A DNA stretch of 64,000 bases from the NCBI RefSeq assembly GCF_003986975.1, contig NZ_PIPO01000002.1, forward strand, positions 1 through 64,000. Direction: 5' to 3'. The notes beneath the pieces are model-generated. The model did not search any database. It was not told where the DNA came from and saw only the letters and a list, made by a program, of their open reading frames with translations. The DNA comes from Aliidiomarina soli. Its GTDB lineage: Bacteria; Pseudomonadota; Gammaproteobacteria; Enterobacterales; Alteromonadaceae. Position 1 is the stretch's first letter, and each line of letters starts with the position of its first letter. Below are positions 1 to 64,000 of this stretch, piece after piece. The translations under genes and the position numbers were made by a program.

Positions 1-177
1 CGTTGGTTCTTCTAAAATAGAAGTAATTAATTACTTGAATCTTATGGTCACCAGCATTTCAAGAGCAAATTTGACCCTACCTGCAGGACAAGCCTGTGGT
101 TGAGATCTGCTACCGAAGTAGCTTTTTTAAGTTGCTCAATCAATGTAAGTGCCCACACAGATTGCTTGGCTTTGATA

Positions 178-192
178 GATTGTTAAAGAACG
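178..192 (-). promoter_or_regulatory. boxA antitermination element of rrn leader
   Basis: The minus strand reads CGTTCTTTAACAATC, close to the gammaproteobacterial boxA consensus (GCTCTTTAACAATC) bound by NusB/NusE to make rRNA transcription resistant to Rho. It lies downstream of both promoters, as expected. Confidence 0.8.
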
Positions 193-230
193 TTTGCTTG
201 TGGGCGTTAGCCGCTTCAAGCGAGGTGCGT

Positions 231-258
231 ATTCTACACGCCTCATTTTCGGTGTCAA
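231..258 (-). promoter_or_regulatory. rRNA operon downstream promoter (P2-like)
   Basis: Minus strand: perfect -35 TTGACA (253-258), 16-base spacer, -10 TAGAAT (231-236). It lies about 210 bases downstream of the first promoter and just upstream of boxA, the usual tandem P1/P2 arrangement of rrn operons. Start of transcription should be near 224. Confidence 0.8.
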
Positions 259-444
259 CGACTTTATTCAAGTTTCTGCGTTCAATTTGACTTGTTAGCA
301 GAGAGTTAACACGTACTTTTAATGCTTTCCTGCTCATCTCGAGCCGGGAGCGCCATTTTAAGGATTTAAAACATCCCGTCAAGGCTTTTTTCAAACTTGC
401 TTTGCTAGCAACTCGTTGCTGGCTAACCGTTTGAAGTGGGGCGC

Positions 445-472
445 ATTATAGAGCGCGGAGCTTTAAACACAA
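445..472 (-). promoter_or_regulatory. rRNA operon upstream promoter (P1-like)
   Basis: Read on the minus strand: -35 TTGTGT (467-472), 16-base spacer, -10 TATAAT (445-450), followed by a GC-rich discriminator (GCGCCCC). Transcription should start near 437. An A/T-rich tract at about 474-505 upstream could act as an UP element. A GC-rich discriminator is typical of stringently controlled rRNA promoters. Confidence 0.75.
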
Positions 473-578
473 GCGATTTTCTGAAAAAAGCCTTAGAAAA
501 AGGCCGTTTGAAGCAATTCTGTCCAGTTTGCTGTATATTTATACGTATTAAGTAAAGAAAGCGACTTCAGAGGTAACT

Positions 579-1139
579 ATGTCTTCAAAATCTGTCCGTT
601 CTTATAAAGGTAAATGCCCACAATATCCTTCGTCGGTCTATATTGATGAGTCTGCGGTGTTGGTTGGCGACATCACACTAGGGGAAGACAGTAGTGTATG
701 GCCGCTGGTCGCCGCTCGTGGCGATGTCAATTTCATCCGCGTTGGGGCGCGCAGCAATATTCAGGACGCATGTGTTCTCCATGTCACCCGTACTAGCGCT
801 TCGAACGCGGATGGCTATCCATTGATTATTGGGGATGATGTCACCCTTGGTCATAAGGTGATGCTCCACGGCTGCCAGCTTGGTAACCGGATCCTGGTAG
901 GGATGGGCGCTATTGTTATGGACGGTGCAGTGGTGGAAGACGATGTCATGATTGCAGCAGGTGCACTGGTAGCGCCGAATAAAACGCTCGAGAGCGGTTA
1001 TTTGTATGTCGGCAGCCCAGCGCAGAAGAAACGTCCGCTGAATGAAAGCGAGCGCGACTTCCTGCAAAAGTCGTCACGTAACTATGTGGAGCTGAAAAAC
1101 GATTACCTGGCAGAAATGCAAAACACTAACCGGATTTAA
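579..1139 (+). CDS. yrdA: Gamma carbonic anhydrase family protein (YrdA-like)
   Basis: 186 residues, the usual size. The sequence is a run of hexapeptide repeats that fold into a left-handed beta helix, roughly residues 15-155, as in the trimeric gamma carbonic anhydrase family. Candidate zinc ligands are the His of VLHVT (about residue 68) and the two His of LGHKVMLHG (about 91-96). An AGAGG ribosome site sits 4-8 bases before the ATG. The neighbouring rrn promoters fire in the opposite direction, as beside E. coli rrnD. The 3' end overlaps the dnaE2 stop by four bases, tail to tail. Family assignment is secure; enzymatic activity of YrdA-type members is not, as many bind metal but show little hydration activity. 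Confidence 0.93.
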   Translation: MSSKSVRSYKGKCPQYPSSVYIDESAVLVGDITLGEDSSVWPLVAARGDVNFIRVGARSNIQDACVLHVTRTSASNADGYPLIIGDDVTLGHKVMLHGCQLGNRILVGMGAIVMDGAVVEDDVMIAAGALVAPNKTLESGYLYVGSPAQKKRPLNESERDFLQKSSRNYVELKNDYLAEMQNTNRI

Positions 1140-4100
1140 TGAAAGTCTCGTGAACGGATTGCCTGCGTCGGCAGGCGATCCGAGATATCACGGAGGCGGC
1201 CCGCCACGACATGCACCACACTCTCTTCAATTTCTACCGTTCCGGTTACCTGCAATAGCTTTGCATGTAACCAGTGCTGACGTTGTTGACGCCCTAATTT
1301 TTGCCATAACACCACATTGACGTTACCGGTTTCATCTTCAAGAGTAATAAAAGTAACCCCGGTGCTGGTCGATGGCCGTTGCCGACCTACGACCAGGCCT
1401 ATTACGGTGACAACCTGACCACTACGAAGGTGAATCAATTCTTGGGCGCGCTTATGCGTCGGCAGTACTCCCTGCTGATTCAATAGCGCTAGTGGGTGAG
1501 TGCCTAAGGTAAGACCCGTCGCAGCATAGTCCTGCACCATGGTGTCGACAGCCGAAGGCTCCGTCAGCTGATATTCCGCCTGGCCAGCTTCCGCCTCTGT
1601 TAATAAGGGTAGCTGCTCACCCAGGTGGGTCATATCCCAGCGAGCCTGATAACGGTGACCCGCAATACCACGAAATGCATCAGCACTGGCCAACGCCTGC
1701 AGGTCAGAACTGGGGATAGCCAGTGATTCGATCTCGGTTAACTTAGCAAAACCAACACCCGGGCGTGCTACAGTTATCTGATCGCTGGCGTCCTTGCTTA
1801 GGCCTTTTACTACACAGAACCCCAGACGAAGAGCCCAGCTGTCATCCTCTTTAGTTAGCTGGTGCTCCCACAGACTGTTATTTATACATACAGGCAGCAC
1901 AGTTACCTGATGCTGCCGGGCATCCTGAATAAGCTGTGCTGCAGAATAAAACCCCATCGGCAGACTATTAAGCAGGCCGACATAAAAAGCCGCAGGGTAG
2001 TAGTACTTTAACCACGCTGACGCATACGCCAGGTTAGCAAAGCTGGCAGAGTGAGACTCGGGGAATCCATATTCACCAAAGCCACAGATTTGCTCAAATA
2101 AACGCAACGCAAATGACTCGTCATACCCCCGCGCCAGCATCCCCGACACTATTTTACGCTTAAACTCGAGCATCTGCCCCGTACTTTTCCAGGTCCCCAT
2201 AGCCCGCCGCAGCTGATCGGCTTCGCCGCCGGAAAATCCGGCAGCCACCATGGCCAGCTTAATAACCTGCTCCTGAAAAATAGGAACGCCTAAGGTGCGT
2301 TTAAGTACCGCTTCAACCGCTGGGTTGGGATAGTCTTCAGGCTCAAGGCCGTCGCGGCGACGTAAATAAGGATGAACCATGTCACCCTGAATCGGGCCTG
2401 GTCTGACAATGGCTATTTGCACCACTAAGTCATAGAAGGTCTTCGGCTTCAGTCGCGGGAGCATATTCATTTGTGCCCGCGACTCAACCTGGAAGATTCC
2501 CACCGCATCGGCGCGTTGGAGCATCGCATACACGCTCTGGTCTTCCTGCGGGATTGAGCCAATAGTAAGGGTTCGCCCATAGCAATGCTCGACCCACTGA
2601 AAACCCCGCCGCAACGCCGAGAGCATACCCAGCCCCAGCACATCCACTTTTAACAGCTTCAATGCTTCGATGTCATTCTTATCCCACTGAATAACGGTAC
2701 GCTCAGGCATTGCCGCATTTTCCACCGGGACCAGGTCAGATAAACGTTCAGCAGCAATAACAAAGCCACCCACATGCTGCGACAGGTGACGCGGAAATCC
2801 ACGGATCTGCTCCACCAACTGGAGTAAATGGCCGCCCATGGGGTGCTGTAAAACGCCCAGAGCATCCAGTTGCTTTTGCCAGTCATCTTCACTGTCACGC
2901 CGATCCAGACGAGTCAGTAACTGGCTCAACTGAGCAAGCGGAAACCCCAGCGCTTTACCCACGTCTTTAATTGCACTGCGCAAGCGATAGGTAATTACTG
3001 TCGCTGTCAGCGCTGCCCGATGACGCCCGTACTTGCGATAAATATACTGAATGACTTCTTCCCGCCGCTGATGCTCAAAGTCGACATCGATATCCGGCGG
3101 TTCATCCCGTTCCTTCGAGATAAAGCGCTCAAAGAGTAATTCTGACTGGTCGGGATCAACGGCAGTAATGCCCAGACAATAACAAAGTACTGAATTTGCT
3201 GCCGAACCACGACCCTGAAAGAGAATATGCTGGCTTTCGGCAAACTGAACTAAGTCATAAATAGTAAGAAAGAAATGTTCATAATTAAGCTGTTCAACCA
3301 AAGCCAGCTCTGCATCAAGCTGACTCTGAACCTTCTGCGGGACCCCTGCTGGGTAACGACGTTGAGCACCCGCCTGGGCTTGCTCAGCCAGATAGTTCGC
3401 TGGCGTATACCCGGCCGGAACCACTTCCCCCGGATACTGATACCGTAAACACCCAAGGTCGAAGCTGCATTGACGGGCGATAAGCGCACTTTGTTGCAGC
3501 CACTTCAGTGGAAATAACTGAGTCAGCTGATCACAGGGACGTAAATGGCGCTCAGCATTCACCCAATGCTCCGACTCCATCGCTGCCACCGTGGTGTTTG
3601 CCGCGATTGCATTGATGGTATGCAACAACGGCAGACGCTCCGGACTGTGCAATAACGCCGCATTGCTGGCCGCAATGGGGGCGTCAAGCTGCGCCGCCAG
3701 AGAACTCACCGCCCGTGCACAGACCTGGTCGCTGGCGAGGCGATCACGCACGGCTAAAATCGCAAATCGATTGGCATAAAGCCGCCGTATATCAGCGATC
3801 TGCACGGATACGGCCTGTGTATTTGCTGCCGGCAACCAAAGCAACTCGCAGTCTGGCAGAGGTTTGCTCAGCAGCCACTCGGGTTTAAATAGATAGCTGC
3901 CTTTCTCTGCCTGTTGTCGGCAGTGGCTAATTAGGGCGCTCAGTTGCTGATAGCCCGCCAGGTTTTTCACCAGACATACGTAACGGCCAGTAGGGTCATT
4001 AAAGAAACAACCCACTAGCAGTTGAATATTATGCGCTTTCGCGGCCTGCCATGCTTTCACCACCCCCGCAAAAGAACATTCGTCGGTAATCGAAATGGCC

Positions 4101-4204
4101 TGGTAGCCAAGTTCAGCTGCCCGCTGCACCATCTCTGCCGGGGACGATGCCGCCTGCAGAAAACTATAATGGGTCAGACAGTGCAATTCAGCATAAGCCG
4201 TCAT
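1136..4204 (-). CDS. dnaE2: Error-prone DNA polymerase DnaE2 (ImuC)
   Basis: 1022 residues from the ATG at 4204, within the DnaE2 range and shorter than replicative DnaE. Domain order: N-terminal PHP domain (AELHCLTHYSFL at the start), polymerase III alpha core with the DIDVDFEH catalytic aspartates at about 390-400, helix-hairpin-helix region, and an OB-fold near residues 930-1000. The frame stays open for 21 codons upstream, but ATG 4204 is preferred because it overlaps the imuB stop as TAATGA, implying translational coupling. With ImuA and ImuB it forms the SOS mutasome that bypasses lesions and causes induced mutagenesis. The end overlaps the yrdA stop by four bases. Confidence 0.95.
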   Translation of the reverse strand: MTAYAELHCLTHYSFLQAASSPAEMVQRAAELGYQAISITDECSFAGVVKAWQAAKAHNIQLLVGCFFNDPTGRYVCLVKNLAGYQQLSALISHCRQQAEKGSYLFKPEWLLSKPLPDCELLWLPAANTQAVSVQIADIRRLYANRFAILAVRDRLASDQVCARAVSSLAAQLDAPIAASNAALLHSPERLPLLHTINAIAANTTVAAMESEHWVNAERHLRPCDQLTQLFPLKWLQQSALIARQCSFDLGCLRYQYPGEVVPAGYTPANYLAEQAQAGAQRRYPAGVPQKVQSQLDAELALVEQLNYEHFFLTIYDLVQFAESQHILFQGRGSAANSVLCYCLGITAVDPDQSELLFERFISKERDEPPDIDVDFEHQRREEVIQYIYRKYGRHRAALTATVITYRLRSAIKDVGKALGFPLAQLSQLLTRLDRRDSEDDWQKQLDALGVLQHPMGGHLLQLVEQIRGFPRHLSQHVGGFVIAAERLSDLVPVENAAMPERTVIQWDKNDIEALKLLKVDVLGLGMLSALRRGFQWVEHCYGRTLTIGSIPQEDQSVYAMLQRADAVGIFQVESRAQMNMLPRLKPKTFYDLVVQIAIVRPGPIQGDMVHPYLRRRDGLEPEDYPNPAVEAVLKRTLGVPIFQEQVIKLAMVAAGFSGGEADQLRRAMGTWKSTGQMLEFKRKIVSGMLARGYDESFALRLFEQICGFGEYGFPESHSASFANLAYASAWLKYYYPAAFYVGLLNSLPMGFYSAAQLIQDARQHQVTVLPVCINNSLWEHQLTKEDDSWALRLGFCVVKGLSKDASDQITVARPGVGFAKLTEIESLAIPSSDLQALASADAFRGIAGHRYQARWDMTHLGEQLPLLTEAEAGQAEYQLTEPSAVDTMVQDYAATGLTLGTHPLALLNQQGVLPTHKRAQELIHLRSGQVVTVIGLVVGRQRPSTSTGVTFITLEDETGNVNVVLWQKLGRQQRQHWLHAKLLQVTGTVEIEESVVHVVAGRLRDISDRLPTQAIRSRDFH

Positions 4205-5613
4205 TAGCTTGCCCACCCATGTAAGTACCAGCGTTGCTCCGCAGCAAGGAAGTAAAGCCACCCCCAACGCCCGTGATGGTCCCGCGCCAGCATATAGTCA
4301 CGCTGTTCAGAGCGAGGTTGCCACCAGGGGGATTGCAATCGTTGCGGCTGCCCGTGCAATTGCCACTCGTTGATGTCTACCACCTCGGGTATGACAAGCC
4401 AGGGCGGCCGCCAGTCACCTGCAGCCTGAAGATTGCCTGTCGTCCCCGGTGCACTAGCGGCAGGTGCCGGTTCCTGCTGACTTTCCGGCATCCACCCCGG
4501 TTTACGCCGATAGCCATAGACGCGCGCCTCGCCTAACTTCATTTGCAAACGGTTTAATAGCGCAGGCAGCGCGGTTTGCTCGCCAGTAACTGGTTCGAAA
4601 CCATAACTGGTCGCCTGCAATTGCTCAAAATGTTGCGCCTCAAGCTGCACATACATCACCGGAGCACGCAGCTTAGTCGCCTCCATTGCTACCTGCAGCA
4701 GAGCGAAAAAGTCATCGGCCTGGGTTTGTGGGTAAGCCAGCTGAATCGGGATCTGCTGATGCTGTCCCTGCCGACAGGTGAGCACAATGAGAAAACGGGT
4801 CAGTGCCAGCTGCCGCGTTTGCAGGTAGCGCTGCAGCATCTGTAACAGTCGTTTGCAGCTAAAGCGCAGAGCGGCCCAACTGCGTGCTTCTGCCGCCAGT
4901 TCAACCCGGTGATTAAAATTGTCCGCTGGCTGCAGCCATTGTAATGGCACTGTTTGCTGCCCACGTAATTCAGCGACCAGGCGCACCACAGGGGCACCGA
5001 ACTTCTTACCTAATGCCGTGGTCGGGACCTTTAACAGTTTATCCAGCGTATCTACACCCATATGGAGTAAACGAACTTTGACTGTTTCTTCCAGTGGGGT
5101 ATTGATCACCAGACAATGCTGGCTGACATCCGCCATCGGCTGCTGCAAATCGTCCAGGCCTAATTGAGCACACCGCGGATTGGATGCAAAGGTCAGTTGA
5201 TAACTGGCCCCGATCAGGTGAGTCTGGATACAATGCTTAACCTGCCCGGGATCCTGATATAACCGCTGCAGCCCTTGTAGCCTTAGCCACAACCCACAGT
5301 GCTCTGGATCTTGCGCTATTTCAGCAAAGTCGGCATACAGCGCCAGCGCTATGTCAGCCAATAATTGACGCTCAGTGGCTTCATCGTACTGCTCTGTTTG
5401 CAGGTTATCGCACAATAACCAGGCGTCGGATAATGGCATTGCGACTTCGACTCCGCAGTCGATCGCGGCCTGGTTTGCCTGCACAACGCGTAAACCAGTC
5501 ACCTCATAGACCACCACCGGCTGCTCATCACTATAACGACGCTGGATATACTCAAGGTAGAGCTGAAAGCAACGAATGTACGCCCAGGGCGGTATTGAAG
5601 CTGGAACTACCAT
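4204..5613 (-). CDS. imuB: ImuB, Y-family polymerase-like mutasome hub
   Basis: 469 residues. It belongs to the Y-family polymerase fold: palm/fingers segment, little-finger-like part, and a variable C-terminal tail with proline-rich segments that in this family contacts partners. The opening strand (YIRCFQLYLEYIQ) lacks the Asp-based metal motif of active Y polymerases, as expected for ImuB, which is a non-catalytic adaptor linking DnaE2 to the beta clamp. The start overlaps the imuA stop (ATGGTAG) and the stop overlaps the dnaE2 start, so the three genes are translated as one unit. Confidence 0.92.
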   Translation of the reverse strand: MVVPASIPPWAYIRCFQLYLEYIQRRYSDEQPVVVYEVTGLRVVQANQAAIDCGVEVAMPLSDAWLLCDNLQTEQYDEATERQLLADIALALYADFAEIAQDPEHCGLWLRLQGLQRLYQDPGQVKHCIQTHLIGASYQLTFASNPRCAQLGLDDLQQPMADVSQHCLVINTPLEETVKVRLLHMGVDTLDKLLKVPTTALGKKFGAPVVRLVAELRGQQTVPLQWLQPADNFNHRVELAAEARSWAALRFSCKRLLQMLQRYLQTRQLALTRFLIVLTCRQGQHQQIPIQLAYPQTQADDFFALLQVAMEATKLRAPVMYVQLEAQHFEQLQATSYGFEPVTGEQTALPALLNRLQMKLGEARVYGYRRKPGWMPESQQEPAPAASAPGTTGNLQAAGDWRPPWLVIPEVVDINEWQLHGQPQRLQSPWWQPRSEQRDYMLARDHHGRWGWLYFLAAEQRWYLHGWAS

Positions 5614-6227
5614 GCCTGCAACCGTTCACCCAAGCCATATACCGGCCATCCTCCAGGTCGCTTTAGTACATCCCAACTCAGTTGCCCCTGTTCAAGCTGC
5701 AGACGCAGCCGGCTATGGTAAGCACGCGCTTCGTTATTCATATGACAGGTGAAAACCAGCAGCAGAAGTTCGCCATGTAAGCGCCGCTGCCACTGGCGAA
5801 CTGCCTGTGCGGGCAGGTTAGGATGCCAAATGCAGACCACCCCAGTGGATAATTCACTGACAACCTGGCTCACAGCCCAGGTTAACTCATCATCCTCCAG
5901 CCCTTGCAGCAAAGTATGCCGGGCATGGCTCAGCCCCATACCCGACACATGAGGCTGTGCAGGCGGGTTGAACCAGAAGACCGGATGGTTTGCACGCTCC
6001 GCAGACTGCAAGGGAGCACGGAGCAGGGCTGTTTCCCCACAGAATAACCCCGGTAGCTGTACTTCATGCAATTGGCCATAGGGCAATCCCCCGGCAAGCA
6101 CCTGATCAAGCTGCGGATATCCCGTGCTGGCACGCTGTTGATTAGTCTCAACAATGTGTTGCTGGCCACGGAAAAGCTGACCACGTTGCAACATAGTTTG
6201 TAGAGCCGGGTGCTGCAGAGAATTCAT
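5607..6227 (-). CDS. imuA: ImuA, SOS mutasome RecA/SulA-like component
   Basis: 206 residues from the ATG at 6227, which has an AGAGG ribosome site. The reading frame is open up to an ATG at 6281, but using that start would put the LexA box inside the coding region, so 6227 is chosen. The middle contains a RecA/RadA-like segment (TGYPQLDQVLAGGLPYGQLHEV near residues 34-55). ImuA is the first gene of the imuA-imuB-dnaE2 cassette found in many bacteria lacking PolV. Expression should be DNA-damage induced through the adjacent LexA site. Confidence 0.92.
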   Translation of the reverse strand: MNSLQHPALQTMLQRGQLFRGQQHIVETNQQRASTGYPQLDQVLAGGLPYGQLHEVQLPGLFCGETALLRAPLQSAERANHPVFWFNPPAQPHVSGMGLSHARHTLLQGLEDDELTWAVSQVVSELSTGVVCIWHPNLPAQAVRQWQRRLHGELLLLVFTCHMNNEARAYHSRLRLQLEQGQLSWDVLKRPGGWPVYGLGERLQAW

Positions 6228-6242
6228 GACAACCTCTAAACA

Positions 6243-6258
6243 CTGTATATAAACACAG
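6243..6258 (-). promoter_or_regulatory. LexA (SOS) box upstream of imuA
   Basis: CTGTATATAAACACAG matches the gammaproteobacterial LexA operator CTGT-N8-ACAG perfectly in both half sites. It is 16 bases upstream of the imuA start codon and is the only such site I noticed in the window. It could also influence the divergent acyltransferase gene at 6319. Confidence 0.92.
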
Positions 6259-6318
6259 TATACAAGGCTGTTTTTCTCCAACGCAAGATGAGGCTGCGAA
6301 ATTTTCTCTGCTTCAGGT

Positions 6319-7281
6319 ATGATAACGGCAAAAACCTATGAACTTGCTGAGATTTTATTGCCAATGCTTCGATTTCTTCCTGCACCACTTAAGATACTGA
6401 TCAATTTTCTCTGGGGCTGTCTGGCCACTACAGTAATTGCAGTGGCGATTATCCTGTTGGGGATTCTACGGATAGTTCCCATTCGTCCCTGGCAGCGCCT
6501 GGTAGCGTCGCTCGCCAATGGCTTATTCAGACTCTGGGGTTATGCAGTTACGGCAATGTTCAACCTGACCCAAAAAACCATCTGGCAGATAGAGGGAGGC
6601 GTGGAGCTACGCCGGGATGGCTGGTACATGATCATGGCCAACCACTTAAGCTGGGTCGACATTCTGGTGTTAATGCGGCTGGCCCATAAAGATATGCCAA
6701 TGCCGCGCTTTTTCCTCAAGCAGGAGCTTTTCTGGGTTCCTTTTATCGGCTTTGGCTGCTGGGTTCTCGACATGCCTTTTATGAAACGCTACTCGCGCCA
6801 GCTGCTGGAAAAGAAGCCGCATTTAAAAGGCAAAGATATCGAGACCACGCGCCGGTCATGTGAGAAATTTAAGACCCTGCCGACCACGGTGATTAACTTC
6901 TGTGAAGGAACCCGTTTCACTGAAAAAAAGCGCGCGCAAAAACACAGCCCGTATCAGCATTTACTTCCCCCTAAGGCTGGTGGCACTGCGTTTACACTAC
7001 AGGCAATGGAAGGTAACTTTGATGCGATCCTCGACATTACTATTGTCTACCCTGAGCGTAACCCTGATAAACCCCTGGTAATCGACTTCCTTGCCGGGCG
7101 CCTGCGCCATATTCATCTGCACATTGATGCATTGCCAGCCACTGATGATCTGGTCGGCGACTACTTTAACGACGTGGCGTTTAAAGAACACTTTCAGAGC
7201 TGGCTGAATACGCGCTGGGAGTTAAAAGACCAGCGCATCGAAAACATTATGCAGAGTCACCGCTCTCAGGCGCAGCGTTAG
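6319..7281 (+). CDS. 1-acyl-glycerol-3-phosphate acyltransferase family protein (YihG-like)
   Basis: 320 residues. An N-terminal hydrophobic segment (about residues 25-60) is followed by the PlsC domain with the catalytic NHLSWVD (NHX4D type) near residue 113 and the substrate motif EGTRFT near 200. Segments such as FLKQELFWVPFIG, DMPFMKRYSR and ETTRRSCEKF match E. coli YihG closely, so it probably transfers an acyl chain to lysophosphatidic acid at the inner membrane. The ribosome site before ATG 6319 is weak and an internal ATG at 6364 is possible. Its last 35 bases overlap the convergent mechanosensitive channel gene. In E. coli yihG lies near dsbA and srkA; here it is 4 kb away. Confidence 0.88.
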   Translation: MITAKTYELAEILLPMLRFLPAPLKILINFLWGCLATTVIAVAIILLGILRIVPIRPWQRLVASLANGLFRLWGYAVTAMFNLTQKTIWQIEGGVELRRDGWYMIMANHLSWVDILVLMRLAHKDMPMPRFFLKQELFWVPFIGFGCWVLDMPFMKRYSRQLLEKKPHLKGKDIETTRRSCEKFKTLPTTVINFCEGTRFTEKKRAQKHSPYQHLLPPKAGGTAFTLQAMEGNFDAILDITIVYPERNPDKPLVIDFLAGRLRHIHLHIDALPATDDLVGDYFNDVAFKEHFQSWLNTRWELKDQRIENIMQSHRSQAQR

Positions 7282-8662
7282 TTCGCTGCGCAGCTTTCTT
7301 CTGAGAGGACTCTTCGTTATCCGCATTGTCGTTATCTGAGTCCTCGTTCTCTGACTCCTCTTTATCTAACTCTTCAAGGTCCTTCTTCTGTTCTTTCTCA
7401 ACCTGCTGCGAGGCAGCCAGTGCCGCGCCAACCTCGCGCATATCGACGCCACTTGGGTGCTGATACACACGCAAGCCAAATTCCGGAATGATAGCAAACA
7501 GGTGGTCAAATATATCCGACTGAATCCCTTCGTAGACCGCCCAGGCGGTGTCATTGGTAAACCCATAGACCTGCAACGGAAGTCCATCGGCCGTTGGCGC
7601 CAACTGCCGAACCAGCATAAACAATTCCTGGTGGATCCCAGGGTGGTGCTTTAAATACTGGCTGATATAAGCGCGGAACGTACCTATATTGGTCATGCGT
7701 CGCGAATTAATGGTGTCCGCGCCGCTCCCTTCCAGTTCATGGTTCCACTCACTCAGTTCATCATGTTTTTTCTTAATGTAATCGTTCAATAATGAGAAGC
7801 GCTGCAAATGCTCCAGCTCATCGTTACTCAAAAAACGAATGCTTTGCTGGTCGATCATGATTTCACGCATCATGCGTCGCCCGCCAGCCTGCTGCATGCC
7901 GCGCCAGTTTTTAAATGCGGTATCAATAAAGCGCCGGGTAGGGATGGTGGTAATGGTTTTATCCCAGTTCTGCACTTTTACTACATGCAACGAGATATCA
8001 ATGACATCACCATCCGCACTTAAGCCGGGCATTTCCACCCAGTCACCCACACGAATAATGTCGTTTGAGGTGATCTGCATGCTCGCCACCAGCGACAACA
8101 GGGTATCCTGAAAAACCAGCATCAGTACCGCCGCCATGGCACCCAAACCAGACAGCAGAATAACTGGCGAGCGGTCAATTAATGTCGCAACGATGAGCAG
8201 CACCGCAATGACATAGATGACTATCTTGACGACCTGGACATACCCTTTAATGGGTTTCATCGCCGCGTCGGGACGACGCTCATATAAGCGGTTGAGAATA
8301 GTGAGAAAGTTTGCCACCGCCAGGGCCACAGAGAGAATGATAAAAGCCGTGGCCACATTTCTGACCACAGTGACCACGAAATCCGGCAGATGAGGGATTA
8401 ACACAACGCCAGAAGATAGTACCAACGCGGGCACTACATTGGATAAACGGGTAATCACCCGTGACTCTTCAAATAAATGGTCCTGACCGAGTCGGGTTTG
8501 GCGCAAACCACGGGTAAGACCCGCCAATAAAACGTGCTTAGTAACCCAGTTACTGATCAGCGCCAGCAGCACCAATACTGTGACCGCGACCAGCGCGTAC
8601 AGATAAGGCTGTTCTTCCAACCATGCCACCCAAGCTTGCACCGTGCTGACGATTTCTTCCAA
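7247..8662 (-). CDS. Mechanosensitive ion channel, MscS family (YbdG-like)
   Basis: 471 residues. Several membrane segments fill about residues 15-185, followed by the MscS beta domain with the conserved stretch GDWVEMPG (about 207-214) and a cytoplasmic domain. The length and long insertion resemble E. coli YbdG/MscM rather than the 286-residue MscS. The final 55 residues are a highly acidic Glu/Asp tail with Lys and Ser, unlike the E. coli protein. Such channels open on hypo-osmotic shock to release solutes. The stop lies inside the last codons of the convergent acyltransferase gene. Confidence 0.87.
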   Translation of the reverse strand: MEEIVSTVQAWVAWLEEQPYLYALVAVTVLVLLALISNWVTKHVLLAGLTRGLRQTRLGQDHLFEESRVITRLSNVVPALVLSSGVVLIPHLPDFVVTVVRNVATAFIILSVALAVANFLTILNRLYERRPDAAMKPIKGYVQVVKIVIYVIAVLLIVATLIDRSPVILLSGLGAMAAVLMLVFQDTLLSLVASMQITSNDIIRVGDWVEMPGLSADGDVIDISLHVVKVQNWDKTITTIPTRRFIDTAFKNWRGMQQAGGRRMMREIMIDQQSIRFLSNDELEHLQRFSLLNDYIKKKHDELSEWNHELEGSGADTINSRRMTNIGTFRAYISQYLKHHPGIHQELFMLVRQLAPTADGLPLQVYGFTNDTAWAVYEGIQSDIFDHLFAIIPEFGLRVYQHPSGVDMREVGAALAASQQVEKEQKKDLEELDKEESENEDSDNDNADNEESSQKKAAQRTNAAPESGDSA

Positions 8663-8732
8663 AACAACCTCTGTCCACTGGATAATAAGTTCCCATAAAC
8701 TAGCAAAAACCCTGTGATCGCGCTAGTTAGAC

Positions 8733-8759
8733 TAAAGTCGGCGCGTCTTTAGCCGTTAA
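8733..8759 (+). promoter_or_regulatory. Sigma-28 (FliA) promoter of the chemoreceptor gene
   Basis: TAAAGTCG (8733-8740), 11 bases, GCCGTTAA (8752-8759). The FliA consensus is TAAAGTTT-N11-GCCGATAA, so 13 of 16 positions match with exact spacing. It lies 45 bases before the chemoreceptor start, as expected for a late flagellar-class gene. Confidence 0.85.
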
Positions 8760-8804
8760 ATTAGTATAATCTTATCCTTATCTTTACGATTGCAGGAGAG
8801 CAGG

Positions 8805-10493
8805 ATGTCCCTTTCTATTCAGCAGCGGGTACTCGCGTTGGCATTGATACCACCGGTATTGATTGCCGCTATGGTTACTTTTTACAATTTTTATCAGGCA
8901 CGCCACATGGGCGAACAAACCGTGGCTGACTTCGCAGGACAAATGGAAGGGGACCGACGAGCAGAGGTACGTAACTACCTGCAGCTTGCTATCAGTTCAA
9001 TCCAGCATCTGGTGGTGGCTGACGACGGTAGTAATACCGCACAATTGCAGGAGCAGGCTAAAACCGTTCTGCGCAGTCTGCGGTTCGATGATGCCGGCGA
9101 TGTTGGCTACGTGTTCGTCTATGACCAACAGGGTGTCAGTGTTGCTCACGGTGTCAACCAGGCCCTTGAAGGACGCAATTTACGTGACTTCCAGGACCCA
9201 AATGGGGTTTACCTGATTCAGGAACTGATTGCCGCCGCCGAACGTGGCGGCGACTATGTTGAATACGGGTGGGAAAATAGTAACGGCAATATCGGGCCCA
9301 AGCTTGGCTATGCCGATCTGGTTGAGAAATGGAACTGGGTGGTGGGAACAGGTTTCTGGATTGAAGGTTTGCAGGCCCAGGTTGATGCAACAGCCCAACG
9401 GGTCGACAATGCGGTTACCGAGGCCTTCATTAGTACACTAGTTGCTTCAATTATTGCGGTGCTGATTATCGCAGCGGTTGCATTCTACGTTTCCAGAGGA
9501 ATTACCCGCCCTTTAAAAACCACCGTCACCGCAATGAACGACATTTCTCAGGGGGACGGCGACCTGACTCGCCGCATCACCGTCGAACAGGAAGACGAAC
9601 TCGGTCAGCTCGCGACCTCCTTTAATCGTTTTGCCGATGACGTCGGTAACATGGTAATGACCATCCGTGATTCGTCGGGCGCCATGAATGAAGCCTCGGT
9701 TAAACTTAATCGGGTGCTTAGCGAAACGCGCCAGGGCGTCACCCGGCAGCAGGAAGAAAGCGAACAGGTCGCTACGGCAATTAACGAACTGGCCGCCGCA
9801 TCGCAGGAAGTCGCACGCAGTGCTCAACAGGCTTCCACTGCAGCGAGCCAGGCTGAGGAGCTTGTGCAGTCTGCTAATAGCCAACTGCATTCTGCAGTCG
9901 AAGTCATCCATGGATTGGCCGATCAGGTTGCGGCAGGTACGAACGCTGTAGATCAGTTAAATGAGCAATCAAAACAAATCGGCAGCGTACTGGACGTTAT
10001 CCGCAATATCGCCGAACAAACCAACTTGCTGGCACTCAATGCTGCTATCGAATCAGCCCGCGCGGGTGAGGCCGGCCGTGGCTTTGCGGTAGTCGCCGAC
10101 GAAGTGCGCACCCTGGCCAGCCGGACCCAGGCCAGCACCCACGAAATCCAGGCCATGATTGAACAAGTCCAGCAAGGTACTTCTCAGGTAACGGGTATTA
10201 TGGAAGCTATCGAACAAGGAAGTTCCACCAGCGTGGCTCAGGCCAGTGAAGTCGAAAGCGCCCTGGCTGATGTATTGCAGGCTGTGAATACTATCAATAC
10301 CCAGAACGCACAAATCGCAACCGCGGCGGAAGAGCAAACATCGGTTTCTGAAACGATCAATCAGAACATGACAACCATTGTGGATATTGCCAACCAGACG
10401 GCAGACGGTACCCGTCAGGCGACGAGTTATATGGAAGAACTTGCCGATACGGCGGGACAGTTAGAGAAAAATGTAAGCCGCTACCAGGTGTAG
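8805..10493 (+). CDS. Methyl-accepting chemotaxis protein with periplasmic Cache domain
   Basis: 562 residues from the ATG at 8805, which follows AGGAGAGCAGG; the upstream ATG at 8790 lacks a ribosome site. Order: transmembrane helix (about 8-30), single Cache_2-type ligand domain (about 45-190; [10 protein letters not shown] and [10 protein letters not shown]), second transmembrane helix (about 205-230), HAMP (about 230-285), and a long signalling coiled coil with the kinase-binding hairpin tip around [26 protein letters not shown]. Cache_2 receptors often sense small organic acids, but the ligand cannot be read here. A sigma-28 promoter places it in the motility regulon. Confidence 0.95.
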
Positions 10494-10499
10494 CGGCTT
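10475..10499 (+). terminator. Hairpin at the end of the chemoreceptor gene
   Basis: AAGCCGCTA (10475-10483), 7-base loop, TAGCGGCTT (10491-10499): a perfect 9-bp stem that includes the stop codon. Only two T residues follow, so termination strength is uncertain. It also separates this gene from the convergent dsbA. Confidence 0.55.
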
Positions 10500-10515
10500 C
10501 AGGCTTAGCGGGGTA

Positions 10516-11139
10516 TTAGCTGTCTTTATTGACCAGGTACTTGGCCAGTTCCAGATAGTCTGAGAAGAAATCATTACTATCACGGAAGCCTTGAGGGTTC
10601 ATGCGGTAGCGCCCATTGACGATAAACGTCGGGGTCTGCTGCACATTGTACTTTTCTGCTTCACGGCGCATGCGGTTTGCCTGACTGCGAGCAGGAAAGC
10701 TGTTGTACGCATTATCAAACTCATCACGATCAATACCGGCGGCGGCAAAAACACCCGCTAAATCATCCAGCGAATTGCTAACGTTACGCTGCTGGAAATG
10801 CTTACGGAAGACCAGCGGTGCAACCTCTTCGGTCACACCTAAAATATTGGCTGCCGCCCATGCACGAATGGTGATATCGCCCATGTTACGGGGACCAATA
10901 AAGTTTACATGATACTTTTTGAAGCTATCACCGAACTCTTCTCTGACCATTTCGCTAAACGGCTGGAATTGGTAACAACTGCCGCAGTAGAACGAGAAAA
11001 AATCAATGATCTCAGTTTCTTCGGTGGCTTCATCGCTCACCACGTCATAATGCACACCTTCTTCAAAATCCATTGCACTGGCACTCGCCATCATGCCCAA
11101 TGTCGCGGCGGCGACCATTGCTAACCAAAGTTTTTTCAT
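10516..11139 (-). CDS. dsbA: Thiol:disulfide interchange protein DsbA
   Basis: 207 residues with a signal peptide (about 1-22, cleaved after ASA). The thioredoxin-fold active site reads FYCGSCYQF near residue 50, so the dipeptide is Gly-Ser instead of the Pro-His of canonical CPHC DsbA; the cis-proline loop reads QQTPTF. DsbA oxidises cysteine pairs in periplasmic proteins and is reoxidised by DsbB. It lies 48 bases downstream of srkA, the same gene pair as in E. coli. Length and overall sequence support DsbA rather than DsbC or DsbG. The altered dipeptide should change the redox potential. Confidence 0.92.
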   Translation of the reverse strand: MKKLWLAMVAAATLGMMASASAMDFEEGVHYDVVSDEATEETEIIDFFSFYCGSCYQFQPFSEMVREEFGDSFKKYHVNFIGPRNMGDITIRAWAAANILGVTEEVAPLVFRKHFQQRNVSNSLDDLAGVFAAAGIDRDEFDNAYNSFPARSQANRMRREAEKYNVQQTPTFIVNGRYRMNPQGFRDSNDFFSDYLELAKYLVNKDS

Positions 11140-11187
11140 TGTCTGTTTACCTATTTTGAAGCTATTTATAAAAGCATTATGCCTTCG

Positions 11188-12168
11188 TTAGTAACCGGGC
11201 TGCAAGCGCAGCGGTTCTTCGTCCAGCGCTGCAAATTGCTCTTTCAGGGCAAGCACCTGACGCTCCCAGTACGCGGCTTCTGCGAACCAGCCGAAACTAC
11301 GGGGAAAAGCGGGGTCGTCCCAACGCTTTGCCAGCCATGCCATGTACTGAATGATTCGCCAGGCGCGCAAAGGTTCAATTAATTTAAGTTCGGCCGCATT
11401 AAAAGTAGCAAACTCTTCATAGCCGTCAATCAAGGTATCCAGTTGCGCGACCTGATGATGACGCTCCCCGGAAAGCATCATCCATAAATCCTGAATAGCG
11501 GGGCCCTGGCGGCAGTCATCAAAATCGACCAGGGTTAAGCTGTCATCCCGCCACAGCAAGTTACCAACATGACAGTCACCATGCAGGCGAATGGAGTCAT
11601 AGCGCGTGAGATCCAAGTCATTCAGGCGAGCCACGACAAGGTCCAAAATGGTGAAAAAAGGCAGGCGAATTGAATCTGGGATCAACGCACAGCCTCGCAA
11701 TTGTTCGGTTGCCTGCTCAAGATCAGGGGGGCTATACAGTAATGGTCGGTGCACAAAGGGGGTCCGTTTCCCCACCATATGCATCCGCCCGACCTGACGC
11801 CCGAGCTGAAACAAGTGCTCGTCCTGATCCGCTTCCAGTGCTCGCCCGCCCACACTTGGGAACAGCGAAAAACGGAAACCAGCATGCTCTGCCAGCGTAG
11901 TGTCACCCAGCGTCAGCGGTGCCACCACCGGGATCTCAGCCTCTTTGAGTTCGGCCAGAAACGAATGCTCCTCAAGGATCTGCTGATCATTCCAGCGTTG
12001 CGGACGATAAAACTTGGCAACGTAACGCTTGCCGTCGGCGGCAAACTGGTAGACCCGGTTTTCATAGCTGTTCAGTGCCAGCAATCCGGTATCCGGCCAT
12101 ACATCGACGGCTTCAAGGGCATCCATAATCAGGTCTGGGGTGAGACCAGTAAAACTAAAATCTGTCAT
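11188..12168 (-). CDS. srkA: Stress response serine/threonine kinase SrkA (YihE/RdoA)
   Basis: 326 residues, the usual size. Aminoglycoside-phosphotransferase-like kinase fold: RYVAKFYRP (ATP-site Lys, about 48-56), the catalytic loop RLHGDCHVGNLLW (about 195-207) and the metal-binding LVDFDD (about 213-218). E. coli SrkA protects cells under envelope and oxidative stress and is controlled by Cpx together with dsbA, which follows here. The start codon overlaps the ccoG stop by ATGA, so ccoG-srkA-dsbA may be co-transcribed. Confidence 0.94.
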   Translation of the reverse strand: MTDFSFTGLTPDLIMDALEAVDVWPDTGLLALNSYENRVYQFAADGKRYVAKFYRPQRWNDQQILEEHSFLAELKEAEIPVVAPLTLGDTTLAEHAGFRFSLFPSVGGRALEADQDEHLFQLGRQVGRMHMVGKRTPFVHRPLLYSPPDLEQATEQLRGCALIPDSIRLPFFTILDLVVARLNDLDLTRYDSIRLHGDCHVGNLLWRDDSLTLVDFDDCRQGPAIQDLWMMLSGERHHQVAQLDTLIDGYEEFATFNAAELKLIEPLRAWRIIQYMAWLAKRWDDPAFPRSFGWFAEAAYWERQVLALKEQFAALDEEPLRLQPGY

Positions 12169-13595
12169 CTTGTTGATAAAAAATTACTCTGGGTTGTTCG
12201 CTCAACCTCAGAGTCTGACACCGAGCTCACCGTAAAGCGAATCTCAATCAGGCTGGCATCAAGAAAATACGGGTCTATCGCAACGGTAACTGGCACCGTA
12301 TACACTTCACCGCCTTCAATGCGCAGTTCTGTCGGCCCCATATAATCGATTTCATCTAGTCCACTTACCTCGATGCGGAAGGTGTCCGCCTGCTGCGATT
12401 TATTGATAATCCGCAGCTGATACACGTTCTCAATGAAGCCCTGCTGATTTTCCCGGAACAGGGTATTACGGTCACGCACCACATCCAGCTCAAGAGGAAC
12501 CCGGAACAGAATGTCTAACACCAACAGCGCCGTTAACACCAGAAGTGCCGCACCATAGCCAACGCTTTTCAAGCGGAAAACTTTGGTTTTACCGCCTTCC
12601 AGGCGCCGTTCCGTGGTAAAGCTAATGAGCTTTTTCGGGTAACCCATTTTCTCCATCACATTGTCGCAGGCGTCGATGCAGGCACCACAGTTAATGCATT
12701 CGTACTGCAAGCCATTGCGAATATCGATACCGGTCGGACAAACCTGGACACACAGGTTACAGTCAATGCAGTCGCCAAGCCCGAGCGCTCGCGGGTCCTG
12801 TTTACGCCCTCGGGGTCCACGTGGCTCGCCGCGTTTTTCGTCGTAAGCGACAATAAAGGTATCTTTATCAAACATCGCCGACTGAAAGCGGGCGTAGGGG
12901 CATATGTGGGTGCACATAATTTCACGCATCCAGCCGGCGTTACCGTAGGTGGCGAGAGTAAAGAAGATAACCGACCCCGTCGCCCATGCTCCCGACTGGA
13001 GCAGAAAAAACTCACCAAACAACTGCCGGATATCGGTGAAGTAGCCGACAAAGGTCAGTGCGGTCAGTAGAGCGACCAACAGCCAGGCGACGTGCTTCAG
13101 CACTTTACGCATAGCCTTGTCTGCGTCCATGGGCCGCTGATCGAGCTTCATTCGCTGGTGCCGCGAGCCTTCAATCTTGCGTTCAAACCACATAAAGATG
13201 AAGGTCCAGGTGGTTTGTGGACAAGTAAAGCCACACCAGACCCGACCCCATAAAGTGGTAACAAGAAACAGGGCAAACGCAGAGACCATGAAGATCCAGG
13301 CCAGAATGGTCAGATCCTGAGGCCACAGGGTCAGCCCGAAAATACGGAAGCGCTGATCCAGAATATTGAGCAGAATTGCCTGCTCTCCCTGATAGGTTAA
13401 CCAGGGTAACAGCAGGAAGAGTGCCATCAGCGCAAAGCCTAACAAGCGACGGGCTGTTTCAACCCGGCCTTTTACGTCACGTACATAAATACGATCCGTT
13501 GGAGCATGCTGAGTGGACCCCTTAGCGGGCTGGATTTTGACAGGTTTACCAACGCTGTCCGGCGCTTTATCCTTCACTTCAATATTTTGCTGCAT
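12165..13595 (-). CDS. ccoG: Cytochrome c oxidase accessory protein CcoG (FixG/RdxA)
   Basis: 476 residues. Membrane segments at about 50-70, 90-115, 165-185, 205-225 and 340-360. Between them lie CGFTCPQTTW, the CTHICPYARFQ motif, and a two-cluster ferredoxin segment (CIDCNLCVQVCP and CINCGACIDACD, about 260-300). The C-terminal part is an immunoglobulin-like periplasmic domain. CcoG handles copper for assembly of the cbb3 oxidase. The ccoNOPQ genes are not in the window, so ccoG is detached from them here. I see no clear ribosome site before ATG 13595. Confidence 0.95.
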   Translation of the reverse strand: MQQNIEVKDKAPDSVGKPVKIQPAKGSTQHAPTDRIYVRDVKGRVETARRLLGFALMALFLLLPWLTYQGEQAILLNILDQRFRIFGLTLWPQDLTILAWIFMVSAFALFLVTTLWGRVWCGFTCPQTTWTFIFMWFERKIEGSRHQRMKLDQRPMDADKAMRKVLKHVAWLLVALLTALTFVGYFTDIRQLFGEFFLLQSGAWATGSVIFFTLATYGNAGWMREIMCTHICPYARFQSAMFDKDTFIVAYDEKRGEPRGPRGRKQDPRALGLGDCIDCNLCVQVCPTGIDIRNGLQYECINCGACIDACDNVMEKMGYPKKLISFTTERRLEGGKTKVFRLKSVGYGAALLVLTALLVLDILFRVPLELDVVRDRNTLFRENQQGFIENVYQLRIINKSQQADTFRIEVSGLDEIDYMGPTELRIEGGEVYTVPVTVAIDPYFLDASLIEIRFTVSSVSDSEVERTTQSNFLSTR

Positions 13596-13695
13596 CGCGG
13601 CATACCACTACTAGTACCGTAAGTGCCGTCAGTATACGCCTTTCGGCAGCAAAGATCAGGCCACAGAGCTTGCGGTGCATCAAACAGTCGCACGG

Positions 13696-14937
13696 TTAAA
13701 CCTCGTCTTGCTGGCATTGCGCCAGTACCACATCAAATAGCAGGTTGCTGCCCATTTCGACATGATGCCAGTGCGACCATTCGTCGGGAGCGTGGCTTAC
13801 ACCGTTGACGGAAGGAATAAAAATCAAACCAGCTTCGCTAATCTGAGTGAAAAACTGAACATCATGACCGGCGCCGCTTGGCATCCGCAGATACTTATAG
13901 TCTCGTGCTGCGGCTTTTTTCTCCATCAATTCGATCATGCTGTCACTGCAGTAGTCCGGCGCCAGCCAGCTGACCTCTTCCCTTTCATAGCGAAGTCGAT
14001 GGCGCCGGGCGATGGATAACAAGGTTTTATCGCAGGCTTCCGCCAACTCTTTCATGACGGTTTCGCTCATATCACGAGCAACAATGGTAAAAATAGCTTC
14101 ACCAGGCACTGTATGTGGGTAGCCTGGTTTGAGCTCAACTTTGCCCACCGTTATGCGCGTTTTATCGGTCCCATTTTCGTCGATAATCCGGGGGATCTCG
14201 TGGGCAAAATCAGCCAGCCCCATAAAGGCGTCGCTGCGCATATCCATCGGTGCTGTCCCGGCATGATCGGCTTTACCTTTGAGGTGAACAATCCACTTAA
14301 AGACCCCAGATATTCCATCGACAATACCAATCGGAATATTTTGCTGTTCCAGGACCGGACCCTGTTCTATATGTAACTCCAGAAAGCTGCGCATACTGCC
14401 TTTTGGCCAGGCAACCTCTAAGGCGTCCATCGGATTAAAACCGTGGGCTTTCATCGCATCCGTGAGGTAGACACCATCCGCGTCATGAGCCGACAGCAGC
14501 CAGTCCATATTGAGCTTGCCAGTAATCGCCTGAGCACCGAACATGCCGCCAAAGCGACCTTCTTCTTCGGCAGTGGCGACCACCCGTATGGGGTAATCGA
14601 GCGCGATTGACTGCTCCTTCATACAGCGCAGGATTTCAAGACCCGCCATCACCCCCAGAGCACCGTCGAAAATACCGCCCGCAGGCACCGTATCGAGATG
14701 GGAACCAATCACTACCGCAGGTTTATCAAGGTCGCCGAGACCAAACCAGACATTGCCGCCGCCATCAATATCAGCGATAAACCCCTCATTCAGAGCCAGA
14801 TCGCGCAACCAGTAGCGTGCTTTCATATCGGCGTCGGTAAAGCCAGACCGGTAGACCCCATGGTCCTTTTCGTTGAAACCTATTTTAGAAAGTTCGAGAA
14901 GGCTAGATTTAAGGCGAGACAGGTTAATCTGCTGCAT
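13696..14937 (-). CDS. M20 family amidohydrolase (HyuC/AllC-type, Zn-dependent)
   Basis: 413 residues. Metal-binding residues of the hydantoinase/carbamoylase group are visible: GSHLDTVPAGG (about 78-88), EEEGRF (about 124-129), LELHIEQGP (about 190-198) and GAGHDVQFF near residue 375. Members cleave N-carbamoyl amino acids, beta-ureidopropionate or allantoate. The substrate cannot be fixed from sequence: no hydantoinase, allantoinase or pyrimidine degradation gene lies nearby. It sits between mgtE and ccoG on the same strand with gaps of 45 and 100 bases. Confidence 0.87.
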   Translation of the reverse strand: MQQINLSRLKSSLLELSKIGFNEKDHGVYRSGFTDADMKARYWLRDLALNEGFIADIDGGGNVWFGLGDLDKPAVVIGSHLDTVPAGGIFDGALGVMAGLEILRCMKEQSIALDYPIRVVATAEEEGRFGGMFGAQAITGKLNMDWLLSAHDADGVYLTDAMKAHGFNPMDALEVAWPKGSMRSFLELHIEQGPVLEQQNIPIGIVDGISGVFKWIVHLKGKADHAGTAPMDMRSDAFMGLADFAHEIPRIIDENGTDKTRITVGKVELKPGYPHTVPGEAIFTIVARDMSETVMKELAEACDKTLLSIARRHRLRYEREEVSWLAPDYCSDSMIELMEKKAAARDYKYLRMPSGAGHDVQFFTQISEAGLIFIPSVNGVSHAPDEWSHWHHVEMGSNLLFDVVLAQCQQDEV

Positions 14938-14942
14938 AGTGA

Positions 14943-14971
14943 CTCCCAGTCAGTAAGGTTCAGGCTGGGAG
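14943..14971. repeat. Intergenic inverted repeat between mgtE and the amidohydrolase
   Basis: CTCCCAG (14943-14949) and CTGGGAG (14965-14971) form a 7-bp stem with a 15-base loop. A second hairpin GGTTAGC/GCTAACC (14981-14999) overlaps the mgtE stop codon. Neither is followed by a T tract; they may stabilise mRNA ends or partly terminate mgtE transcripts. Confidence 0.4.
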
Positions 14972-14982
14972 CCACCTGTAGG

Positions 14983-16335
14983 TTAGCCGAGTGCTAACCC
15001 GAGGATTGCCGTGGCAATGGAAAAATATACCATTACCCCAGTGGCATCGGCAATTGTGGTCACCAAAGGTGTACTTGCCGTTGCCGGGTCCCAACCGAGA
15101 CGCTTTAGTAAGAAAGGTAGTAGTAGACCAACCAGGCTGCCAATCATTACGATACTTAGCATGCTTAACCCGATGACCAGCATGATCTCCGGGGCGCGGA
15201 AGTAGGCCACAACCATAACCGCAGCCGCCATCGAAAGACCCAGTGAAAAACAAACCAACAGCTCTTTGGCAAATAACTTAAGCACATCCCCTTTGCCGAT
15301 ATCACCGGTGGCGATCGCCCGTATTACCAGCGTCGCTGTCTGTGAGCCGGAGTTACCACCACTGGCAATCAGCAAGGGTAAGAAGAACAGGAGCGTGCCA
15401 TAGGCCATAATAGTGTCTTCATAGTAGGCAATAGCGGCACCTGAAAAGATATTCACAAACACCAGCAGCACCAGCCAGTTGATTCGTTTGCTATATAAGG
15501 TTCTTGGGCTGGCGTCGCGCAGGCTGGCTTCCAGCTTACCGACGGTTGCTGATTTGTGCATGGTGTCAGTGTCTTCTTCTTCGACCACGTCCATCGCGTC
15601 ATCGAAGGTCACCATCCCCACCAGCAGGTTATCATTGGTCACCGCCGGAATAGCAATCAAGTCATAACGGGAAATAATACGCGCCGCTTCTGACTTGGGC
15701 ATGTCCGGGTTCACACTGACCACATCGACTGTCATCAGGTCGTCAATCTGTTCATGCGGGGTAGCGGTCAGCAACTGGCGTAATGACACCACACCAGCTA
15801 GCTTGTGCTGCGCATCAACCACATAGACCTGATAAATAGTTTCTTTTTCCGGCGCACTCTGACGTAGCTTCTTCAATGCCTGCTCTACCGTGCATCCGAC
15901 CGGTATCGTGGCATAATCAGAGGTCATCACCGAGCCCACCACGCCTTCTTCATAACTGACCAGGCGCAACAGGTCTTCGCGTTCTGAACGTGCCAGCCGG
16001 CGCATCAGTGCATCCTGCAGCTTAAGATCCAGCAGGGCATAGACATCAGCCCGCTCGTCCGACGACATATCGCGGAACAGCTGCGCCAACAGGCTCAGCT
16101 CCATGTGCGAAGCAACTTCCTGCTGGTGGGTCGGACGTAAATACCCAAACACCTCAGCCTGCTGCTGAGGTTCCATCATTTCCATCAGCGCCAGCGTATT
16201 GTAAACCTCAAAATGCTCGTCGAGGTATTCCGCCACGTCCGCCGATGGCATCGCGTTGAGCGCTGCTTTTAACCCTTCTGCGTCGCCGTGCTCGACCAAC
16301 TCGACGAGATTTTCATAGCCTTCTACATATTGCAT
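14983..16335 (-). CDS. mgtE: Magnesium transporter MgtE
   Basis: 450 residues, standard length. N-terminal superhelical MgtE_N domain (about 10-125), two CBS domains (about 130-255) that sense cytosolic magnesium, and a C-terminal five-helix pore domain (about 280-450) with the family-typical ASGGNSGSQTATLVIRA segment. It works as a homodimer Mg2+ channel gated by its own cytosolic domains. It follows apbE by 18 bases on the same strand, so the two are probably co-transcribed; a link between magnesium uptake and Mg-dependent flavin transfer is plausible but inferred. Confidence 0.95.
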   Translation of the reverse strand: MQYVEGYENLVELVEHGDAEGLKAALNAMPSADVAEYLDEHFEVYNTLALMEMMEPQQQAEVFGYLRPTHQQEVASHMELSLLAQLFRDMSSDERADVYALLDLKLQDALMRRLARSEREDLLRLVSYEEGVVGSVMTSDYATIPVGCTVEQALKKLRQSAPEKETIYQVYVVDAQHKLAGVVSLRQLLTATPHEQIDDLMTVDVVSVNPDMPKSEAARIISRYDLIAIPAVTNDNLLVGMVTFDDAMDVVEEEDTDTMHKSATVGKLEASLRDASPRTLYSKRINWLVLLVFVNIFSGAAIAYYEDTIMAYGTLLFFLPLLIASGGNSGSQTATLVIRAIATGDIGKGDVLKLFAKELLVCFSLGLSMAAAVMVVAYFRAPEIMLVIGLSMLSIVMIGSLVGLLLPFLLKRLGWDPATASTPLVTTIADATGVMVYFSIATAILGLALG

Positions 16336-16353
16336 GGCATTCTCCTTTACGAG

Positions 16354-17394
16354 TTATTGCACTGTTGGCACGCGCATATCCGCCTGATGATCCTGCTCAA
16401 AACGTTGTGACATATGGCTAATAAACCCATCATCCCCACGGGTAATAAACAATGCCGCAATATCGTGCTGGTTGGCAAACGCCAGTCCGCGTTCCGTTCC
16501 CATCACCAGTAGCGCCGTAGCGTACCCATCGGCATCTGTCGCATTGTCTGCCAGCACGGTCACCGCAGCGAGCTTGTGGCTGATAGGTAAACCCGTTGTC
16601 GGGTCAATGGTATGCGAATAGCGTACGCCATTTTCTTCAAAATAGTTGCGGTAATCACCTGACCCGACCAGGGCGATATTCTCAATCGGGAGGATATGCT
16701 GAACAACCTGGCGCCCCTCGGTAGGCGCCTCAATACCAACGCGCCAGCGCGTCTCTTCACTGCGCATGCCTTTAGCGTATATATCACCACCAATATTTAC
16801 CAGATGGTTATCGATACCCTGCTCAGTTAAATACGAACTTACTGCATCGACGCCATAGCCTTTTGCAATCCCGGATAGTTCGATAAAAATATCACTGGTG
16901 CGCATGGCGCTTTGTTCGTTTTCGTCCAGGATTAGGAAATGGTAGCCAACTTCCTCTAAGCGCTGCTCGATTTCGTCCTCGTCAGGTGCCGAGGTCACTC
17001 GACCATCACGACCAAACCCCCACAGGTTGACCAGTCCTCCAACCGTATGGTCAAAGCGTCCCTGTGAACGTGAGGCAATTGCTTCACTGCGCTGCAGCAC
17101 ATAAAAAAGCTCATCGTCAACGGTTACAGGCTGATGCAAAGGTGCATTATTGAGTTGGTTTAATACCGAGTCATCGCGATAGGTCGACATCTGCCGATCC
17201 ACTTCATTCAGCGTAGTCATGATGCCCTGTTCAAGCTGCGCCAAATCAACATCGTCGTGTGCGGTACCCAGCGTTACCTCAAAAAAGGTGCCAAAGATTT
17301 CGCCACGCAGGGTATGGGGCTCCACGGGCCTGCTACAGGCGACCAACATACTGATTAGAAGAAGAATCGAAAACAGGCGGGAAAACATGGTCAT
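16354..17394 (-). CDS. apbE: FAD:protein FMN transferase ApbE (lipoprotein)
   Basis: 346 residues. Lipoprotein signal with lipobox LVAC (Cys about 20). Typical ApbE features follow: GEIFGTFFEVTLG, DRQMSTY, GGLVNLWGFG, ELSGIAKGYGVD, NIGGDIYAKG and SHTIDPTTGLP. ApbE moves FMN from FAD to a Thr of flavoproteins such as NqrB, NqrC and RnfG, and needs Mg2+. No nqr or rnf genes are in the window. ATG 17394 has GAGG seven bases upstream; an in-frame ATG at 17388 is an alternative. Confidence 0.93.
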   Translation of the reverse strand: MTMFSRLFSILLLISMLVACSRPVEPHTLRGEIFGTFFEVTLGTAHDDVDLAQLEQGIMTTLNEVDRQMSTYRDDSVLNQLNNAPLHQPVTVDDELFYVLQRSEAIASRSQGRFDHTVGGLVNLWGFGRDGRVTSAPDEDEIEQRLEEVGYHFLILDENEQSAMRTSDIFIELSGIAKGYGVDAVSSYLTEQGIDNHLVNIGGDIYAKGMRSEETRWRVGIEAPTEGRQVVQHILPIENIALVGSGDYRNYFEENGVRYSHTIDPTTGLPISHKLAAVTVLADNATDADGYATALLVMGTERGLAFANQHDIAALFITRGDDGFISHMSQRFEQDHQADMRVPTVQ

Positions 17395-17482
17395 TGCGCT
17401 ACCTCATTCAGTATGCTGGAAAAAATCTCCCAAATTCTACCAAAAGGCCGGAAAATGAGCCACAAAGAAGCGCTGCCAGTAG

Positions 17483-17511
17483 AAAAAAAGAACCCGCCGG
17501 GGAGGCGGGTT
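17483..17511 (-). terminator. Rho-independent terminator of ahpC-ahpD
   Basis: On the minus strand the stem AACCCGCC/GGCGGGTT (17491-17511) is followed by CTTTTTTTC (17482-17490). This is a classical terminator about 75 bases beyond the ahpD stop. A further imperfect inverted repeat (CGGGAG/CTCCCG, about 17550-17575) lies between it and the gene. Confidence 0.85.
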
Positions 17512-17585
17512 AAAAGTTTCAACGGTCGTTTGGGGAACTTCCGTTACCGGGAGCAAAGGATGAGTTACTCCCGGGTCTTGCAGGT

Positions 17586-18113
17586 TCAGGACAGCGCGTA
17601 AGCAGTTTTCGCTGCATTCAAAACCGCAGCCATCTTGGCCGCACTTTGCACGGCCTGGGCTGATACGCCATGATCCAGCAGTGTCTTCACATGCGAATCA
17701 ATGCACATGCCGCAGCCATTGAGGGCGGATACTGCCAATGAATAAAGTTCGAAATCAACTTTCTCGACACCTGGGTTCGCCATTGCGTTCATGCGCAGTC
17801 CGGCAGGCATCTTGGCAAACTGTTTGTCAGAGGCCAGGTGTAAAAATCGATAGTAAATATTGTTCATCGCCATTAACGAGGCAGCGGTTTTAGCCGCTTC
17901 AACCACGTTGGCTTCAACATTGCCTTCGGCTTCAGCTTCGACTGCTTTGATCAGCTTGCTGTCATTCAGCGAATAGGCCAGAGAAAGCGCTGTTCCATAA
18001 AACTGGTCCTTGGTCATCCCACTTGCGTCAGGATTGGAAAACAGGTTACCCAGATTCAGCTTGGTATCTTTTGAGTGGCTACCAAGCCCTGATTTGTAGT
18101 CTGCAATAGTCAT
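17586..18113 (-). CDS. ahpD: Alkyl hydroperoxidase AhpD
   Basis: 175 residues, matching the size and overall pattern of mycobacterial AhpD (MNNIYYR, PAGLRMNAMANPG, FELYSLAVSALNGC). The catalytic CGMCIDSH places Cys134, Cys137 and His141 in the expected arrangement. AhpD reduces AhpC and has weak peroxidase activity of its own, so it probably supplies electrons to the peroxiredoxin encoded just upstream in place of AhpF, which is absent here. It is 104 bases downstream of ahpC with a strong hairpin between them. Confidence 0.93.
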   Translation of the reverse strand: MTIADYKSGLGSHSKDTKLNLGNLFSNPDASGMTKDQFYGTALSLAYSLNDSKLIKAVEAEAEGNVEANVVEAAKTAASLMAMNNIYYRFLHLASDKQFAKMPAGLRMNAMANPGVEKVDFELYSLAVSALNGCGMCIDSHVKTLLDHGVSAQAVQSAAKMAAVLNAAKTAYALS

Positions 18114-18171
18114 ACTTCACTCCAAAATTAGTTGCGTACTGAACAAGGTGGCTTAACAGCCGGGAAATAGC

Positions 18172-18198
18172 AGCGGTGCCCGGTGCTGTGGCACCGCT
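18172..18198 (-). repeat. Hairpin between ahpC and ahpD
   Basis: AGCGGTGCC (18172-18180) and GGCACCGCT (18190-18198) form a perfect 9-bp stem with a 9-base loop about 20 bases past the ahpC stop. No T tract follows. It may stabilise the ahpC transcript or attenuate read-through, giving more AhpC than AhpD. Confidence 0.55.
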
Positions 18199-18217
18199 GA
18201 CGTACTGGGCGCCTCGG

Positions 18218-18766
18218 TTACAGAGTATCGCCACCCACCGCACGGTTACATGGGCACAGCTCATCGGTTTGCAAACCATCGAGGATACGTACGATTTCCT
18301 GAGGGTTACGGCCCACGTTGAGGCTGTTCACTGAAACGTGCTGAATGGTGTTGTGTGGGTCAACCACGAAAGTCGCACGCAACGCCACGTTCTCTTCTTT
18401 GTCACGAACACCAAGACCATCGACCAGGTCGCCTGAAGTATCAGCAAATGAATACTGGTTCAGGCCATTCAGATCCGGGTGCTCACGACGCCATGCCAGC
18501 TTCACAAACTCGTTATCTGTGCTGCCGCCAAGAACTACTGCGTCACGGTCTGCAAACTCTTCATTCAGTTTCGCAAACTCAACGATTTCAGTTGGGCATA
18601 CGAAGGTGAAGTCTTTCGGGTAGAAAAAGATAACTTTCCACTTACCTTCAAAGCTGTCCTGAGTAATAGTCTCAAAAGCACTTTGCCCATTCTCTTCTGG
18701 CATGTTGAATCCAGGCTTCGCTGCAACAACTGAGAAATCTGGTAATTTATCGCCTACTGTTAACAT
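18218..18766 (-). CDS. ahpC: Peroxiredoxin AhpC (typical 2-Cys)
   Basis: 182 residues from the ATG at 18766, which has GGAGG eight bases upstream; the frame is open to 18811 but without a ribosome site. Peroxidatic Cys57 sits in FTFVCPTE and the C-terminal CPC (171-173) holds the resolving cysteine. The order ahpC-ahpD next to a divergent oxyR matches the Actinobacteria-like AhpC/AhpD system rather than the enteric AhpC/AhpF pair. It reduces hydrogen peroxide and organic peroxides in the cytoplasm. Expression is probably activated by OxyR. Confidence 0.95.
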   Translation of the reverse strand: MLTVGDKLPDFSVVAAKPGFNMPEENGQSAFETITQDSFEGKWKVIFFYPKDFTFVCPTEIVEFAKLNEEFADRDAVVLGGSTDNEFVKLAWRREHPDLNGLNQYSFADTSGDLVDGLGVRDKEENVALRATFVVDPHNTIQHVSVNSLNVGRNPQEIVRILDGLQTDELCPCNRAVGGDTL

Positions 18767-18814
18767 AATTCGTCCTCCAATTAGGATTGCTGTTTGAAAT
18801 TCACGTTGCACATG

Positions 18815-18855
18815 ATAGGTTTAGCTCTGCATCGACGAAAGCGAATAAAAACTAT
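18815..18855. promoter_or_regulatory. Possible OxyR-binding region between ahpC and oxyR
   Basis: The intergenic region has an ATAG at 18815-18818 and a CTAT at 18852-18855, elements of the OxyR ATAG-N7-CTAT-N7-ATAG-N7-CTAT motif, but the inner elements match poorly and the spacing is off by four. The divergent layout makes an operator here likely; its exact position is a guess. Confidence 0.3.
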
Positions 18856-18901
18856 CACAGTAATCGGTTAAACGAATAAAAGTGGTCAGCGGGAGAACTC
18901 C

Positions 18902-19816
18902 ATGAACAAACTGCCAAGTCTGAAGAACCTTAGCTATCTACTGGCATTGCATCAGCATCAGAATTTCAACCGTGCTGCGCAGGCTTGCTACGTCAGCCAG
19001 TCCACATTAAGCAGTGGCATTCAAAATCTGGAAGAACAACTTGGCTGTCAGCTGATTGAGCGGGACCATAAGTCTTTCCTGTTCACCAGCATGGGCGAAG
19101 AAATTGTCGACCTGTCCCGCAATATTCTGACCCAAACCGAAGAATTGATGAATCACGCCCAAAGCCAGGGCAATATTATGGAAGGCCCTTTGCGGCTTGG
19201 CTGTATTCCGACCATTGGCCCTTTCCTGCTCGGCCCTTTGAGTCGCCGCCTGCATGACGACTTTCCGAAGCTGCAATTGCAGATCCGCGAAGACACCACC
19301 GCGCACCTGATGCAGCTGTTAAAGAATGGCGAACTGGATGCACTTATTCTGGCCTTACCGATTGAAACTCAGGGCAACCAGTCCTGGGTACTGGGTAAAG
19401 ATCCGTTCAAGATGGTGCTACACCCGGATCTGGCCAAAGACGTCGGCGAGCCCGTGGACTACAATAAGCTGCCGGATCAAAGCATTTTCCTGCTTGAGCA
19501 TGAACACTGTATGACCGGGCATGCGGTCACCGCCTGTCGCTTAGGTAATAGCCGTAAGATCAATCCTTTTACCGCATCCAGTCTGCATAGCCTGGTGCAA
19601 ATGGCCGAAGCGCGGACCGGCGCCACCTTTGTGCCACAAATGGCAATCGACCAGGGAATCCTAAGTAACACTGAACTGGTTGCGCTGACCCCGACAGACG
19701 GTGAAGCCTATCGTGAAATAGGGCTGCTATTCAGACCCACCACGTCGCGCCGCCAAACATTCCGCAAAATTGCGGAAACGGTTGCAGACTTATTACCAAT
19801 ATCGACGTTAAGCTAA
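18902..19816 (+). CDS. oxyR: Hydrogen peroxide-inducible regulator OxyR
   Basis: 304 residues. N-terminal LysR-type winged helix (about 1-65; NFNRAAQACYVSQSTLSSGIQ) and a periplasmic-binding-protein-like sensor domain. Cys203 and Cys212 in EHCMTGHAVTACRLG have the nine-residue spacing of the redox pair Cys199/Cys208 of E. coli OxyR. Oxidation forms the disulfide that activates transcription. It is divergent from ahpC-ahpD, its probable target, and probably represses itself. Confidence 0.93.
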   Translation: MNKLPSLKNLSYLLALHQHQNFNRAAQACYVSQSTLSSGIQNLEEQLGCQLIERDHKSFLFTSMGEEIVDLSRNILTQTEELMNHAQSQGNIMEGPLRLGCIPTIGPFLLGPLSRRLHDDFPKLQLQIREDTTAHLMQLLKNGELDALILALPIETQGNQSWVLGKDPFKMVLHPDLAKDVGEPVDYNKLPDQSIFLLEHEHCMTGHAVTACRLGNSRKINPFTASSLHSLVQMAEARTGATFVPQMAIDQGILSNTELVALTPTDGEAYREIGLLFRPTTSRRQTFRKIAETVADLLPISTLS

Positions 19817-19918
19817 ATAATGACATCGATAAGCAGCCACTGAACTTGTAGAAGCAAACATCCGTATAGCACTATCAACGCGGATCAGAATACGTCTCAT
19901 AACAGACTGGAGAGCAAC

Positions 19919-21049
19919 ATGAAATTAGTTACCCGTTCACTCGCCTTGGTAAGCCTAAGCGTTATGACGCTGGCTGCAGCCCAGGCTGAAACCATTGAAA
20001 CCCGCTGGGCTGATGTCGACGTCGAAACCGTCAGCGAAGGCCTTAACCACCCATGGGGACTGGCGTTTTTAAATGACGGCCGGATGCTGGTGACAGAGCG
20101 CGCAGGTACCATGCGTATTATTGAGGCGGACGGCACACACGGAGAACCCATTAGTGGCTTACCTGAAATCAAGGTTATGCGCCAGGGCGGACTATTCGAC
20201 GTAAAATTGAGCCCCAATTACAGCAGCGATAGCCTGATTTATTTCGCCTATTCAGAACCTGAAAGCGAAGGCAGTGAAATCACCAGTACTGCGGTTGCCC
20301 GCGCTCGCCTCGAAGACAACGCGCTGCATGATCTTGAAGTTATCTTCAGTCAGTATCCAAAAGAAGAAGGTGGTCGTCACTACGGTGGTCGGCTGACATT
20401 TAGCGACGATGGCGAGTATCTGTTTATCGGGCTTGGTGACCGCGGACACCGTCAGGATGATGCCCAGACGCTGGATAAGCACACTGGTAAGCTGGTTCGA
20501 ATCCATCCCGACGGTTCGGTGCCGGAGGACAACCCGTACGTCAACGAAGAAGGCGCTCTTGAGGAAATCTGGTCTTACGGCCACCGCAATATCCAGGGCA
20601 TGGATATCCAACCTTCAACCGGTCATTTGTGGGCTGTCGAGCATGGCCCACAAGGCGGTGACGAACTGAACCGCCCACAATCCGGACACAACTATGGCTG
20701 GCCAGTTATAACCCATGGTGAACAGTACGGTGGTGGCGAAGTGGGTATCGGCTTTAAGAAAGACGATATGGAACTGCCGGTTTGGCACTGGACACCTTCT
20801 ATCGCCGTATCGGGCATGACCTTTTATGACGGAAACCAGTTCCCGGCATGGCAGGGAAATGTCCTGGCAACCGGTTTGCGCGGACAACAGGTAGCGCGAC
20901 TCGAAGTCGATGGTGACCATGTTATTCATCAGGAAACTCTGGAACTTGGCCAACGTATCCGAGAAATTCAGGTTGGCCCAGATGGGTACATTTATTTGTT
21001 AACGGACGACGCGGATGGAAAAGTACTGCGTTTATCTCCTGCTGAGTAA
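19919..21049 (+). CDS. PQQ-dependent aldose sugar dehydrogenase family protein (YliI-like)
   Basis: 376 residues with a cleavable signal peptide (cut after AQA, about residue 24). The rest is a six-bladed beta propeller of the glucose/sorbosone dehydrogenase family: GLNHPWGLAFL, LVTERAGTMRII, GGLFDVKLSP, GGRHYGGRLTF, GLGDRGHR, SYGHRNIQGM and EHGPQGGDELN. E. coli YliI of this family oxidises aldoses in the periplasm using PQQ. It is followed 18 bases later by a YncD/PqqU-like TonB receptor, supporting PQQ as cofactor. No PQQ synthesis genes are in the window. An ATG at 19919 with GGAGAG upstream is the start. Confidence 0.9.
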   Translation: MKLVTRSLALVSLSVMTLAAAQAETIETRWADVDVETVSEGLNHPWGLAFLNDGRMLVTERAGTMRIIEADGTHGEPISGLPEIKVMRQGGLFDVKLSPNYSSDSLIYFAYSEPESEGSEITSTAVARARLEDNALHDLEVIFSQYPKEEGGRHYGGRLTFSDDGEYLFIGLGDRGHRQDDAQTLDKHTGKLVRIHPDGSVPEDNPYVNEEGALEEIWSYGHRNIQGMDIQPSTGHLWAVEHGPQGGDELNRPQSGHNYGWPVITHGEQYGGGEVGIGFKKDDMELPVWHWTPSIAVSGMTFYDGNQFPAWQGNVLATGLRGQQVARLEVDGDHVIHQETLELGQRIREIQVGPDGYIYLLTDDADGKVLRLSPAE

Positions 21050-21067
21050 GCCTGCGGAGTGGTATCT

Positions 21068-23146
21068 ATGAATCAATCAATTTCAAGGCTCGCGATCACC
21101 GCGAGCCTTTTTTCATTGGCTTTACCCGCGACGGGTGTCGCCAGCGACGCAAACGACTCTGTTAGCGCACAAGAGGAACCGATTGAGCGGGTCGTGGTAA
21201 CAGCAACGCGCACCCGCCAGCCCTGGTTGAACTCAGCTGGTTCTATCGACCGCGTGGAAGTCGAGCAGCAACTCCCGGGCATGCGCATCGACATGGCAGA
21301 AATTCTGGCCGGGATTCCCGGCGTGCAAACCGATACCCGCTACAATTTTGCTCAGGACACCCGTATCGTATTGCGTGGGTTCGGCGCCCGGGCCGCCTTT
21401 GGTGTGCGCGGTGTTGTCATGCGACTGGACGGTATTCCATTGTCGATGCCCGACGGGCAGGCACAAACGTCGAGTATCTTTGTCGATGAACCGGCTCATG
21501 TGGAAGTCCTCCGCGGCCCCATTGCCAGCGTCTATGGCAACGCGGCGGGCGGAGTCATCAACCTGCAAAGCACACAACCCCGACAAAGCTATCTTGGTGC
21601 CTCTCTTGCGGTCGGCGAAAACGGCCGTCAACGAACCGCTTTGAATGGCGCTTATGTGCAGGGTCCGTTCTTTTTATCCGGGCATTATGCCGGCTTCCGC
21701 ACCGACGGCGACCGTTCTCACGGCAACGTAGAGCGCGACCAGTACGCATTGCGCAGCGGCTATCAGTTTGCTAACGGGCTGGAGCTTATTGTGCGTGCCG
21801 ATGACAACAATGCGCCCTTGTTGCAGGACCCGGGCTCGTTAACCGCTGAACAATGGCGGGAAGATCCGCAGCAAACCTTTGCTGGCGCTACTGTGTTCAA
21901 CACCCGCAAGCAGATCCGTCATCGTCAGCAGTCTGTCACCCTACGTCAGACCCTGACCACAGTCGACTGGCAACTAGCAGCCTGGAATGGACAACGAGAG
22001 GTAGAACAATTTCTACCCTTTCCAGGCTCTGACCTGACCTCCTCGGGCGCTGTAATAGACCTGACCCGTGATTTTTACGGAGTTCATGGTCAGGTCAACT
22101 GGCGTCCGGCAGCCTTCAACGACCAATGGCAGTTGAGTCTGGGAACCGATATTGAACGACAGCAAGACACGCGCCTGGGTTTTGTAAATAATTTTGGCAC
22201 AGCAGGTGATCTGCGCCGTGACGAAACCGGCGATGTTGAGAAGACTGATCTCTACGCGCTCAGTCAGTATGCACTTACTGACCAGTTAACCTGGTTACTC
22301 GGCGGTCGTGTCTCGGATATGAAGTTTGCGGTCGAGGACCGCTTTATAATTGACGGCATACGCCCGGACGACAGTGGCCAAATCGATTATTCCGAGCACG
22401 CCTGGACGACTGGTTTTAACTATCAGTTAACTGACACCTGGTCGGTATTTGCATCGGCTGGCGCTGGATTCGAAACCCCAACATTGACTGAACTAGCGTA
22501 TCGAAACGATGACAGTGGCCTCAACCCCGAACTCGGTCCGGCACAGGTGCAGCAGTTTGAATTTGGCCATAAGTGGCTCACTGAACGGGGGATGGCTCAG
22601 CTCAGCTTGTTTGAAGTGCGTACCGATGATGAAATCGTGGTTGATCAATCAATCGATGGCCGCACCACGTACCGAAACGCTGCAGAAACTAAACGCCAGG
22701 GTGTCGAGCTAAGCGGTACCTATCAGTGGACACCGATGCTTGATCTGCGTGGAGCGGCAACAATTATTAAGGCCCGCTATAAAGGTGGTCAGTTAGACGA
22801 CCAGCGTATCCCCGGGGTTGCAACCAGCAATCTGTATGCTCAAATCAATCTTTCACCCTGGCAGGATCAGCGTTTGCGTGCGTCGCTTACTGCACAGTAT
22901 CGCTCGCGAATTGCCAGTAACGACGGCAATACTGAATTCGCTCCCTCGTTCGTGCTTTGGCATAGCGCGGTGGAAGCACGCCAGCAGATCGCTCAATGGC
23001 AATTCCGCCAGTGGTTGCGGGTCGACAACCTGCTTGACCGCAACTACGTGGGTTCGGTCATTGTGAATCAAGGTAGTGGGCGCTCGTTCGAGCCTGCGCC
23101 AGGCCGCCAGTTAAGTGCTGGGTTGGCAGTCGAACGGCGCTTTTAA
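21068..23146 (+). CDS. TonB-dependent receptor, YncD/PqqU-like (probable PQQ importer)
   Basis: 692 residues from the ATG at 21068 (GGAG eight bases upstream; a GTG at 21059 is in frame). Signal peptide about 1-25, TonB box near IERVVVTATR, plug domain about 45-160, then a 22-strand barrel ending in aromatic F. As recalled, E. coli YncD (renamed PqqU, a PQQ receptor) shares the plug segment RGFGxRxxxGxRG, the barrel segment FETPTxxELxYR, and the C-terminal RVDNLxDxxYVGSVIVN with EPxPGR. The preceding gene is a PQQ-type dehydrogenase, so a cofactor-uptake role is well supported but inferred. No Fur box was noticed. Confidence 0.88.
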   Translation: MNQSISRLAITASLFSLALPATGVASDANDSVSAQEEPIERVVVTATRTRQPWLNSAGSIDRVEVEQQLPGMRIDMAEILAGIPGVQTDTRYNFAQDTRIVLRGFGARAAFGVRGVVMRLDGIPLSMPDGQAQTSSIFVDEPAHVEVLRGPIASVYGNAAGGVINLQSTQPRQSYLGASLAVGENGRQRTALNGAYVQGPFFLSGHYAGFRTDGDRSHGNVERDQYALRSGYQFANGLELIVRADDNNAPLLQDPGSLTAEQWREDPQQTFAGATVFNTRKQIRHRQQSVTLRQTLTTVDWQLAAWNGQREVEQFLPFPGSDLTSSGAVIDLTRDFYGVHGQVNWRPAAFNDQWQLSLGTDIERQQDTRLGFVNNFGTAGDLRRDETGDVEKTDLYALSQYALTDQLTWLLGGRVSDMKFAVEDRFIIDGIRPDDSGQIDYSEHAWTTGFNYQLTDTWSVFASAGAGFETPTLTELAYRNDDSGLNPELGPAQVQQFEFGHKWLTERGMAQLSLFEVRTDDEIVVDQSIDGRTTYRNAAETKRQGVELSGTYQWTPMLDLRGAATIIKARYKGGQLDDQRIPGVATSNLYAQINLSPWQDQRLRASLTAQYRSRIASNDGNTEFAPSFVLWHSAVEARQQIAQWQFRQWLRVDNLLDRNYVGSVIVNQGSGRSFEPAPGRQLSAGLAVERRF

Positions 23147-23152
23147 GTTAGG

Positions 23153-23188
23153 TGACCGGTGGTTATTTACTTTAATAACCACCGGTCA
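23153..23188. terminator. Long perfect hairpin between convergent genes
   Basis: TGACCGGTGGTTATT (23153-23167) pairs perfectly with its complement at 23174-23188 around a 6-base loop. It lies between the receptor stop (23146) and the stop of the convergent DJ-1 gene (23201), so it probably ends transcripts from both sides, although neither side has a T tract. Confidence 0.55.
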
Positions 23189-23200
23189 TATAGGCAAGCG

Positions 23201-23884
23201 TTAAGGTTCGCCATTCAGAATATGAAGCAGTGCTTTCGCTGCAGGCTCCGATGAGGCTGGGTTCTGCCCGGTAATCAACATGCCATCCTGAATAACATAT
23301 GGCTTCCAGTCATCGGTTTTCTCGTAGCGGGCTCCTTTACCTTTGAGTTCATCCTCAAGCAAAAACGGCACCACAGAGGTCAACTCAACGGCTTCTTCTT
23401 CGCTGTTACTGAAGCCAGTCACAGCGCGCCCTGCGATTAAAGGCTTTCCGACCAGGCTGGCGTTTAGCAGTACCGCGGGAGCATGGCAAACTGCAGCAAC
23501 AGCCTTACCCTGCTGCCAAAACTCCTCCAACAGACGAATGGATGTTTTATCTTCTGCCAGATCCCACATCGGTCCGTGTCCTCCAGGATAAAAAACCGCA
23601 TCAAAGTCATCAGCACTGACCTCGCTCAGCTTCACCGTGTTAGACAGGGTCTCCTGTAGCGCGTCATCTTTGTAAAAACGCTCTGTTGCTTCGGTCTGGG
23701 CATCCTCAGTTTCACTGTTTGGATCGATCGGCGGCCGACCACCTTTTGGCGATGCCAGGGTGATACTGACTCCGGCATCGGCGAACACATAATAGGGTGC
23801 AGCAAACTCTTCCGCCCAGAATCCGGTTTTGTTACCGGTATCTCCGAGTTGCTCATGGGACGTCAAAATCATTAATACTTTCAT
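23201..23884 (-). CDS. DJ-1/PfpI family protein (type 1 glutamine amidotransferase-like)
   Basis: 227 residues. Hsp31/class-like DJ-1 fold: MKVLMILTSH at the start, FAAPYYVFADAG, FYPGGHGPMWDL (about 97-108), and the nucleophile elbow AVCHAP with Cys about 134 followed by His. Relatives are glyoxalase III-type enzymes or protein deglycases/chaperones. The exact activity cannot be set from sequence. It is monocistronic, between the convergent receptor gene and the two-component operon. Confidence 0.88.
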   Translation of the reverse strand: MKVLMILTSHEQLGDTGNKTGFWAEEFAAPYYVFADAGVSITLASPKGGRPPIDPNSETEDAQTEATERFYKDDALQETLSNTVKLSEVSADDFDAVFYPGGHGPMWDLAEDKTSIRLLEEFWQQGKAVAAVCHAPAVLLNASLVGKPLIAGRAVTGFSNSEEEAVELTSVVPFLLEDELKGKGARYEKTDDWKPYVIQDGMLITGQNPASSEPAAKALLHILNGEP

Positions 23885-23944
23885 GCCCGTTCCTTATTGA
23901 TCAAAGTAGTTACCACAGCGCTACGTATGCGTTATGACAAACGA

Positions 23945-25306
23945 TCAGTCTTCCAGCCAGCGATACAGTGTGCGACGGGTAACGCCGAGCACTTCAGCGG
24001 CTTTGCGCTTGTTACCGCCAGTCTCACGCAGCACATAGCGAACATAGTCGCGCTGTACATCACTCAATGAGCGTAGCTCACGCATGCCGGGCTCGCTATT
24101 GCCAGAGTCGTTCTGACTCAAGGTCAACTGGGACGCCTGCTGCATTCGTTCAGGCAGGTGTTCGGGGCGAATTTCACTGCCCTGACAGAAGGTTACTGCC
24201 CGTTCCATCGCGTTTTGCAGCTCTCGAACATTGCCAGGAAAAGGGTAGTCATAGATCTTTTCCATCGTCTCACGTGACAATGAAGGCGACAGTCCGTCGT
24301 CTTTGCTCAGCGCGGCGACAAAGTGCTGGGCTAACAACTCACGGTCATCACCTCGCTCGCGCAACGGAGGTACCTTGAGCGCGAAGGTTTCCAGACGATA
24401 AAACAGGTCCTGACGGAATTTACCTTCGCTAACCAGAGTTTCCAGGTCGCGGTGGGTTGCGGCGATAATGCGCACATCGACCAGAGTTTCCTGGTCACTG
24501 CCGACAGCGCGAATAGTCCCTTCCTGCAACACACGGAGCAGCTTCGCCTGCAGTTCCAGTGGCATTTCACCAATTTCGTCCAGTAACAAGGTGCCACCAT
24601 GGGCTTCCTTCAACAAACCACTACGAGCCTTCTGAGCTCCGGTAAATGCGCCCGCCGCATGGCCAAAGAACTCGCTTTCCATCAATTCTTTCGGAATACC
24701 CGCACAGTTAACCGCCAGAAACGGCCCTTGCTGCCGCGCACTTTCTGCATGAATAGCTTGCGCCACCAGCTCTTTACCGGTGCCACTCTCGCCAAGTACA
24801 AGCACCGCCGAACCAGCATCAGCGACCTGATGAATTTGCTGGTATAGATCACGCATAGTGCGGCTGCGTCCAATCATGCCGTGAAAATTCTCAGTCTGCT
24901 GCTCCCGCATCGCCCGTACCGTATGCTTTAAACGACGGTTTTCCAGCAGACGTCGTACGCAGAGCAGGAAATGCTCCATATCCAGTGGTTTGGTGAGGAA
25001 GTCATCCGCACCTTGCTTCAAGGCTTCTACCGCTTGTGCCACCGTACCGAATGCAGTGATCAGTAAAATCGACGGAGTATCGCTTAAGGTGAGCAGTTTA
25101 GGCACCATGGTCATGCCATTGGCACCCGGCAAGCGTAAATCGCTCACCACCAGATCAGGCTGCCATTTTTCAATTAAGGGCAGGGCACTTTCCACGCTAT
25201 CGCAGGCCTGTACCTGATACTTTTCAGCCTCAAGCTCTTCAACCAGCAACTCCTGTAGGCCTGGATCGTCTTCCACCACGACTATGCGCTCAGTCTTACT
25301 CGTCAT
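23945..25306 (-). CDS. Sigma-54-dependent response regulator (NtrC family)
   Basis: 453 residues from the ATG at 25306 (another in-frame ATG lies two codons upstream). Complete receiver: Asp pair in VVEDDPG, phospho-acceptor Asp in [12 protein letters not shown] (about 54), Thr in LITAF, Lys in LTKPL. AAA+ domain: Walker [15 protein letters not shown] loop that contacts sigma-54, Walker [14 protein letters not shown]-terminal Fis-type helix-turn-helix ([19 protein letters not shown]). It overlaps the end of the kinase gene by 11 bases, so the pair is coupled. Its likely target is the divergent DUF4168 gene, which has a sigma-54 promoter. Confidence 0.94.
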
Positions 25307-26798
25307 CTTCATTCTCCACTGCCTTAATCACGGGCAAAGCCCGCGTTGGTAACCAGATTGTTACTTCACACCCACCTGCACTATGGTTTGCGATAGCAAC
25401 CCGGCCGCCATGCTCGGTTACCACGTTATGAACAATTGCCAGCCCTAAACCAGTTCCTTCACCTTGCGTCTTGGTTGAGAAAAACGGCTCCAGCAACTGT
25501 GCCTGGTCCACCCCTTCAGGCAATCCAGCGCCATCATCGCGCACCCGGATCTGAACGCCGTCTCCGTCACTTACCGCTGTGACTGAAACCTCGCGGGTCG
25601 CCGACTGAGCCGCATTGCGAATAATATTAATCAAAGCCAGCTCAAGTCGTGCTTCGTCAGCTTCAATATGCAGATCATCCGGGACATCGAGTGTAATCTG
25701 CAATTCGTCGTTGGTTAACTCATGACGCAGGTTGGCCACACAGTCATTCGCCAGCGGTCCCAGCTGCACCGATTCATAGTCCGAGCTGCCGGCCCGGGTG
25801 TAGTTGAGTAATTGCCGAACGATACGGGTTAACCGCGCAACCTGTCCCCGAATAGCCTCCAGCTGCCGTACCTGAGAGGGGTCTTGATTGTCTTTTAACA
25901 ATCGGCGGGCGCGGCCATCAATCACCGTCAATGGCGCCCCCAGCTCATGGGCTATACCGCCAGCAACGCGACCAATTGCGGCCATTTTTTCCTGGTACTG
26001 CAACTGCTGCGCAAGCGCCTCCTCATGAGCCTGTCGCTGCACCAGCTCCCTATCTTTGTTATCAATGCTATTCAGCATCCGGTTCAGCCCCCGCGCCAGC
26101 TCTGCCAGCTCCGACGGCCCGGCTTCATCAGCACGATGAGCCCGCTCACCGCGCTCAATCCGATTCATACTTTGGGTTAACGCATTGACGTGACGGCCGA
26201 CGCCACCGTAGTGGCCAAATATCACCACCGCCAACGTCGCGAAGCAGAGCACCCCCCAAGTCGCCCAGGCGGTTTGCGATAACTGAGTGAGGGAGGCATC
26301 AAAATCACTGGCGCGCCGGTTTATCTGAATAAAACCGTTAGTGCGACCGAGATCGTCAAAGACAGGAATAAAATGCGAGAACAGGAACATCCCCGAAACC
26401 TGGCGATACCGTTCCTGCTGTTCGCCTGTGGTAACGACCTGCTGCGCAACCTGGCTGGTGGTCAGGTCACGCTCGGTAATACCCGCCGCAGCGACCTGAT
26501 TGCCATTGACGTCAAATACAGAGGCCCCATAGATGCGGCCGATATCGAAAACCGACTGCAGGGTTCGGCGCACGGCTTCTTCATCGTTTACCGCCAGTGC
26601 TTCGCCGATGGGTAAGCGAATCGCCCGTCCTATTAACTCAACGTCATCTTTTAACCGATCAGATTCCAGCGTAGCCATGCGATCTAGGCCGACCGCAATC
26701 CCAGCGCCAGCAATAACCAGTAAAGGCAGCACCACATATAAAAGCAGTGCTCGCTGCAAGCCACTTAGGCGAAGAAATCGAAATACGGACTTTTTCAT
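25296..26798 (-). CDS. Membrane sensor histidine kinase (NtrB/ZraS-like)
   Basis: 500 residues from the ATG at 26798. Two transmembrane helices (about 12-35 and 172-195) flank a periplasmic sensor of about 135 residues with a Cache/PAS-like feel (VRRTLQSVFDIGRIYGASVFD, GMFLFSHFIPVFDDLG). Then HAMP (about 195-245), the H box GIAHELGAPLTVIDG, N box NIIRNAAQSA, and G boxes DDGAGLPEG and GEGTGLGLAIV. The frame is open to 26852 but that would read through the repeated TGTCAC motifs. The sensed signal is unknown. Confidence 0.92.
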   Translation of the reverse strand: MKKSVFRFLRLSGLQRALLLYVVLPLLVIAGAGIAVGLDRMATLESDRLKDDVELIGRAIRLPIGEALAVNDEEAVRRTLQSVFDIGRIYGASVFDVNGNQVAAAGITERDLTTSQVAQQVVTTGEQQERYRQVSGMFLFSHFIPVFDDLGRTNGFIQINRRASDFDASLTQLSQTAWATWGVLCFATLAVVIFGHYGGVGRHVNALTQSMNRIERGERAHRADEAGPSELAELARGLNRMLNSIDNKDRELVQRQAHEEALAQQLQYQEKMAAIGRVAGGIAHELGAPLTVIDGRARRLLKDNQDPSQVRQLEAIRGQVARLTRIVRQLLNYTRAGSSDYESVQLGPLANDCVANLRHELTNDELQITLDVPDDLHIEADEARLELALINIIRNAAQSATREVSVTAVSDGDGVQIRVRDDGAGLPEGVDQAQLLEPFFSTKTQGEGTGLGLAIVHNVVTEHGGRVAIANHSAGGCEVTIWLPTRALPVIKAVENEDDE

Positions 26799-26803
26799 AG
26801 TTG

Positions 26804-26841
26804 TGTCACTTCTGTCACTGACATATCTGTCACATGTGACA
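26804..26841. promoter_or_regulatory. Clustered TGTCAC repeats and a perfect palindrome, probable regulator-binding site
   Basis: Three TGTCAC hexamers (26804-26809, 26813-26818, 26828-26833); the last is half of the perfect 14-bp palindrome TGTCACATGTGACA (26828-26841). Another half site, TGTGACA, is at 26984-26990 near the DUF4168 start site. The palindrome is about 150 bases upstream of the predicted start from the sigma-54 promoter, the usual place for an enhancer bound by an NtrC-type activator, and about 30 bases before the kinase start, where it could mediate autoregulation. Confidence 0.65.
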
Positions 26842-26959
26842 AAAGTATACACTAATACCTCTTATATGGCTCCCTTCCAATCGGCTTAAACACCAGGCCA
26901 ATAAAAATAGTCTTTTAAAAACATACAATTAAGAATTGTTTTTGAGTTATTCAACAATC

Positions 26960-26975
26960 TGGCATGACCTTCGCT
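26960..26975 (+). promoter_or_regulatory. Sigma-54 promoter of the DUF4168 gene
   Basis: TGGCATG-ACCT-TCGCT: the invariant GG (26961-26962) and GC (26973-26974) are separated by exactly ten bases, and 10 of the 12 defined positions of TGGCACG-N4-TTGCW match. Predicted start about 26986, 28 bases before the ATG. Confidence 0.7.
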
Positions 26976-27013
26976 TTATAACCTGTGACAACTTTAAACG
27001 AGGAGAACTTATT

Positions 27014-27397
27014 ATGTTTAAACGTACTTTTGCATTATCAGCTATCGCCGCCGCTCTGTTTTCAATGCCAGCTCTGGCTCAGGAACAGCAACAGGACCAG
27101 CAGGCTTATGCTCAGCAGCAAATGGAAGAGATGGCGAATGAGCCAGTTTCTGATGAGCAACTGGAACAATTCGCTGATGCATTAGATGAGATCGAGCGCA
27201 TCAACGATGAATTTGTCGCTGAACTTGAGCAAGCCGAAAACCAGGAAGAAGCGCAAGAACTGCAAATTGCAGCACAAAGCGAAATGGTTGAAGCAGTAGA
27301 AAACAGTGGTCTGTCTGTTGAAGAATACAACGCTATTGCGTATCGCATGCAGAACGACCCTGAAATTCAGCAACGCATCGAAGAACTTCGTTCTTAA
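27014..27397 (+). CDS. Secreted DUF4168 domain protein
   Basis: 127 residues from the ATG at 27014 with GAGGAG upstream. Signal peptide about 1-20 (cleaved after ALA). The mature part is Gln/Glu-rich and helical, with the DUF4168 pattern: VSDEQLEQFADALDEIERI, a Glu-rich middle, and LSVEEYNAIAYRMQNDPEIQQRI at the end. Function unknown; related proteins are small periplasmic or envelope-associated proteins. It has a sigma-54 promoter and is divergent from a kinase/sigma-54 regulator pair, so it is probably the main output of that system. A terminator follows directly. Confidence 0.9.
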   Translation: MFKRTFALSAIAAALFSMPALAQEQQQDQQAYAQQQMEEMANEPVSDEQLEQFADALDEIERINDEFVAELEQAENQEEAQELQIAAQSEMVEAVENSGLSVEEYNAIAYRMQNDPEIQQRIEELRS

Positions 27398-27419
27398 TTG
27401 CTGAAAGTAAACGAACCAA

Positions 27420-27448
27420 AGCGCGGCCACTCGGTCGCGCTTTTTTTT
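27420..27448 (+). terminator. Rho-independent terminator after the DUF4168 gene
   Basis: AGCGCG (27420-27425) pairs with CGCGCT (27436-27441), extended by imperfect pairing inside, followed by eight T residues (27441-27448). It lies 23 bases past the stop codon and shows the gene is monocistronic. Confidence 0.85.
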
Positions 27449-27575
27449 GGCCCATCCTTATCCTCAATTGTATGCGCGCTACCCCCATTGCCTGTCTGAA
27501 GTGGTATAGTTAGTACGCTAATAATTAACAAGCGTCTGAACGCTGCCGAATTTTACAACCGAGGATATAGTAATC

Positions 27576-29270
27576 ATGTTGCGACATTTAAGCCTACTGG
27601 CGGCCGTTGGCACCTTTGCTGTGGCCTGTTCGCCTGCCAATGGTCCGGCTGAGCAGGACTCCCCCGCCGATACGGCCCTTCAACCAATGGTCGACGCCGA
27701 CGGGTATGTCGACTACCGCTTTAATGAAAATTACCGCGAGCATCTGCGCACCTTATCAGCGGATGAATTCGAAGGCCGCGCCCCTGGCACCAAGGGTGAA
27801 GAATTAACCATCGAGTATGTCACCAGCTTATTCGAAGCCAATGGTATCGAGCCATTGAACGACGACTCCTATTTACAGCCTGTTCCCTTAGTGCGCATTG
27901 CCCCAACCCGGGTTACCAACCTGGCCATCGGCCATGATGGCAGCGACAGCGAATTTAAATATCGCGATGAGATGATGGTGTGGACTCCACGCGTAGTTGA
28001 CAGTGTGGCCGTGGAGAACAGTGACCTGGTATTTGTCGGTTACGGCATTGTAGCCCCTGAATTTGACTGGAATGACTACGAAGGTCTTGATGTCGAAGGC
28101 AAAACCGTAGTGATGTTTGTCAATGACCCCGGCTACGCCACGCAGGACGACTCGTTGTTCACCGGCAATGCCATGACCTACTACGGCCGCTGGACCTACA
28201 AGTTCGAAGAAGCCGCCCGTCAGGGTGCTACCGGCGCCATTATTATTCACGAAACCGGCCCGGCCGGGTATGGCTGGGGTGTGATCGCAGGCGGTTCTCC
28301 GGTTCGTTTTGATCTGGCGCGCGACAACCGCAATATGGACCGTAGCGAAATCGAAGGCTGGATTACTGCTGAGAGCGCCGAAAAGCTCTTCGCTAACGTC
28401 GATATGACACTTGAAGAGGCACATCAACAGGCGCTATCCAGCGATTTCGAACCCATGTCACTGAATGCTCAGGCTTCAGTCACGGTGGAAAATGAGTTTA
28501 GCTACATCGACACTCATAACATTGCTGGTTACATTCCGGGGTCTGAACACCCGGGTGAGCATATTATCTACATGGCCCACTGGGATCATTTAGGCGTCGA
28601 GCCAATCAGCGGCGACATCTACAATGGTGCGCAGGACAATGCCAGTGGCACAGCCGGTGTACTGTCGATGGCAGAAGAGTTCGCCAAAGGGCAAGCGCCA
28701 GAGCGTTCAGTTGTATTTCTGTTGGTCGGTGCTGAAGAACGCGGATTACTCGGCTCTGCCTGGTATGCCTCCAACCCTTTGCTGCCGTTAGAGCAAGCCG
28801 TCGCAGGCATCAACATGGATGTGCTCAATGTGTATGGCCCCATGCGTGACTTTGTCGTGGTTGGCTGGGAGAATTCTGATATTCAGGACTACGCTGCACC
28901 GTTCGTTGATATGCAGAATCGTCACATGGCGCCGGAAACAAACCCGGAAGCAGGGATCTTCTATCGCTCAGATCACGTCAGCCTGGCTAATAAAGGGGTT
29001 CCTGTACTTTATGCAAAAGGTGGCAACGACCACTTCGAGCTCGGCGAGAGCTGGGGTCAGGAGCAGCGTGCTATCTTCAACCGTGAGGCCTATCACAAAC
29101 CAGCCGACGAGTACGATCCGGAATGGGATTTACGCGGCACCCATCAGGACCTGTGGATTTATTTTCGGGTTGGCAACCAACTGGCCAACAGCCGTGACTG
29201 GCCACAATGGGCACAGGGTAATGAGTTTGAAGCCCTACGCCTGGAATCGGAACAACAGCGTCAGCAATAA
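27576..29270 (+). CDS. M28 family zinc metallopeptidase with PA domain (lipoprotein)
   Basis: 564 residues. Lipobox FAVAC puts the lipidated Cys at about residue 18. A PA (protease-associated) insert spans about 115-290, and the M28 catalytic part shows MAHWDHLG (Zn His, about 334), AQDNASGTAG (Asp), GAEERGLLGS (catalytic and Zn Glu), an Asp in NMDVLN, and a late YRSDHVSLA His. Such enzymes are secreted aminopeptidases or peptidase-like proteins feeding on peptides, consistent with a proteolytic marine lifestyle. ATG 27576 with GAGGA upstream. Confidence 0.92.
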   Translation: MLRHLSLLAAVGTFAVACSPANGPAEQDSPADTALQPMVDADGYVDYRFNENYREHLRTLSADEFEGRAPGTKGEELTIEYVTSLFEANGIEPLNDDSYLQPVPLVRIAPTRVTNLAIGHDGSDSEFKYRDEMMVWTPRVVDSVAVENSDLVFVGYGIVAPEFDWNDYEGLDVEGKTVVMFVNDPGYATQDDSLFTGNAMTYYGRWTYKFEEAARQGATGAIIIHETGPAGYGWGVIAGGSPVRFDLARDNRNMDRSEIEGWITAESAEKLFANVDMTLEEAHQQALSSDFEPMSLNAQASVTVENEFSYIDTHNIAGYIPGSEHPGEHIIYMAHWDHLGVEPISGDIYNGAQDNASGTAGVLSMAEEFAKGQAPERSVVFLLVGAEERGLLGSAWYASNPLLPLEQAVAGINMDVLNVYGPMRDFVVVGWENSDIQDYAAPFVDMQNRHMAPETNPEAGIFYRSDHVSLANKGVPVLYAKGGNDHFELGESWGQEQRAIFNREAYHKPADEYDPEWDLRGTHQDLWIYFRVGNQLANSRDWPQWAQGNEFEALRLESEQQRQQ

Positions 29271-29280
29271 GCCGGGTAGG

Positions 29281-30324
29281 TCAGGCGGTTTGCCGTTGCA
29301 AGCCGCTTTGCTGCCATAGTTGCTGCGATAAGTGTGCCACTGGCGTTTTCGCGCCGGTGGCAATCCATTTCGCTACATGCTGACTCACATCGGGCCACTG
29401 CAACCGGGCATGAGATGGGCTCTGGATCCAGCGGTGCACCCGTTCAGGCTCGAGATGCTGACAGACACCAGCCAAACCTTCATGCTGTAAACAATGCGCA
29501 TTGGCAACCTGTTCAAACTGCCCCTGCAGCGGCTTTACCAGCAACTTCTTACCACTGGCCAGCGCCTCACTGCTGGTCCCAAAGCCAGCATTGGCGATGA
29601 TTCCTTCTGCTTTACTGAATGCGTGTCTAAAACCTTCCCGAGAAGGAGCAAAATAGGTCGCGTTCGCGGTCACCCGAGGTGTTGCTTCAGGGTGAAAAAC
29701 ATCAAACTGATACTCTGGCAGCGCCTGCAACAACACATCAATGTCCGCCAACGGCTCGAACGGTAAATAGACCAGGTAACGTTTCGATTGAGCGCTGCCC
29801 AGTTCTCCGACTGGTGCAATTAACGGCGGTAAGGTGGATGAATTGAGCGGACTCCAGTGCGTTCCTAATGCTTCATCGCAAGGGGCAAACTGGCGGATCA
29901 TCGCACGCTGTAATGGATTAACCGGCAATGCATGGTGCCCTTGCCAGAACGCATACTGACGGCCCAGCCCAATGCAACGAACCCCCTGCCGTCTGGCGGC
30001 CCAGGCGGACACCGGCTCAAAGTCCGTCACCACCAGATCATAGCCACTCAGGTCAAGCTCATGGACGTCCTGCCAAAAGCGCCACCATGGGTTCTGACTT
30101 AAGGTATCGCGAATAGAGACTCGCCCTCCGCGGGTGGCAAAACTGAGCCCGGCTCGCCAACTGAAGTCTCCTAATGCGTCGACCCCGAACAACTTGGCCC
30201 GTTTGCGCCCCGAAAGCAGAAAATCAACCTTCAACTCTGGGCAGGACTCAAATGCAGTTGCCATCGCCAGCGCGCGGGTTAAGTGGCCATTGCCGGTCCC
30301 CTGAACACCATATAGAATTCGCAT
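29281..30324 (-). CDS. Glycosyltransferase family protein (MJ1255/VC2487-like)
   Basis: 347 residues. GT-B fold: an N-terminal MRILYGVQGTGNGHLTRALAMA typical of the MJ1255/VC2487 uncharacterised glycosyltransferase group, and a C-terminal nucleotide-sugar site region (IIANAGFGTSSEALASGKKLLVKPLQGQFEQ). The closest known fold relatives are MurG and UDP-glycosyltransferases. Acceptor and donor are unknown. It begins at the stop of the PAP2 gene (TAATG overlap), so the two form an operon perhaps acting on a lipid-linked sugar, which is inference. Confidence 0.85.
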   Translation of the reverse strand: MRILYGVQGTGNGHLTRALAMATAFESCPELKVDFLLSGRKRAKLFGVDALGDFSWRAGLSFATRGGRVSIRDTLSQNPWWRFWQDVHELDLSGYDLVVTDFEPVSAWAARRQGVRCIGLGRQYAFWQGHHALPVNPLQRAMIRQFAPCDEALGTHWSPLNSSTLPPLIAPVGELGSAQSKRYLVYLPFEPLADIDVLLQALPEYQFDVFHPEATPRVTANATYFAPSREGFRHAFSKAEGIIANAGFGTSSEALASGKKLLVKPLQGQFEQVANAHCLQHEGLAGVCQHLEPERVHRWIQSPSHARLQWPDVSQHVAKWIATGAKTPVAHLSQQLWQQSGLQRQTA

Positions 30325-30851
30325 TATATTAACTCCATAGTAATCAGTGCCAGGTAAGCGAAGCCGCTGCCTAAACCAGCGCCAGCCAGAATGTCAGTGG
30401 GGTAGTGCACACCCAGCGCAACGCGGGACAAGCCGATGGTCACTGCCCAGGTAATTAACCAGGGCGCCGCCTGAGGGAAAAAGTGACTGGCAATAATGGC
30501 AAACACGAACGCACCCGTGGTGTGACCGGAGGGGAAACTGAATTTATCGCTGGCCTGGATCACCGCGCAGATCTTTAACCGTTGATAAGGCCGCTGACGA
30601 CGCAGAGTGTTTTTCAGTACAACATAGACTGGTAGTTCCACAGCGAAGGTCAGACAAAGTAGCCAGAACATGGTGCTTGCACCGGGTTGTTCAGTGAGCA
30701 CTAAACCAGCGCACAACAATGCGTACATCCAGCCGTCACCACTCATTGAGACAACCCTGGCCAGGACTACCTTGGGCCTGCATTGCCAGGTTCCACTAAA
30801 CCACCGATAGGACACTTCATCGTAGCGTTGAATATAATCTAACCATTTCAT
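30324..30851 (-). CDS. PAP2 family membrane phosphatase
   Basis: 175 residues with about five hydrophobic segments. The three acid-phosphatase motifs are present: KNTLRRQRP (about 85-93), FPSGHTTG (about 117-124) and SRVALGVHYPTD (about 146-157). Substrates in this family include undecaprenyl diphosphate, phosphatidic acid or phosphatidylglycerophosphate. The stop codon overlaps the start of the downstream glycosyltransferase. Confidence 0.9.
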   Translation of the reverse strand: MKWLDYIQRYDEVSYRWFSGTWQCRPKVVLARVVSMSGDGWMYALLCAGLVLTEQPGASTMFWLLCLTFAVELPVYVVLKNTLRRQRPYQRLKICAVIQASDKFSFPSGHTTGAFVFAIIASHFFPQAAPWLITWAVTIGLSRVALGVHYPTDILAGAGLGSGFAYLALITMELI

Positions 30852-31013
30852 ACGCGTCTCCGCTTATGGCGAATTTTTCAGCAGCATACGAAGCCAGGAT
30901 GACGCTTTCGTAACAAACAGATGACGCTTTGATGACAAAGTTACCTGCCCCTCTTAACCCGTACTCGAAAAGGGGGTATAGTCTGCAACAAAATAAAATT
31001 TGAGCAGTTGTAA

Positions 31014-31931
31014 ATGAAAGTTGTTGTTAATATACACAGGGCGGTGTTACTGCTGTTGCTAATTCAGGGCACAGCGATGGCTCAGACCCAGTTCGACTGG
31101 CCAGCGGACGGCGAGTCGGTGATCGGTGAAGTGCAAACGGTTCGGGTTGCCGATGGCGAAACGTTACTGGATATTGCGGAGCGCCACGGCCTGGGCTATG
31201 CCGATATCCGGGATGCTAACTTGCATCTGGATCCCTGGTTACCAGAAGTGGGCGCCAGCGTTACCCTGCCTACGCAATATGTATTACCGGACGTGACCTG
31301 GGAAGGAATTGTGATTAATCTGGCTGAATACCGCCTGTATTACTTTCTACCCGATGAAAATACGATTCATACCTTCCCGGTAGGGATTGGCCGGGGAAAT
31401 ACTCCCACCCCTCAGGGCGACATGAATATCACGGCCCGCATCCCAAACCCAACCTGGTACCCGCCTGAGTCTATTCGTCAACGCTGGGAAGAACAGGGCC
31501 GCGAGATCCGCCGCGTAGTTCCGGCAGGCCCAGACAACCCACTTGGCCCCTATGCGATTAACTTAAGCGCCCAGGGCTACCTGATACACGGAACCAATCA
31601 GCGTTTTGGCATCGGGGCGCAAACCAGTGCTGGCTGCATCCGCATGAATAACCACGACATCGAGGCGCTGGTCTATATGACAGCCATCGGTGTGCCGGTG
31701 CGTATTATTGATAAGCCATTAAAAATCGGAGTCACTCAGGGTAAGATGGTGATGGAAGTACATCGTGAGGTAAATCAAGGTACTGCGCCTGCAAGTTCGA
31801 CAGATTTAGTCTATACCTTAACCCAAACGCGTGATACTAATTCAGAGCGAGCAGGGCAAATAGACTGGGACATGGTAGAGCTTGCCTTTACTCGCAAAAC
31901 AGGTATCCCGTTAACAATTTCGTACCAATAA
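31014..31931 (+). CDS. L,D-transpeptidase (ErfK/YbiS/YcfS/YnhG family)
   Basis: 305 residues with a signal peptide (about 1-23). A LysM-like segment (VRVADGETLLDIAERHGLGYADIRDANL, about 44-72) precedes the YkuD catalytic domain (about 97-235) with the signature HGTNQ and SAGCIRMNN (catalytic Cys about 209). These enzymes join peptidoglycan peptides or attach Braun-type lipoprotein to peptidoglycan. The next gene, 46 bases downstream, encodes an Lpp-like lipoprotein, suggesting an enzyme and substrate pair. Confidence 0.93.
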   Translation: MKVVVNIHRAVLLLLLIQGTAMAQTQFDWPADGESVIGEVQTVRVADGETLLDIAERHGLGYADIRDANLHLDPWLPEVGASVTLPTQYVLPDVTWEGIVINLAEYRLYYFLPDENTIHTFPVGIGRGNTPTPQGDMNITARIPNPTWYPPESIRQRWEEQGREIRRVVPAGPDNPLGPYAINLSAQGYLIHGTNQRFGIGAQTSAGCIRMNNHDIEALVYMTAIGVPVRIIDKPLKIGVTQGKMVMEVHREVNQGTAPASSTDLVYTLTQTRDTNSERAGQIDWDMVELAFTRKTGIPLTISYQ

Positions 31932-31977
31932 GCAACCTCTGCTTGTAAGCACTATCAGAGCAAAAATGGAGAATACA

Positions 31978-32265
31978 ATGATCAATAAGCCGTTAAAAAC
32001 TAAAGCCCTCTTGGTTCTAGCCAGTGCAGGTATGCTATTTCTGTCTGGCTGTGCGTCACAAGCGCAACAAGACGAAGTCACTGACTTGCGTGCCCAGGTT
32101 CGCAACGCTGAGCGTTCTGCTGAACAGTGTGAAGCGCGCAGCGCTGAGCTTGAGCAACGTGCTGAAGTAGCCGAGCAGCGTGCTCAGGAACTGCAGACTC
32201 GCAGCCGTGAGCTGGAGCGCCGTATGCAGCGGATGGAAGAGCGCATGGGTAGCGCAAAAAATTAA
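31978..32265 (+). CDS. Small coiled-coil lipoprotein (Lpp/OprI-like)
   Basis: 95 residues from the ATG at 31978 (GGAG upstream). Signal with lipobox LSGC (Cys about 23), then an uninterrupted heptad coiled coil rich in Glu, Arg and Gln (EQRAEVAEQRAQELQTRSRE). Size and build match Braun lipoprotein or OprI, which form trimeric coiled coils tethering the outer membrane to peptidoglycan. The C terminus ends in SAKN: the Lys is penultimate rather than terminal, so covalent attachment is uncertain. Its position directly after an L,D-transpeptidase supports an envelope-anchoring role. Confidence 0.85.
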   Translation: MINKPLKTKALLVLASAGMLFLSGCASQAQQDEVTDLRAQVRNAERSAEQCEARSAELEQRAEVAEQRAQELQTRSRELERRMQRMEERMGSAKN

Positions 32266-32298
32266 TTTTGTTCCCCACGCTACAAGAACACGCTTTCT

Positions 32299-32320
32299 AA
32301 GGCCCCTCCGGGGCCTTTTT
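32299..32320 (+). terminator. Rho-independent terminator after the lipoprotein gene
   Basis: AAGGCCCC (32299-32306), loop TCC, GGGGCCTT (32310-32317), then a T run to 32320. Located 34 bases after the stop. Confidence 0.9.
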
Positions 32321-32372
32321 CATACCCCCGTATTTCGTATATTTAACGTGCAAATCTCATTCTCCGTGTTAA

Positions 32373-32391
32373 TATAAAAATTGATTTTATA
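32373..32391. promoter_or_regulatory. Inverted repeat upstream of csgD
   Basis: TATAAAA (32373-32379), 5-base spacer, TTTTATA (32385-32391). It sits 43 bases before the csgD start, within the probable promoter, and could be an operator or overlap a -10 element. Assignment is tentative. Confidence 0.35.
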
Positions 32392-32433
32392 ACAAATGGA
32401 TTGAGATCCATACAAGGGGTTATGAGGGTTGTT

Positions 32434-33117
32434 ATGTCAAAGTATAATAAATTTCTGATTGTATCTAACAGCGCCAAGCCAACCAATATCGCGTTACTCG
32501 CCAATTCTATTGATATTGAAACAGAGTCAAAAAGTCGCTCTGAGCTTTTTCATATGGACGTCGACGCTGACGCAATGGTGGCGTATTCGATGGCTGGGAA
32601 GCAGTTAACTCACAATCATACAGCCAGTGAAATAAACCTGATTGCGCAGCGGTTCCCTATTTTTGTATTCGACGTTGCTCGTGGCAGTTGTGATCCGCAG
32701 CAAGCATTGGATCTCGGCGTGCGAGGGATTATTTATAGCGATGATCAGCTGGACAAACTGTTAACCGCATTTAAAGTATTAAGCGAAGGTCAGCTGTATT
32801 ACCCGCGCTGGCTCCTTTCAGAATTAGTCAACGAAATGCTGACCCGGCGCATTGAACAAACCAACAATAGCGACAGCGCCTTCCCGCACACTTCACTAAC
32901 CAAACAAGAACTGAATATTGTAAAACTGGTGGCGCAGGGAGCACGCAACAAAGAAGTGGCTTATCAGCTGAACATCAGTGCCCATACGGTTAAAACGCAC
33001 TTGTCATCCATCTTCAGAAAAACTCAGGCACGTAATCGGGTTGAGCTTTTACGCTGGTCTCAACAGTCCAATATTGTTAATTACCATCCGGACTTTTCCA
33101 TTAAATCCGAAGCTTGA
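32434..33117 (+). CDS. csgD: CsgD-like LuxR-family biofilm/curli regulator
   Basis: 227 residues from the ATG at 32434 (GAGGG upstream; the frame is open from 32401). N-terminal receiver-like domain without the canonical acidic pair, as in CsgD, with one Asp in FVFDVARG at a phospho-acceptor-like place. C-terminal LuxR helix-turn-helix (LTKQELNIVKLVAQGARNKEVAYQ and AHTVKTHLSSIF). In E. coli CsgD activates the curli operon. Here the gene is convergent to csgA-B-E-F-G and ends at a shared terminator, so it should act in trans on the csgA and csgB promoters. Confidence 0.88.
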   Translation: MSKYNKFLIVSNSAKPTNIALLANSIDIETESKSRSELFHMDVDADAMVAYSMAGKQLTHNHTASEINLIAQRFPIFVFDVARGSCDPQQALDLGVRGIIYSDDQLDKLLTAFKVLSEGQLYYPRWLLSELVNEMLTRRIEQTNNSDSAFPHTSLTKQELNIVKLVAQGARNKEVAYQLNISAHTVKTHLSSIFRKTQARNRVELLRWSQQSNIVNYHPDFSIKSEA

Positions 33118-33140
33118 CCCCATCGGTCGATGGTACGATG

Positions 33141-33169
33141 AAAAAACGCCGCATTTGCGGCGTTTTTTT
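33141..33169. terminator. Bidirectional terminator between csgD and csgG
   Basis: AACGCCGC (33145-33152), loop ATTT, GCGGCGTT (33157-33164), with T run to 33169 on the plus strand and an A run (33141-33146) giving T on the minus strand. It serves both csgD and the convergent csgBEFG transcript. Confidence 0.9.
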
Positions 33170-33213
33170 AATTCAGCCCCTGACGGGCTTACTACATTCC
33201 TGCGAACTGCGTG

Positions 33214-33975
33214 CTAACTTGCAGAGCGCCAGAAGCCGCGTTCTTTACCCCGCTCAATAAGCTCAACCAAGGCCGTTTCCATGGCCCGCTGAACAGAAAG
33301 CTGAACAGGTTCATTCATAGAGAAGCCACCTTCTGCTTCCGCCAGTCGGTTCAGCGACACATAACGGAATAAGCCCGCACGCACCTCGGTTGAAAACACC
33401 TTTTTGGTTGACGAAACCGATAGCAAAACCTGGCCTGTATGCACATCGACCGCGCGCAAATAAACCGATATCTGATCTTCTCGGTACATCTCTGACATCC
33501 CTATGCCAAAGTATTCCGCACCGATCCCGCCTGACGTGGTATTGGTGTCGTAGCTGATAATACCGCCCTCCAGCAGTAGCCGCGCTTCTTTCAACGGCGG
33601 CAGGTCCTGACCATTACCCGCTGAATTATATATCTGACGTTCAGTTAACAGGTTCTGCAGGTTTTCCCGTTCCAGCGGGGCGAACCAACCTGAGTCCAGC
33701 AACAGTTGCATCATCATCGATGTCCCGCCCTGGGTAACAGCAGTTGAGAAACTTGAAACATTAGCCTGTGGCTTGTATTGGCCAGTCTGATCGCGAAACG
33801 CATAGACAGTGACTGGAATTGGGGTTCCAGGGCGAGGCTGCTCACGCAGATACTCCATAACCGAACTGCGTGCATCTATGGTCGCAGGTTCAATATTGAA
33901 ATTTTCCGGTTTAGGCACGATAGAGCAGGCGGTCAAAGAGAGGCCCGCCAGAGCCATGATAAATACTCTACGCAT
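33214..33975 (-). CDS. csgG: Curli secretion channel lipoprotein CsgG
   Basis: 253 residues. Lipobox LTAC (Cys about 17). The CsgG pattern is clear: VTVYAFRDQTGQYKP (about 56-70), FSTAVTQGGTSMMMQLLLDSGWF, ERENLQNLLTERQI, GGIISYDTNTTSGGIGAEYFGIG, and VSLRA-type strands. CsgG forms a nonameric outer-membrane channel exporting curlin subunits, with CsgE as plug and CsgF as surface partner. Last gene of csgB-E-F-G, one base after the csgF stop. Confidence 0.95.
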   Translation of the reverse strand: MRRVFIMALAGLSLTACSIVPKPENFNIEPATIDARSSVMEYLREQPRPGTPIPVTVYAFRDQTGQYKPQANVSSFSTAVTQGGTSMMMQLLLDSGWFAPLERENLQNLLTERQIYNSAGNGQDLPPLKEARLLLEGGIISYDTNTTSGGIGAEYFGIGMSEMYREDQISVYLRAVDVHTGQVLLSVSSTKKVFSTEVRAGLFRYVSLNRLAEAEGGFSMNEPVQLSVQRAMETALVELIERGKERGFWRSAS

Positions 33976-33976
33976 C

Positions 33977-34375
33977 TTAACCTCCCCAGCCCGGCATGGT
34001 GATAACGGTCACTTCACCACTGCTGTTGTTGGTAATATAAACCAACACACTGCCGTCAGGCTGGCCAGTCACTTCCACCGTGTATTCTCCGGTATCATAG
34101 ACCCCTTCAACTAAATCGCCGTCCGCTATGCGGCGGGTTAAGCTATTAATGATGTTTCGTTCCAGCTGCTCCTGAAAACGCTGCACAAACGAACGCTGAT
34201 TACTTTCGGGCCGGTGTGCATTTTGACTTTGCGCTTTTTGCAGCAGAAACGAGCCGTTCATCGGGTTGCCACCGAAGCTGGGATTGACAGGTTCATAGAC
34301 CAGTTGAGTGGCACTAGCCTGGGTAGTAACGCCGATAACAGCGAACAAAGCGGTTAATTTGAAAATTGCTTTCAT
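33977..34375 (-). CDS. csgF: Curli assembly protein CsgF
   Basis: 132 residues with a signal peptide (about 1-22). The mature N terminus TQLVYEPVNPSFGGNPMNG contains the conserved CsgG-contacting segment, and the C-terminal half is beta-rich (TGEYTVEVTGQ, GSVLVYITN). CsgF couples the CsgG pore to the nucleator CsgB on the cell surface. It lies between csgE (nine bases upstream) and csgG. Confidence 0.94.
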   Translation of the reverse strand: MKAIFKLTALFAVIGVTTQASATQLVYEPVNPSFGGNPMNGSFLLQKAQSQNAHRPESNQRSFVQRFQEQLERNIINSLTRRIADGDLVEGVYDTGEYTVEVTGQPDGSVLVYITNNSSGEVTVITMPGWGG

Positions 34376-34384
34376 GGCCGTTCC

Positions 34385-34801
34385 TTATTGTAATTGTTGT
34401 AGAATCGAGTCAGCGACAGCACGAGCTTTCAAATCTGCGACTCTGTCGAGACTGATCAAAATTGCCTGCTCCGCCACTTTCTTTACGTCGCTGTGACGGC
34501 GTCCAAAATAGGTTTGAAAAATGGTTTCCTGTTCAATTTCGACCCAGAGACGGGTACCAGCCTGGGGGTATACCTGCTCATGAATAACCACTGTCAGCCC
34601 CTCGGTATCGGGAATATCGCGCCAGTAGCTGGTGTAGTAAAAAAAGAAATCTTTACCGAAACGCGTGATGGTTCGGTCCAGCACCAGACCACTTAACTCA
34701 ATATCAGAGGACTGCGAAGATGCGGTTCCAGGAATGAGAGCAGGGGCTAAGAGGAATAGGATAAACAACCACTTAGCCGGTGAACGACGGCCTGTAAACA
34801 T
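34385..34801 (-). CDS. csgE: Curli secretion specificity factor CsgE
   Basis: 138 residues with a signal peptide (about 1-29). Family features: ELSGLVLDRTITRFGKDFFFYY and FFFYYTSYWRD, the VVIHEQVYPQAGTRLWVEI strand pair, and a C-terminal helix. CsgE caps the periplasmic side of CsgG and selects curlin subunits. Ten bases downstream of csgB. Confidence 0.93.
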   Translation of the reverse strand: MFTGRRSPAKWLFILFLLAPALIPGTASSQSSDIELSGLVLDRTITRFGKDFFFYYTSYWRDIPDTEGLTVVIHEQVYPQAGTRLWVEIEQETIFQTYFGRRHSDVKKVAEQAILISLDRVADLKARAVADSILQQLQ

Positions 34802-34811
34802 GATCCACCTG

Positions 34812-35261
34812 TTAATACTGAGTCACTGTCATACTGGCTTCGAAGCCAGTTTGCAGAATTTGTATCTGGTTGTAGTGACCAAGCTGCTCCAGATGAATAG
34901 CGTTGTCGTACCCTTCCTGCACAATGTCAGCCGTGTTGTAGCTGCCATTCTGATAGGCCTGAACGTTATTGCCAGAGCCTATCTGGGTTGCATTTACCTG
35001 GTTGTCCTGACCGATTTGAGTCAGGTTGAGTTGCTGGTAGCTACCTGATTGAGACAAGATAGCCTGGTTGTTACTGCCGTCCTGCACCAGTTGCAGCTGG
35101 TTGCCGCTAAGGCCTGCGGAAGCCGCGGTACCGAAGCTAGCCATTTGCTGGCGCTCAAGCAAACTGGCCAGGCCAACTGGTAACTCAGACGATGCATGTA
35201 CTGCTGGCAAGAACAAACTTATTACTGCAGCTAAACTTATTGTTGTTTTTAGGAAAGCCAT
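34812..35261 (-). CDS. csgB: Curlin minor subunit / nucleator CsgB
   Basis: 149 residues from the ATG at 35261 (AGGGA upstream; the open frame to 35309 has no ribosome site). Signal peptide about 1-23. About five imperfect curlin repeats of Q-x-G-x-x-N type (QDGSNNQAILSQSGSYQQ, QIGQDNQVNATQIGSGNN and so on). Size and position before csgE fit the nucleator, which anchors curli fibres with CsgF. Confidence 0.9.
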   Translation of the reverse strand: MAFLKTTISLAAVISLFLPAVHASSELPVGLASLLERQQMASFGTAASAGLSGNQLQLVQDGSNNQAILSQSGSYQQLNLTQIGQDNQVNATQIGSGNNVQAYQNGSYNTADIVQEGYDNAIHLEQLGHYNQIQILQTGFEASMTVTQY

Positions 35262-35460
35262 GATTGTGTCCCTTAGGTTCCTAGTCGCTAGTGTTAGTAC
35301 ATTAGCCACTCTTAGCCCCTTATCAATCGTATTATTGGGCTAGCGTGGCTCTGATAAAAATCGGGAGATTAAATAAAAAACCTTTATTTGTTATTGGGTT
35401 AATTATTTATTCGTGAGACCAATAGACGTAATTAGGTAGCCCCTTTCTACTAATTCGGGA
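35262..35460 (-). promoter_or_regulatory. csgBEFG promoter region
   Basis: This gap holds the promoter of the csgB-E-F-G unit, since a terminator separates it from csgA. It is A/T-rich. Reading the minus strand, ATTTTTATC (35353-35361) and TAGCCCAA (35335-35342) recur upstream of csgA at 37244-37260 with different spacing, a candidate CsgD-related element. I could not fix -35/-10 boxes. Confidence 0.4.
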
Positions 35461-35462
35461 AT

Positions 35463-35491
35463 AAAAAAAGCCACCGAAAGCGGTGGCTTTT
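35463..35491 (-). terminator. Terminator of csgA
   Basis: On the minus strand GCCACCG and CGGTGGC form a stem with a 4-base loop, followed by a run of T (35463-35469). It lies 12 bases past the csgA stop, so most csgA transcripts end before csgB. Confidence 0.88.
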
Positions 35492-35502
35492 CAGATCCTT
35501 TC

Positions 35503-36978
35503 TTAGTTTGTTTGACTAACGATAGCTGTATTACCAGTACCAATCTGAGATACCGCCATAGTGCTGCCATTGGACAGTTGCTGGCCCATTACCATGTTCA
35601 GCGAACCTTCCTGATAAATATCAACTAAGCCATTGTCACCACCAACTTCAAACGATGAACCAAGGCCGCCCATACCAACGATGATATTGCTGGTACCATT
35701 CTGAGCCAGCGCAATGCTGTTGCCAGAACCGGTCACCAACAGGTCGATCAGGTTGAGGTCACCAACCTGCGAAGCCGCTACATCATTGCCTGAAGCGCCC
35801 AGACCTAACACGTAGGCTTCGTTCAGATCACCGTCCTGTTGTACGTCAGCCAGGTTGTCATCGCCCTGGAACTCAACCAGTGAGGTGTTGAAATCACCAG
35901 TTTGGCTTGATGACAGATCATTGTTCGAACCATCCGCAGCCACTGCATTGAGGTTGTAGTCGCCGTCAGAACCAACGTAAACCATGTTGCTGTCACCAAT
36001 TGCGAAACCATAGGCTTCATTAAAGTCACCCGCTTGCTCGATGCTGACATTGTGGCTGTCGCCGTCGGTTTCAAACATGGCGTAGTTGTCGTTGCCGCTT
36101 TGGTCTACATAGATCTGGTTGTCATTACCGACTAATCCAGACGGACCATCGATAAGGTTAGCGTCGCCCACTTGCTGAGCAAGTACCACATTGTCGTCGC
36201 CTTGCAACGGGTCAAGCAGGAACAGGTTGTCATTGCCAGACTGGAGGACGTCGATGTAGTTGTTGTCGCCTTCAACGTCATAGGCAATGAAAACGTTCGC
36301 TTCGCCCGACTGGTCAATAAATGCCGTGTTATTATCACCCACTAAACCAGCAATACCACCTACATTGAAATCACCAACCTGATAGACATCAACTAAGTTG
36401 CCGCTACCCATGCCACCCAGAACCGCAGTTTCATTGCCATTCCCATAGGTTTCGCTATTGAAGTCATTGCTGTCGCCAACCACTTCAAACAAGCTCCAGT
36501 TTGAGTCGCCCTGTTGGATGATTGAGGTGTAGTTATCATCCCCAGTCTGGACGATTTCCGAGGAGTTCAGAGAACCGACCTGCTCAGTCATCGCCGTGTT
36601 GTAATTACCGTCGACATAACTGAATGAAATGTTGAAAAAGTCATCCTGGAAAACACTCACCACGTTCTCGTCACCTGCGACATAAGAGTACGCTTCATGC
36701 CAGGTATCGAGTTGTTCGATCGTAGTATCGTTGCCATTACCTTCCTGGGTAGACTCAGCAATTTGCCATAAGCCTGTTTGCAGAATATCCAGGCTGTTCT
36801 CGTTGCCATCCTGAAGTGCGGCAGCGTCGTGCAAACCTGCCTGCTGGTCAATAGTGGCCAGATTGTCATCGCCAATCTGCTCTAAATATGCTTCCTGAGT
36901 GTCCGCTAAAGCGGCACCTGAAAAAGCCATGCTAATTGCAACGGCTAAGACTTTCTTTTTACTTGTTAAGATAGACAT
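35503..36978 (-). CDS. csgA: Large acidic curlin major subunit (CsgA-like)
   Basis: 491 residues, about three times E. coli CsgA (151). Signal peptide about 1-25 (ALA then DTQ). The mature protein is built of about 40 short units of the form G-x-x-N with flanking Gln and hydrophobic residues (QTGDDN, QQGDSN, QVGDFN, QSGNDN), one about every 11-12 residues, that is about 20 full curlin repeats. The loops are loaded with Asp and there is almost no Lys or Arg, giving an extremely acidic fibre. First gene of the curli cluster, expressed separately from csgB. Amyloid fibre formation is inferred from the repeats and from the secretion genes beside it. Confidence 0.9.
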   Translation of the reverse strand: MSILTSKKKVLAVAISMAFSGAALADTQEAYLEQIGDDNLATIDQQAGLHDAAALQDGNENSLDILQTGLWQIAESTQEGNGNDTTIEQLDTWHEAYSYVAGDENVVSVFQDDFFNISFSYVDGNYNTAMTEQVGSLNSSEIVQTGDDNYTSIIQQGDSNWSLFEVVGDSNDFNSETYGNGNETAVLGGMGSGNLVDVYQVGDFNVGGIAGLVGDNNTAFIDQSGEANVFIAYDVEGDNNYIDVLQSGNDNLFLLDPLQGDDNVVLAQQVGDANLIDGPSGLVGNDNQIYVDQSGNDNYAMFETDGDSHNVSIEQAGDFNEAYGFAIGDSNMVYVGSDGDYNLNAVAADGSNNDLSSSQTGDFNTSLVEFQGDDNLADVQQDGDLNEAYVLGLGASGNDVAASQVGDLNLIDLLVTGSGNSIALAQNGTSNIIVGMGGLGSSFEVGGDNGLVDIYQEGSLNMVMGQQLSNGSTMAVSQIGTGNTAIVSQTN

Positions 36979-37479
36979 AGTTGTCTCCCTGTTATTGTAT
37001 TAGTACTGCTCGATTAAAAGTACTGCTCGATTAAAATCAGAAATTATTGCTGAATGTTTTATTGATCTTTCAATTACCATGCAGTGCCGCGCAGCCATGC
37101 TGCGCGACATGAAAATAAAAAAAGAAGTCGAGTTCAATTCACTAAAATCAGAGAAAGTCATTATTTTCTTCTTTTATTATCCCTTGCAAATACGTAGCTA
37201 AGGGTAACTTTCAACAGCCATCAATCAATCATCATCTTGGGTCATTTTTATCTAGCCCAAAACTAATACCTTGAAGACTAAATTCATTTAAAAACATGAA
37301 GTTAAGATAATCATTAACGCCCTAAATCAACCAAAGGGACTACAACTAGGTTCTTAATTTAGGTTCGACCTCCCGTTATAAGGGCATCCAACTCGATTAT
37401 TTATGCTAGATCTTCTTGGTGCGGAAAATTCGCATTTATAAGAACACAAACCTTCGTATAAATTGAGGAATAGAATAAA
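36979..37479. promoter_or_regulatory. 500-base regulatory region between csgA and the subtilase gene
   Basis: No credible gene. A/T-rich divergent control region. It contains a 17-base tandem duplication (37003-37036) just before csgA, a perfect hairpin CGCGCAGC/GCTGCGCG (37088-37106), and ATTTTTATC-TAGCCCAA at 37244-37260, shared in parts with the csgB upstream region. An A/T-rich TATAAG near 37431 may be part of the subtilase promoter. Regulator sites for CsgD are expected here but cannot be assigned with confidence. Confidence 0.5.
37003..37036. repeat. 17-bp direct tandem duplication upstream of csgA
   Basis: GTACTGCTCGATTAAAA occurs at 37003-37019 and again at 37020-37036 with no mismatch and no gap, 25-58 bases before the csgA start codon. 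Either a doubled operator or promoter element, or a recent slippage duplication. Confidence 0.85.
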
Positions 37480-39996
37480 ATGACTAATAAAACTAAATTA
37501 GTCGTTGGCATTTCCTTAGCCCTATTTACGGGCTCAGCTATGGCAGCGAGCACCCAAGCAGAGGAAGACTCTTTGCTGGTGATGTTTAAAGAATCGGTTT
37601 CCAAGGAACAGCGAGAAGAGGTAATTCGCGGTGTTGGTGGTATTCTGCGTGAAACTGACGTACTTGGCCGTGACCTTCGTATGCGACATGTCGCACAAGG
37701 TCGCATTAATGAAATTCGTGTAGCGAACTCTGCTCAGCGTGACCGTGCGATCAAACGCTTAGCGGCGCACCCGTTAATTGAGGTAGCGGAACCGAACTAC
37801 ACCATCTCGATCAATGATATTCAGGCGCAAGCCGTTCCCAATGATCCGAACTTTGGCAGTCTCTGGGGTCTGCACAATACCGGACAAGCAGGAGGCACCC
37901 CTGGCGCCGATATCAGCGCCGTGGATGCATGGGATATCACGACAGGCTCCAGTGACATCGTAATTGGGGTGATCGACTCAGGCGTTGACTACACCCACCC
38001 GGACCTTGCCGCAAATATGTGGCAGAACCCGGGGGAAATTTGTGACAACGGCATTGATGACACAGGTACAGGGGTCATTGACGACTGTTTCGGCTATTCG
38101 GCTATCAATGATGATGGCGACCCGATGGACGAAAATGGTCATGGTACCCACGTGGCGGGCACTATTGGCGCGGTGGGCGACAATAGTCTTGGCGTGGTTG
38201 GGGTAAACTGGGATGTTAAGGTTGCTGGCTGCCAGTTCCTTGATGCAGACGGATTTGGCTCCACTGCAGGCGCTATCGCCTGTATCGACTACTTCACCAA
38301 CCTGAAAGTCAATCATGGTGTCAATCTGGTTGCGACCAACAATTCGTGGGGCGGGGGGCCGTATTCAGAAACCTTACGCACCGCGATATCAGACGGTATT
38401 GATGCCGGTATCTTGTTTGTAGCAGCATCAGGTAACGAAGCTAGCGATTCAGACGCGATACCTGCATACCCTGCCGCTTATGACCTGGATGGCATCATCT
38501 CGGTTGCCAATACTGACCGCAATGACCAACTGGCCGTTCTATCGAACTACGGACTAACCTCGGTTGACCTTGGCGCTCCAGGCTCTGCTATCTTGTCAAC
38601 CTACCTAAACGACGGCTACGCAACAGCGTCAGGTACATCGATGGCATCTCCTCATGTTGCCGGCACTGCCGCTTTGATTTGGTCCATCGCACCGCACCTG
38701 GATTTGTTTGAAGTAAAACAGATCCTGCTCGATTCAGGTGACCCAACTCCTGCACTGGCTGGCCGTACCGTAACCGGGAATCGTCTGAATGCTTATCAGG
38801 CATTACTGGATGCTGATCCAACACCTGGCTTTGCCTTAATCATGCAACCCGCTGCACAGGAAGTTTCGGCTGGTGACAGCGCTGAGTACACCATTGAGGT
38901 TCTTAGTGTTGCTGACTGGTCAGGTGAAGTGAACTTAAGTGCAAGCATTGACCCAGCACTTGATTTTGATCTCTCTGCGGACACTGCATTTGCCGGTGAA
39001 GAAGTCACTTTAACTGTATATACCGATGAAGATACCCAATGGGGTGAGTACGCCATCAACCTAACTGCAAGTGACGTTGATAGTGGTGAGTTAACAGGAT
39101 CTGCTGCCAGTTCGCTGATGGTATTGCCTGCTAACCTGGTAGACTTCCCTTACGAAAACAACAACCCGGTATCGATTCCTGATGCAGACCCTGAAGGTAT
39201 CACCAGCATCATCAGCGTCGCTGAAGAAGGCCTGGTGTTTGGTACAGATGTGTCGGTCAATATTACTCATACCTGGATTGGCGACTTAATCATTACGCTA
39301 ACATCACCTGAAGGGACTGAGCACGTGCTCCATGACCGCGATGGTGGCAGCGCCGATGACATCGATCAAACCTGGTCTGTGGACGCGTTCAACGGTGAAT
39401 CAATGCAGGGTGACTGGACGTTGTTTGTCTCGGATAACGCTGCTGCTGACACCGGCACACTGAACTTCTGGTCACTGGTTATCAGTGCCGCCAGTGATGC
39501 AGAGCCACAGCCAGATGCACCATCTGCAGACTTCAGCTATAGCATTGACGGAATGACTGTTAATTTCACTGACGAAAGCGAAGCAGACCTGGATCTGGTT
39601 AGTCATGATTGGGACTTCGGCGATGGCGCAAGCTCGACTGAAGTAAACCCAATGCATACCTATGCCGAACAGGGCAGCTACGACGTAAGCCTGGTAGTAA
39701 CGGATAGCGATGATCAGTCTGATTCAGTGACTAAGACCATTACTATCAACCTCGATCAGATTGAAGTTTCAATTGCTTCAGCGCGTAAATTACGCACTGG
39801 TCTGGCTGTCGTTCAGCTACGCTGGGACAACGCTGACGGTGAAGTAGTTGTGTATCGGGACGGCGAACTGGTAGGCACGTATACTGGTAACCGTTTACGT
39901 GACAGCTTCATGACGGACGCAGACGAAGTAACTTATGAAGTATGTCCAGCGGACGGTCCTGCTGACAAGTGCGGTGAGGTCACCCACCAGTTTTAA
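37480..39996 (+). CDS. Secreted S8 (subtilisin-like) serine protease with P and PKD domains
   Basis: 838 residues. Signal peptide about 1-22, an inhibitor I9-like propeptide (about 30-108), and the catalytic domain (about 130-440) with Asp166 (VIDSGVD), His221 (NGHGTHVAG) and Ser387 (GTSMASPH). After a linker domain (about 450-545) comes a proprotein-convertase P domain (about 550-665; ITHTWIGDLIITLTSPEGT), a PKD domain (about 675-760; WDFGDGASSTEVNPMHTYAEQGSY) and a short C-terminal beta domain. It is acidic, in keeping with a marine or halophilic secretome. It is divergent from csgA and shares its control region. Role: extracellular protein digestion; a link to curli or biofilm is only suggested by position. 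Confidence 0.94.
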   Translation: MTNKTKLVVGISLALFTGSAMAASTQAEEDSLLVMFKESVSKEQREEVIRGVGGILRETDVLGRDLRMRHVAQGRINEIRVANSAQRDRAIKRLAAHPLIEVAEPNYTISINDIQAQAVPNDPNFGSLWGLHNTGQAGGTPGADISAVDAWDITTGSSDIVIGVIDSGVDYTHPDLAANMWQNPGEICDNGIDDTGTGVIDDCFGYSAINDDGDPMDENGHGTHVAGTIGAVGDNSLGVVGVNWDVKVAGCQFLDADGFGSTAGAIACIDYFTNLKVNHGVNLVATNNSWGGGPYSETLRTAISDGIDAGILFVAASGNEASDSDAIPAYPAAYDLDGIISVANTDRNDQLAVLSNYGLTSVDLGAPGSAILSTYLNDGYATASGTSMASPHVAGTAALIWSIAPHLDLFEVKQILLDSGDPTPALAGRTVTGNRLNAYQALLDADPTPGFALIMQPAAQEVSAGDSAEYTIEVLSVADWSGEVNLSASIDPALDFDLSADTAFAGEEVTLTVYTDEDTQWGEYAINLTASDVDSGELTGSAASSLMVLPANLVDFPYENNNPVSIPDADPEGITSIISVAEEGLVFGTDVSVNITHTWIGDLIITLTSPEGTEHVLHDRDGGSADDIDQTWSVDAFNGESMQGDWTLFVSDNAAADTGTLNFWSLVISAASDAEPQPDAPSADFSYSIDGMTVNFTDESEADLDLVSHDWDFGDGASSTEVNPMHTYAEQGSYDVSLVVTDSDDQSDSVTKTITINLDQIEVSIASARKLRTGLAVVQLRWDNADGEVVVYRDGELVGTYTGNRLRDSFMTDADEVTYEVCPADGPADKCGEVTHQF

Positions 39997-40047
39997 GGTG
40001 GTAACCACAGCAAACTTAGCAAGATCTCCATAATACTGGTAAGTTTA

Positions 40048-40073
40048 AAGGGCGTCTGCATTGCAGGCGCCCT
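40048..40073 (+). terminator. Terminator after the subtilase gene
   Basis: AAGGGCG and CGCCCTT (with further inner pairing CTGC/GCAG around ATT) form a stable hairpin followed by TTCTTT. About 55 bases past the stop. Confidence 0.75.
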
Positions 40074-40117
40074 TCTTTACTTAAGCCCAGAAGACCCGCG
40101 CGACATCGCGCAATGAC

Positions 40118-40150
40118 GAAGCATCAACGAAGCATCAACGAGGCATCAAC
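40118..40150 (+). repeat. Three tandem 11-bp repeats carrying the ribosome site of the DUF3617 gene
   Basis: GAAGCATCAAC, GAAGCATCAAC, GAGGCATCAAC run without gaps at 40118-40150 and end exactly at the ATG (40151). Only the third unit has GAGG, which serves as ribosome site seven bases before the start. Copy-number change would alter the leader. Confidence 0.85.
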
Positions 40151-40684
40151 ATGAACAGAAACTCTACACTCGGCCTTACCATGGCCCTGGTCCTTGGTTC
40201 GCTTTCCACCGCCACGGCTGAAGATGAACTCGATCTTGATATTCGCCCCGGACTTTGGGAGCACAGCTTTTCCATGCAGAGTGAAAGTGGGCAAATGGAA
40301 AGAGCAATTGAAGAAGCGCTACAGCAACTCGAGCAGCTTCCGCAAAGTCAGCGTCGAATGGTCGAGCAAATGATGTCATCTCAGGGAATTAACCTTGATT
40401 TGGCAGGTTCCAGTGTGCAGGTCTGTCTGACAGAAGACGATATCCGAAGAGGGAATCTTCCACAGCAAGACGGCTGCGACCAGACCATCACCCAACAAGG
40501 CGATACCTACCATTTTAGTTTTCAGTGCGCCGGTGACCCTCCATATGAAGGCCGCGGCCAAATCGTTGTATTGAATAACGAGCAATATGAAGGCAACGCG
40601 GAATTCACCACGCGCATGGCCGGAAATCCCGAAACCATCCAAATCCGCCAGCAAGGCCGTTGGCTGAGAGAGGAGTGTAACTAG
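40151..40684 (+). CDS. Secreted DUF3617 domain protein
   Basis: 177 residues with a signal peptide (about 1-23, cut after ATA). DUF3617 pattern: DIRPGLWEHSFSMQSESG near the start, Cys in VQVCLTEDDI, GCDQTI, FQCAGDPPYEGRGQI, and EECN at the end (four Cys that may form two disulfides). Function unknown; periplasmic location is inferred. The start codon is fixed by the repeat-borne ribosome site. Confidence 0.87.
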   Translation: MNRNSTLGLTMALVLGSLSTATAEDELDLDIRPGLWEHSFSMQSESGQMERAIEEALQQLEQLPQSQRRMVEQMMSSQGINLDLAGSSVQVCLTEDDIRRGNLPQQDGCDQTITQQGDTYHFSFQCAGDPPYEGRGQIVVLNNEQYEGNAEFTTRMAGNPETIQIRQQGRWLREECN

Positions 40685-40766
40685 ATCAGGACATAGATAA
40701 ATTCGGCAACAGTGTGTAAAATTCGCCCTCACGTGTGTGTTATGTATTGTCTAACAGGATGAAGTC

Positions 40767-41483
40767 ATGGGCCGAGCCTATCAGAATAAAAAAGAATCGA
40801 TTGCTAAAACAGCAACCGCAAAAAGCCGTGTCTACAGTAAATATGGCCGTGAAATCTATGTGGTGGCAAAACAAGGGGGCGCCGATCCGGACATGAACCT
40901 GACCCTGCGTTCGCTCATTGAACGGGCCAAGAAAGATCAGGTACCCGCCCACGTGATCAGCAAGGCACTGGACAAAGCACAAGGCAGTGGTGGTGAAGAC
41001 TATGCTACCGCTCGCTATGAAGGGTTCGGCCCAGGTAACTGCATGGTCATCGTTGACTGCCTGACCGACAATGGCAACCGCACCTACACAGACGTGCGCA
41101 ACTGCTTCACTAAAACCAAATCCAAAATTGGCGCCCCGGGTACGGTGTCGCACATGTTCGACCATGTAGCGATTTTCGCATTTGCAGGTGACGATGAAGA
41201 CAGCGTCCTTGAGTTACTGATGGAAGCTGACGTTGATGTAACCGATGTCGAAGCGGAAGACGGCATGGTCACCGTATTTGCCCCGCACACTGAATACGCT
41301 AAAACGCGTCAGGCGCTGCTCGAAGCCTACCCTGATATTGACTTCGCTACCGATGATATCCAGTGGGTGCCACAGACCGCAGTGGAAATCAGTGAGGATG
41401 ATGTAGCGATGATGGAGAAATTCCTCGACATGCTGGAAGACTGTGACGACGTACAGAAGGTGTATCACAACGCACAGTTTTAG
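40767..41483 (+). CDS. YebC/PmpR family protein (YeeN-type)
   Basis: 238 residues. Starts [15 protein letters not shown] and shows the family core [44 protein letters not shown] and a C terminus [12 protein letters not shown] nearly as in E. coli YeeN. The family was annotated as transcriptional regulators; more recent work links YebC-type proteins and mitochondrial TACO1 to translation of proline-rich stretches. The stop overlaps by four bases with the convergent sigma-54 regulator gene. Confidence 0.93.
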
Positions 41484-42808
41484 CTCTGATATTTTTCGAG
41501 TTTGTTATACAGCGTTTTAACGCTAATCCCTAGTTGTTCAGCAGACGATGTTTTGTTGCCCTGATTGCGCAACAAAGTCTGCTGAATGGCAGCGGCTTCC
41601 AACTCCTTCAGCGGCATTCCACTGGGCATTGCCAGCACACACGGCTTGGTCCCGCCATCAAGCGCAATATGACTTGGCTCGATGACATTGTCAGCCAGGA
41701 TATAGGCTCGTTCCAGTGTGTGTTTCAGTTCGCGCACGTTACCCGGCCAGTGGTAGCGACCGATCTGAGCCAATGCAGCTGGCGTAATCGACTTCGCAGT
41801 GCCTTCACAGGCATTGCGATAGGCTAAAAAGTGCTTAGCCAAACCTTCTATATCTTCGCCACGCTCGCGAAGTGCCGGCACCCGGATTGGAAACTGAGCC
41901 AGGCGAAAGTATAAGTCCTGACGCAAAAAGCCGTGTTCAACCGCATCCTGAACCTCTCTATTGGTCGCCGCTATAACTCGCACATTCGCCAACTGAGCGC
42001 CTGAGCCACCCACCTTACGGTATTCACCCGATTCCAGCACGCGGAGCAATTTAACCTGCTGTTCAAGTGGCATCTCGGTTATCTCATCGAGAAACAGCGT
42101 ACCCCCGTCAGCTTGTTCGAAGACCCCTTTGTGGTCACGAAGGGCGCCGGTAAATGAGCCTTTTACATGACCAAACAATTCACTGTCGATCAGATCAGGA
42201 CTAAGGGCGCCGCAGTTCAATGCAATGAACGGTTTATCCGCCCGCGCGCTGGCCGAGTGAATCGTGTTCGCGACCAGCTCTTTGCCTGCGCCGCTTTCAC
42301 CACTAACCAGCACATGTGCCGCCGAATCAGCGACTTTGCGAATGGTCTGATAGAGCTCACGCATCGATTGGGAGGACCCTACCAACAAGCCGAATTGCTC
42401 CAGTTCACTATGTAAAATCTGTTCGCTAACCGCCTGGTCACGTTGCCCCCTGTGGTAGAAATCCTGTAGGGTAGCCTCTATATGCTGCAGGCAATAGGGC
42501 GCGCGAAAGTGGAACCCAGCATGGTGTAATAACTGATTATCTATATCAGGGTTGGGCGACCCCTGGCTGAGAATAATATAGTCCAGCCGTTGAAACGGGT
42601 GCAGTCGACGTAGCTGTTGCCGCTCTGTGTCGCAAAGCTGATTCATTTCTACTAACGCGACAGCAGGTTTAGCGGTCACCATTTGGGTCGGCCAGTCGGG
42701 ATCTCCGCTGCTTGGTATCAGCGAGAATTTGCTTACCACTGGCAGGCTACGCAGACGCTGGTCCAGCGACGGATCTTTAATATGAAGAAACAAACGAGGT
42801 CTAGCCAT
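41480..42808 (-). CDS. Sigma-54-dependent activator with degenerate receiver domain
   Basis: 442 residues from the ATG at 42808; the frame is open to 42982 but that region holds the divergent promoter. The first about 120 residues look receiver-sized but lack the acidic pair and the phospho-acceptor Asp (VALVEMNQ at that place). The AAA+ domain is intact: GESGAGKE, sigma-54 loop GSFTGA (instead of GAFTGA), [12 protein letters not shown], and R-finger region. The C terminus is a Fis-type helix-turn-helix ([24 protein letters not shown]). No partner kinase is adjacent. Probable targets are the genes at 43004 and 43613, which have sigma-54-type promoters. Confidence 0.9.
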
Positions 42809-42909
42809 CACCCGGCCACTCCTTGATAGCAACGTTGAGTGAATCTGCGTCAAGCAAGTATAGAAAAGGGCTTCCCGGCCAGCGTAAACATTTACATTTA
42901 TTTGATTTT

Positions 42910-42925
42910 TGGTACGACTATTGTA
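42910..42925 (+). promoter_or_regulatory. Probable sigma-54 promoter of the DUF2383-like gene
   Basis: TGGTACG-ACTA-TTGTA: GG at 42911-42912, ten bases, then GT in place of the usual GC (42923-42924); the other -24/-12 positions fit except T for C at one site. Predicted start about 42936, in the gap between the divergent sigma-54 activator and the target gene. Confidence 0.5.
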
Positions 42926-43003
42926 TGGGTCACCGAAACCGAACATCCCAGTGTTGGGTGTACATCTGTTCAGACCGCGCACAGAATTAATTCAGGAGTG
43001 TCT

Positions 43004-43453
43004 ATGCCTCTCAATGATATTTATGCGTTAAGCAAGGCAGGGTGCAACTTCTATCGTTTCGCCACTCACCACGTCGACGACTACAACATCCGCCGTATAT
43101 TTCAGCAACGGTTCGAAATTCATCAGCAGCTGCAAGATGTGGTTACTCAGTACGGCTCTCACTCTCACCCTGACTCCAACAAAGAAGACCGCATCCAGGC
43201 CTGTAGCGACTGGTTTGAAACTGCGCAACGCTCAATTCAAGCCTTTGATAACTTTATCTTTCTTGATTTGCTCGAAGCACAGGAACGGCTTACCCTTGAT
43301 ATCCTAAAACGAGATGTCAAAAAAGCGGGTGACGAGCAGTTAAGCCATTGCCTGGCGCAGCTTGCCGCCTACCTGCAAATATCCAGAGACCAGTTGGCAG
43401 CACTTAAAGAACAGTACCGGGTGCAACACCAACTCAGCCCCTCAGCGTCCTGA
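43004..43453 (+). CDS. Four-helix protein of the DUF2383/PA2169 type
   Basis: 149 residues from the ATG at 43004 (AGGAG upstream); the upstream open frame from 42839 crosses the promoter and is rejected. All helical, ferritin-like in pattern: an N-terminal helix NDIYALSKAGCNFYRFATHHV, then RRIFQQRFEIHQQLQDVV, matching the first pair of DUF2383 helices, then two more amphipathic helices. No complete di-iron motif is evident. Function unknown; relatives are stress-induced. Divergent from the sigma-54 activator. Confidence 0.7.
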   Translation: MPLNDIYALSKAGCNFYRFATHHVDDYNIRRIFQQRFEIHQQLQDVVTQYGSHSHPDSNKEDRIQACSDWFETAQRSIQAFDNFIFLDLLEAQERLTLDILKRDVKKAGDEQLSHCLAQLAAYLQISRDQLAALKEQYRVQHQLSPSAS

Positions 43454-43561
43454 AATAATTACCAGCCACCCTGTAATTAGTTCACAGTACATCCCTAATA
43501 AGCTGCTTAAAACCCTTCCATAACGCTAACAATTTAATAATTATCAATAAGTTATGAAACA

Positions 43562-43577
43562 TGGCACGGGCTTCGCT
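43562..43577 (+). promoter_or_regulatory. Sigma-54 promoter of the BON-domain gene
   Basis: TGGCACG-GGCT-TCGCT: GG (43563-43564) and GC (43575-43576) are ten bases apart and all but one of the defined consensus positions match. Predicted start about 43588, 25 bases before the ATG. Confidence 0.8.
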
Positions 43578-43612
43578 AGTATCTCCCTGAACTTCTATAC
43601 AGGAGATACAAA

Positions 43613-44173
43613 ATGAAACGTACCTTAACCGCCGCGTTAGTCACGCTCGCATTAGGCAGCGCCAGCATCAGTGCTCAGGCAAATACTGACTGGGAAGGTG
43701 AATCGCGGGACGCCTGGATCCATGGTTCAGCTCAGACCTCACTGATGCTGAATACCAATCTCAATGCTTTCCGTATCAGCTCGTCGGTGGAAGACGGAGT
43801 GGTGACCCTGGAAGGTGAAGTAGAGACCAGCACCGACAAAGCCTTAGCCGAAGAGTTGGTGGAAGGAATTGAAGGTGTTAGTGGGGTTGAAAACAACCTC
43901 ACCGTGCGCAACGAGGACGATGGCGACGACGATGACGAAGGTGGCGTCCGTGCCACGCTCAACGATGGGCGTATTTTTACCGTCCTCAAGTCTCGCTTAC
44001 TGATGTCAGGCGAGATTAGCGGCCGCGATATCGAAGTCGAAGTCGATGAGGCCGTGGTAACTTTAAATGGCCACGTAGAAAGCTCAGCCCAGCGGGATCT
44101 GGCCGTTGAGATGGCGCGCAACACCAATGGAGTCCGTGACGTTCGGGATAACCTGCGGGTCAGAGGCCGTTAA
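43613..44173 (+). CDS. Periplasmic BON-domain protein (OsmY-like)
   Basis: 186 residues. Signal peptide about 1-23 (AQA). Two BON domains (about 40-100 and 115-185: LNAFRISSSVEDGVVTLEGEV and LMSGEISGRDIEVEVDEAVVTLNGHVES) joined by a very acidic linker of Asp/Glu (NEDDGDDDDEGG). BON domains bind lipid or membrane surfaces; OsmY is a periplasmic stress chaperone. AGGAGA precedes the ATG. The near-perfect sigma-54 promoter, together with the sigma-54 activator 0.8 kb upstream, suggests induction by that regulator. Confidence 0.9.
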   Translation: MKRTLTAALVTLALGSASISAQANTDWEGESRDAWIHGSAQTSLMLNTNLNAFRISSSVEDGVVTLEGEVETSTDKALAEELVEGIEGVSGVENNLTVRNEDDGDDDDEGGVRATLNDGRIFTVLKSRLLMSGEISGRDIEVEVDEAVVTLNGHVESSAQRDLAVEMARNTNGVRDVRDNLRVRGR

Positions 44174-44202
44174 AGCCCGGATAAGCCTTAAACCCATTTT
44201 GC

Positions 44203-44226
44203 AAAGCGGCCCCTGCGGCCGCTTTT
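44203..44226 (+). terminator. Terminator after the BON-domain gene
   Basis: AAAGCGGCC (44203-44211), 5-base loop, GGCCGCTTT (44217-44225) followed by T residues and CATTTT. About 30 bases past the stop. Confidence 0.85.
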
Positions 44227-44383
44227 CATTTTAGCGGCCCGGCAGCAGTCAGTGCACAGATTTTCAGCAAAACTAAAAGTGCAGAAATCGACGGAAAAAC
44301 CAATCGCGGCCATTTGAATATTCGCATTTAATAATTTACAGCGGCCCCGGATAATAGCCTTCTACTAACTACGAGGTGTTGTC

Positions 44384-44896
44384 ATGCGAATCTATATTGT
44401 ATTGCTGCTGTTATCGCTCTCGTTACCACTTAACTCACATGCGAAGCAAATGGGGGTCGACTACTTAGCTGGAGAGTATTCGACGTCGGGAATCCGCATT
44501 GCACTGCAACCGATGGAGCCGCAACAGCTACCGCTTTGGGATCTCAACTGGCACCTTGAAGCCAGTTTCAATCGCTGGCAACAAGACGCCGGCGATGAGC
44601 ATCGGCAAGTCAATGTATTAGCGCTCTCCCCGGTTATTACCCGGCAATTTGCCGCGTTGGCCAACAGACCTGTGTTCTGGGAGTTTGGTATCGGGGTCAG
44701 TCTTCTCGATGAGCGCTTGTTTGCACATAAAAACATGGGCTCCCATTTTCAGTTCGAAGACCGGATCGGGGTCGTGCTGAAAGTGAGCGACGAACATACC
44801 CTGAGTCTGCGCTACATGCACTATTCGAATGCCGGCCTGGCAAGCAATAACCCAGGCATGGACTTTCTCAGCCTTTCCTACCGCCGCGGCTTTTAA
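44384..44896 (+). CDS. Outer-membrane lipid A 3-O-deacylase, PagL family
   Basis: 170 residues with a signal peptide (about 1-20). Eight-stranded beta-barrel pattern; the active-site signature HYSNAGL near residue 147 corresponds to the His-Ser pair of PagL, and a downstream Glu/Asp region and the C-terminal aromatic F (YRRGF) fit an outer-membrane barrel. PagL removes the 3-O-linked acyl chain of lipid A, altering membrane permeability and immune recognition. Monocistronic, with GAGG upstream of the ATG. Confidence 0.87.
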   Translation: MRIYIVLLLLSLSLPLNSHAKQMGVDYLAGEYSTSGIRIALQPMEPQQLPLWDLNWHLEASFNRWQQDAGDEHRQVNVLALSPVITRQFAALANRPVFWEFGIGVSLLDERLFAHKNMGSHFQFEDRIGVVLKVSDEHTLSLRYMHYSNAGLASNNPGMDFLSLSYRRGF

Positions 44897-44988
44897 AGCC
44901 CGCCAGGTCTGCTAAGGTTGAGGCCGGGTCAGACTCAAAACTAAGATGACGATTGCTCCTGAGGGGCGGTCGCCTAACGGAGGATGTA

Positions 44989-45663
44989 ATGAGCAAAGTA
45001 ATGTTAATTACCGGCGCGTCGAGCGGTATCGGCGAAGCAACAGCGCGAGCAGCGGTCAAGGATGGCGTCAAAGTCATTCTGACCGCACGCCGCGAGGAAC
45101 GCCTACAGGCATTGGTCAACGAATTAGGCTCAGAGCATGCCTTCGCCGTCGCCGCCGATATCACTGACTACCAGCAATTAAGTAGAGTAGTCGAGCAAGG
45201 GGTGAACCACTTTGGCCAGCTTGATGCGGTGTTTGCCAATGCCGGCATGGGCGTTAACAGCCCTGGCGTGGAGGCTGGTGAGCCCGACCAGTGGCAGAAG
45301 ATGATCGATATTAATATCAATGCCTTACTCTATACCGCTAAGCTGACCCTGCCGCATTTACGTAAAACCACCGGGCACTTTATTATGACTGGTTCAGCGG
45401 CTGGTCGTCGAACCATTCAAGGCTCGGTGTATGGTGCCACTAAATGGTTCGTACACGGCTTTGCATCGAACCTGGCCGAAGAAATGAAAGAATGGCAGGG
45501 CCGCTGCACCGTTATCGCGCCAGGCATGGTCAACACACCTTTCTTCGATGAGCCAAAACCGGACAAACTCGATGCAAACGATGTCGCCGATGCGGTGTTG
45601 CATGCGCTGAATGCCAACCCCCGCAATTGCGTGCGCGAAATCTTTCTGATGCCAGCCTACTAG
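44989..45663 (+). CDS. Short-chain dehydrogenase/reductase (SDR family)
   Basis: 224 residues from the ATG at 44989 (GGAGG upstream; the frame opens at 44953). Cofactor motif TGASSGIGEA, NAG motif in FANAGMG, catalytic Ser in MTGSAAG, and YGATK. An Arg pair after the second strand (LTARREERL) suggests NADP(H). It resembles the YdfG-like clan, but the substrate is unknown. The following TetR gene is 78 bases downstream. Confidence 0.9.
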   Translation: MSKVMLITGASSGIGEATARAAVKDGVKVILTARREERLQALVNELGSEHAFAVAADITDYQQLSRVVEQGVNHFGQLDAVFANAGMGVNSPGVEAGEPDQWQKMIDININALLYTAKLTLPHLRKTTGHFIMTGSAAGRRTIQGSVYGATKWFVHGFASNLAEEMKEWQGRCTVIAPGMVNTPFFDEPKPDKLDANDVADAVLHALNANPRNCVREIFLMPAY

Positions 45664-45741
45664 GCTGCTACTCACAACCTGATCAGCAAACACCTGAGCC
45701 TTTTCTATACTGATGCTTAGGTTAATGCTGATGAGGTTTAT

Positions 45742-46335
45742 ATGGACAACACGCTAACGCGGGACGCGATTCTGGATGCTGCTCTTAAACTGGGTAACGA
45801 AACCGGCTGGGAGCAGCTCACGCTGTATCAGGTAGCGCGCCAGCTGAATACGTCACTTGCTGTTATCCACGCACAGTTCGCGCAGAAAGACGAACTCGTC
45901 GATGCCTGGCTAGACCGGGCTGACAGAGCCATGTTGCAGAGCTTCCCACAACCAAGGCCTGCCAATCCTACAAGCCCGCTCACCTTGCAACTGAACACCT
46001 TACGACTCGGCAGTGCCATGCAAAGCTGGTTGGATGCATTATCGCCGTACCACAGACTGACTGGTGAAATGCTGCTCTACAAGCTCGAACCCGGGCATAT
46101 TCATCTACAGGCTGCCGGGCTACTGCGCATCAGCCGCACGGTGCAATGGTTTCGCGAAGCAGCAGAGCTCAAAGCCAGTCATCTCCAGCGAATCGGTCAG
46201 GAAGTTGCGCTTACTGGGTTGTTTATAAGGGTATTTATTCACTGGTTGAAAGACACATCACCACAGCAGAGCCGCACCAAAAAGACTCTGCAAAAAGCGC
46301 TTCGCCGGGGGCAACGTGTTCAGCTCTGGAAATAA
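45742..46335 (+). CDS. TetR/AcrR-like transcriptional regulator
   Basis: 197 residues. An N-terminal helix-turn-helix of TetR type (RDAILDAALKLGNETGWEQLTLYQVARQLNTSLAVIHAQFAQKDELVDAWLDRAD, about 6-60) and a helical ligand or dimer domain without recognisable pocket motifs. Lies between an SDR gene and a membrane protein gene on the same strand, which it may control. Confidence 0.82.
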   Translation: MDNTLTRDAILDAALKLGNETGWEQLTLYQVARQLNTSLAVIHAQFAQKDELVDAWLDRADRAMLQSFPQPRPANPTSPLTLQLNTLRLGSAMQSWLDALSPYHRLTGEMLLYKLEPGHIHLQAAGLLRISRTVQWFREAAELKASHLQRIGQEVALTGLFIRVFIHWLKDTSPQQSRTKKTLQKALRRGQRVQLWK

Positions 46336-46338
46336 TCC

Positions 46339-47352
46339 GTGGACCCGTTAACCCACGCAGCGCTGGGTGCTCTTGGCGGCGCGGGAGTGGCAAGGGTGGT
46401 TGACCGGCGTAAAGTGAATGCTGCGACCGGACTCGGTGCCCTGGCCGGGCTTTTCCCCGACATCGATAGTGTTACCTTGCTGTTCAGCCCGCTTTATTAC
46501 CACGCCTACTGGCATGGTACTTACACCCATTCGTTGCTGCTGGCGCCGGCATGGGCGCTGCTGTTTGCGCTTCTTATTCGATGCATACAAAGACACAGCA
46601 AAGGGCCAGCGCTGACGTTTGCTTTGCTGTATTGGCTGGGGCTAACAGGTATTTGTACCCACATTGCTGCAGATCTGCTGACAGCCTGGGATGTTGGCGT
46701 ATTGATGCCGCTGAGTAACGAGCGGGTGTCATTCGGGCTGCTATTTATTGTAGATCCGGTGTTTAGCGCCAGCATCGTGCTGGCGCTGGGCGTGATTTAC
46801 TGGCAGGCCAGACAGCCGAACCCGCGCCTTTTAGTCACCGTTATCACGCTTCTCGGCCCGGTTATCTGGCTCAGCTTTGCTGCTGTGCAGAAACACGCCG
46901 CGCTGAACTATGCCAAGCAATATGCCAGGCAAGCAGCACCGCTTAGCGGACACGCCATGCAAGCCTGGCCGCAGCCATTTTCACTCTATCACTGGAAGTT
47001 ATTACAGAACGCGAACGAGGGGGTGTGGGCCATGGACCTCAGAGTCAGCGATTCAGACCCGCTAGACTGGCCCTTCAACTGGATGCAACAAAGCGCCAAC
47101 GCCTACCTCGCTCGCAACGACGCGGAATGGACATTCCACCCCAGGCAGCCGACCCCTGAGGCCGAGACAGCCTGGCAGCATCCCGACTTTCAGGCAGTAC
47201 GCGATTTTATGAGCTACCCGGCGTACCTCGACGACAACAATGGTTGCCTTTGGTTTACCGACCTGTTGTTCGTGGTGCCGCAGATGCAACCGCCATTTCA
47301 GTACGGTCTGTGTACTCACACTGACGGCTCCACCAGGATCCGCCGTCGTTAA
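46339..47352 (+). CDS. Membrane-bound metal-dependent hydrolase (YdjM-like family)
   Basis: 337 residues. It starts with GTG at 46339, three bases after the TetR stop; no other start fits as well. The N terminus MDPLTHAALGALGG and the segments LFPDID and GTYTHSLLLAP with His and Asp residues are the YdjM/LexA-regulated membrane hydrolase pattern; five hydrophobic segments span about residues 70-190. The C-terminal 140 residues are soluble. Substrate unknown. Confidence 0.85.
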   Translation: MDPLTHAALGALGGAGVARVVDRRKVNAATGLGALAGLFPDIDSVTLLFSPLYYHAYWHGTYTHSLLLAPAWALLFALLIRCIQRHSKGPALTFALLYWLGLTGICTHIAADLLTAWDVGVLMPLSNERVSFGLLFIVDPVFSASIVLALGVIYWQARQPNPRLLVTVITLLGPVIWLSFAAVQKHAALNYAKQYARQAAPLSGHAMQAWPQPFSLYHWKLLQNANEGVWAMDLRVSDSDPLDWPFNWMQQSANAYLARNDAEWTFHPRQPTPEAETAWQHPDFQAVRDFMSYPAYLDDNNGCLWFTDLLFVVPQMQPPFQYGLCTHTDGSTRIRRR

Positions 47353-47362
47353 AACGCATTAA

Positions 47363-47629
47363 CTAGCGTTTTAACGCCAGCATAAACCCCAACACCATCT
47401 GCACTGCAATCATCAGCAGCACCACGGCATACACCAGCGTAGTAATCCCCAGCGCAATCCAGACGCCCCAATGCGCAAAGTTGATCTCAAACCAGGCGCC
47501 GCTTATCCAGCCGAAGGTTCCCTTCGCCAGCAGGTAACTTGGTAAGCCTACAACTACCAGCAGAATGGGATAGAAAATCAGTTTATTGCGAAGCTTCTGT
47601 GCCTCGGTTTCTTCACCACGTCGGTGCAT
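47363..47629 (-). CDS. Small membrane protein of unknown function
   Basis: 88 residues with two hydrophobic helices (about 18-36 and 53-82) and a charged N terminus (MHRRGEETEAQKLRNK). No family recognised. It lies 28 bases after glmS on the same strand, so it may be the last gene of glmU-glmS. It overlaps nothing and its coding pattern is normal, so it is likely real. Confidence 0.65.
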   Translation of the reverse strand: MHRRGEETEAQKLRNKLIFYPILLVVVGLPSYLLAKGTFGWISGAWFEINFAHWGVWIALGITTLVYAVVLLMIAVQMVLGFMLALKR

Positions 47630-47657
47630 CGTTTTTCCTTATTCTACCCTGACTGAA

Positions 47658-49487
47658 CTACTCCACCGTCACCGATTTCGCCAGGTTGCGTGGCTGATCA
47701 ACGTCAGTCCCTTTGATGATTGCCACATAGTAGCTCAGTAGCTGCAATGGCAGGGTATAGATAATCGGTGCAATCAGCTCATCAATGTGGGCCAGGTTGA
47801 TTACCCGCATGCTGTCGTCGCCTTTAAAGTTTGCATCGCGATCAGCAAAGACATACATGATGCCGCCGCGGGCGCGCACTTCTTCAACGTTGGACTTGAG
47901 CTTTTCCAGCAGCTCGTTGTTCGGTGCCACCACGATAACCGGCATGTCGGCATCAATCAGCGCCAGCGGGCCATGTTTCAGTTCGCCTGATGCATAGGCC
48001 TCGGCGTGAATGTAGCTGATTTCTTTTAGCTTAAGTGCACCTTCCATAGCTATCGGGTACTGGTCACCGCGGCCAAGGAAGAGGCTGTGCTCTTTGTCGG
48101 CAAACTCAGGAGCAAGCTTCTCGATATCCTGGGTAATGGCCAGACACTCTTCCAGTTTGGTCGGTAACGCTGACAGTGCCTGCGCGATGCGCGCTTCGGT
48201 TTCAGCTGACATGCCATGGTAACGACCTATGGCGGCTGTCATCATCAGTAAGCCAGCTAGCTGAGTGGTAAACGCTTTGGTTGAGGCAACACCAATTTCG
48301 GCGCCAGCCCGGGTCAGGAAAGCCAGATCCGACTCACGCACCATTGATGATGCAGCGACATTGCACACCGTTAAGCTGGCGGTGTATCCGATTTCTTTCG
48401 CCAGACGCAGCGCGGCCAGGGTATCAGCGGTTTCGCCCGACTGAGAAATAGTCACCAACAAGCTGTTCGGAAAGACATGGGACTTGCGGTAACGGAATTC
48501 CGAGGCGATTTCGACGTTGCAGGACACCCCTGCATATTGCTCAAGCCAATAGCGGGCGACCATGCCGGCATGGTAACTGGTACCACAGGCAATAATCTGC
48601 ACGTGCTGGATGGTTTTGAAAATCTCATCGGCATTGTCGCCAAACGCATCCAGCGCAATTTTACCGTCCAGCACGCGACCTTCTAAGGTATTGCGCACCG
48701 CAAACGGCTGCTCGTGGATTTCTTTGAGCATAAAGTGGCGGTATTCACCTTTACCGCCGGCGTCGTACTGCAGATCCGAGGTAATGGTTTCGCGCTCAAC
48801 AGCGTTGCCTTGCTGATCGAAAATAGCAACGTCATCCCGCGAGACGGCGGCCACGTCGCCTTCTTCGAGGTAAATAAACTTGCGGGTTACAGGTAACAGC
48901 GCCAGCTGGTCGGACGCAACAAAGTTCTCACCAATACCTAGCCCTATGACCAAAGGACTACCAGAGCGAGCGACCACTAACTGACCTGGTTCACGTTCAT
49001 CCATGATCACGGTGCCGTAGGCACCTTCTAACTGACTTACCGCGGTTTGCACTGCTTTTAGTAAGTTAGCTGCTGACTTCAGCTCGTGGTGAACAAGGTG
49101 AGCAATAACTTCGGTATCGGTTTGCGATTCGAATTCATAGCCGAGCGCCTGCAACTTAGTGCGCAGGCTCTCATGGTTTTCGATAATGCCGTTATGGACC
49201 ACCGCCAGTGAACCCGAGGATACATGCGGATGGGCATTGGCTTCTGTAACCCCACCATGGGTTGCCCAGCGGGTGTGGGCAATACCCACATGACCGTTGA
49301 TACCGTCCCGTTCAACCGCATCGGCCAGCTCTTTCACTTTGCCGACCCGGCGCACTTTGGTTAACCCCTGGTCATTCAGCAGCGCCATACCAGCTGAATC
49401 ATAACCACGATACTCAAGACGGCGTAAGCCTTCTAAAAGAATTTCTGCAACACGACGCTCAGCCGTTGCCCCGACAATCCCGCACAT
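47658..49487 (-). CDS. glmS: Glutamine-fructose-6-phosphate aminotransferase GlmS
   Basis: 609 residues, the family length. N-terminal class II glutaminase with catalytic Cys after Met ([13 protein letters not shown]), TRWATHG and [10 protein letters not shown]; two SIS isomerase domains (about 290-425 and 460-600; [44 protein letters not shown]); C-terminal AKSVTVE. Makes glucosamine-6-phosphate for peptidoglycan and LPS. It follows glmU by 15 bases. No glmS riboswitch is visible in the short spacer. Confidence 0.97.
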
Positions 49488-49502
49488 AATGAATCCTTCT
49501 GC

Positions 49503-50879
49503 TTAATCTGATTTTTTCTGCGGCCGTTTCCAGCCAGTCAGGTTGCGCTGGCGTGCCCGCCCGACAGCAAGCTGATCTGCTTCGACATCCTGAGTCACCA
49601 CAGAGCCAGCCCCGGTCGTAGCACGGTCACCAATCTGGACCGGTGCTACCAACGAACTATTTGAGCCAATAAAAGCCTGTTCACCAATGACGGTGGTGAA
49701 TTTATTCACCCCATCGTAGTTGCAGGTAATAGTGCCGGCGCCGATATTGGCACCAGCGCCAATTTGGGCGTCGCCAAGATAACTTAAATGGCCAGCCTTG
49801 GCACCTTCGCCAAGGTAGGACTTTTTCATTTCGACAAAGTTGCCAACGGCGGCGTCTTTGGCCAGTTCGGCGCCTGGACGCAGACGGGCAAAGGGGCCTG
49901 CCTGGGCATTTTCACCCAGTACCGCGCCTTCAATCACACTGTTGGCTTTAACCCGTGCATGTTTGCCAATGCGACAGTCACGTAACACGCAGTTTGCTTC
50001 GACCACGGCACCTTCAGCCAGATAAACATCACCTTCAAAGACGACATTGACGTCAATCACTACATCATTTTCGATCTCGACGTTGCCGCGTACGTCGATA
50101 CGCGCCGGGTCCATCAGGGTAGCGCCCGCCAGCATCAACTGTTCTGCCTGACGTTTTTGATACGCGCGTTCAAGGGCCGCTAGCTGCACCCGGTTATTAG
50201 CGCCTTCCACGTCACTCGCGCTTTGCGGCTGGCTACTGGCAATCTGCACACCTTCATTGGCCGCCATCGCAACAACATCAGTCAGGTAGTATTCACCCTG
50301 TACATTGTCGTTCGACAACGCACTGAGCCAGCGTTTCAGGTCTTTCCCCTGAGCCGCCATAATCCCCGTGTTTACTTCGGTTACCAGGCGCTGGGCAGGG
50401 GTTGCGTCTTTGTGTTCAATAATGCCGGTAATGGTGCCCTGATCGTCGCGCAGAATACGCCCGTAGCCGGTAGGGTCTGGCAAGGTCACGGTGAGTAATG
50501 CCAGCGCACTGTCGCCTTTCGCTTCGAGCAAGGCTTGCAGACTTTGCTGCTGAATCAATGGCACATCGCCGTATAGAATAAGTACAGTGTCGTCATCTGC
50601 GAGGTGAGGTACCACTTGCTGAACCGCATGGCCGGTACCGAGCTGCTCGGCCTGTTCAACCCAATTAACCGGGTAACCAGCCAACGTTGTCTGCAACTGT
50701 TCAGCGCCATGACCATAGACTAACTGAACCGCTTGTGCGCCTAAACCCTGCGCAGTTTCAATGACATGCGCCACCATCGGCTTGTGGGCGACGGGATGCA
50801 GCACTTTAGGTAGCGCGGAGCGCATACGGGTGCCTTTGCCAGCAGCCAGAATGACTGCATTGAGCTTACTCTGTTCCAT
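49503..50879 (-). CDS. glmU: Bifunctional UDP-GlcNAc synthase GlmU
   Basis: 458 residues. N-terminal uridylyltransferase ([18 protein letters not shown] at the start) and C-terminal left-handed beta-helix acetyltransferase (about 250-450; hexapeptide repeats, [24 protein letters not shown]). It converts glucosamine-1-phosphate to UDP-GlcNAc, the precursor of peptidoglycan and lipid A, and is paired with glmS. In E. coli it directly follows atpC; here two unrelated genes intervene. Confidence 0.97.
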
Positions 50880-50970
50880 TGCTTCAAACCATATCGATAA
50901 AACATACTAGGCGGCTAGTCTACCACTTACTGCGCCGCCCTTAAATTGAAAAGCAGCACAGCAAGGCCAC

Positions 50971-51858
50971 TCAGAGCTTAAGGTTATAGTGACTTAAGAG
51001 GTTGTTTAGCTGCGCATCGTTTCCGTGCTCAGCAGATTTATTGATGCCCCAGAGAAAGCTACTTTCCACCGACGGCCAGGTAACGAGCCCCTTGTTTTCG
51101 CCGACCCTTTTTAATTTGGATTCATTGAGCAGAGCCATCACAAACCACCAGATATCATCGGCGGTTGGCGCCAGCTCAGCAGCCAGTTCAGCGTTAACTG
51201 CATCGGGGTGTAGCGAACCAGGAGGAAACAGCACACCGCCGCCACTGGTAAAAAACAGGTCTTTAGAAGGGCCTTTGCGCTCTGTTTTGGCTTCCCACTT
51301 ACGATACGGTTGGACGGTCCCGTCTGCATAGCGTCGTACAAAGTGAGCGCGCAGCGCTAAAATCTGGTTGTTGTCACCTGTATAGCCGTCGACGAGCTGT
51401 TTCAACCAGTCGGGTCGATAGTAAATATCGTCATCGGCGGTTACATGAAATACATCGGGAAACCTTTGCAGCGCTGGTATCAGCTTTTTATAGGAGCGGG
51501 TGTCTTCGCTTACCCAATGAATAGTTAAGCCAAAGGGCTGCAGATCTAAAACGTGCTGCGGTAAGTGTTGTTTATCTCCCTCAAACAACCACAAATTAAC
51601 CGCGTCTGGTTTTACACTTTGAGTAAGTAGCGACTTTAACGTCAGGTGCAATGTGTCAAAGCGATCAGGAAAAGATGTCAGGTTGATCATCAGCTTCAAC
51701 GGCAGTGGATGAGCCACAGGCTTTTTAGTGTCCCTAGCTTCCCAGGCTTCAGTGATCAGACGCACAGACTGACGCTTAACCCGACTGGCTTCCAGCGAGT
51801 TGTATTTACGCCTTACTCGATAGGCAACGGTTGCCGGTAGTTCTTTTATCCAGTTCAT
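50971..51858 (-). CDS. Putative glycosyltransferase (GT-A-like)
   Basis: 295 residues. LMINLTSFPDRFDTLHLTLKSLLTQSVKPDAVNLWLFEGD resembles the nucleotide-sugar half of GT-A enzymes, and HVTADDDIYYRPDWL near residue 150 holds the DxD-type metal motif. A C-terminal Trp-rich region follows. Bacterial relatives are found in polysaccharide clusters, yet no such cluster is here; the gene sits alone inside the atp-glm block. Donor and acceptor unknown. Confidence 0.75.
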   Translation of the reverse strand: MNWIKELPATVAYRVRRKYNSLEASRVKRQSVRLITEAWEARDTKKPVAHPLPLKLMINLTSFPDRFDTLHLTLKSLLTQSVKPDAVNLWLFEGDKQHLPQHVLDLQPFGLTIHWVSEDTRSYKKLIPALQRFPDVFHVTADDDIYYRPDWLKQLVDGYTGDNNQILALRAHFVRRYADGTVQPYRKWEAKTERKGPSKDLFFTSGGGVLFPPGSLHPDAVNAELAAELAPTADDIWWFVMALLNESKLKRVGENKGLVTWPSVESSFLWGINKSAEHGNDAQLNNLLSHYNLKL

Positions 51859-51993
51859 TCTCTACACATTCTTATAGTTACCCGGGAGTTTTGTCCGCCT
51901 CTAAAATCACATATACTCATATTTGAAGCGGTTTTTATTTACTAAATGTTTCTTTTTCATTTCAAAGACACATTCTAAAAGAAAAAGGACGCC

Positions 51994-52977
51994 ATGACGA
52001 CTCAACATGAGCAAGCCTACCAGCTACTGCTAAAAATTATTCAGCAAGGTTTTCGCGGCCAACGAATCCCTGTCGCTACTCTTATCGAGCTGGCGAGCCG
52101 CTCTGCCGAGTTTACCGATGTCTGGCTAGCCCATGCGCTGGCAAGCTCCGCCTCAGATAAGGAACTCGCTCTGGTGCTCCACTTTGCTGCCGAGCACGAC
52201 CTTGCAGGACTCAATTTGCTTGAGCAGTTTTGGCAGCCTGAAACCGCCACACAGGATGATACTAAGAACTTCAGCACCACGTTGGCAGAGTTTGCAATAC
52301 CCGTCAATCCGCGAGCAGCCCCGTTGTGGAAGGCGCTGACTGAGCCGACTCGATTACTTTCTTCTGATCAGTCGTTAAATGCAGATCTCCGGCAAACCCA
52401 ACTGGCGTTACCCGATGTGTCGCTACGCTACTTGATTGACCATACCCATCGTCAACTTGAGGATGCCTTGTTATACGGCCACAAGAACGAACAGCAGATC
52501 CTGACTGATGTGCGCAATAACAAGCAATTTATCTCAGCGGTACCGGCTACCGATCTGGTGGTGGCGTCTTTAACCCGACTGATGGCAGCCGCCCAGCAGC
52601 AACCTGTTAGCCACAGCGAACCCTTGATTTTTTATCGTTACCAGCAAGGCGAAGAATTCAAATGGCACCACGACTACATTGTCAGTGACGCGCCTACGGT
52701 GCAGGACGAACTGGCAGTATTTGGACAACGGGTGAAAACCAGCGTGCTGTATTTAAATAATGAATTCAGTGGCGGCGCGACCCGGTTCAAACACTGGGAA
52801 CAGGAGGTGAAGCCACCAACGGGCGGCATGGTCACCTTTAACAATACCAATGAAGCAGGCTTGCCAATACCTGCATCGCTGCACTGCGGCAGCCCGGTTG
52901 AAAAGGGCGAGAAGTGGGTCGCAACCCTGTGGAGCCGGCAAAAACCGCATTGGCTGCGCTTAGGCTTGCTCGCTTAA
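51994..52977 (+). CDS. 2OG-Fe(II) oxygenase family protein (prolyl 4-hydroxylase-like)
   Basis: 327 residues. The N-terminal 130 residues are helical, resembling Sel1/TPR-like repeats (LAHALASSASDKELALVLHFAAEHDLAGL). The C-terminal P4Hc-type double-stranded beta helix shows the Fe(II) ligands HxD in WHHDYIV (about residue 227-229), LYLNNEFSGGATRF, and a distal His in SLHCGSPVEKGEKWVATLW with the Lys that binds 2-oxoglutarate. Substrate unknown. Divergent from the glycosyltransferase gene, both inserted between atpC and glmU. Confidence 0.85.
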   Translation: MTTQHEQAYQLLLKIIQQGFRGQRIPVATLIELASRSAEFTDVWLAHALASSASDKELALVLHFAAEHDLAGLNLLEQFWQPETATQDDTKNFSTTLAEFAIPVNPRAAPLWKALTEPTRLLSSDQSLNADLRQTQLALPDVSLRYLIDHTHRQLEDALLYGHKNEQQILTDVRNNKQFISAVPATDLVVASLTRLMAAAQQQPVSHSEPLIFYRYQQGEEFKWHHDYIVSDAPTVQDELAVFGQRVKTSVLYLNNEFSGGATRFKHWEQEVKPPTGGMVTFNNTNEAGLPIPASLHCGSPVEKGEKWVATLWSRQKPHWLRLGLLA

Positions 52978-53021
52978 CCCGATTACTGCTACAAAAAACG
53001 TGCAATAAAAAACGCGCAATA

Positions 53022-53050
53022 AAAAACCCGGCAGCATGGCCGGGTTTTTC
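53022..53050. terminator. Bidirectional terminator between the oxygenase gene and atpC
   Basis: AAACCCGGC (53024-53032), 6-base loop, GCCGGGTTT (53039-53047) with a T run on both strands. It ends the atp operon on the minus strand and the oxygenase gene on the plus strand. Just upstream, a 14-base unit (AAAAAACG-YGCAAT) is repeated twice (about 52993-53020). Confidence 0.88.
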
Positions 53051-53076
53051 GTTACTAGGGTTACTAGCTTAGGCTG

Positions 53077-53505
53077 TTAACCACCTTTGCGACGACGCAG
53101 TTGTTGCAACACGCGTAGCTGTGCCATAGCACGGGCAAGCTCAGCAGCCGCTTCGGCGTAACTCGTGTCGCCTTTGGCATCTGCCATGGCTTCACGGGCA
53201 CGTTTTTCAGCCGCGTTGATTGCTTGCTCGTCCAGATCACCACCACGTACGGCGGTGTCTGAAAGTACCGTGATATGGTCAGGCTGAACTTCCATAAAGC
53301 CACCGGCGATATAGAACAATTCATCATGACCGTCTTCTAAAACCACTCGTACCATGCCGGGCTTTAAGGCGGTTAGTAAAGGCAAGTGACCAGGTAAAAT
53401 ACCCAGCTCACCTTCACTACCTGTCACCGTCATCGATCGCACTTTCTTCGAGAATAGTTTCTCTTCCGCGCTTACGATATCCAGGTGTACTGTATTTACC
53501 GCCAT
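53077..53505 (-). CDS. atpC: ATP synthase epsilon subunit AtpC
   Basis: 142 residues from the ATG at 53505 (GGAGG six bases upstream; a GTG three bases earlier is in frame). N-terminal beta sandwich ([38 protein letters not shown]) and C-terminal helical hairpin that inhibits the rotor. Part of the central stalk. Last gene of atpIBEFHAGDC, followed by a strong terminator. Confidence 0.97.
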
Positions 53506-53523
53506 CACAAACCTCCGGTTCGA

Positions 53524-54927
<1,404 letters not shown>

Positions 54928-54949
54928 TTAAATCTTTAAGACCTTTGCC

Positions 54950-55810
54950 TTATACCGCACCGGCGCCGGATACAATTTCCGAAATCTCTTGCGTGATTGC
55001 TGCCTGACGGGCCTTGTTGTAGACCAGTTGCAGGTCATCAATAAGTTCACCCGCATTGTCAGTTGCAGCTTTCATCGCGACCATTCGTGCCGCCTGCTCA
55101 CTTGCAGTGTTGTCGACGACACCCTGATACACCTGGCTTTCAACGAAGCGCTTCATCAGTGTATTCAAAATGGTTTTAGCGTCCGGCTCGTAGATGTAGT
55201 CCCACGAGTACTCTCGCTTGGCTTCATCACTTTTCGGCAAAGGCAACAGCTGATTGATCACGGGCTCCTGCGTCATGGTGTTAACGAACTTGTTGTACAC
55301 CAAAAACAGGCGGTCAATCGTGCCTTCATCGAATGCTTTTAGCATTACCGCAACGGTTCCAATTACATCATTCACAGATGGTGCATCGCCCAGGTTTGAA
55401 GCCTGTGAGGCTAAGCTACCTGCAATGCGTTTAAAGAAACCAGTTGCTTTACTGCCCACGGCTGCGAAGCTGACTTCAACGCCTTTCTCATCCCATTGCT
55501 GGACATCGCGTAATACGGCTTTGAACTCATTTGCGTTCAAGCCACCACACAGTCCACGGTCGGTTGAGATGACGATGTAACCAACACGCTTAACCTCACG
55601 CTCTTCCAAATAAGGATGCGTAAAATCAAGGTCGCCCTGAGCGATGTGTCCAATCACATTGCGAATGGCATCGGCGTAAGGACGAGACTGCTCCATACGC
55701 TCCTGCGCCCGTTTCATTTTGGACGCAGCAACCATTTCCATTGCGTTGGTGATCTTCTGAGTATTTTTAATACTCCCGATCTTGGTTTTTATCTCTTTAC
55801 CGCCGGCCAT
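54950..55810 (-). CDS. atpG: ATP synthase gamma subunit AtpG
   Basis: 286 residues. Long N- and C-terminal helices of the rotor shaft ([27 protein letters not shown] and [34 protein letters not shown]) around the central Rossmann-like part ([11 protein letters not shown]). Rotor of F1, between atpA and atpD. Confidence 0.98.
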
Positions 55811-55870
55811 GACTTTTCTCCTGCGATTAAACGACTTTAGCCGCTACGCGTAAACGCAGCGGCTGCTCAA

Positions 55871-57412
55871 TTACCACGTTTGCGTAGCTTTGAACTTCTC
55901 GATAGCAGCAGCAAGCTGTTTATCGATATCGTCGTTGTAATTGCCAGTTGAATTAATAGTAGCCATGAGCTCAGCGTGCTCGCTTTTCATGTAGTCGATC
56001 AGAGCGGCTTCGAACGGCAAAATTTTGCTAATTTCGATACCTTTCAGATGACCTTTCTCAGCAGCATAAATTGATACTGCCATGTCAGCGACACTCATTG
56101 GCTTATACTGGTTCTGCTTCATCAGCTCAGTCACGCGCTGGCCGTGTTCTAACTGAGCACGGGTCGCAGAATCAAGGTCAGAGGCGAACTGAGCAAATGC
56201 TGCCAGCTCACGATACTGTGCTAAGGCAAGACGGATACCGCCACCCAGCTTCTTGATGATTTTGGTCTGAGCTGCACCACCGATACGGGAAACCGACACA
56301 CCAGCGTTCACCGCAGGACGAATACCCGCGTTGAATAAATCAGATTCTAAGAAGATCTGACCGTCGGTGATTGAAATCACGTTGGTTGGTACGAATGCTG
56401 ATACGTCACCGGCCTGGGTTTCAATGATAGGCAGGGCGGTCAGTGAACCGGTTTTACCTTTCACAGCACCATCCGTTAAGCGCTCAACTTCTGCTTCGTT
56501 AATACGAGCAGCGCGCTCCAGCAGACGGCTGTGTAGGTAGAATACGTCCCCTGGGAATGCTTCACGTCCTGGTGGACGGCGTAGCAACAGTGAGATCTGA
56601 CGATACGCAACGGCCTGCTTTGACAGGTCATCGTAAATAATCAGTGCATCTTCACCGCGGTCACGGAAGAATTCACCCATGGTACAACCAGCGTATGGCG
56701 CGAGGTACTGCAGTGCAGCAGACTCAGAGGCAGATGCAGCAACGATAATCGTGTGCTCTAACGCATCGTGCTCTTCCAGCTTACGTACGACGTTGGCGAT
56801 GGTCGAAGACTTCTGACCGATAGCAACGTAGACACATTTAACGCCGGTGCCTTTCTGGTTGATGATGGCATCGATACCAATCGCGGTTTTACCGGTTTGA
56901 CGGTCACCGATGATCAGCTCACGCTGGCCACGGCCGATTGGAATCATCGCATCGATAGATTTGTAACCAGTCTGGATTGGCTGATCAACGGCCTGACGTT
57001 CGATAACGCCCGGCGCAATTTTCTCAACAGGTTCGAAACCCGCTGCATCAATTGCGCCTTTACCGTCGATTGGTGCGCCCAGGGTGTTTACAACACGACC
57101 CAGTAACGCTTCGCCTACTGGAACTTCCAGTACGCGGCCAGTTGACTTAACTTTGGTTCCTTCCTGCAAATCTGCATAAGGACCCATAACGACCGCACCT
57201 ACAGAGTCGCGCTCCAGGTTCAGTGCGATAGCGTAACGATTTCCAGGAAGCTCGACCATCTCACCTTGCATACAATCTGCAAGGCCGTTGATACGAATGA
57301 TACCGTCGGTATTCGCGATGATGGTACCTTCGTTACGAGCTTCACTGACGACTTCAAACTGATCAATTCGTTTTTTAATCAGTTCTGCAATTTCATTTGA
57401 ATTCAGTTGCAT
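55871..57412 (-). CDS. atpA: ATP synthase alpha subunit AtpA
   Basis: 513 residues. Walker [10 protein letters not shown] (about 169-177), [13 protein letters not shown], the alpha-specific [11 protein letters not shown]. Non-catalytic nucleotide-binding subunit of F1. ORF length and context are standard. Confidence 0.98.
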
Positions 57413-57426
57413 GCTCTCGTCCCCGA

Positions 57427-57960
57427 TTATGATTGCAGTGAGTGCGCCAGCTTCGAAAGCTGGCTCTTCAGGGTCCCGTCAATGACGGTGTCGCCGGCCT
57501 GTATATAAAGGCCACCCATAAGGTCAGGATTTACACTGCAATTGAGCTTAACTTTGCGTGCGAGACGTTTTTCTAACGCAGTACTTAACTTGGCTTGTTG
57601 CTCACTACTGAGCTCACTGGCCGAAGTGACATCGACACTGACTTCATTATCATGGTCAGCGCGCAATTCAGAGAACTTCTCTAAAATTGCTGGCAATGCA
57701 TTTAAGCGTTGGTTAGCAGCCAGAACCTTAATAAAGTTCTGGCCTTTCTCGTTGAGCTGTTCGCCGCACACACTCAAAAATAGCTGAGTGGCTTTATCCC
57801 GGCTAACGGCACCCTTCAGGAACGTCTGCATGGTTGCATCGTCCGCTACCTGCGCGGCAAACGCCAACATGTCCTGCCATTCCTGTAACGCGCCCTGCTC
57901 AACAGCAAAATCAAAAGCTGCTTTCGCATAGGGGCGAGCCACCGTAGTCAAATCTGACAT
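57427..57960 (-). CDS. atpH: ATP synthase delta subunit AtpH
   Basis: 177 residues. N-terminal helical bundle ([20 protein letters not shown]) and C-terminal beta segment ([30 protein letters not shown]). Connects the b dimer to the top of F1 in the peripheral stalk. Confidence 0.97.
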
Positions 57961-57977
57961 TTGCTCAACCCCCGTGA

Positions 57978-58448
57978 TTACAGTTCAGCGACCAGTTTAT
58001 CAACTATGTCACTTTGTTTAGCCGCATCTACTTCGCGCTGAATAATTTTCTCAGCGCCGGCAACTGCCAGTATAGCGACCTGCTTACGTAGTTCTTCGCG
58101 AGCACGGTTACGTTCCGCTTCGATCTCGGCATGACCAGAGGCAATGATTTTCTCACGCTCTTCCTGGCCACGCTGAGTTTCGTCATCAACCAGTTTAGTT
58201 GCACGCTTACGTGCCTGTTCGATGATTTCAGCGGCATCAGCTTTAGCTTTATTAAGCTCCGCTGCAACCTGCTCGTGTGCTTTTTCAAGGTCTTTCTCGG
58301 CAAGCTCGGAAGCCGCAAGACCGTCAGCGATTCTCTTCTGACGCTCTTCAATGGCATTGTTCAGTGGTGGCCACACAAATTTCATGGTGAACCACACGAA
58401 CACGACCATCGCGATCGATTGACCTATCAGAGTTGCGTTGATATCCAC
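57978..58448 (-). CDS. atpF: ATP synthase b subunit AtpF
   Basis: 156 residues. One N-terminal membrane helix ([33 protein letters not shown]) and a long charged helix rich in Ala, Glu and Lys forming the peripheral stalk coiled coil. Confidence 0.97.
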
Positions 58449-58481
58449 AACGAGCCTCCTATTGGTTGGTTACAGGGACTC

Positions 58482-58739
<258 letters not shown>

Positions 58740-58778
58740 CTAAAGTTAAGGTTAAAAGTAAAAGTAAAAAAATCGTGC

Positions 58779-59633
<855 letters not shown>

Positions 59634-59638
59634 CTAAG

Positions 59639-60037
59639 TTAGTTAGTTTTTAAAAGTAAAATCGGGGCCAGCAAATGCAGCAGGTGGAGGAGGGCAAATA
59701 CTACGAACAAAGGTAACAGAGGTTCGCTTAAAAGATTCAACGCCACTACTAACAACACCACGCTGAGCATCAACTTCAATGCTTCACCGGCCATAAAACT
59801 GTTTACGACACTATGTGCCGATCGCGCGCCGCTAAACTGAAAAGCAAGCACCGCAAAAATACTGTTGGGGACCAGGCCAATGACTGCACCGGTCGCTGCA
59901 CTTAACGCGGCTGCTGCGCCGGAAAATGCCCAAAATAGACAAACTAAAATCGCTGATACCGCCAACTGCAAGGTCAATAAACGTCGCGCGACGCGGCGGC
60001 CCGATGTATTCATTATTCGATGGGCTGACCGTGACAT
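59639..60037 (-). CDS. atpI: ATP synthase subunit I AtpI
   Basis: 132 residues, four hydrophobic segments after a basic N terminus. Family-typical position first in the atp operon and pattern GLVPNSIFAVLAFQFSGARSA. AtpI is thought to help assemble the c ring or deliver Mg2+. Divergence within the family is high, so the assignment leans on position. Confidence 0.9.
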   Translation of the reverse strand: MSRSAHRIMNTSGRRVARRLLTLQLAVSAILVCLFWAFSGAAAALSAATGAVIGLVPNSIFAVLAFQFSGARSAHSVVNSFMAGEALKLMLSVVLLVVALNLLSEPLLPLFVVFALLHLLHLLAPILLLKTN

Positions 60038-60097
60038 GACCGATATCCTGCTTTTAAGCGTGCTGCCTGAAATAAATACAGCACAAAAACTCGGCCG

Positions 60098-60125
60098 ATT
60101 ATAAAGTTTCAGCAGAAAATTGCAA
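60098..60125 (-). promoter_or_regulatory. Promoter of the atp operon
   Basis: Minus strand: -35 TTGCAA (60120-60125), 16-base spacer, perfect -10 TATAAT (60098-60103). Start of transcription near 60091, about 54 bases upstream of atpI. Four of six -35 bases match consensus. Confidence 0.8.
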
Positions 60126-60211
60126 CTTTATTGCTAACCAATACGCCCCGCCAGCCGTTGAAATTAAAGGCAACCAACAAGGGAATAACAATAAAAAGAC
60201 TAAGGGTAACC

Positions 60212-61102
60212 TTACTTTATGTGGGCCAAAATCCCATCCAACTCATCCAGGGTTGAGTAGTTGATTACCAGCTTGCCTTTTCCTTTGCGATTATGGCTAA
60301 TCGCAACGCTGGCTCCAAGCCGTTCACTCAAACTCTCTTCCAGCTGCTGGACATTGGGATCCGTAGGTTCTGGTTCTTTCTTTTCGGTCGGGTTCAAGGC
60401 TTTGTTAATCAGCTTTTCTGCTTCACGCACAGTTAACGCCTTGGCCACAATTAATTTGGCCAGTTCGCTTTGCAGGTCGCCTTCCACCGCAAGCAAGACT
60501 TTGGCATGGCCAAGTTCAATGTCGCCACGTTCGAGTAACGTTTTGACGTCCGTGTTGAGGTTATTCAGGCGCAGTAAATTGGTCACCGTGGTACGCGACT
60601 TACCAACCGCATCGGCAACTCCCTGATGAGTCATATTAAACTCATCCTGCAAACGAGCCAGCGCTGTGGCTTCTTCCATCGCATTGAGATCTTCACGTTG
60701 AATATTCTCAATCAGGGCAATGGCAACAGTGGCTTCGTCACTGACGTCTTTAATCAGGCATGGGATGGTATCCAGGCCGGCTATTTGCGCGGCGCGCCAG
60801 CGCCGTTCACCGGCGATAATTTCAAAGCTTTTATCACCTAACTGGCGAACCACAACGGGTTGAATAATGCCCTGGGCACGAACTGAATTGGCCAACTCTT
60901 CAAGGGCTTCCGGGGCCATGTCTTTGCGTGGCTGAAAACGACCAGGCTGGAGGAACTCCACCGGTAACTTTTGCAATTCGCCTTTGTCTGCCGCTATATC
61001 TTCGATAGCCGGACGCTGACTTTCATGCCGCGCTGCTGCATTTGCACTGTTAGTTAACAGAGCGTCCAGACCACGCCCTAAGCCTCGTTTTTTCGCTGAC
61101 AT
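60212..61102 (-). CDS. parB: Chromosome partitioning protein ParB
   Basis: 296 residues. Basic N terminus KKRGLGRGLDALL, ParB nuclease-like CTPase fold (LQPGRFQPRKD, GERRWRAA), helix-turn-helix (THQGVADAVGKSRTTVTNLLRLNNL, about 165-190) and a C-terminal dimer helix. Binds parS sites near oriC and spreads as a CTP clamp. No parS site was noticed in this window. Follows parA by 20 bases. Confidence 0.96.
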   Translation of the reverse strand: MSAKKRGLGRGLDALLTNSANAAARHESQRPAIEDIAADKGELQKLPVEFLQPGRFQPRKDMAPEALEELANSVRAQGIIQPVVVRQLGDKSFEIIAGERRWRAAQIAGLDTIPCLIKDVSDEATVAIALIENIQREDLNAMEEATALARLQDEFNMTHQGVADAVGKSRTTVTNLLRLNNLNTDVKTLLERGDIELGHAKVLLAVEGDLQSELAKLIVAKALTVREAEKLINKALNPTEKKEPEPTDPNVQQLEESLSERLGASVAISHNRKGKGKLVINYSTLDELDGILAHIK

Positions 61103-61122
61103 GAATGTTGACCTTCGCTAAA

Positions 61123-61914
61123 TTAGGATGTTTGCGCCGCTTGATTTTCTTGCTCAGCACGGCGAATTACTTCACCTGCTAATGCCAGATAGGCTTTTGA
61201 GCCAGTTGATGACTTATCATAGTACATAACCGGTGCACCAAAACTTGGTGCTTCAGCCAGGCGCACATTGCGCGGAATGACTGTCCGGTACACTTTACTG
61301 CCAAAATGATTTTTTAATTGTTCAGAGACATCATTGGCCAGGCGGTTGCGCGGGTCGTACATGGTACGCAGAATACCTTCAATGACAAGGTTTGGGTTAA
61401 CCACCGACGCCAGTTGTTCAATGGTGTCCATCAGTGCGGTTAAGCCTTCAAGGGCGTAGTACTCACACTGCATGGGAACCAGAATAGCGTCTGCCGCGGC
61501 CATTGCATTGACCGTTAGTAAATTCAGCGATGGCGGACAATCGATAAAGATAAAGTCGTACTGATCACGCACAGGCTCGAGGGCCCGGCGTAATTTGGTT
61601 TCGCGGGCAAACACTTCCATCAGCTTAATTTCAGCTGCGGTTACGTCCGCATTGGCGCCAATGATATCAAACTTGACGTCTTCACTATGCACGGCAACGT
61701 CCTGCACCGGCTTGTCATCCACCAGAATATGGTAGGCGGTGTACTCAAGATCATATTTGTCGATACCACTTCCCATGGTGGCGTTGCCTTGCGGATCGAG
61801 ATCAATCAGCAACACTTTACGCCGGGTTGCAGCCATCGACGCTGCCAGATTCACTGCTGTCGTTGTCTTACCAACGCCGCCTTTTTGATTCGCTATTGCG
61901 ATAACTCTGCCCAA
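61123..61914 (-). CDS. parA: Chromosome partitioning ATPase ParA (Soj)
   Basis: 263 residues. Deviant Walker A KGGVGKTTT (about 11-19), switch motif DLDPQGNAT, and DCPPSL. DNA-binding residues typical of chromosomal ParA in the C-terminal half (RLAEAPSFGAPV). Together with ParB it segregates the origin region. Confidence 0.97.
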   Translation of the reverse strand: MGRVIAIANQKGGVGKTTTAVNLAASMAATRRKVLLIDLDPQGNATMGSGIDKYDLEYTAYHILVDDKPVQDVAVHSEDVKFDIIGANADVTAAEIKLMEVFARETKLRRALEPVRDQYDFIFIDCPPSLNLLTVNAMAAADAILVPMQCEYYALEGLTALMDTIEQLASVVNPNLVIEGILRTMYDPRNRLANDVSEQLKNHFGSKVYRTVIPRNVRLAEAPSFGAPVMYYDKSSTGSKAYLALAGEVIRRAEQENQAAQTS

Positions 61915-61995
61915 AGCTGCCTCTTACTTGTTATAGATAGACGGATGGTTACACAGGATGTCCACAATCATAACCAAGCAATGGCTCAACCTGGT

Positions 61996-62646
61996 TTACT
62001 GGTGTTGCCGTATCACCACCAGATGACGCTCTGCTTCAAGCTCGGGGACATTCAGCCGTACCTTGGATTCGACGGTAAATTCTGCAGGAACAGCGGTAAG
62101 CTCATCTTCATCCAATTGGCCCTTCAGCGCAATAAAGCTTCCCTCCGCAGAAGGTAGATGATGACACCAGCTAAGCATATCTGCAAGTGACGCAAATGCC
62201 CGACTTATAACCGAACTAAACCCTTGATCAGGTTCATAATTTTCAACCCGACTGTGGACTGCAGTGACATTTTTCAGGCCCAGCTGATGAACCACCTGGC
62301 GAATAAAATTAATCCGTTTTCCTAAGCTATCTACTAAAACAAATTCTTTGTCCGGATTGAGAATCGCCAGGGGTAAACCCGGCAGACCCGGACCAGTGCC
62401 TACATCCACGATACGTTCGCCCTGCAGGTAAGGGGAGACCACGACGCTGTCCATAATATGGCGGACCAACATGGCCTCTGGATCGCGTACCGAGGTTAAA
62501 TTATAAGCCTGATTCCATTTATTTAGCAGTAAAACCAGCTCGACTAACTGACTTTGTTGCGCTTCGCTGACTGCCAATGAGGTCGTCGCCAGCAATTGCT
62601 GAAGCTTGTGCGCGAGCTGGGCTGCGTCGGACATTTTCTGTTTCAT
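61996..62646 (-). CDS. rsmG: 16S rRNA (guanine527-N7)-methyltransferase RsmG
   Basis: 216 residues. SAM-binding motif [15 protein letters not shown] (about 82-96), [26 protein letters not shown], and [23 protein letters not shown] 62646 has GAGG immediately before it; an ATG at 62634 gives a better-spaced site and is a possible alternative start. Methylates G527 of 16S rRNA. Fifteen bases downstream of mnmG. Confidence 0.96.
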
Positions 62647-62661
62647 CCTCGGTATGTGACC

Positions 62662-64000
62662 TTAGGCGCTTTTTCGCAGCAAGCCTTGTTTCTTTAAATG
62701 CACCAGCAGCATCGAAATAGCCGCCGGGGTGATTCCGGAAATACGCGCTGCCTGGCCAACCGTCTGTGGTTTGTGCTCAGCAAGTTTCGCCACCACCTCG
62801 TTGGATAAACCAGAAATCGACGAATAATCAAATTCAGTCGGTAATTTGGTGTGTTCATGGCGTAACGCTTTAGCAATTTCATCCTGCTGACGGGTAATGT
62901 AGCCTGCATATTTAGTCTGAATTTCAATCTGTTCAGAAGCCTGAGTATCATCCAGCGCAGGCCCTAAACTTTCAATTGAAGTCAGCTGTTGGTAGGTCAC
63001 TTCAGGTCGACGTAATAGCTCTTCGAGGTTGACCTCTTTGCTAATCGGGCTTTTTAGCATCGGGTTGAGTGCTGGTACTGCAGGATGATCTTTGTGCACC
63101 CATGTGCCACGAAAACGTTGCAATTCAGTCTCGATGGTTTCCATTTTGCTGTTAAACCGTGCCCAGCGTGCATCGTCAACCAGACCCAGTTCACGAGCTT
63201 TGGCGGTCAAACGACGATCCGCATTGTCTTCACGCAGCAGCAAACGGTATTCAGCACGGGAGGTGAACATACGGTAGGGTTCTTTGGTCCCCAAGGTCGC
63301 TAGATCATCAATCAGAACACCGATATAGCCTTCATCGCGGCGTGGGGTCCAGGCCTCTTTCTGCTGGACCTGCAAGGCTGCATTCATACCTGCAATAAGC
63401 CCCTGAGCAGCGGCTTCTTCATAGCCTGTGGTGCCGTTAATTTGTCCGGCAAAGAACAGACCATCAATGTATTTTGTTTCCAGGGAGGGTTTCAAATCAC
63501 GGGGATCGAAAAAGTCGTACTCGATGGCATAGCCAGGTCGTGTGATATGCGCATTTTCAAAGCCTTTGATTGAATGGACCAAAGCGACCTGCACATCAAA
63601 TGGCAAACTGGTGGATATACCGTTGGGGTAGACCTCTGTGCAGCTTAAACCTTCTGGCTCGACAAAAATCTGATGGCTGTTTTTATCAGCAAAACGCATT
63701 ACTTTGTCTTCAATCGATGGGCAGTAACGTGGCCCCACCCCTTCTATCACGCCTGAATACATCGGTGAGCGGTCTAGCCCCTGGCGGATCAGGTCATGGG
63801 TATTGGCGTTGGTATGGGTGATATAACAACTAATTTGTTTCGGGTGGTCAGCAGCTGCGCCCATAAACGAAAAAATAGGCGTGGGATTGTCGCCGGGCTG
63901 TTCTTGCAGCATTGAAAAATCGATGCTATTGGCGTCAATTCGTGGCGGTGTTCCGGTTTTTAGACGATCAACCCGTAACGGCAATTCGCGCAGACGATCT
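62662..64000 (-). CDS. mnmG: tRNA uridine-5-carboxymethylaminomethyl modification enzyme MnmG (C-terminal part)
   Basis: About 446 codons, open through the right edge of the window, so the FAD-binding N terminus (about 190 residues) is missing. It begins in [22 protein letters not shown], continues through [19 protein letters not shown] and [27 protein letters not shown]-like C-terminal segments. With MnmE it modifies the wobble uridine of several tRNAs. First gene of mnmG-rsmG-parA-parB. Confidence 0.97.

Follow-up and report, generated by a model that had tools for sequence, protein, structure and literature searches.

A putative PQQ scavenging-and-use gene pair in Aliidiomarina soli, with a conserved hairpin in the first codons of the receptor gene

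Results

Organization of the asd-pqqU locus

The window analyzed here, a 64,000-nucleotide stretch of Aliidiomarina soli contig NZ_PIPO01000002.1, carries two genes on the same strand, asd and pqqU, with 18 nt between the asd stop codon and the pqqU ATG (Table 1), the spacing given in an earlier sequence-only reading of this DNA. The asd reading frame encodes 376 aa and pqqU 692 aa when counted from the ATG at 21068, the mechanical start being a GTG at 21059. The upstream oxyR-like gene ends 102 nt before asd and no terminator-like site was reported in this gap. We also considered whether the oxyR-asd gap holds a conserved promoter or regulator site, and rejected this, as the aligned spacers (24-247 nt) share no motif; promoter-like sites in this search were barely above chance (5 found vs 3.4 expected). 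The inverted repeat downstream of pqqU is likely to mark the end of the transcription unit, in which asd and pqqU would be co-transcribed.

Table 1. Positions of genes and hairpin elements at the asd-pqqU locus, in window coordinates.
Feature	Coordinates	Strand	Basis or setting
oxyR-like LysR regulator, upstream neighbour of asd	18902..19816	+	15/15 genus genomes
asd, predicted secreted six-blade PQQ aldose (sugar) dehydrogenase, YliI type	19919..21049	+	PF07995, PDB matches, residues
pqqU, TonB-dependent outer-membrane receptor, PqqU family	21068..23146	+	PDB matches, contact residues
Terminator-like hairpin, 10-bp perfect stem, 5-nt loop, U-tract	21085..21117	+	in pqqU signal-peptide codons
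15-bp perfect inverted repeat, loop 6, between pqqU and a convergent DJ-1/PfpI gene	23153..23188	.	

Asd and PqqU family assignments

Asd scored 443.2 bits against PF07995 (gathering threshold 25) and its top PDB matches were 7cdy (6.7e-91) and E. coli YliI/Asd 2g8s (5.5e-90), in agreement with its original description as a PQQ-type sugar dehydrogenase. The N-terminus resembles a signal peptide. In an alignment with E. coli YliI, Asd keeps the His (aa 154), the Arg-Asn pair (223-224), the EHGPxGGDE motif and the R-x-R motif, and hence the catalytic His and PQQ-binding Arg positions, and it carries an Arg at the position of the YliI K377-type Lys. Residues of Asd and YliI were placed on soluble glucose dehydrogenase (sGDH) numbers by motif, a correspondence that we assume to hold. 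The roles of His144, Lys377 and Arg408 in sGDH are described in PMC6881789. For YliI, a close characterized relative of Asd, PMC13088180 reports PQQ-dependent activity, and by analogy such an activity is predicted for Asd.

The receptor aligned to E. coli YncD/PqqU over residues 43-692, nearly its whole length (6v81, 4.8e-103; 9c4o, 9.4e-103), the next-best receptor in the PDB comparison reaching only 4.3e-7. The PqqU signature consists of an aromatic residue at position 99, Arg304 and Arg365 (Munder et al., PMC12124388), and a MAFFT alignment placed F99, R304 and R365 (E. coli numbering) in the window receptor, together with the further PQQ contacts K274, R536, Q84, Q121, Q308 and Y481. The triad and most other PQQ contacts were kept in 15/15 genus receptors, and the triad was missing from four unrelated receptors aligned as controls. 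The two C-terminal segments that the sequence-only reading had matched to YncD are indeed present: YVGSVIVN occurs unchanged in E. coli PqqU, and both receptors show the EPxPGR pattern (EPAPGR vs EPSPGR). The receptor nevertheless falls outside the narrow NCBI PqqU equivalog NF041535, with 458.4 bits against a cut-off of 1200. From these residues the protein is predicted to bind PQQ and to take it up with high affinity in a TonB-dependent manner. Elsewhere, a search of viral contigs gave two hits, and PqqU-like matches occurred in 1008 plasmid records, every one below 60% identity.

PQQ synthesis and candidate PQQ enzymes in the host

No PqqB, PqqC or PqqD was found in the 99.7%-complete genome, and PqqC was absent from 17/17 genus genomes. 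The host therefore seems to be a PQQ non-producer, as had been surmised, with this status judged on PqqB, PqqC and PqqD. Besides Asd, the genome encodes two candidate PQQ enzymes: a second PF07995 protein, whose gene adjoins aldehyde dehydrogenases, and a soluble 8-blade quinoprotein.

Conservation of the pairing within and beyond the genus

The asd-pqqU pair was found in all 15 genus genomes having PqqU, and the two genus genomes lacking PqqU had no PF07995 gene either. An 8-blade quinoprotein match was missing in 13 of these 15, where PF07995 enzymes are therefore the sole candidates seen.

In a sample of Gammaproteobacteria, PF07995 (E<=1e-30) was present in 39/43 genomes with PqqU vs 17/37 without it (Fisher, 1.8e-5), in all 29 genomes with PqqU and no PqqC, and in 19/19 PqqU genomes having neither PqqC nor an 8-blade match (TIGR03075). 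An overlapping named set gave PF07995 in 12/14 orphan PqqU genomes, no match being found in G405 and G443 (a Nitrospina MAG). Direct adjacency is the minority arrangement: it occurred in 7/43 class genomes including this one, that is in 6/42 others vs 0.04 expected, and in 4/80 named loci, one of them weak. The class count includes G072, flagged for its diverged GSDH (164 bits), and excludes G128, where the GSDH-like gene beside pqqU scored 49 bits. Outside the genus the pairing recurs in three arrangements, and on the PqqU tree the adjacent state requires five changes, four of them forced by starred branches. In Nitrosomonas, pqqU and asd were adjacent at all three loci found (L209, L212 and L215). 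A strong PF07995 match accompanied by neither PqqU nor PqqC was detected in 10/21 order relatives outside the genus. This occurrence of Asd, the minority status of adjacency and the two further candidate enzymes of the host all argue against a strict Asd-PqqU link.

In two relatives without PqqU (G017 and G034), another TonB receptor is encoded next to a GSDH-cytochrome c fusion; these two receptors are 37% identical to each other, lack the PqqU signature and belong to a family present in 19/197 order genomes. We dropped this second family as a general GSDH partner because, within 1.5 kb flanks of its 19 loci, GSDH appeared only at G017, at G034 and weakly at G024.

A conserved hairpin inside pqqU

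Unexpectedly, the hairpin of Table 1 falls within the part of pqqU that encodes the signal peptide in 15/15 genus genomes, with compensatory changes. In the genus alignment 94.2% of cells were paired, 7/11 pairs had changed on both sides and covariation was 0.532 vs 0.236 after shuffling; only 2 of 6000 synonymous shuffles reached the hairpin. Such a hairpin was found in 0/124 non-genus receptors. It is a conserved RNA element combining a stable GC-rich stem and loop with a U-tract, as an intrinsic terminator or attenuator does, and transcription would probably terminate there. None of the Rfam matches listed for 18800-23300 was above gathering, isrJ (an Hfq-binding sRNA model) scoring 28.1 bits against 37. 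We looked upstream of the hairpin for a conserved antiterminator, and none was evident in single-sequence folds. The presence of the hairpin in all 15 genomes with compensatory changes suggests translation-coupled attenuation between asd and pqqU.

Discussion

Taken together, the asd-pqqU pair is in our judgment best explained as a PQQ scavenging-and-use unit, a reading that we hold with good confidence. PQQ set free by other microbes would pass the outer membrane through PqqU in a TonB-energized step. Once in the periplasm, it would act together with Ca2+ to convert apo-Asd into an active aldose dehydrogenase, which would oxidize its presumed sugar substrate and pass electrons towards the respiratory chain. 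The PqqU signature and the absence of PqqB, PqqC and PqqD support the scavenging part of the sequence-only reading. Its further claim, that scavenging is hard-wired to the apo-enzyme, is too strong because the genome holds the two further candidate PQQ enzymes named above, and because the pqqU hairpin may uncouple the two genes.

It could be argued that the receptor imports another ligand, such as a sugar acid, a lactone, a siderophore or another quinone, and thereby brings Asd its substrate. TonB receptors readily change ligand (general knowledge; PMC12124388), only 33.5% of aligned positions are identical to E. coli PqqU, the NF041535 score is below the cut-off, and a receptor devoid of the signature sits beside the GSDH-cytochrome c fusion of G017 and G034. 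We nevertheless consider this very unlikely given the retention of the triad and most PQQ contacts throughout the genus, the absence of the triad from the four control receptors, and the lack of PqqB, PqqC and PqqD. Somewhat less improbable, though still unlikely, is that PqqU supplies all quinoproteins of the periplasm, with asd as one client among several and the pairing inherited by chance within each lineage. The two additional candidate enzymes of this genome fit such a role, as does the lack of a nearby GSDH at most PqqU loci examined, but separate branches of the PqqU tree carry the pairing, in several arrangements and far above chance, and most genus genomes with PqqU show no 8-blade match.

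For the hairpin, it is possible, although we lean against it, that the element is a plain 3' end of the asd mRNA or the source of a 3'-derived small RNA, pqqU being expressed mainly through occasional read-through. The terminator shape with its U-tract, the sub-threshold isrJ match and the lack of an evident antiterminator would all be compatible with this, but the hairpin lies within pqqU codons in every genus genome with the pair, where ribosomes would meet it. It is to be noted that a terminator is common to this alternative and to attenuation, which differ only in controlled read-through. Under attenuation, transcription running from asd into pqqU in the genus would probably meet an intrinsic terminator in the first pqqU codons, and ribosomes translating pqqU may keep the hairpin from forming; asd mRNA would consequently exceed pqqU mRNA, and blocked pqqU initiation would shut off the rest of the gene.

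PqqU has been found in bacteria without PQQ synthesis or an identifiable PQQ enzyme, including Nitrosomonadaceae, and it was suggested that their enzyme had been missed by the search or that PQQ has an antioxidant role (Munder et al. 2025, PMC12124388). In the published set of 1861 PqqU genomes, roughly 33% are without a PQQ enzyme. That study searched with PF01011, PF13360 and PF13570 and with a quinoprotein HMM taken from another study; its Pfam list does not include PF07995. PF07995 fills this client gap in most orphan genomes sampled, and is the directly adjacent gene at the three Nitrosomonas loci. The pairing thus suggests why PQQ is imported by some bacteria that have no recognized use for it, and it supplies a directly testable enzyme and an easy criterion by which PQQ users can be found. 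More tentatively, and with slightly less than even confidence, we propose both that Asd-type enzymes are overlooked PQQ clients of many orphan-PqqU bacteria such as Nitrosomonas, and that the genus importer is controlled by a translation-coupled terminator located among the signal-peptide codons of its gene, so that mRNA of the enzyme stays more abundant than that of the importer. If so, the cell could switch the importer off while asd stays on, for instance when PQQ is plentiful or when a small RNA blocks pqqU initiation, and the conserved hairpin would be a place where the supply of an outer-membrane nutrient receptor might be controlled.

Comparison with known systems

Translation-dependent transcription attenuators and intragenic intrinsic terminators have a GC-rich hairpin and a U-tract where a reading frame begins. 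The window hairpin shares this layout but differs from the class in that no leader peptide or antiterminator was found and in that the structural gene's own signal-peptide codons contain it.

Asd has in common with E. coli YliI/Asd (2g8s) and with 7cdy, which we take to be the P. aeruginosa glucose dehydrogenase, the PF07995 six-blade family, the catalytic His and Arg positions and export. Unlike these enzymes it is encoded in one unit with pqqU, and the Arg that replaces the YliI K377-type Lys is also found in 2ism and 3a9g. Acinetobacter calcoaceticus soluble glucose dehydrogenase (1c9u; TIGR03606), whose match spans residues 31-265 of Asd, has the same fold and cofactor class, but Asd scored 119.5 bits against the TIGR03606 cut-off of 434.55 and is therefore not a member of this sGDH-B subfamily.

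The Nitrosomonas loci carry the same two families, adjacent and on the same strand, with no PqqC above cut-off; they differ from the window by a reversed gene order, an E-type receptor (Glu at 274) and the absence of this hairpin from pqqU. E. coli PqqU (YncD; PMC12124388; 9c4o/6v81) is a relative over the whole length with the same signature, most of the PQQ contacts and a non-producer host, the window receptor differing at aligned positions by F for Y99, L for Q310 and T for N477. In E. coli, pqqU adjoins yncE and yliI is kept elsewhere, whereas in A. soli the corresponding enzyme gene immediately precedes that of the receptor.

An aldose dehydrogenase gene adjoining a gene for a probable PQQ receptor

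The sequence-only reading placed a PQQ-type sugar dehydrogenase and a receptor resembling the E. coli PQQ importer 18 bases apart, in an organism that may not make PQQ, and these points were borne out, the last for PqqB, PqqC and PqqD, all absent from the 99.7%-complete window genome. The pair consists of asd, encoding a six-blade PQQ aldose dehydrogenase of the PF07995 family (GSDH), and pqqU, encoding a PqqU-type TonB receptor.

Coordinates of the features discussed (window positions, unless an L number names another locus)
Feature	Position	Orientation	Remarks
asd	19919-21049	same strand as pqqU	PF07995, 443 bits
pqqU	21068-23146	same strand as asd	18 nt from asd
Terminator-like hairpin	stem-loop 21085-21109, U-tract to 21117	within pqqU	perfect 10-bp GC-rich stem
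ahpD, ahpC and oxyR	17586-19816	ahpD and ahpC divergent to oxyR	immediately 5' of asd-pqqU
Second PF07995 gene	L104 7574-8920		window genome; beside two aldehyde dehydrogenase genes
8-blade quinoprotein	L105 7518-9419		window genome; secreted, 633 aa; PF01011, 640 bits
GSDH beside TonB receptor	L131 5227-9220		cytochrome c domain fused at GSDH N-terminus
GSDH beside TonB receptor	L139 2208-5707		cytochrome c domain fused at GSDH N-terminus
E. coli K-12 pqqU and yncE	L058 2964-6369	divergent	yncE annotated as PQQ-like domain protein
Split TonB-receptor-like gene	L250 19067-19999 into L251		terminator-like hairpin, T3 tail, 172 nt in

The window receptor matches E. coli YncD/PqqU across residues 43-692 with E 4.8e-103, where the next-best receptor has 4.3e-7, and scores below the cut-off of the narrow NCBI PqqU equivalog (458 vs 1200 bits). 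PqqU is defined by Munder et al. through an aromatic residue at 99 together with R304 and R365 (PMC12124388). F99, R304 and R365 are present in the window receptor, as are K274, R536, Q84, Q121, Q308 and Y481; among 11 PQQ-contact positions checked it departs from E. coli PqqU at 99 (an allowed change), 310 and 477, and the letters at these positions are the same in all 15 genus receptors. The signature was found in 40 of the 43 class (Gammaproteobacteria) genomes, judged by the best match in each (misses G159, G164 and G270), in 77 of 80 loci from named genomes (misses L199, L200 and L214, the last being G159 again) and in none of six control TonB receptors, two adjoining GSDH genes and four chance neighbours. 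The L200 receptor, from a MAG titled Klebsiella pneumoniae whose title may be wrong, has Leu at 304 and is 31% identical to the first sequence of the query.

The solved structures nearest to Asd are 7cdy, a glucose dehydrogenase that we take to be from P. aeruginosa, and E. coli YliI (2g8s). Assuming that residue positions can be transferred to sGDH numbering by motif, the catalytic His, the Arg-Asn pair, EHGPxGGDE and the R-x-R motif are all kept, and an Arg occupies the position of the K377-type Lys of YliI, as it does in the aligned 2ism and 3a9g. Residue roles in AA12/sGDH enzymes follow PMC6881789, and YliI is described as binding PQQ and regaining glucose dehydrogenase activity with it (PMC13088180). 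The pairing is confirmed as an observation, and its interpretation as cofactor scavenging tied to the apo-enzyme that uses it is supported. The second PF07995 enzyme and the 8-blade quinoprotein of this genome are probably also supplied by PqqU.

Conservation of the pair within and outside the genus

PqqU was detected in 15 of the 17 genus genomes, and in all 15 pqqU lies directly downstream of a GSDH gene on the same strand, with a gap of 2-73 nt between the last sense codon and the mechanical start. The pair always follows oxyR and is always followed, directly or beyond DJ-1, by a convergent NtrC-type gene (15/15 each). The two genomes devoid of PqqU, G013 and G014, gave no PF07995 match at E<=0.001, and PqqC was found in none of the 17; across 80 genomes the same search gave 15 with a match over cut-off. 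With TIGR03075, the profile used for 8-blade quinoproteins (E<=1e-15, E. coli control positive), 13 of the 15 PqqU-bearing genomes gave no match; within the genus only the window genome and its near twin G010 did. The ahpC/ahpD genes occur in 14 of the 15 genomes with oxyR-asd-pqqU, and the kept oxyR neighbourhood makes a link of the pair to peroxide stress possible.

Adjacency is less frequent in the class, where GSDH adjoins pqqU in 7 of 43 genomes, the window genome included; 0.04 adjacent pairs would be expected by chance among the other 42. The order is asd-pqqU in the window genome and G197, pqqU-asd in G144, G319 and G072, and divergent in G269 and G333, while in G035 one gene separates the two. 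On a quick PqqU tree, in which gain and loss are indistinguishable, the adjacent state calls for five changes, four of them forced by starred branches. PqqC over cut-off was found in 0/7 adjacent vs 14/36 non-adjacent genomes (p 0.08). Among the 80 named loci, with flanks of at most 5 kb and some shorter, GSDH was near pqqU only in three Nitrosomonas and, weakly, in Aquisalimonas (L162).

As a control, one GSDH gene with its surroundings was taken from each of 20 genomes without PqqU. Another TonB receptor adjoined GSDH in two (G017, G034), and in one further locus, L128, receptor frames lay 2-3 kb away. The receptors of G017 and G034 (loci L131 and L139), relatives with neither PqqU nor PqqC, belong to another family, are 37% identical to each other, do not carry the PqqU signature and may be an alternative importer serving this class of enzyme. 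Of the 21 relatives from the order but not from the genus, 10 have a strong Asd (E<=1e-80) with neither PqqU nor PqqC and must obtain PQQ by diffusion, through another receptor, or not at all. Because adjacent loci are few and Asd stands without PqqU and PqqC in these ten relatives, Asd is a frequent but not obligate partner of PqqU.

Asd as a proposed client of PqqU in bacteria that appear not to synthesize PQQ

PqqU was found at E<=1e-40 in at least 43 of 370 Gammaproteobacteria, a lower bound since at most three candidates were scored per genome. PF07995 matches (E<=1e-30) accompanied it in 39/43 genomes vs 17/37 taken from the 327 negative ones (Fisher p 1.8e-5, uncorrected for relatedness). 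PqqC was over cut-off in 14 of the 43; all 29 others have PF07995, including all 19 that also gave no TIGR03075 match, 17 of these at E<=1e-80 (weak ones, G072 and G348). The four PqqU-bearing genomes without PF07995 (G095, G140, G225, G301) all have PqqC. The named-genome scan retained the best 80 of 577 confirmed PqqU loci, of which 50 were chosen for diversity and their genomes searched: PF07995 was found in 44, PqqC over cut-off in 17 and TIGR03075 in 36. Fourteen had neither of the latter two; 12 of these carry PF07995, 10 at E<=1e-80, and it was not found in G405 (a MAG) and G443 (a Nitrospina MAG). At least six of the 50 (L142, L192, L197, L205, L207, L214), including two of the 14, overlap with the class sample.

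In each of the three Nitrosomonas loci (L209, L212, L215), pqqU is followed immediately by a canonical asd on the same strand, at a distance of about 50-90 nt; G319, whose PqqU is 67-80% identical, shares this layout. The corresponding genomes (G446, G449, G451) gave no TIGR03075 match and a weak PqqC-like match (61-69 bits vs a cut-off of 240), which presumably reflects a CADD-like protein and not PQQ biosynthesis.

A terminator-like hairpin in the signal-peptide codons of pqqU

The hairpin starts 17 nt downstream of the A of the pqqU start codon (ATG), in signal-peptide codons RLAITASLF, and hairpins of the same kind, in the same reading frame and with differing sequences, occur in all 15 genus pqqU genes. 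When the protein was held fixed and synonymous codons were sampled according to the asd/pqqU usage of the genome concerned, the observed score was reached in 2 of 6000 shuffles (15 genes x 400). Scores were 28.5-35.0 for pqqU vs at most 16.5 at the 5' ends of the 15 asd reading frames. Among 14 distinct sequences, standard pairs filled 94.2% of cells vs 80.6% after shuffling (0/500 as high), 7/11 pairs had changed on both sides vs 3.6 (5/500 as high), and covariation was 0.532 vs 0.236 (0/500 as high), falling to at most 0.145 with partners slid. Folding energies of the individual hairpins range from -12.8 to -19.0 kcal/mol, and each is present in the minimum-energy structure predicted for the surrounding region.

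No receptor gene among 124 others, drawn from the partly overlapping class and named sets, reached the threshold, nor did any of the window's 274 interior coding tiles. Over 464 kb of this genome, window included, a hairpin of this type falls within the first 150 nt of 3 of 307 genes; that of pqqU scores best, and pqqU is the only one of six receptor-like frames (two of them halves of one gene cut by a stretch boundary) to have it there. Of 54 terminator-like sites in the same 464 kb, 8 are intragenic and on the strand of the gene concerned, and a site stronger than that of pqqU is found deep in a gene of L251. The hairpin of the split L250/L251 receptor sits in plug codons and its tail is short. 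The pqqU hairpin is interpreted as a terminator that translation of pqqU would have to overcome; no antiterminator was found for it.

Comparison with described systems

Munder et al. (PMC12124388) list bacteria with PqqU and neither synthesis nor a PQQ enzyme, namely Nitrosomonadaceae (n=40), Ectothiorhodospirales (n=8), Arenimonas, Nitrospinota and Ignavibacteriota. They propose either an antioxidant role or an enzyme that escaped their search. Their Pfam list comprises PF01011, PF13360 and PF13570, plus a quinoprotein HMM from another study; YliI, Asd, aldose and PF07995 do not occur in the main text. An enzyme missed by the search is what Asd would represent, and Asd as the missing PQQ client of PqqU bacteria such as Nitrosomonas is the simplest answer. 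Among genomes titled or placed as Ectothiorhodospiraceae, Thioalkalivibrio G407 has PF07995 and no TIGR03075 match, and both were found in G413 and G423. This explanation has so far failed for Nitrospinota, where G421 combines a weak PF07995 match (1.5e-40) with a TIGR03075 match, and G443 has neither.

In titles and abstract starts of open-licence papers we found no description of the asd-pqqU pairing, which also goes unmentioned in the available passages of PMC12124388, PMC13088180, PMC13412088 and PMC11658791; the same literature search returned no description of a terminator in the signal-peptide codons of a TonB receptor. The locus combines known parts in a pairing we did not find described with an RNA element that is strongly supported and whose function we infer.
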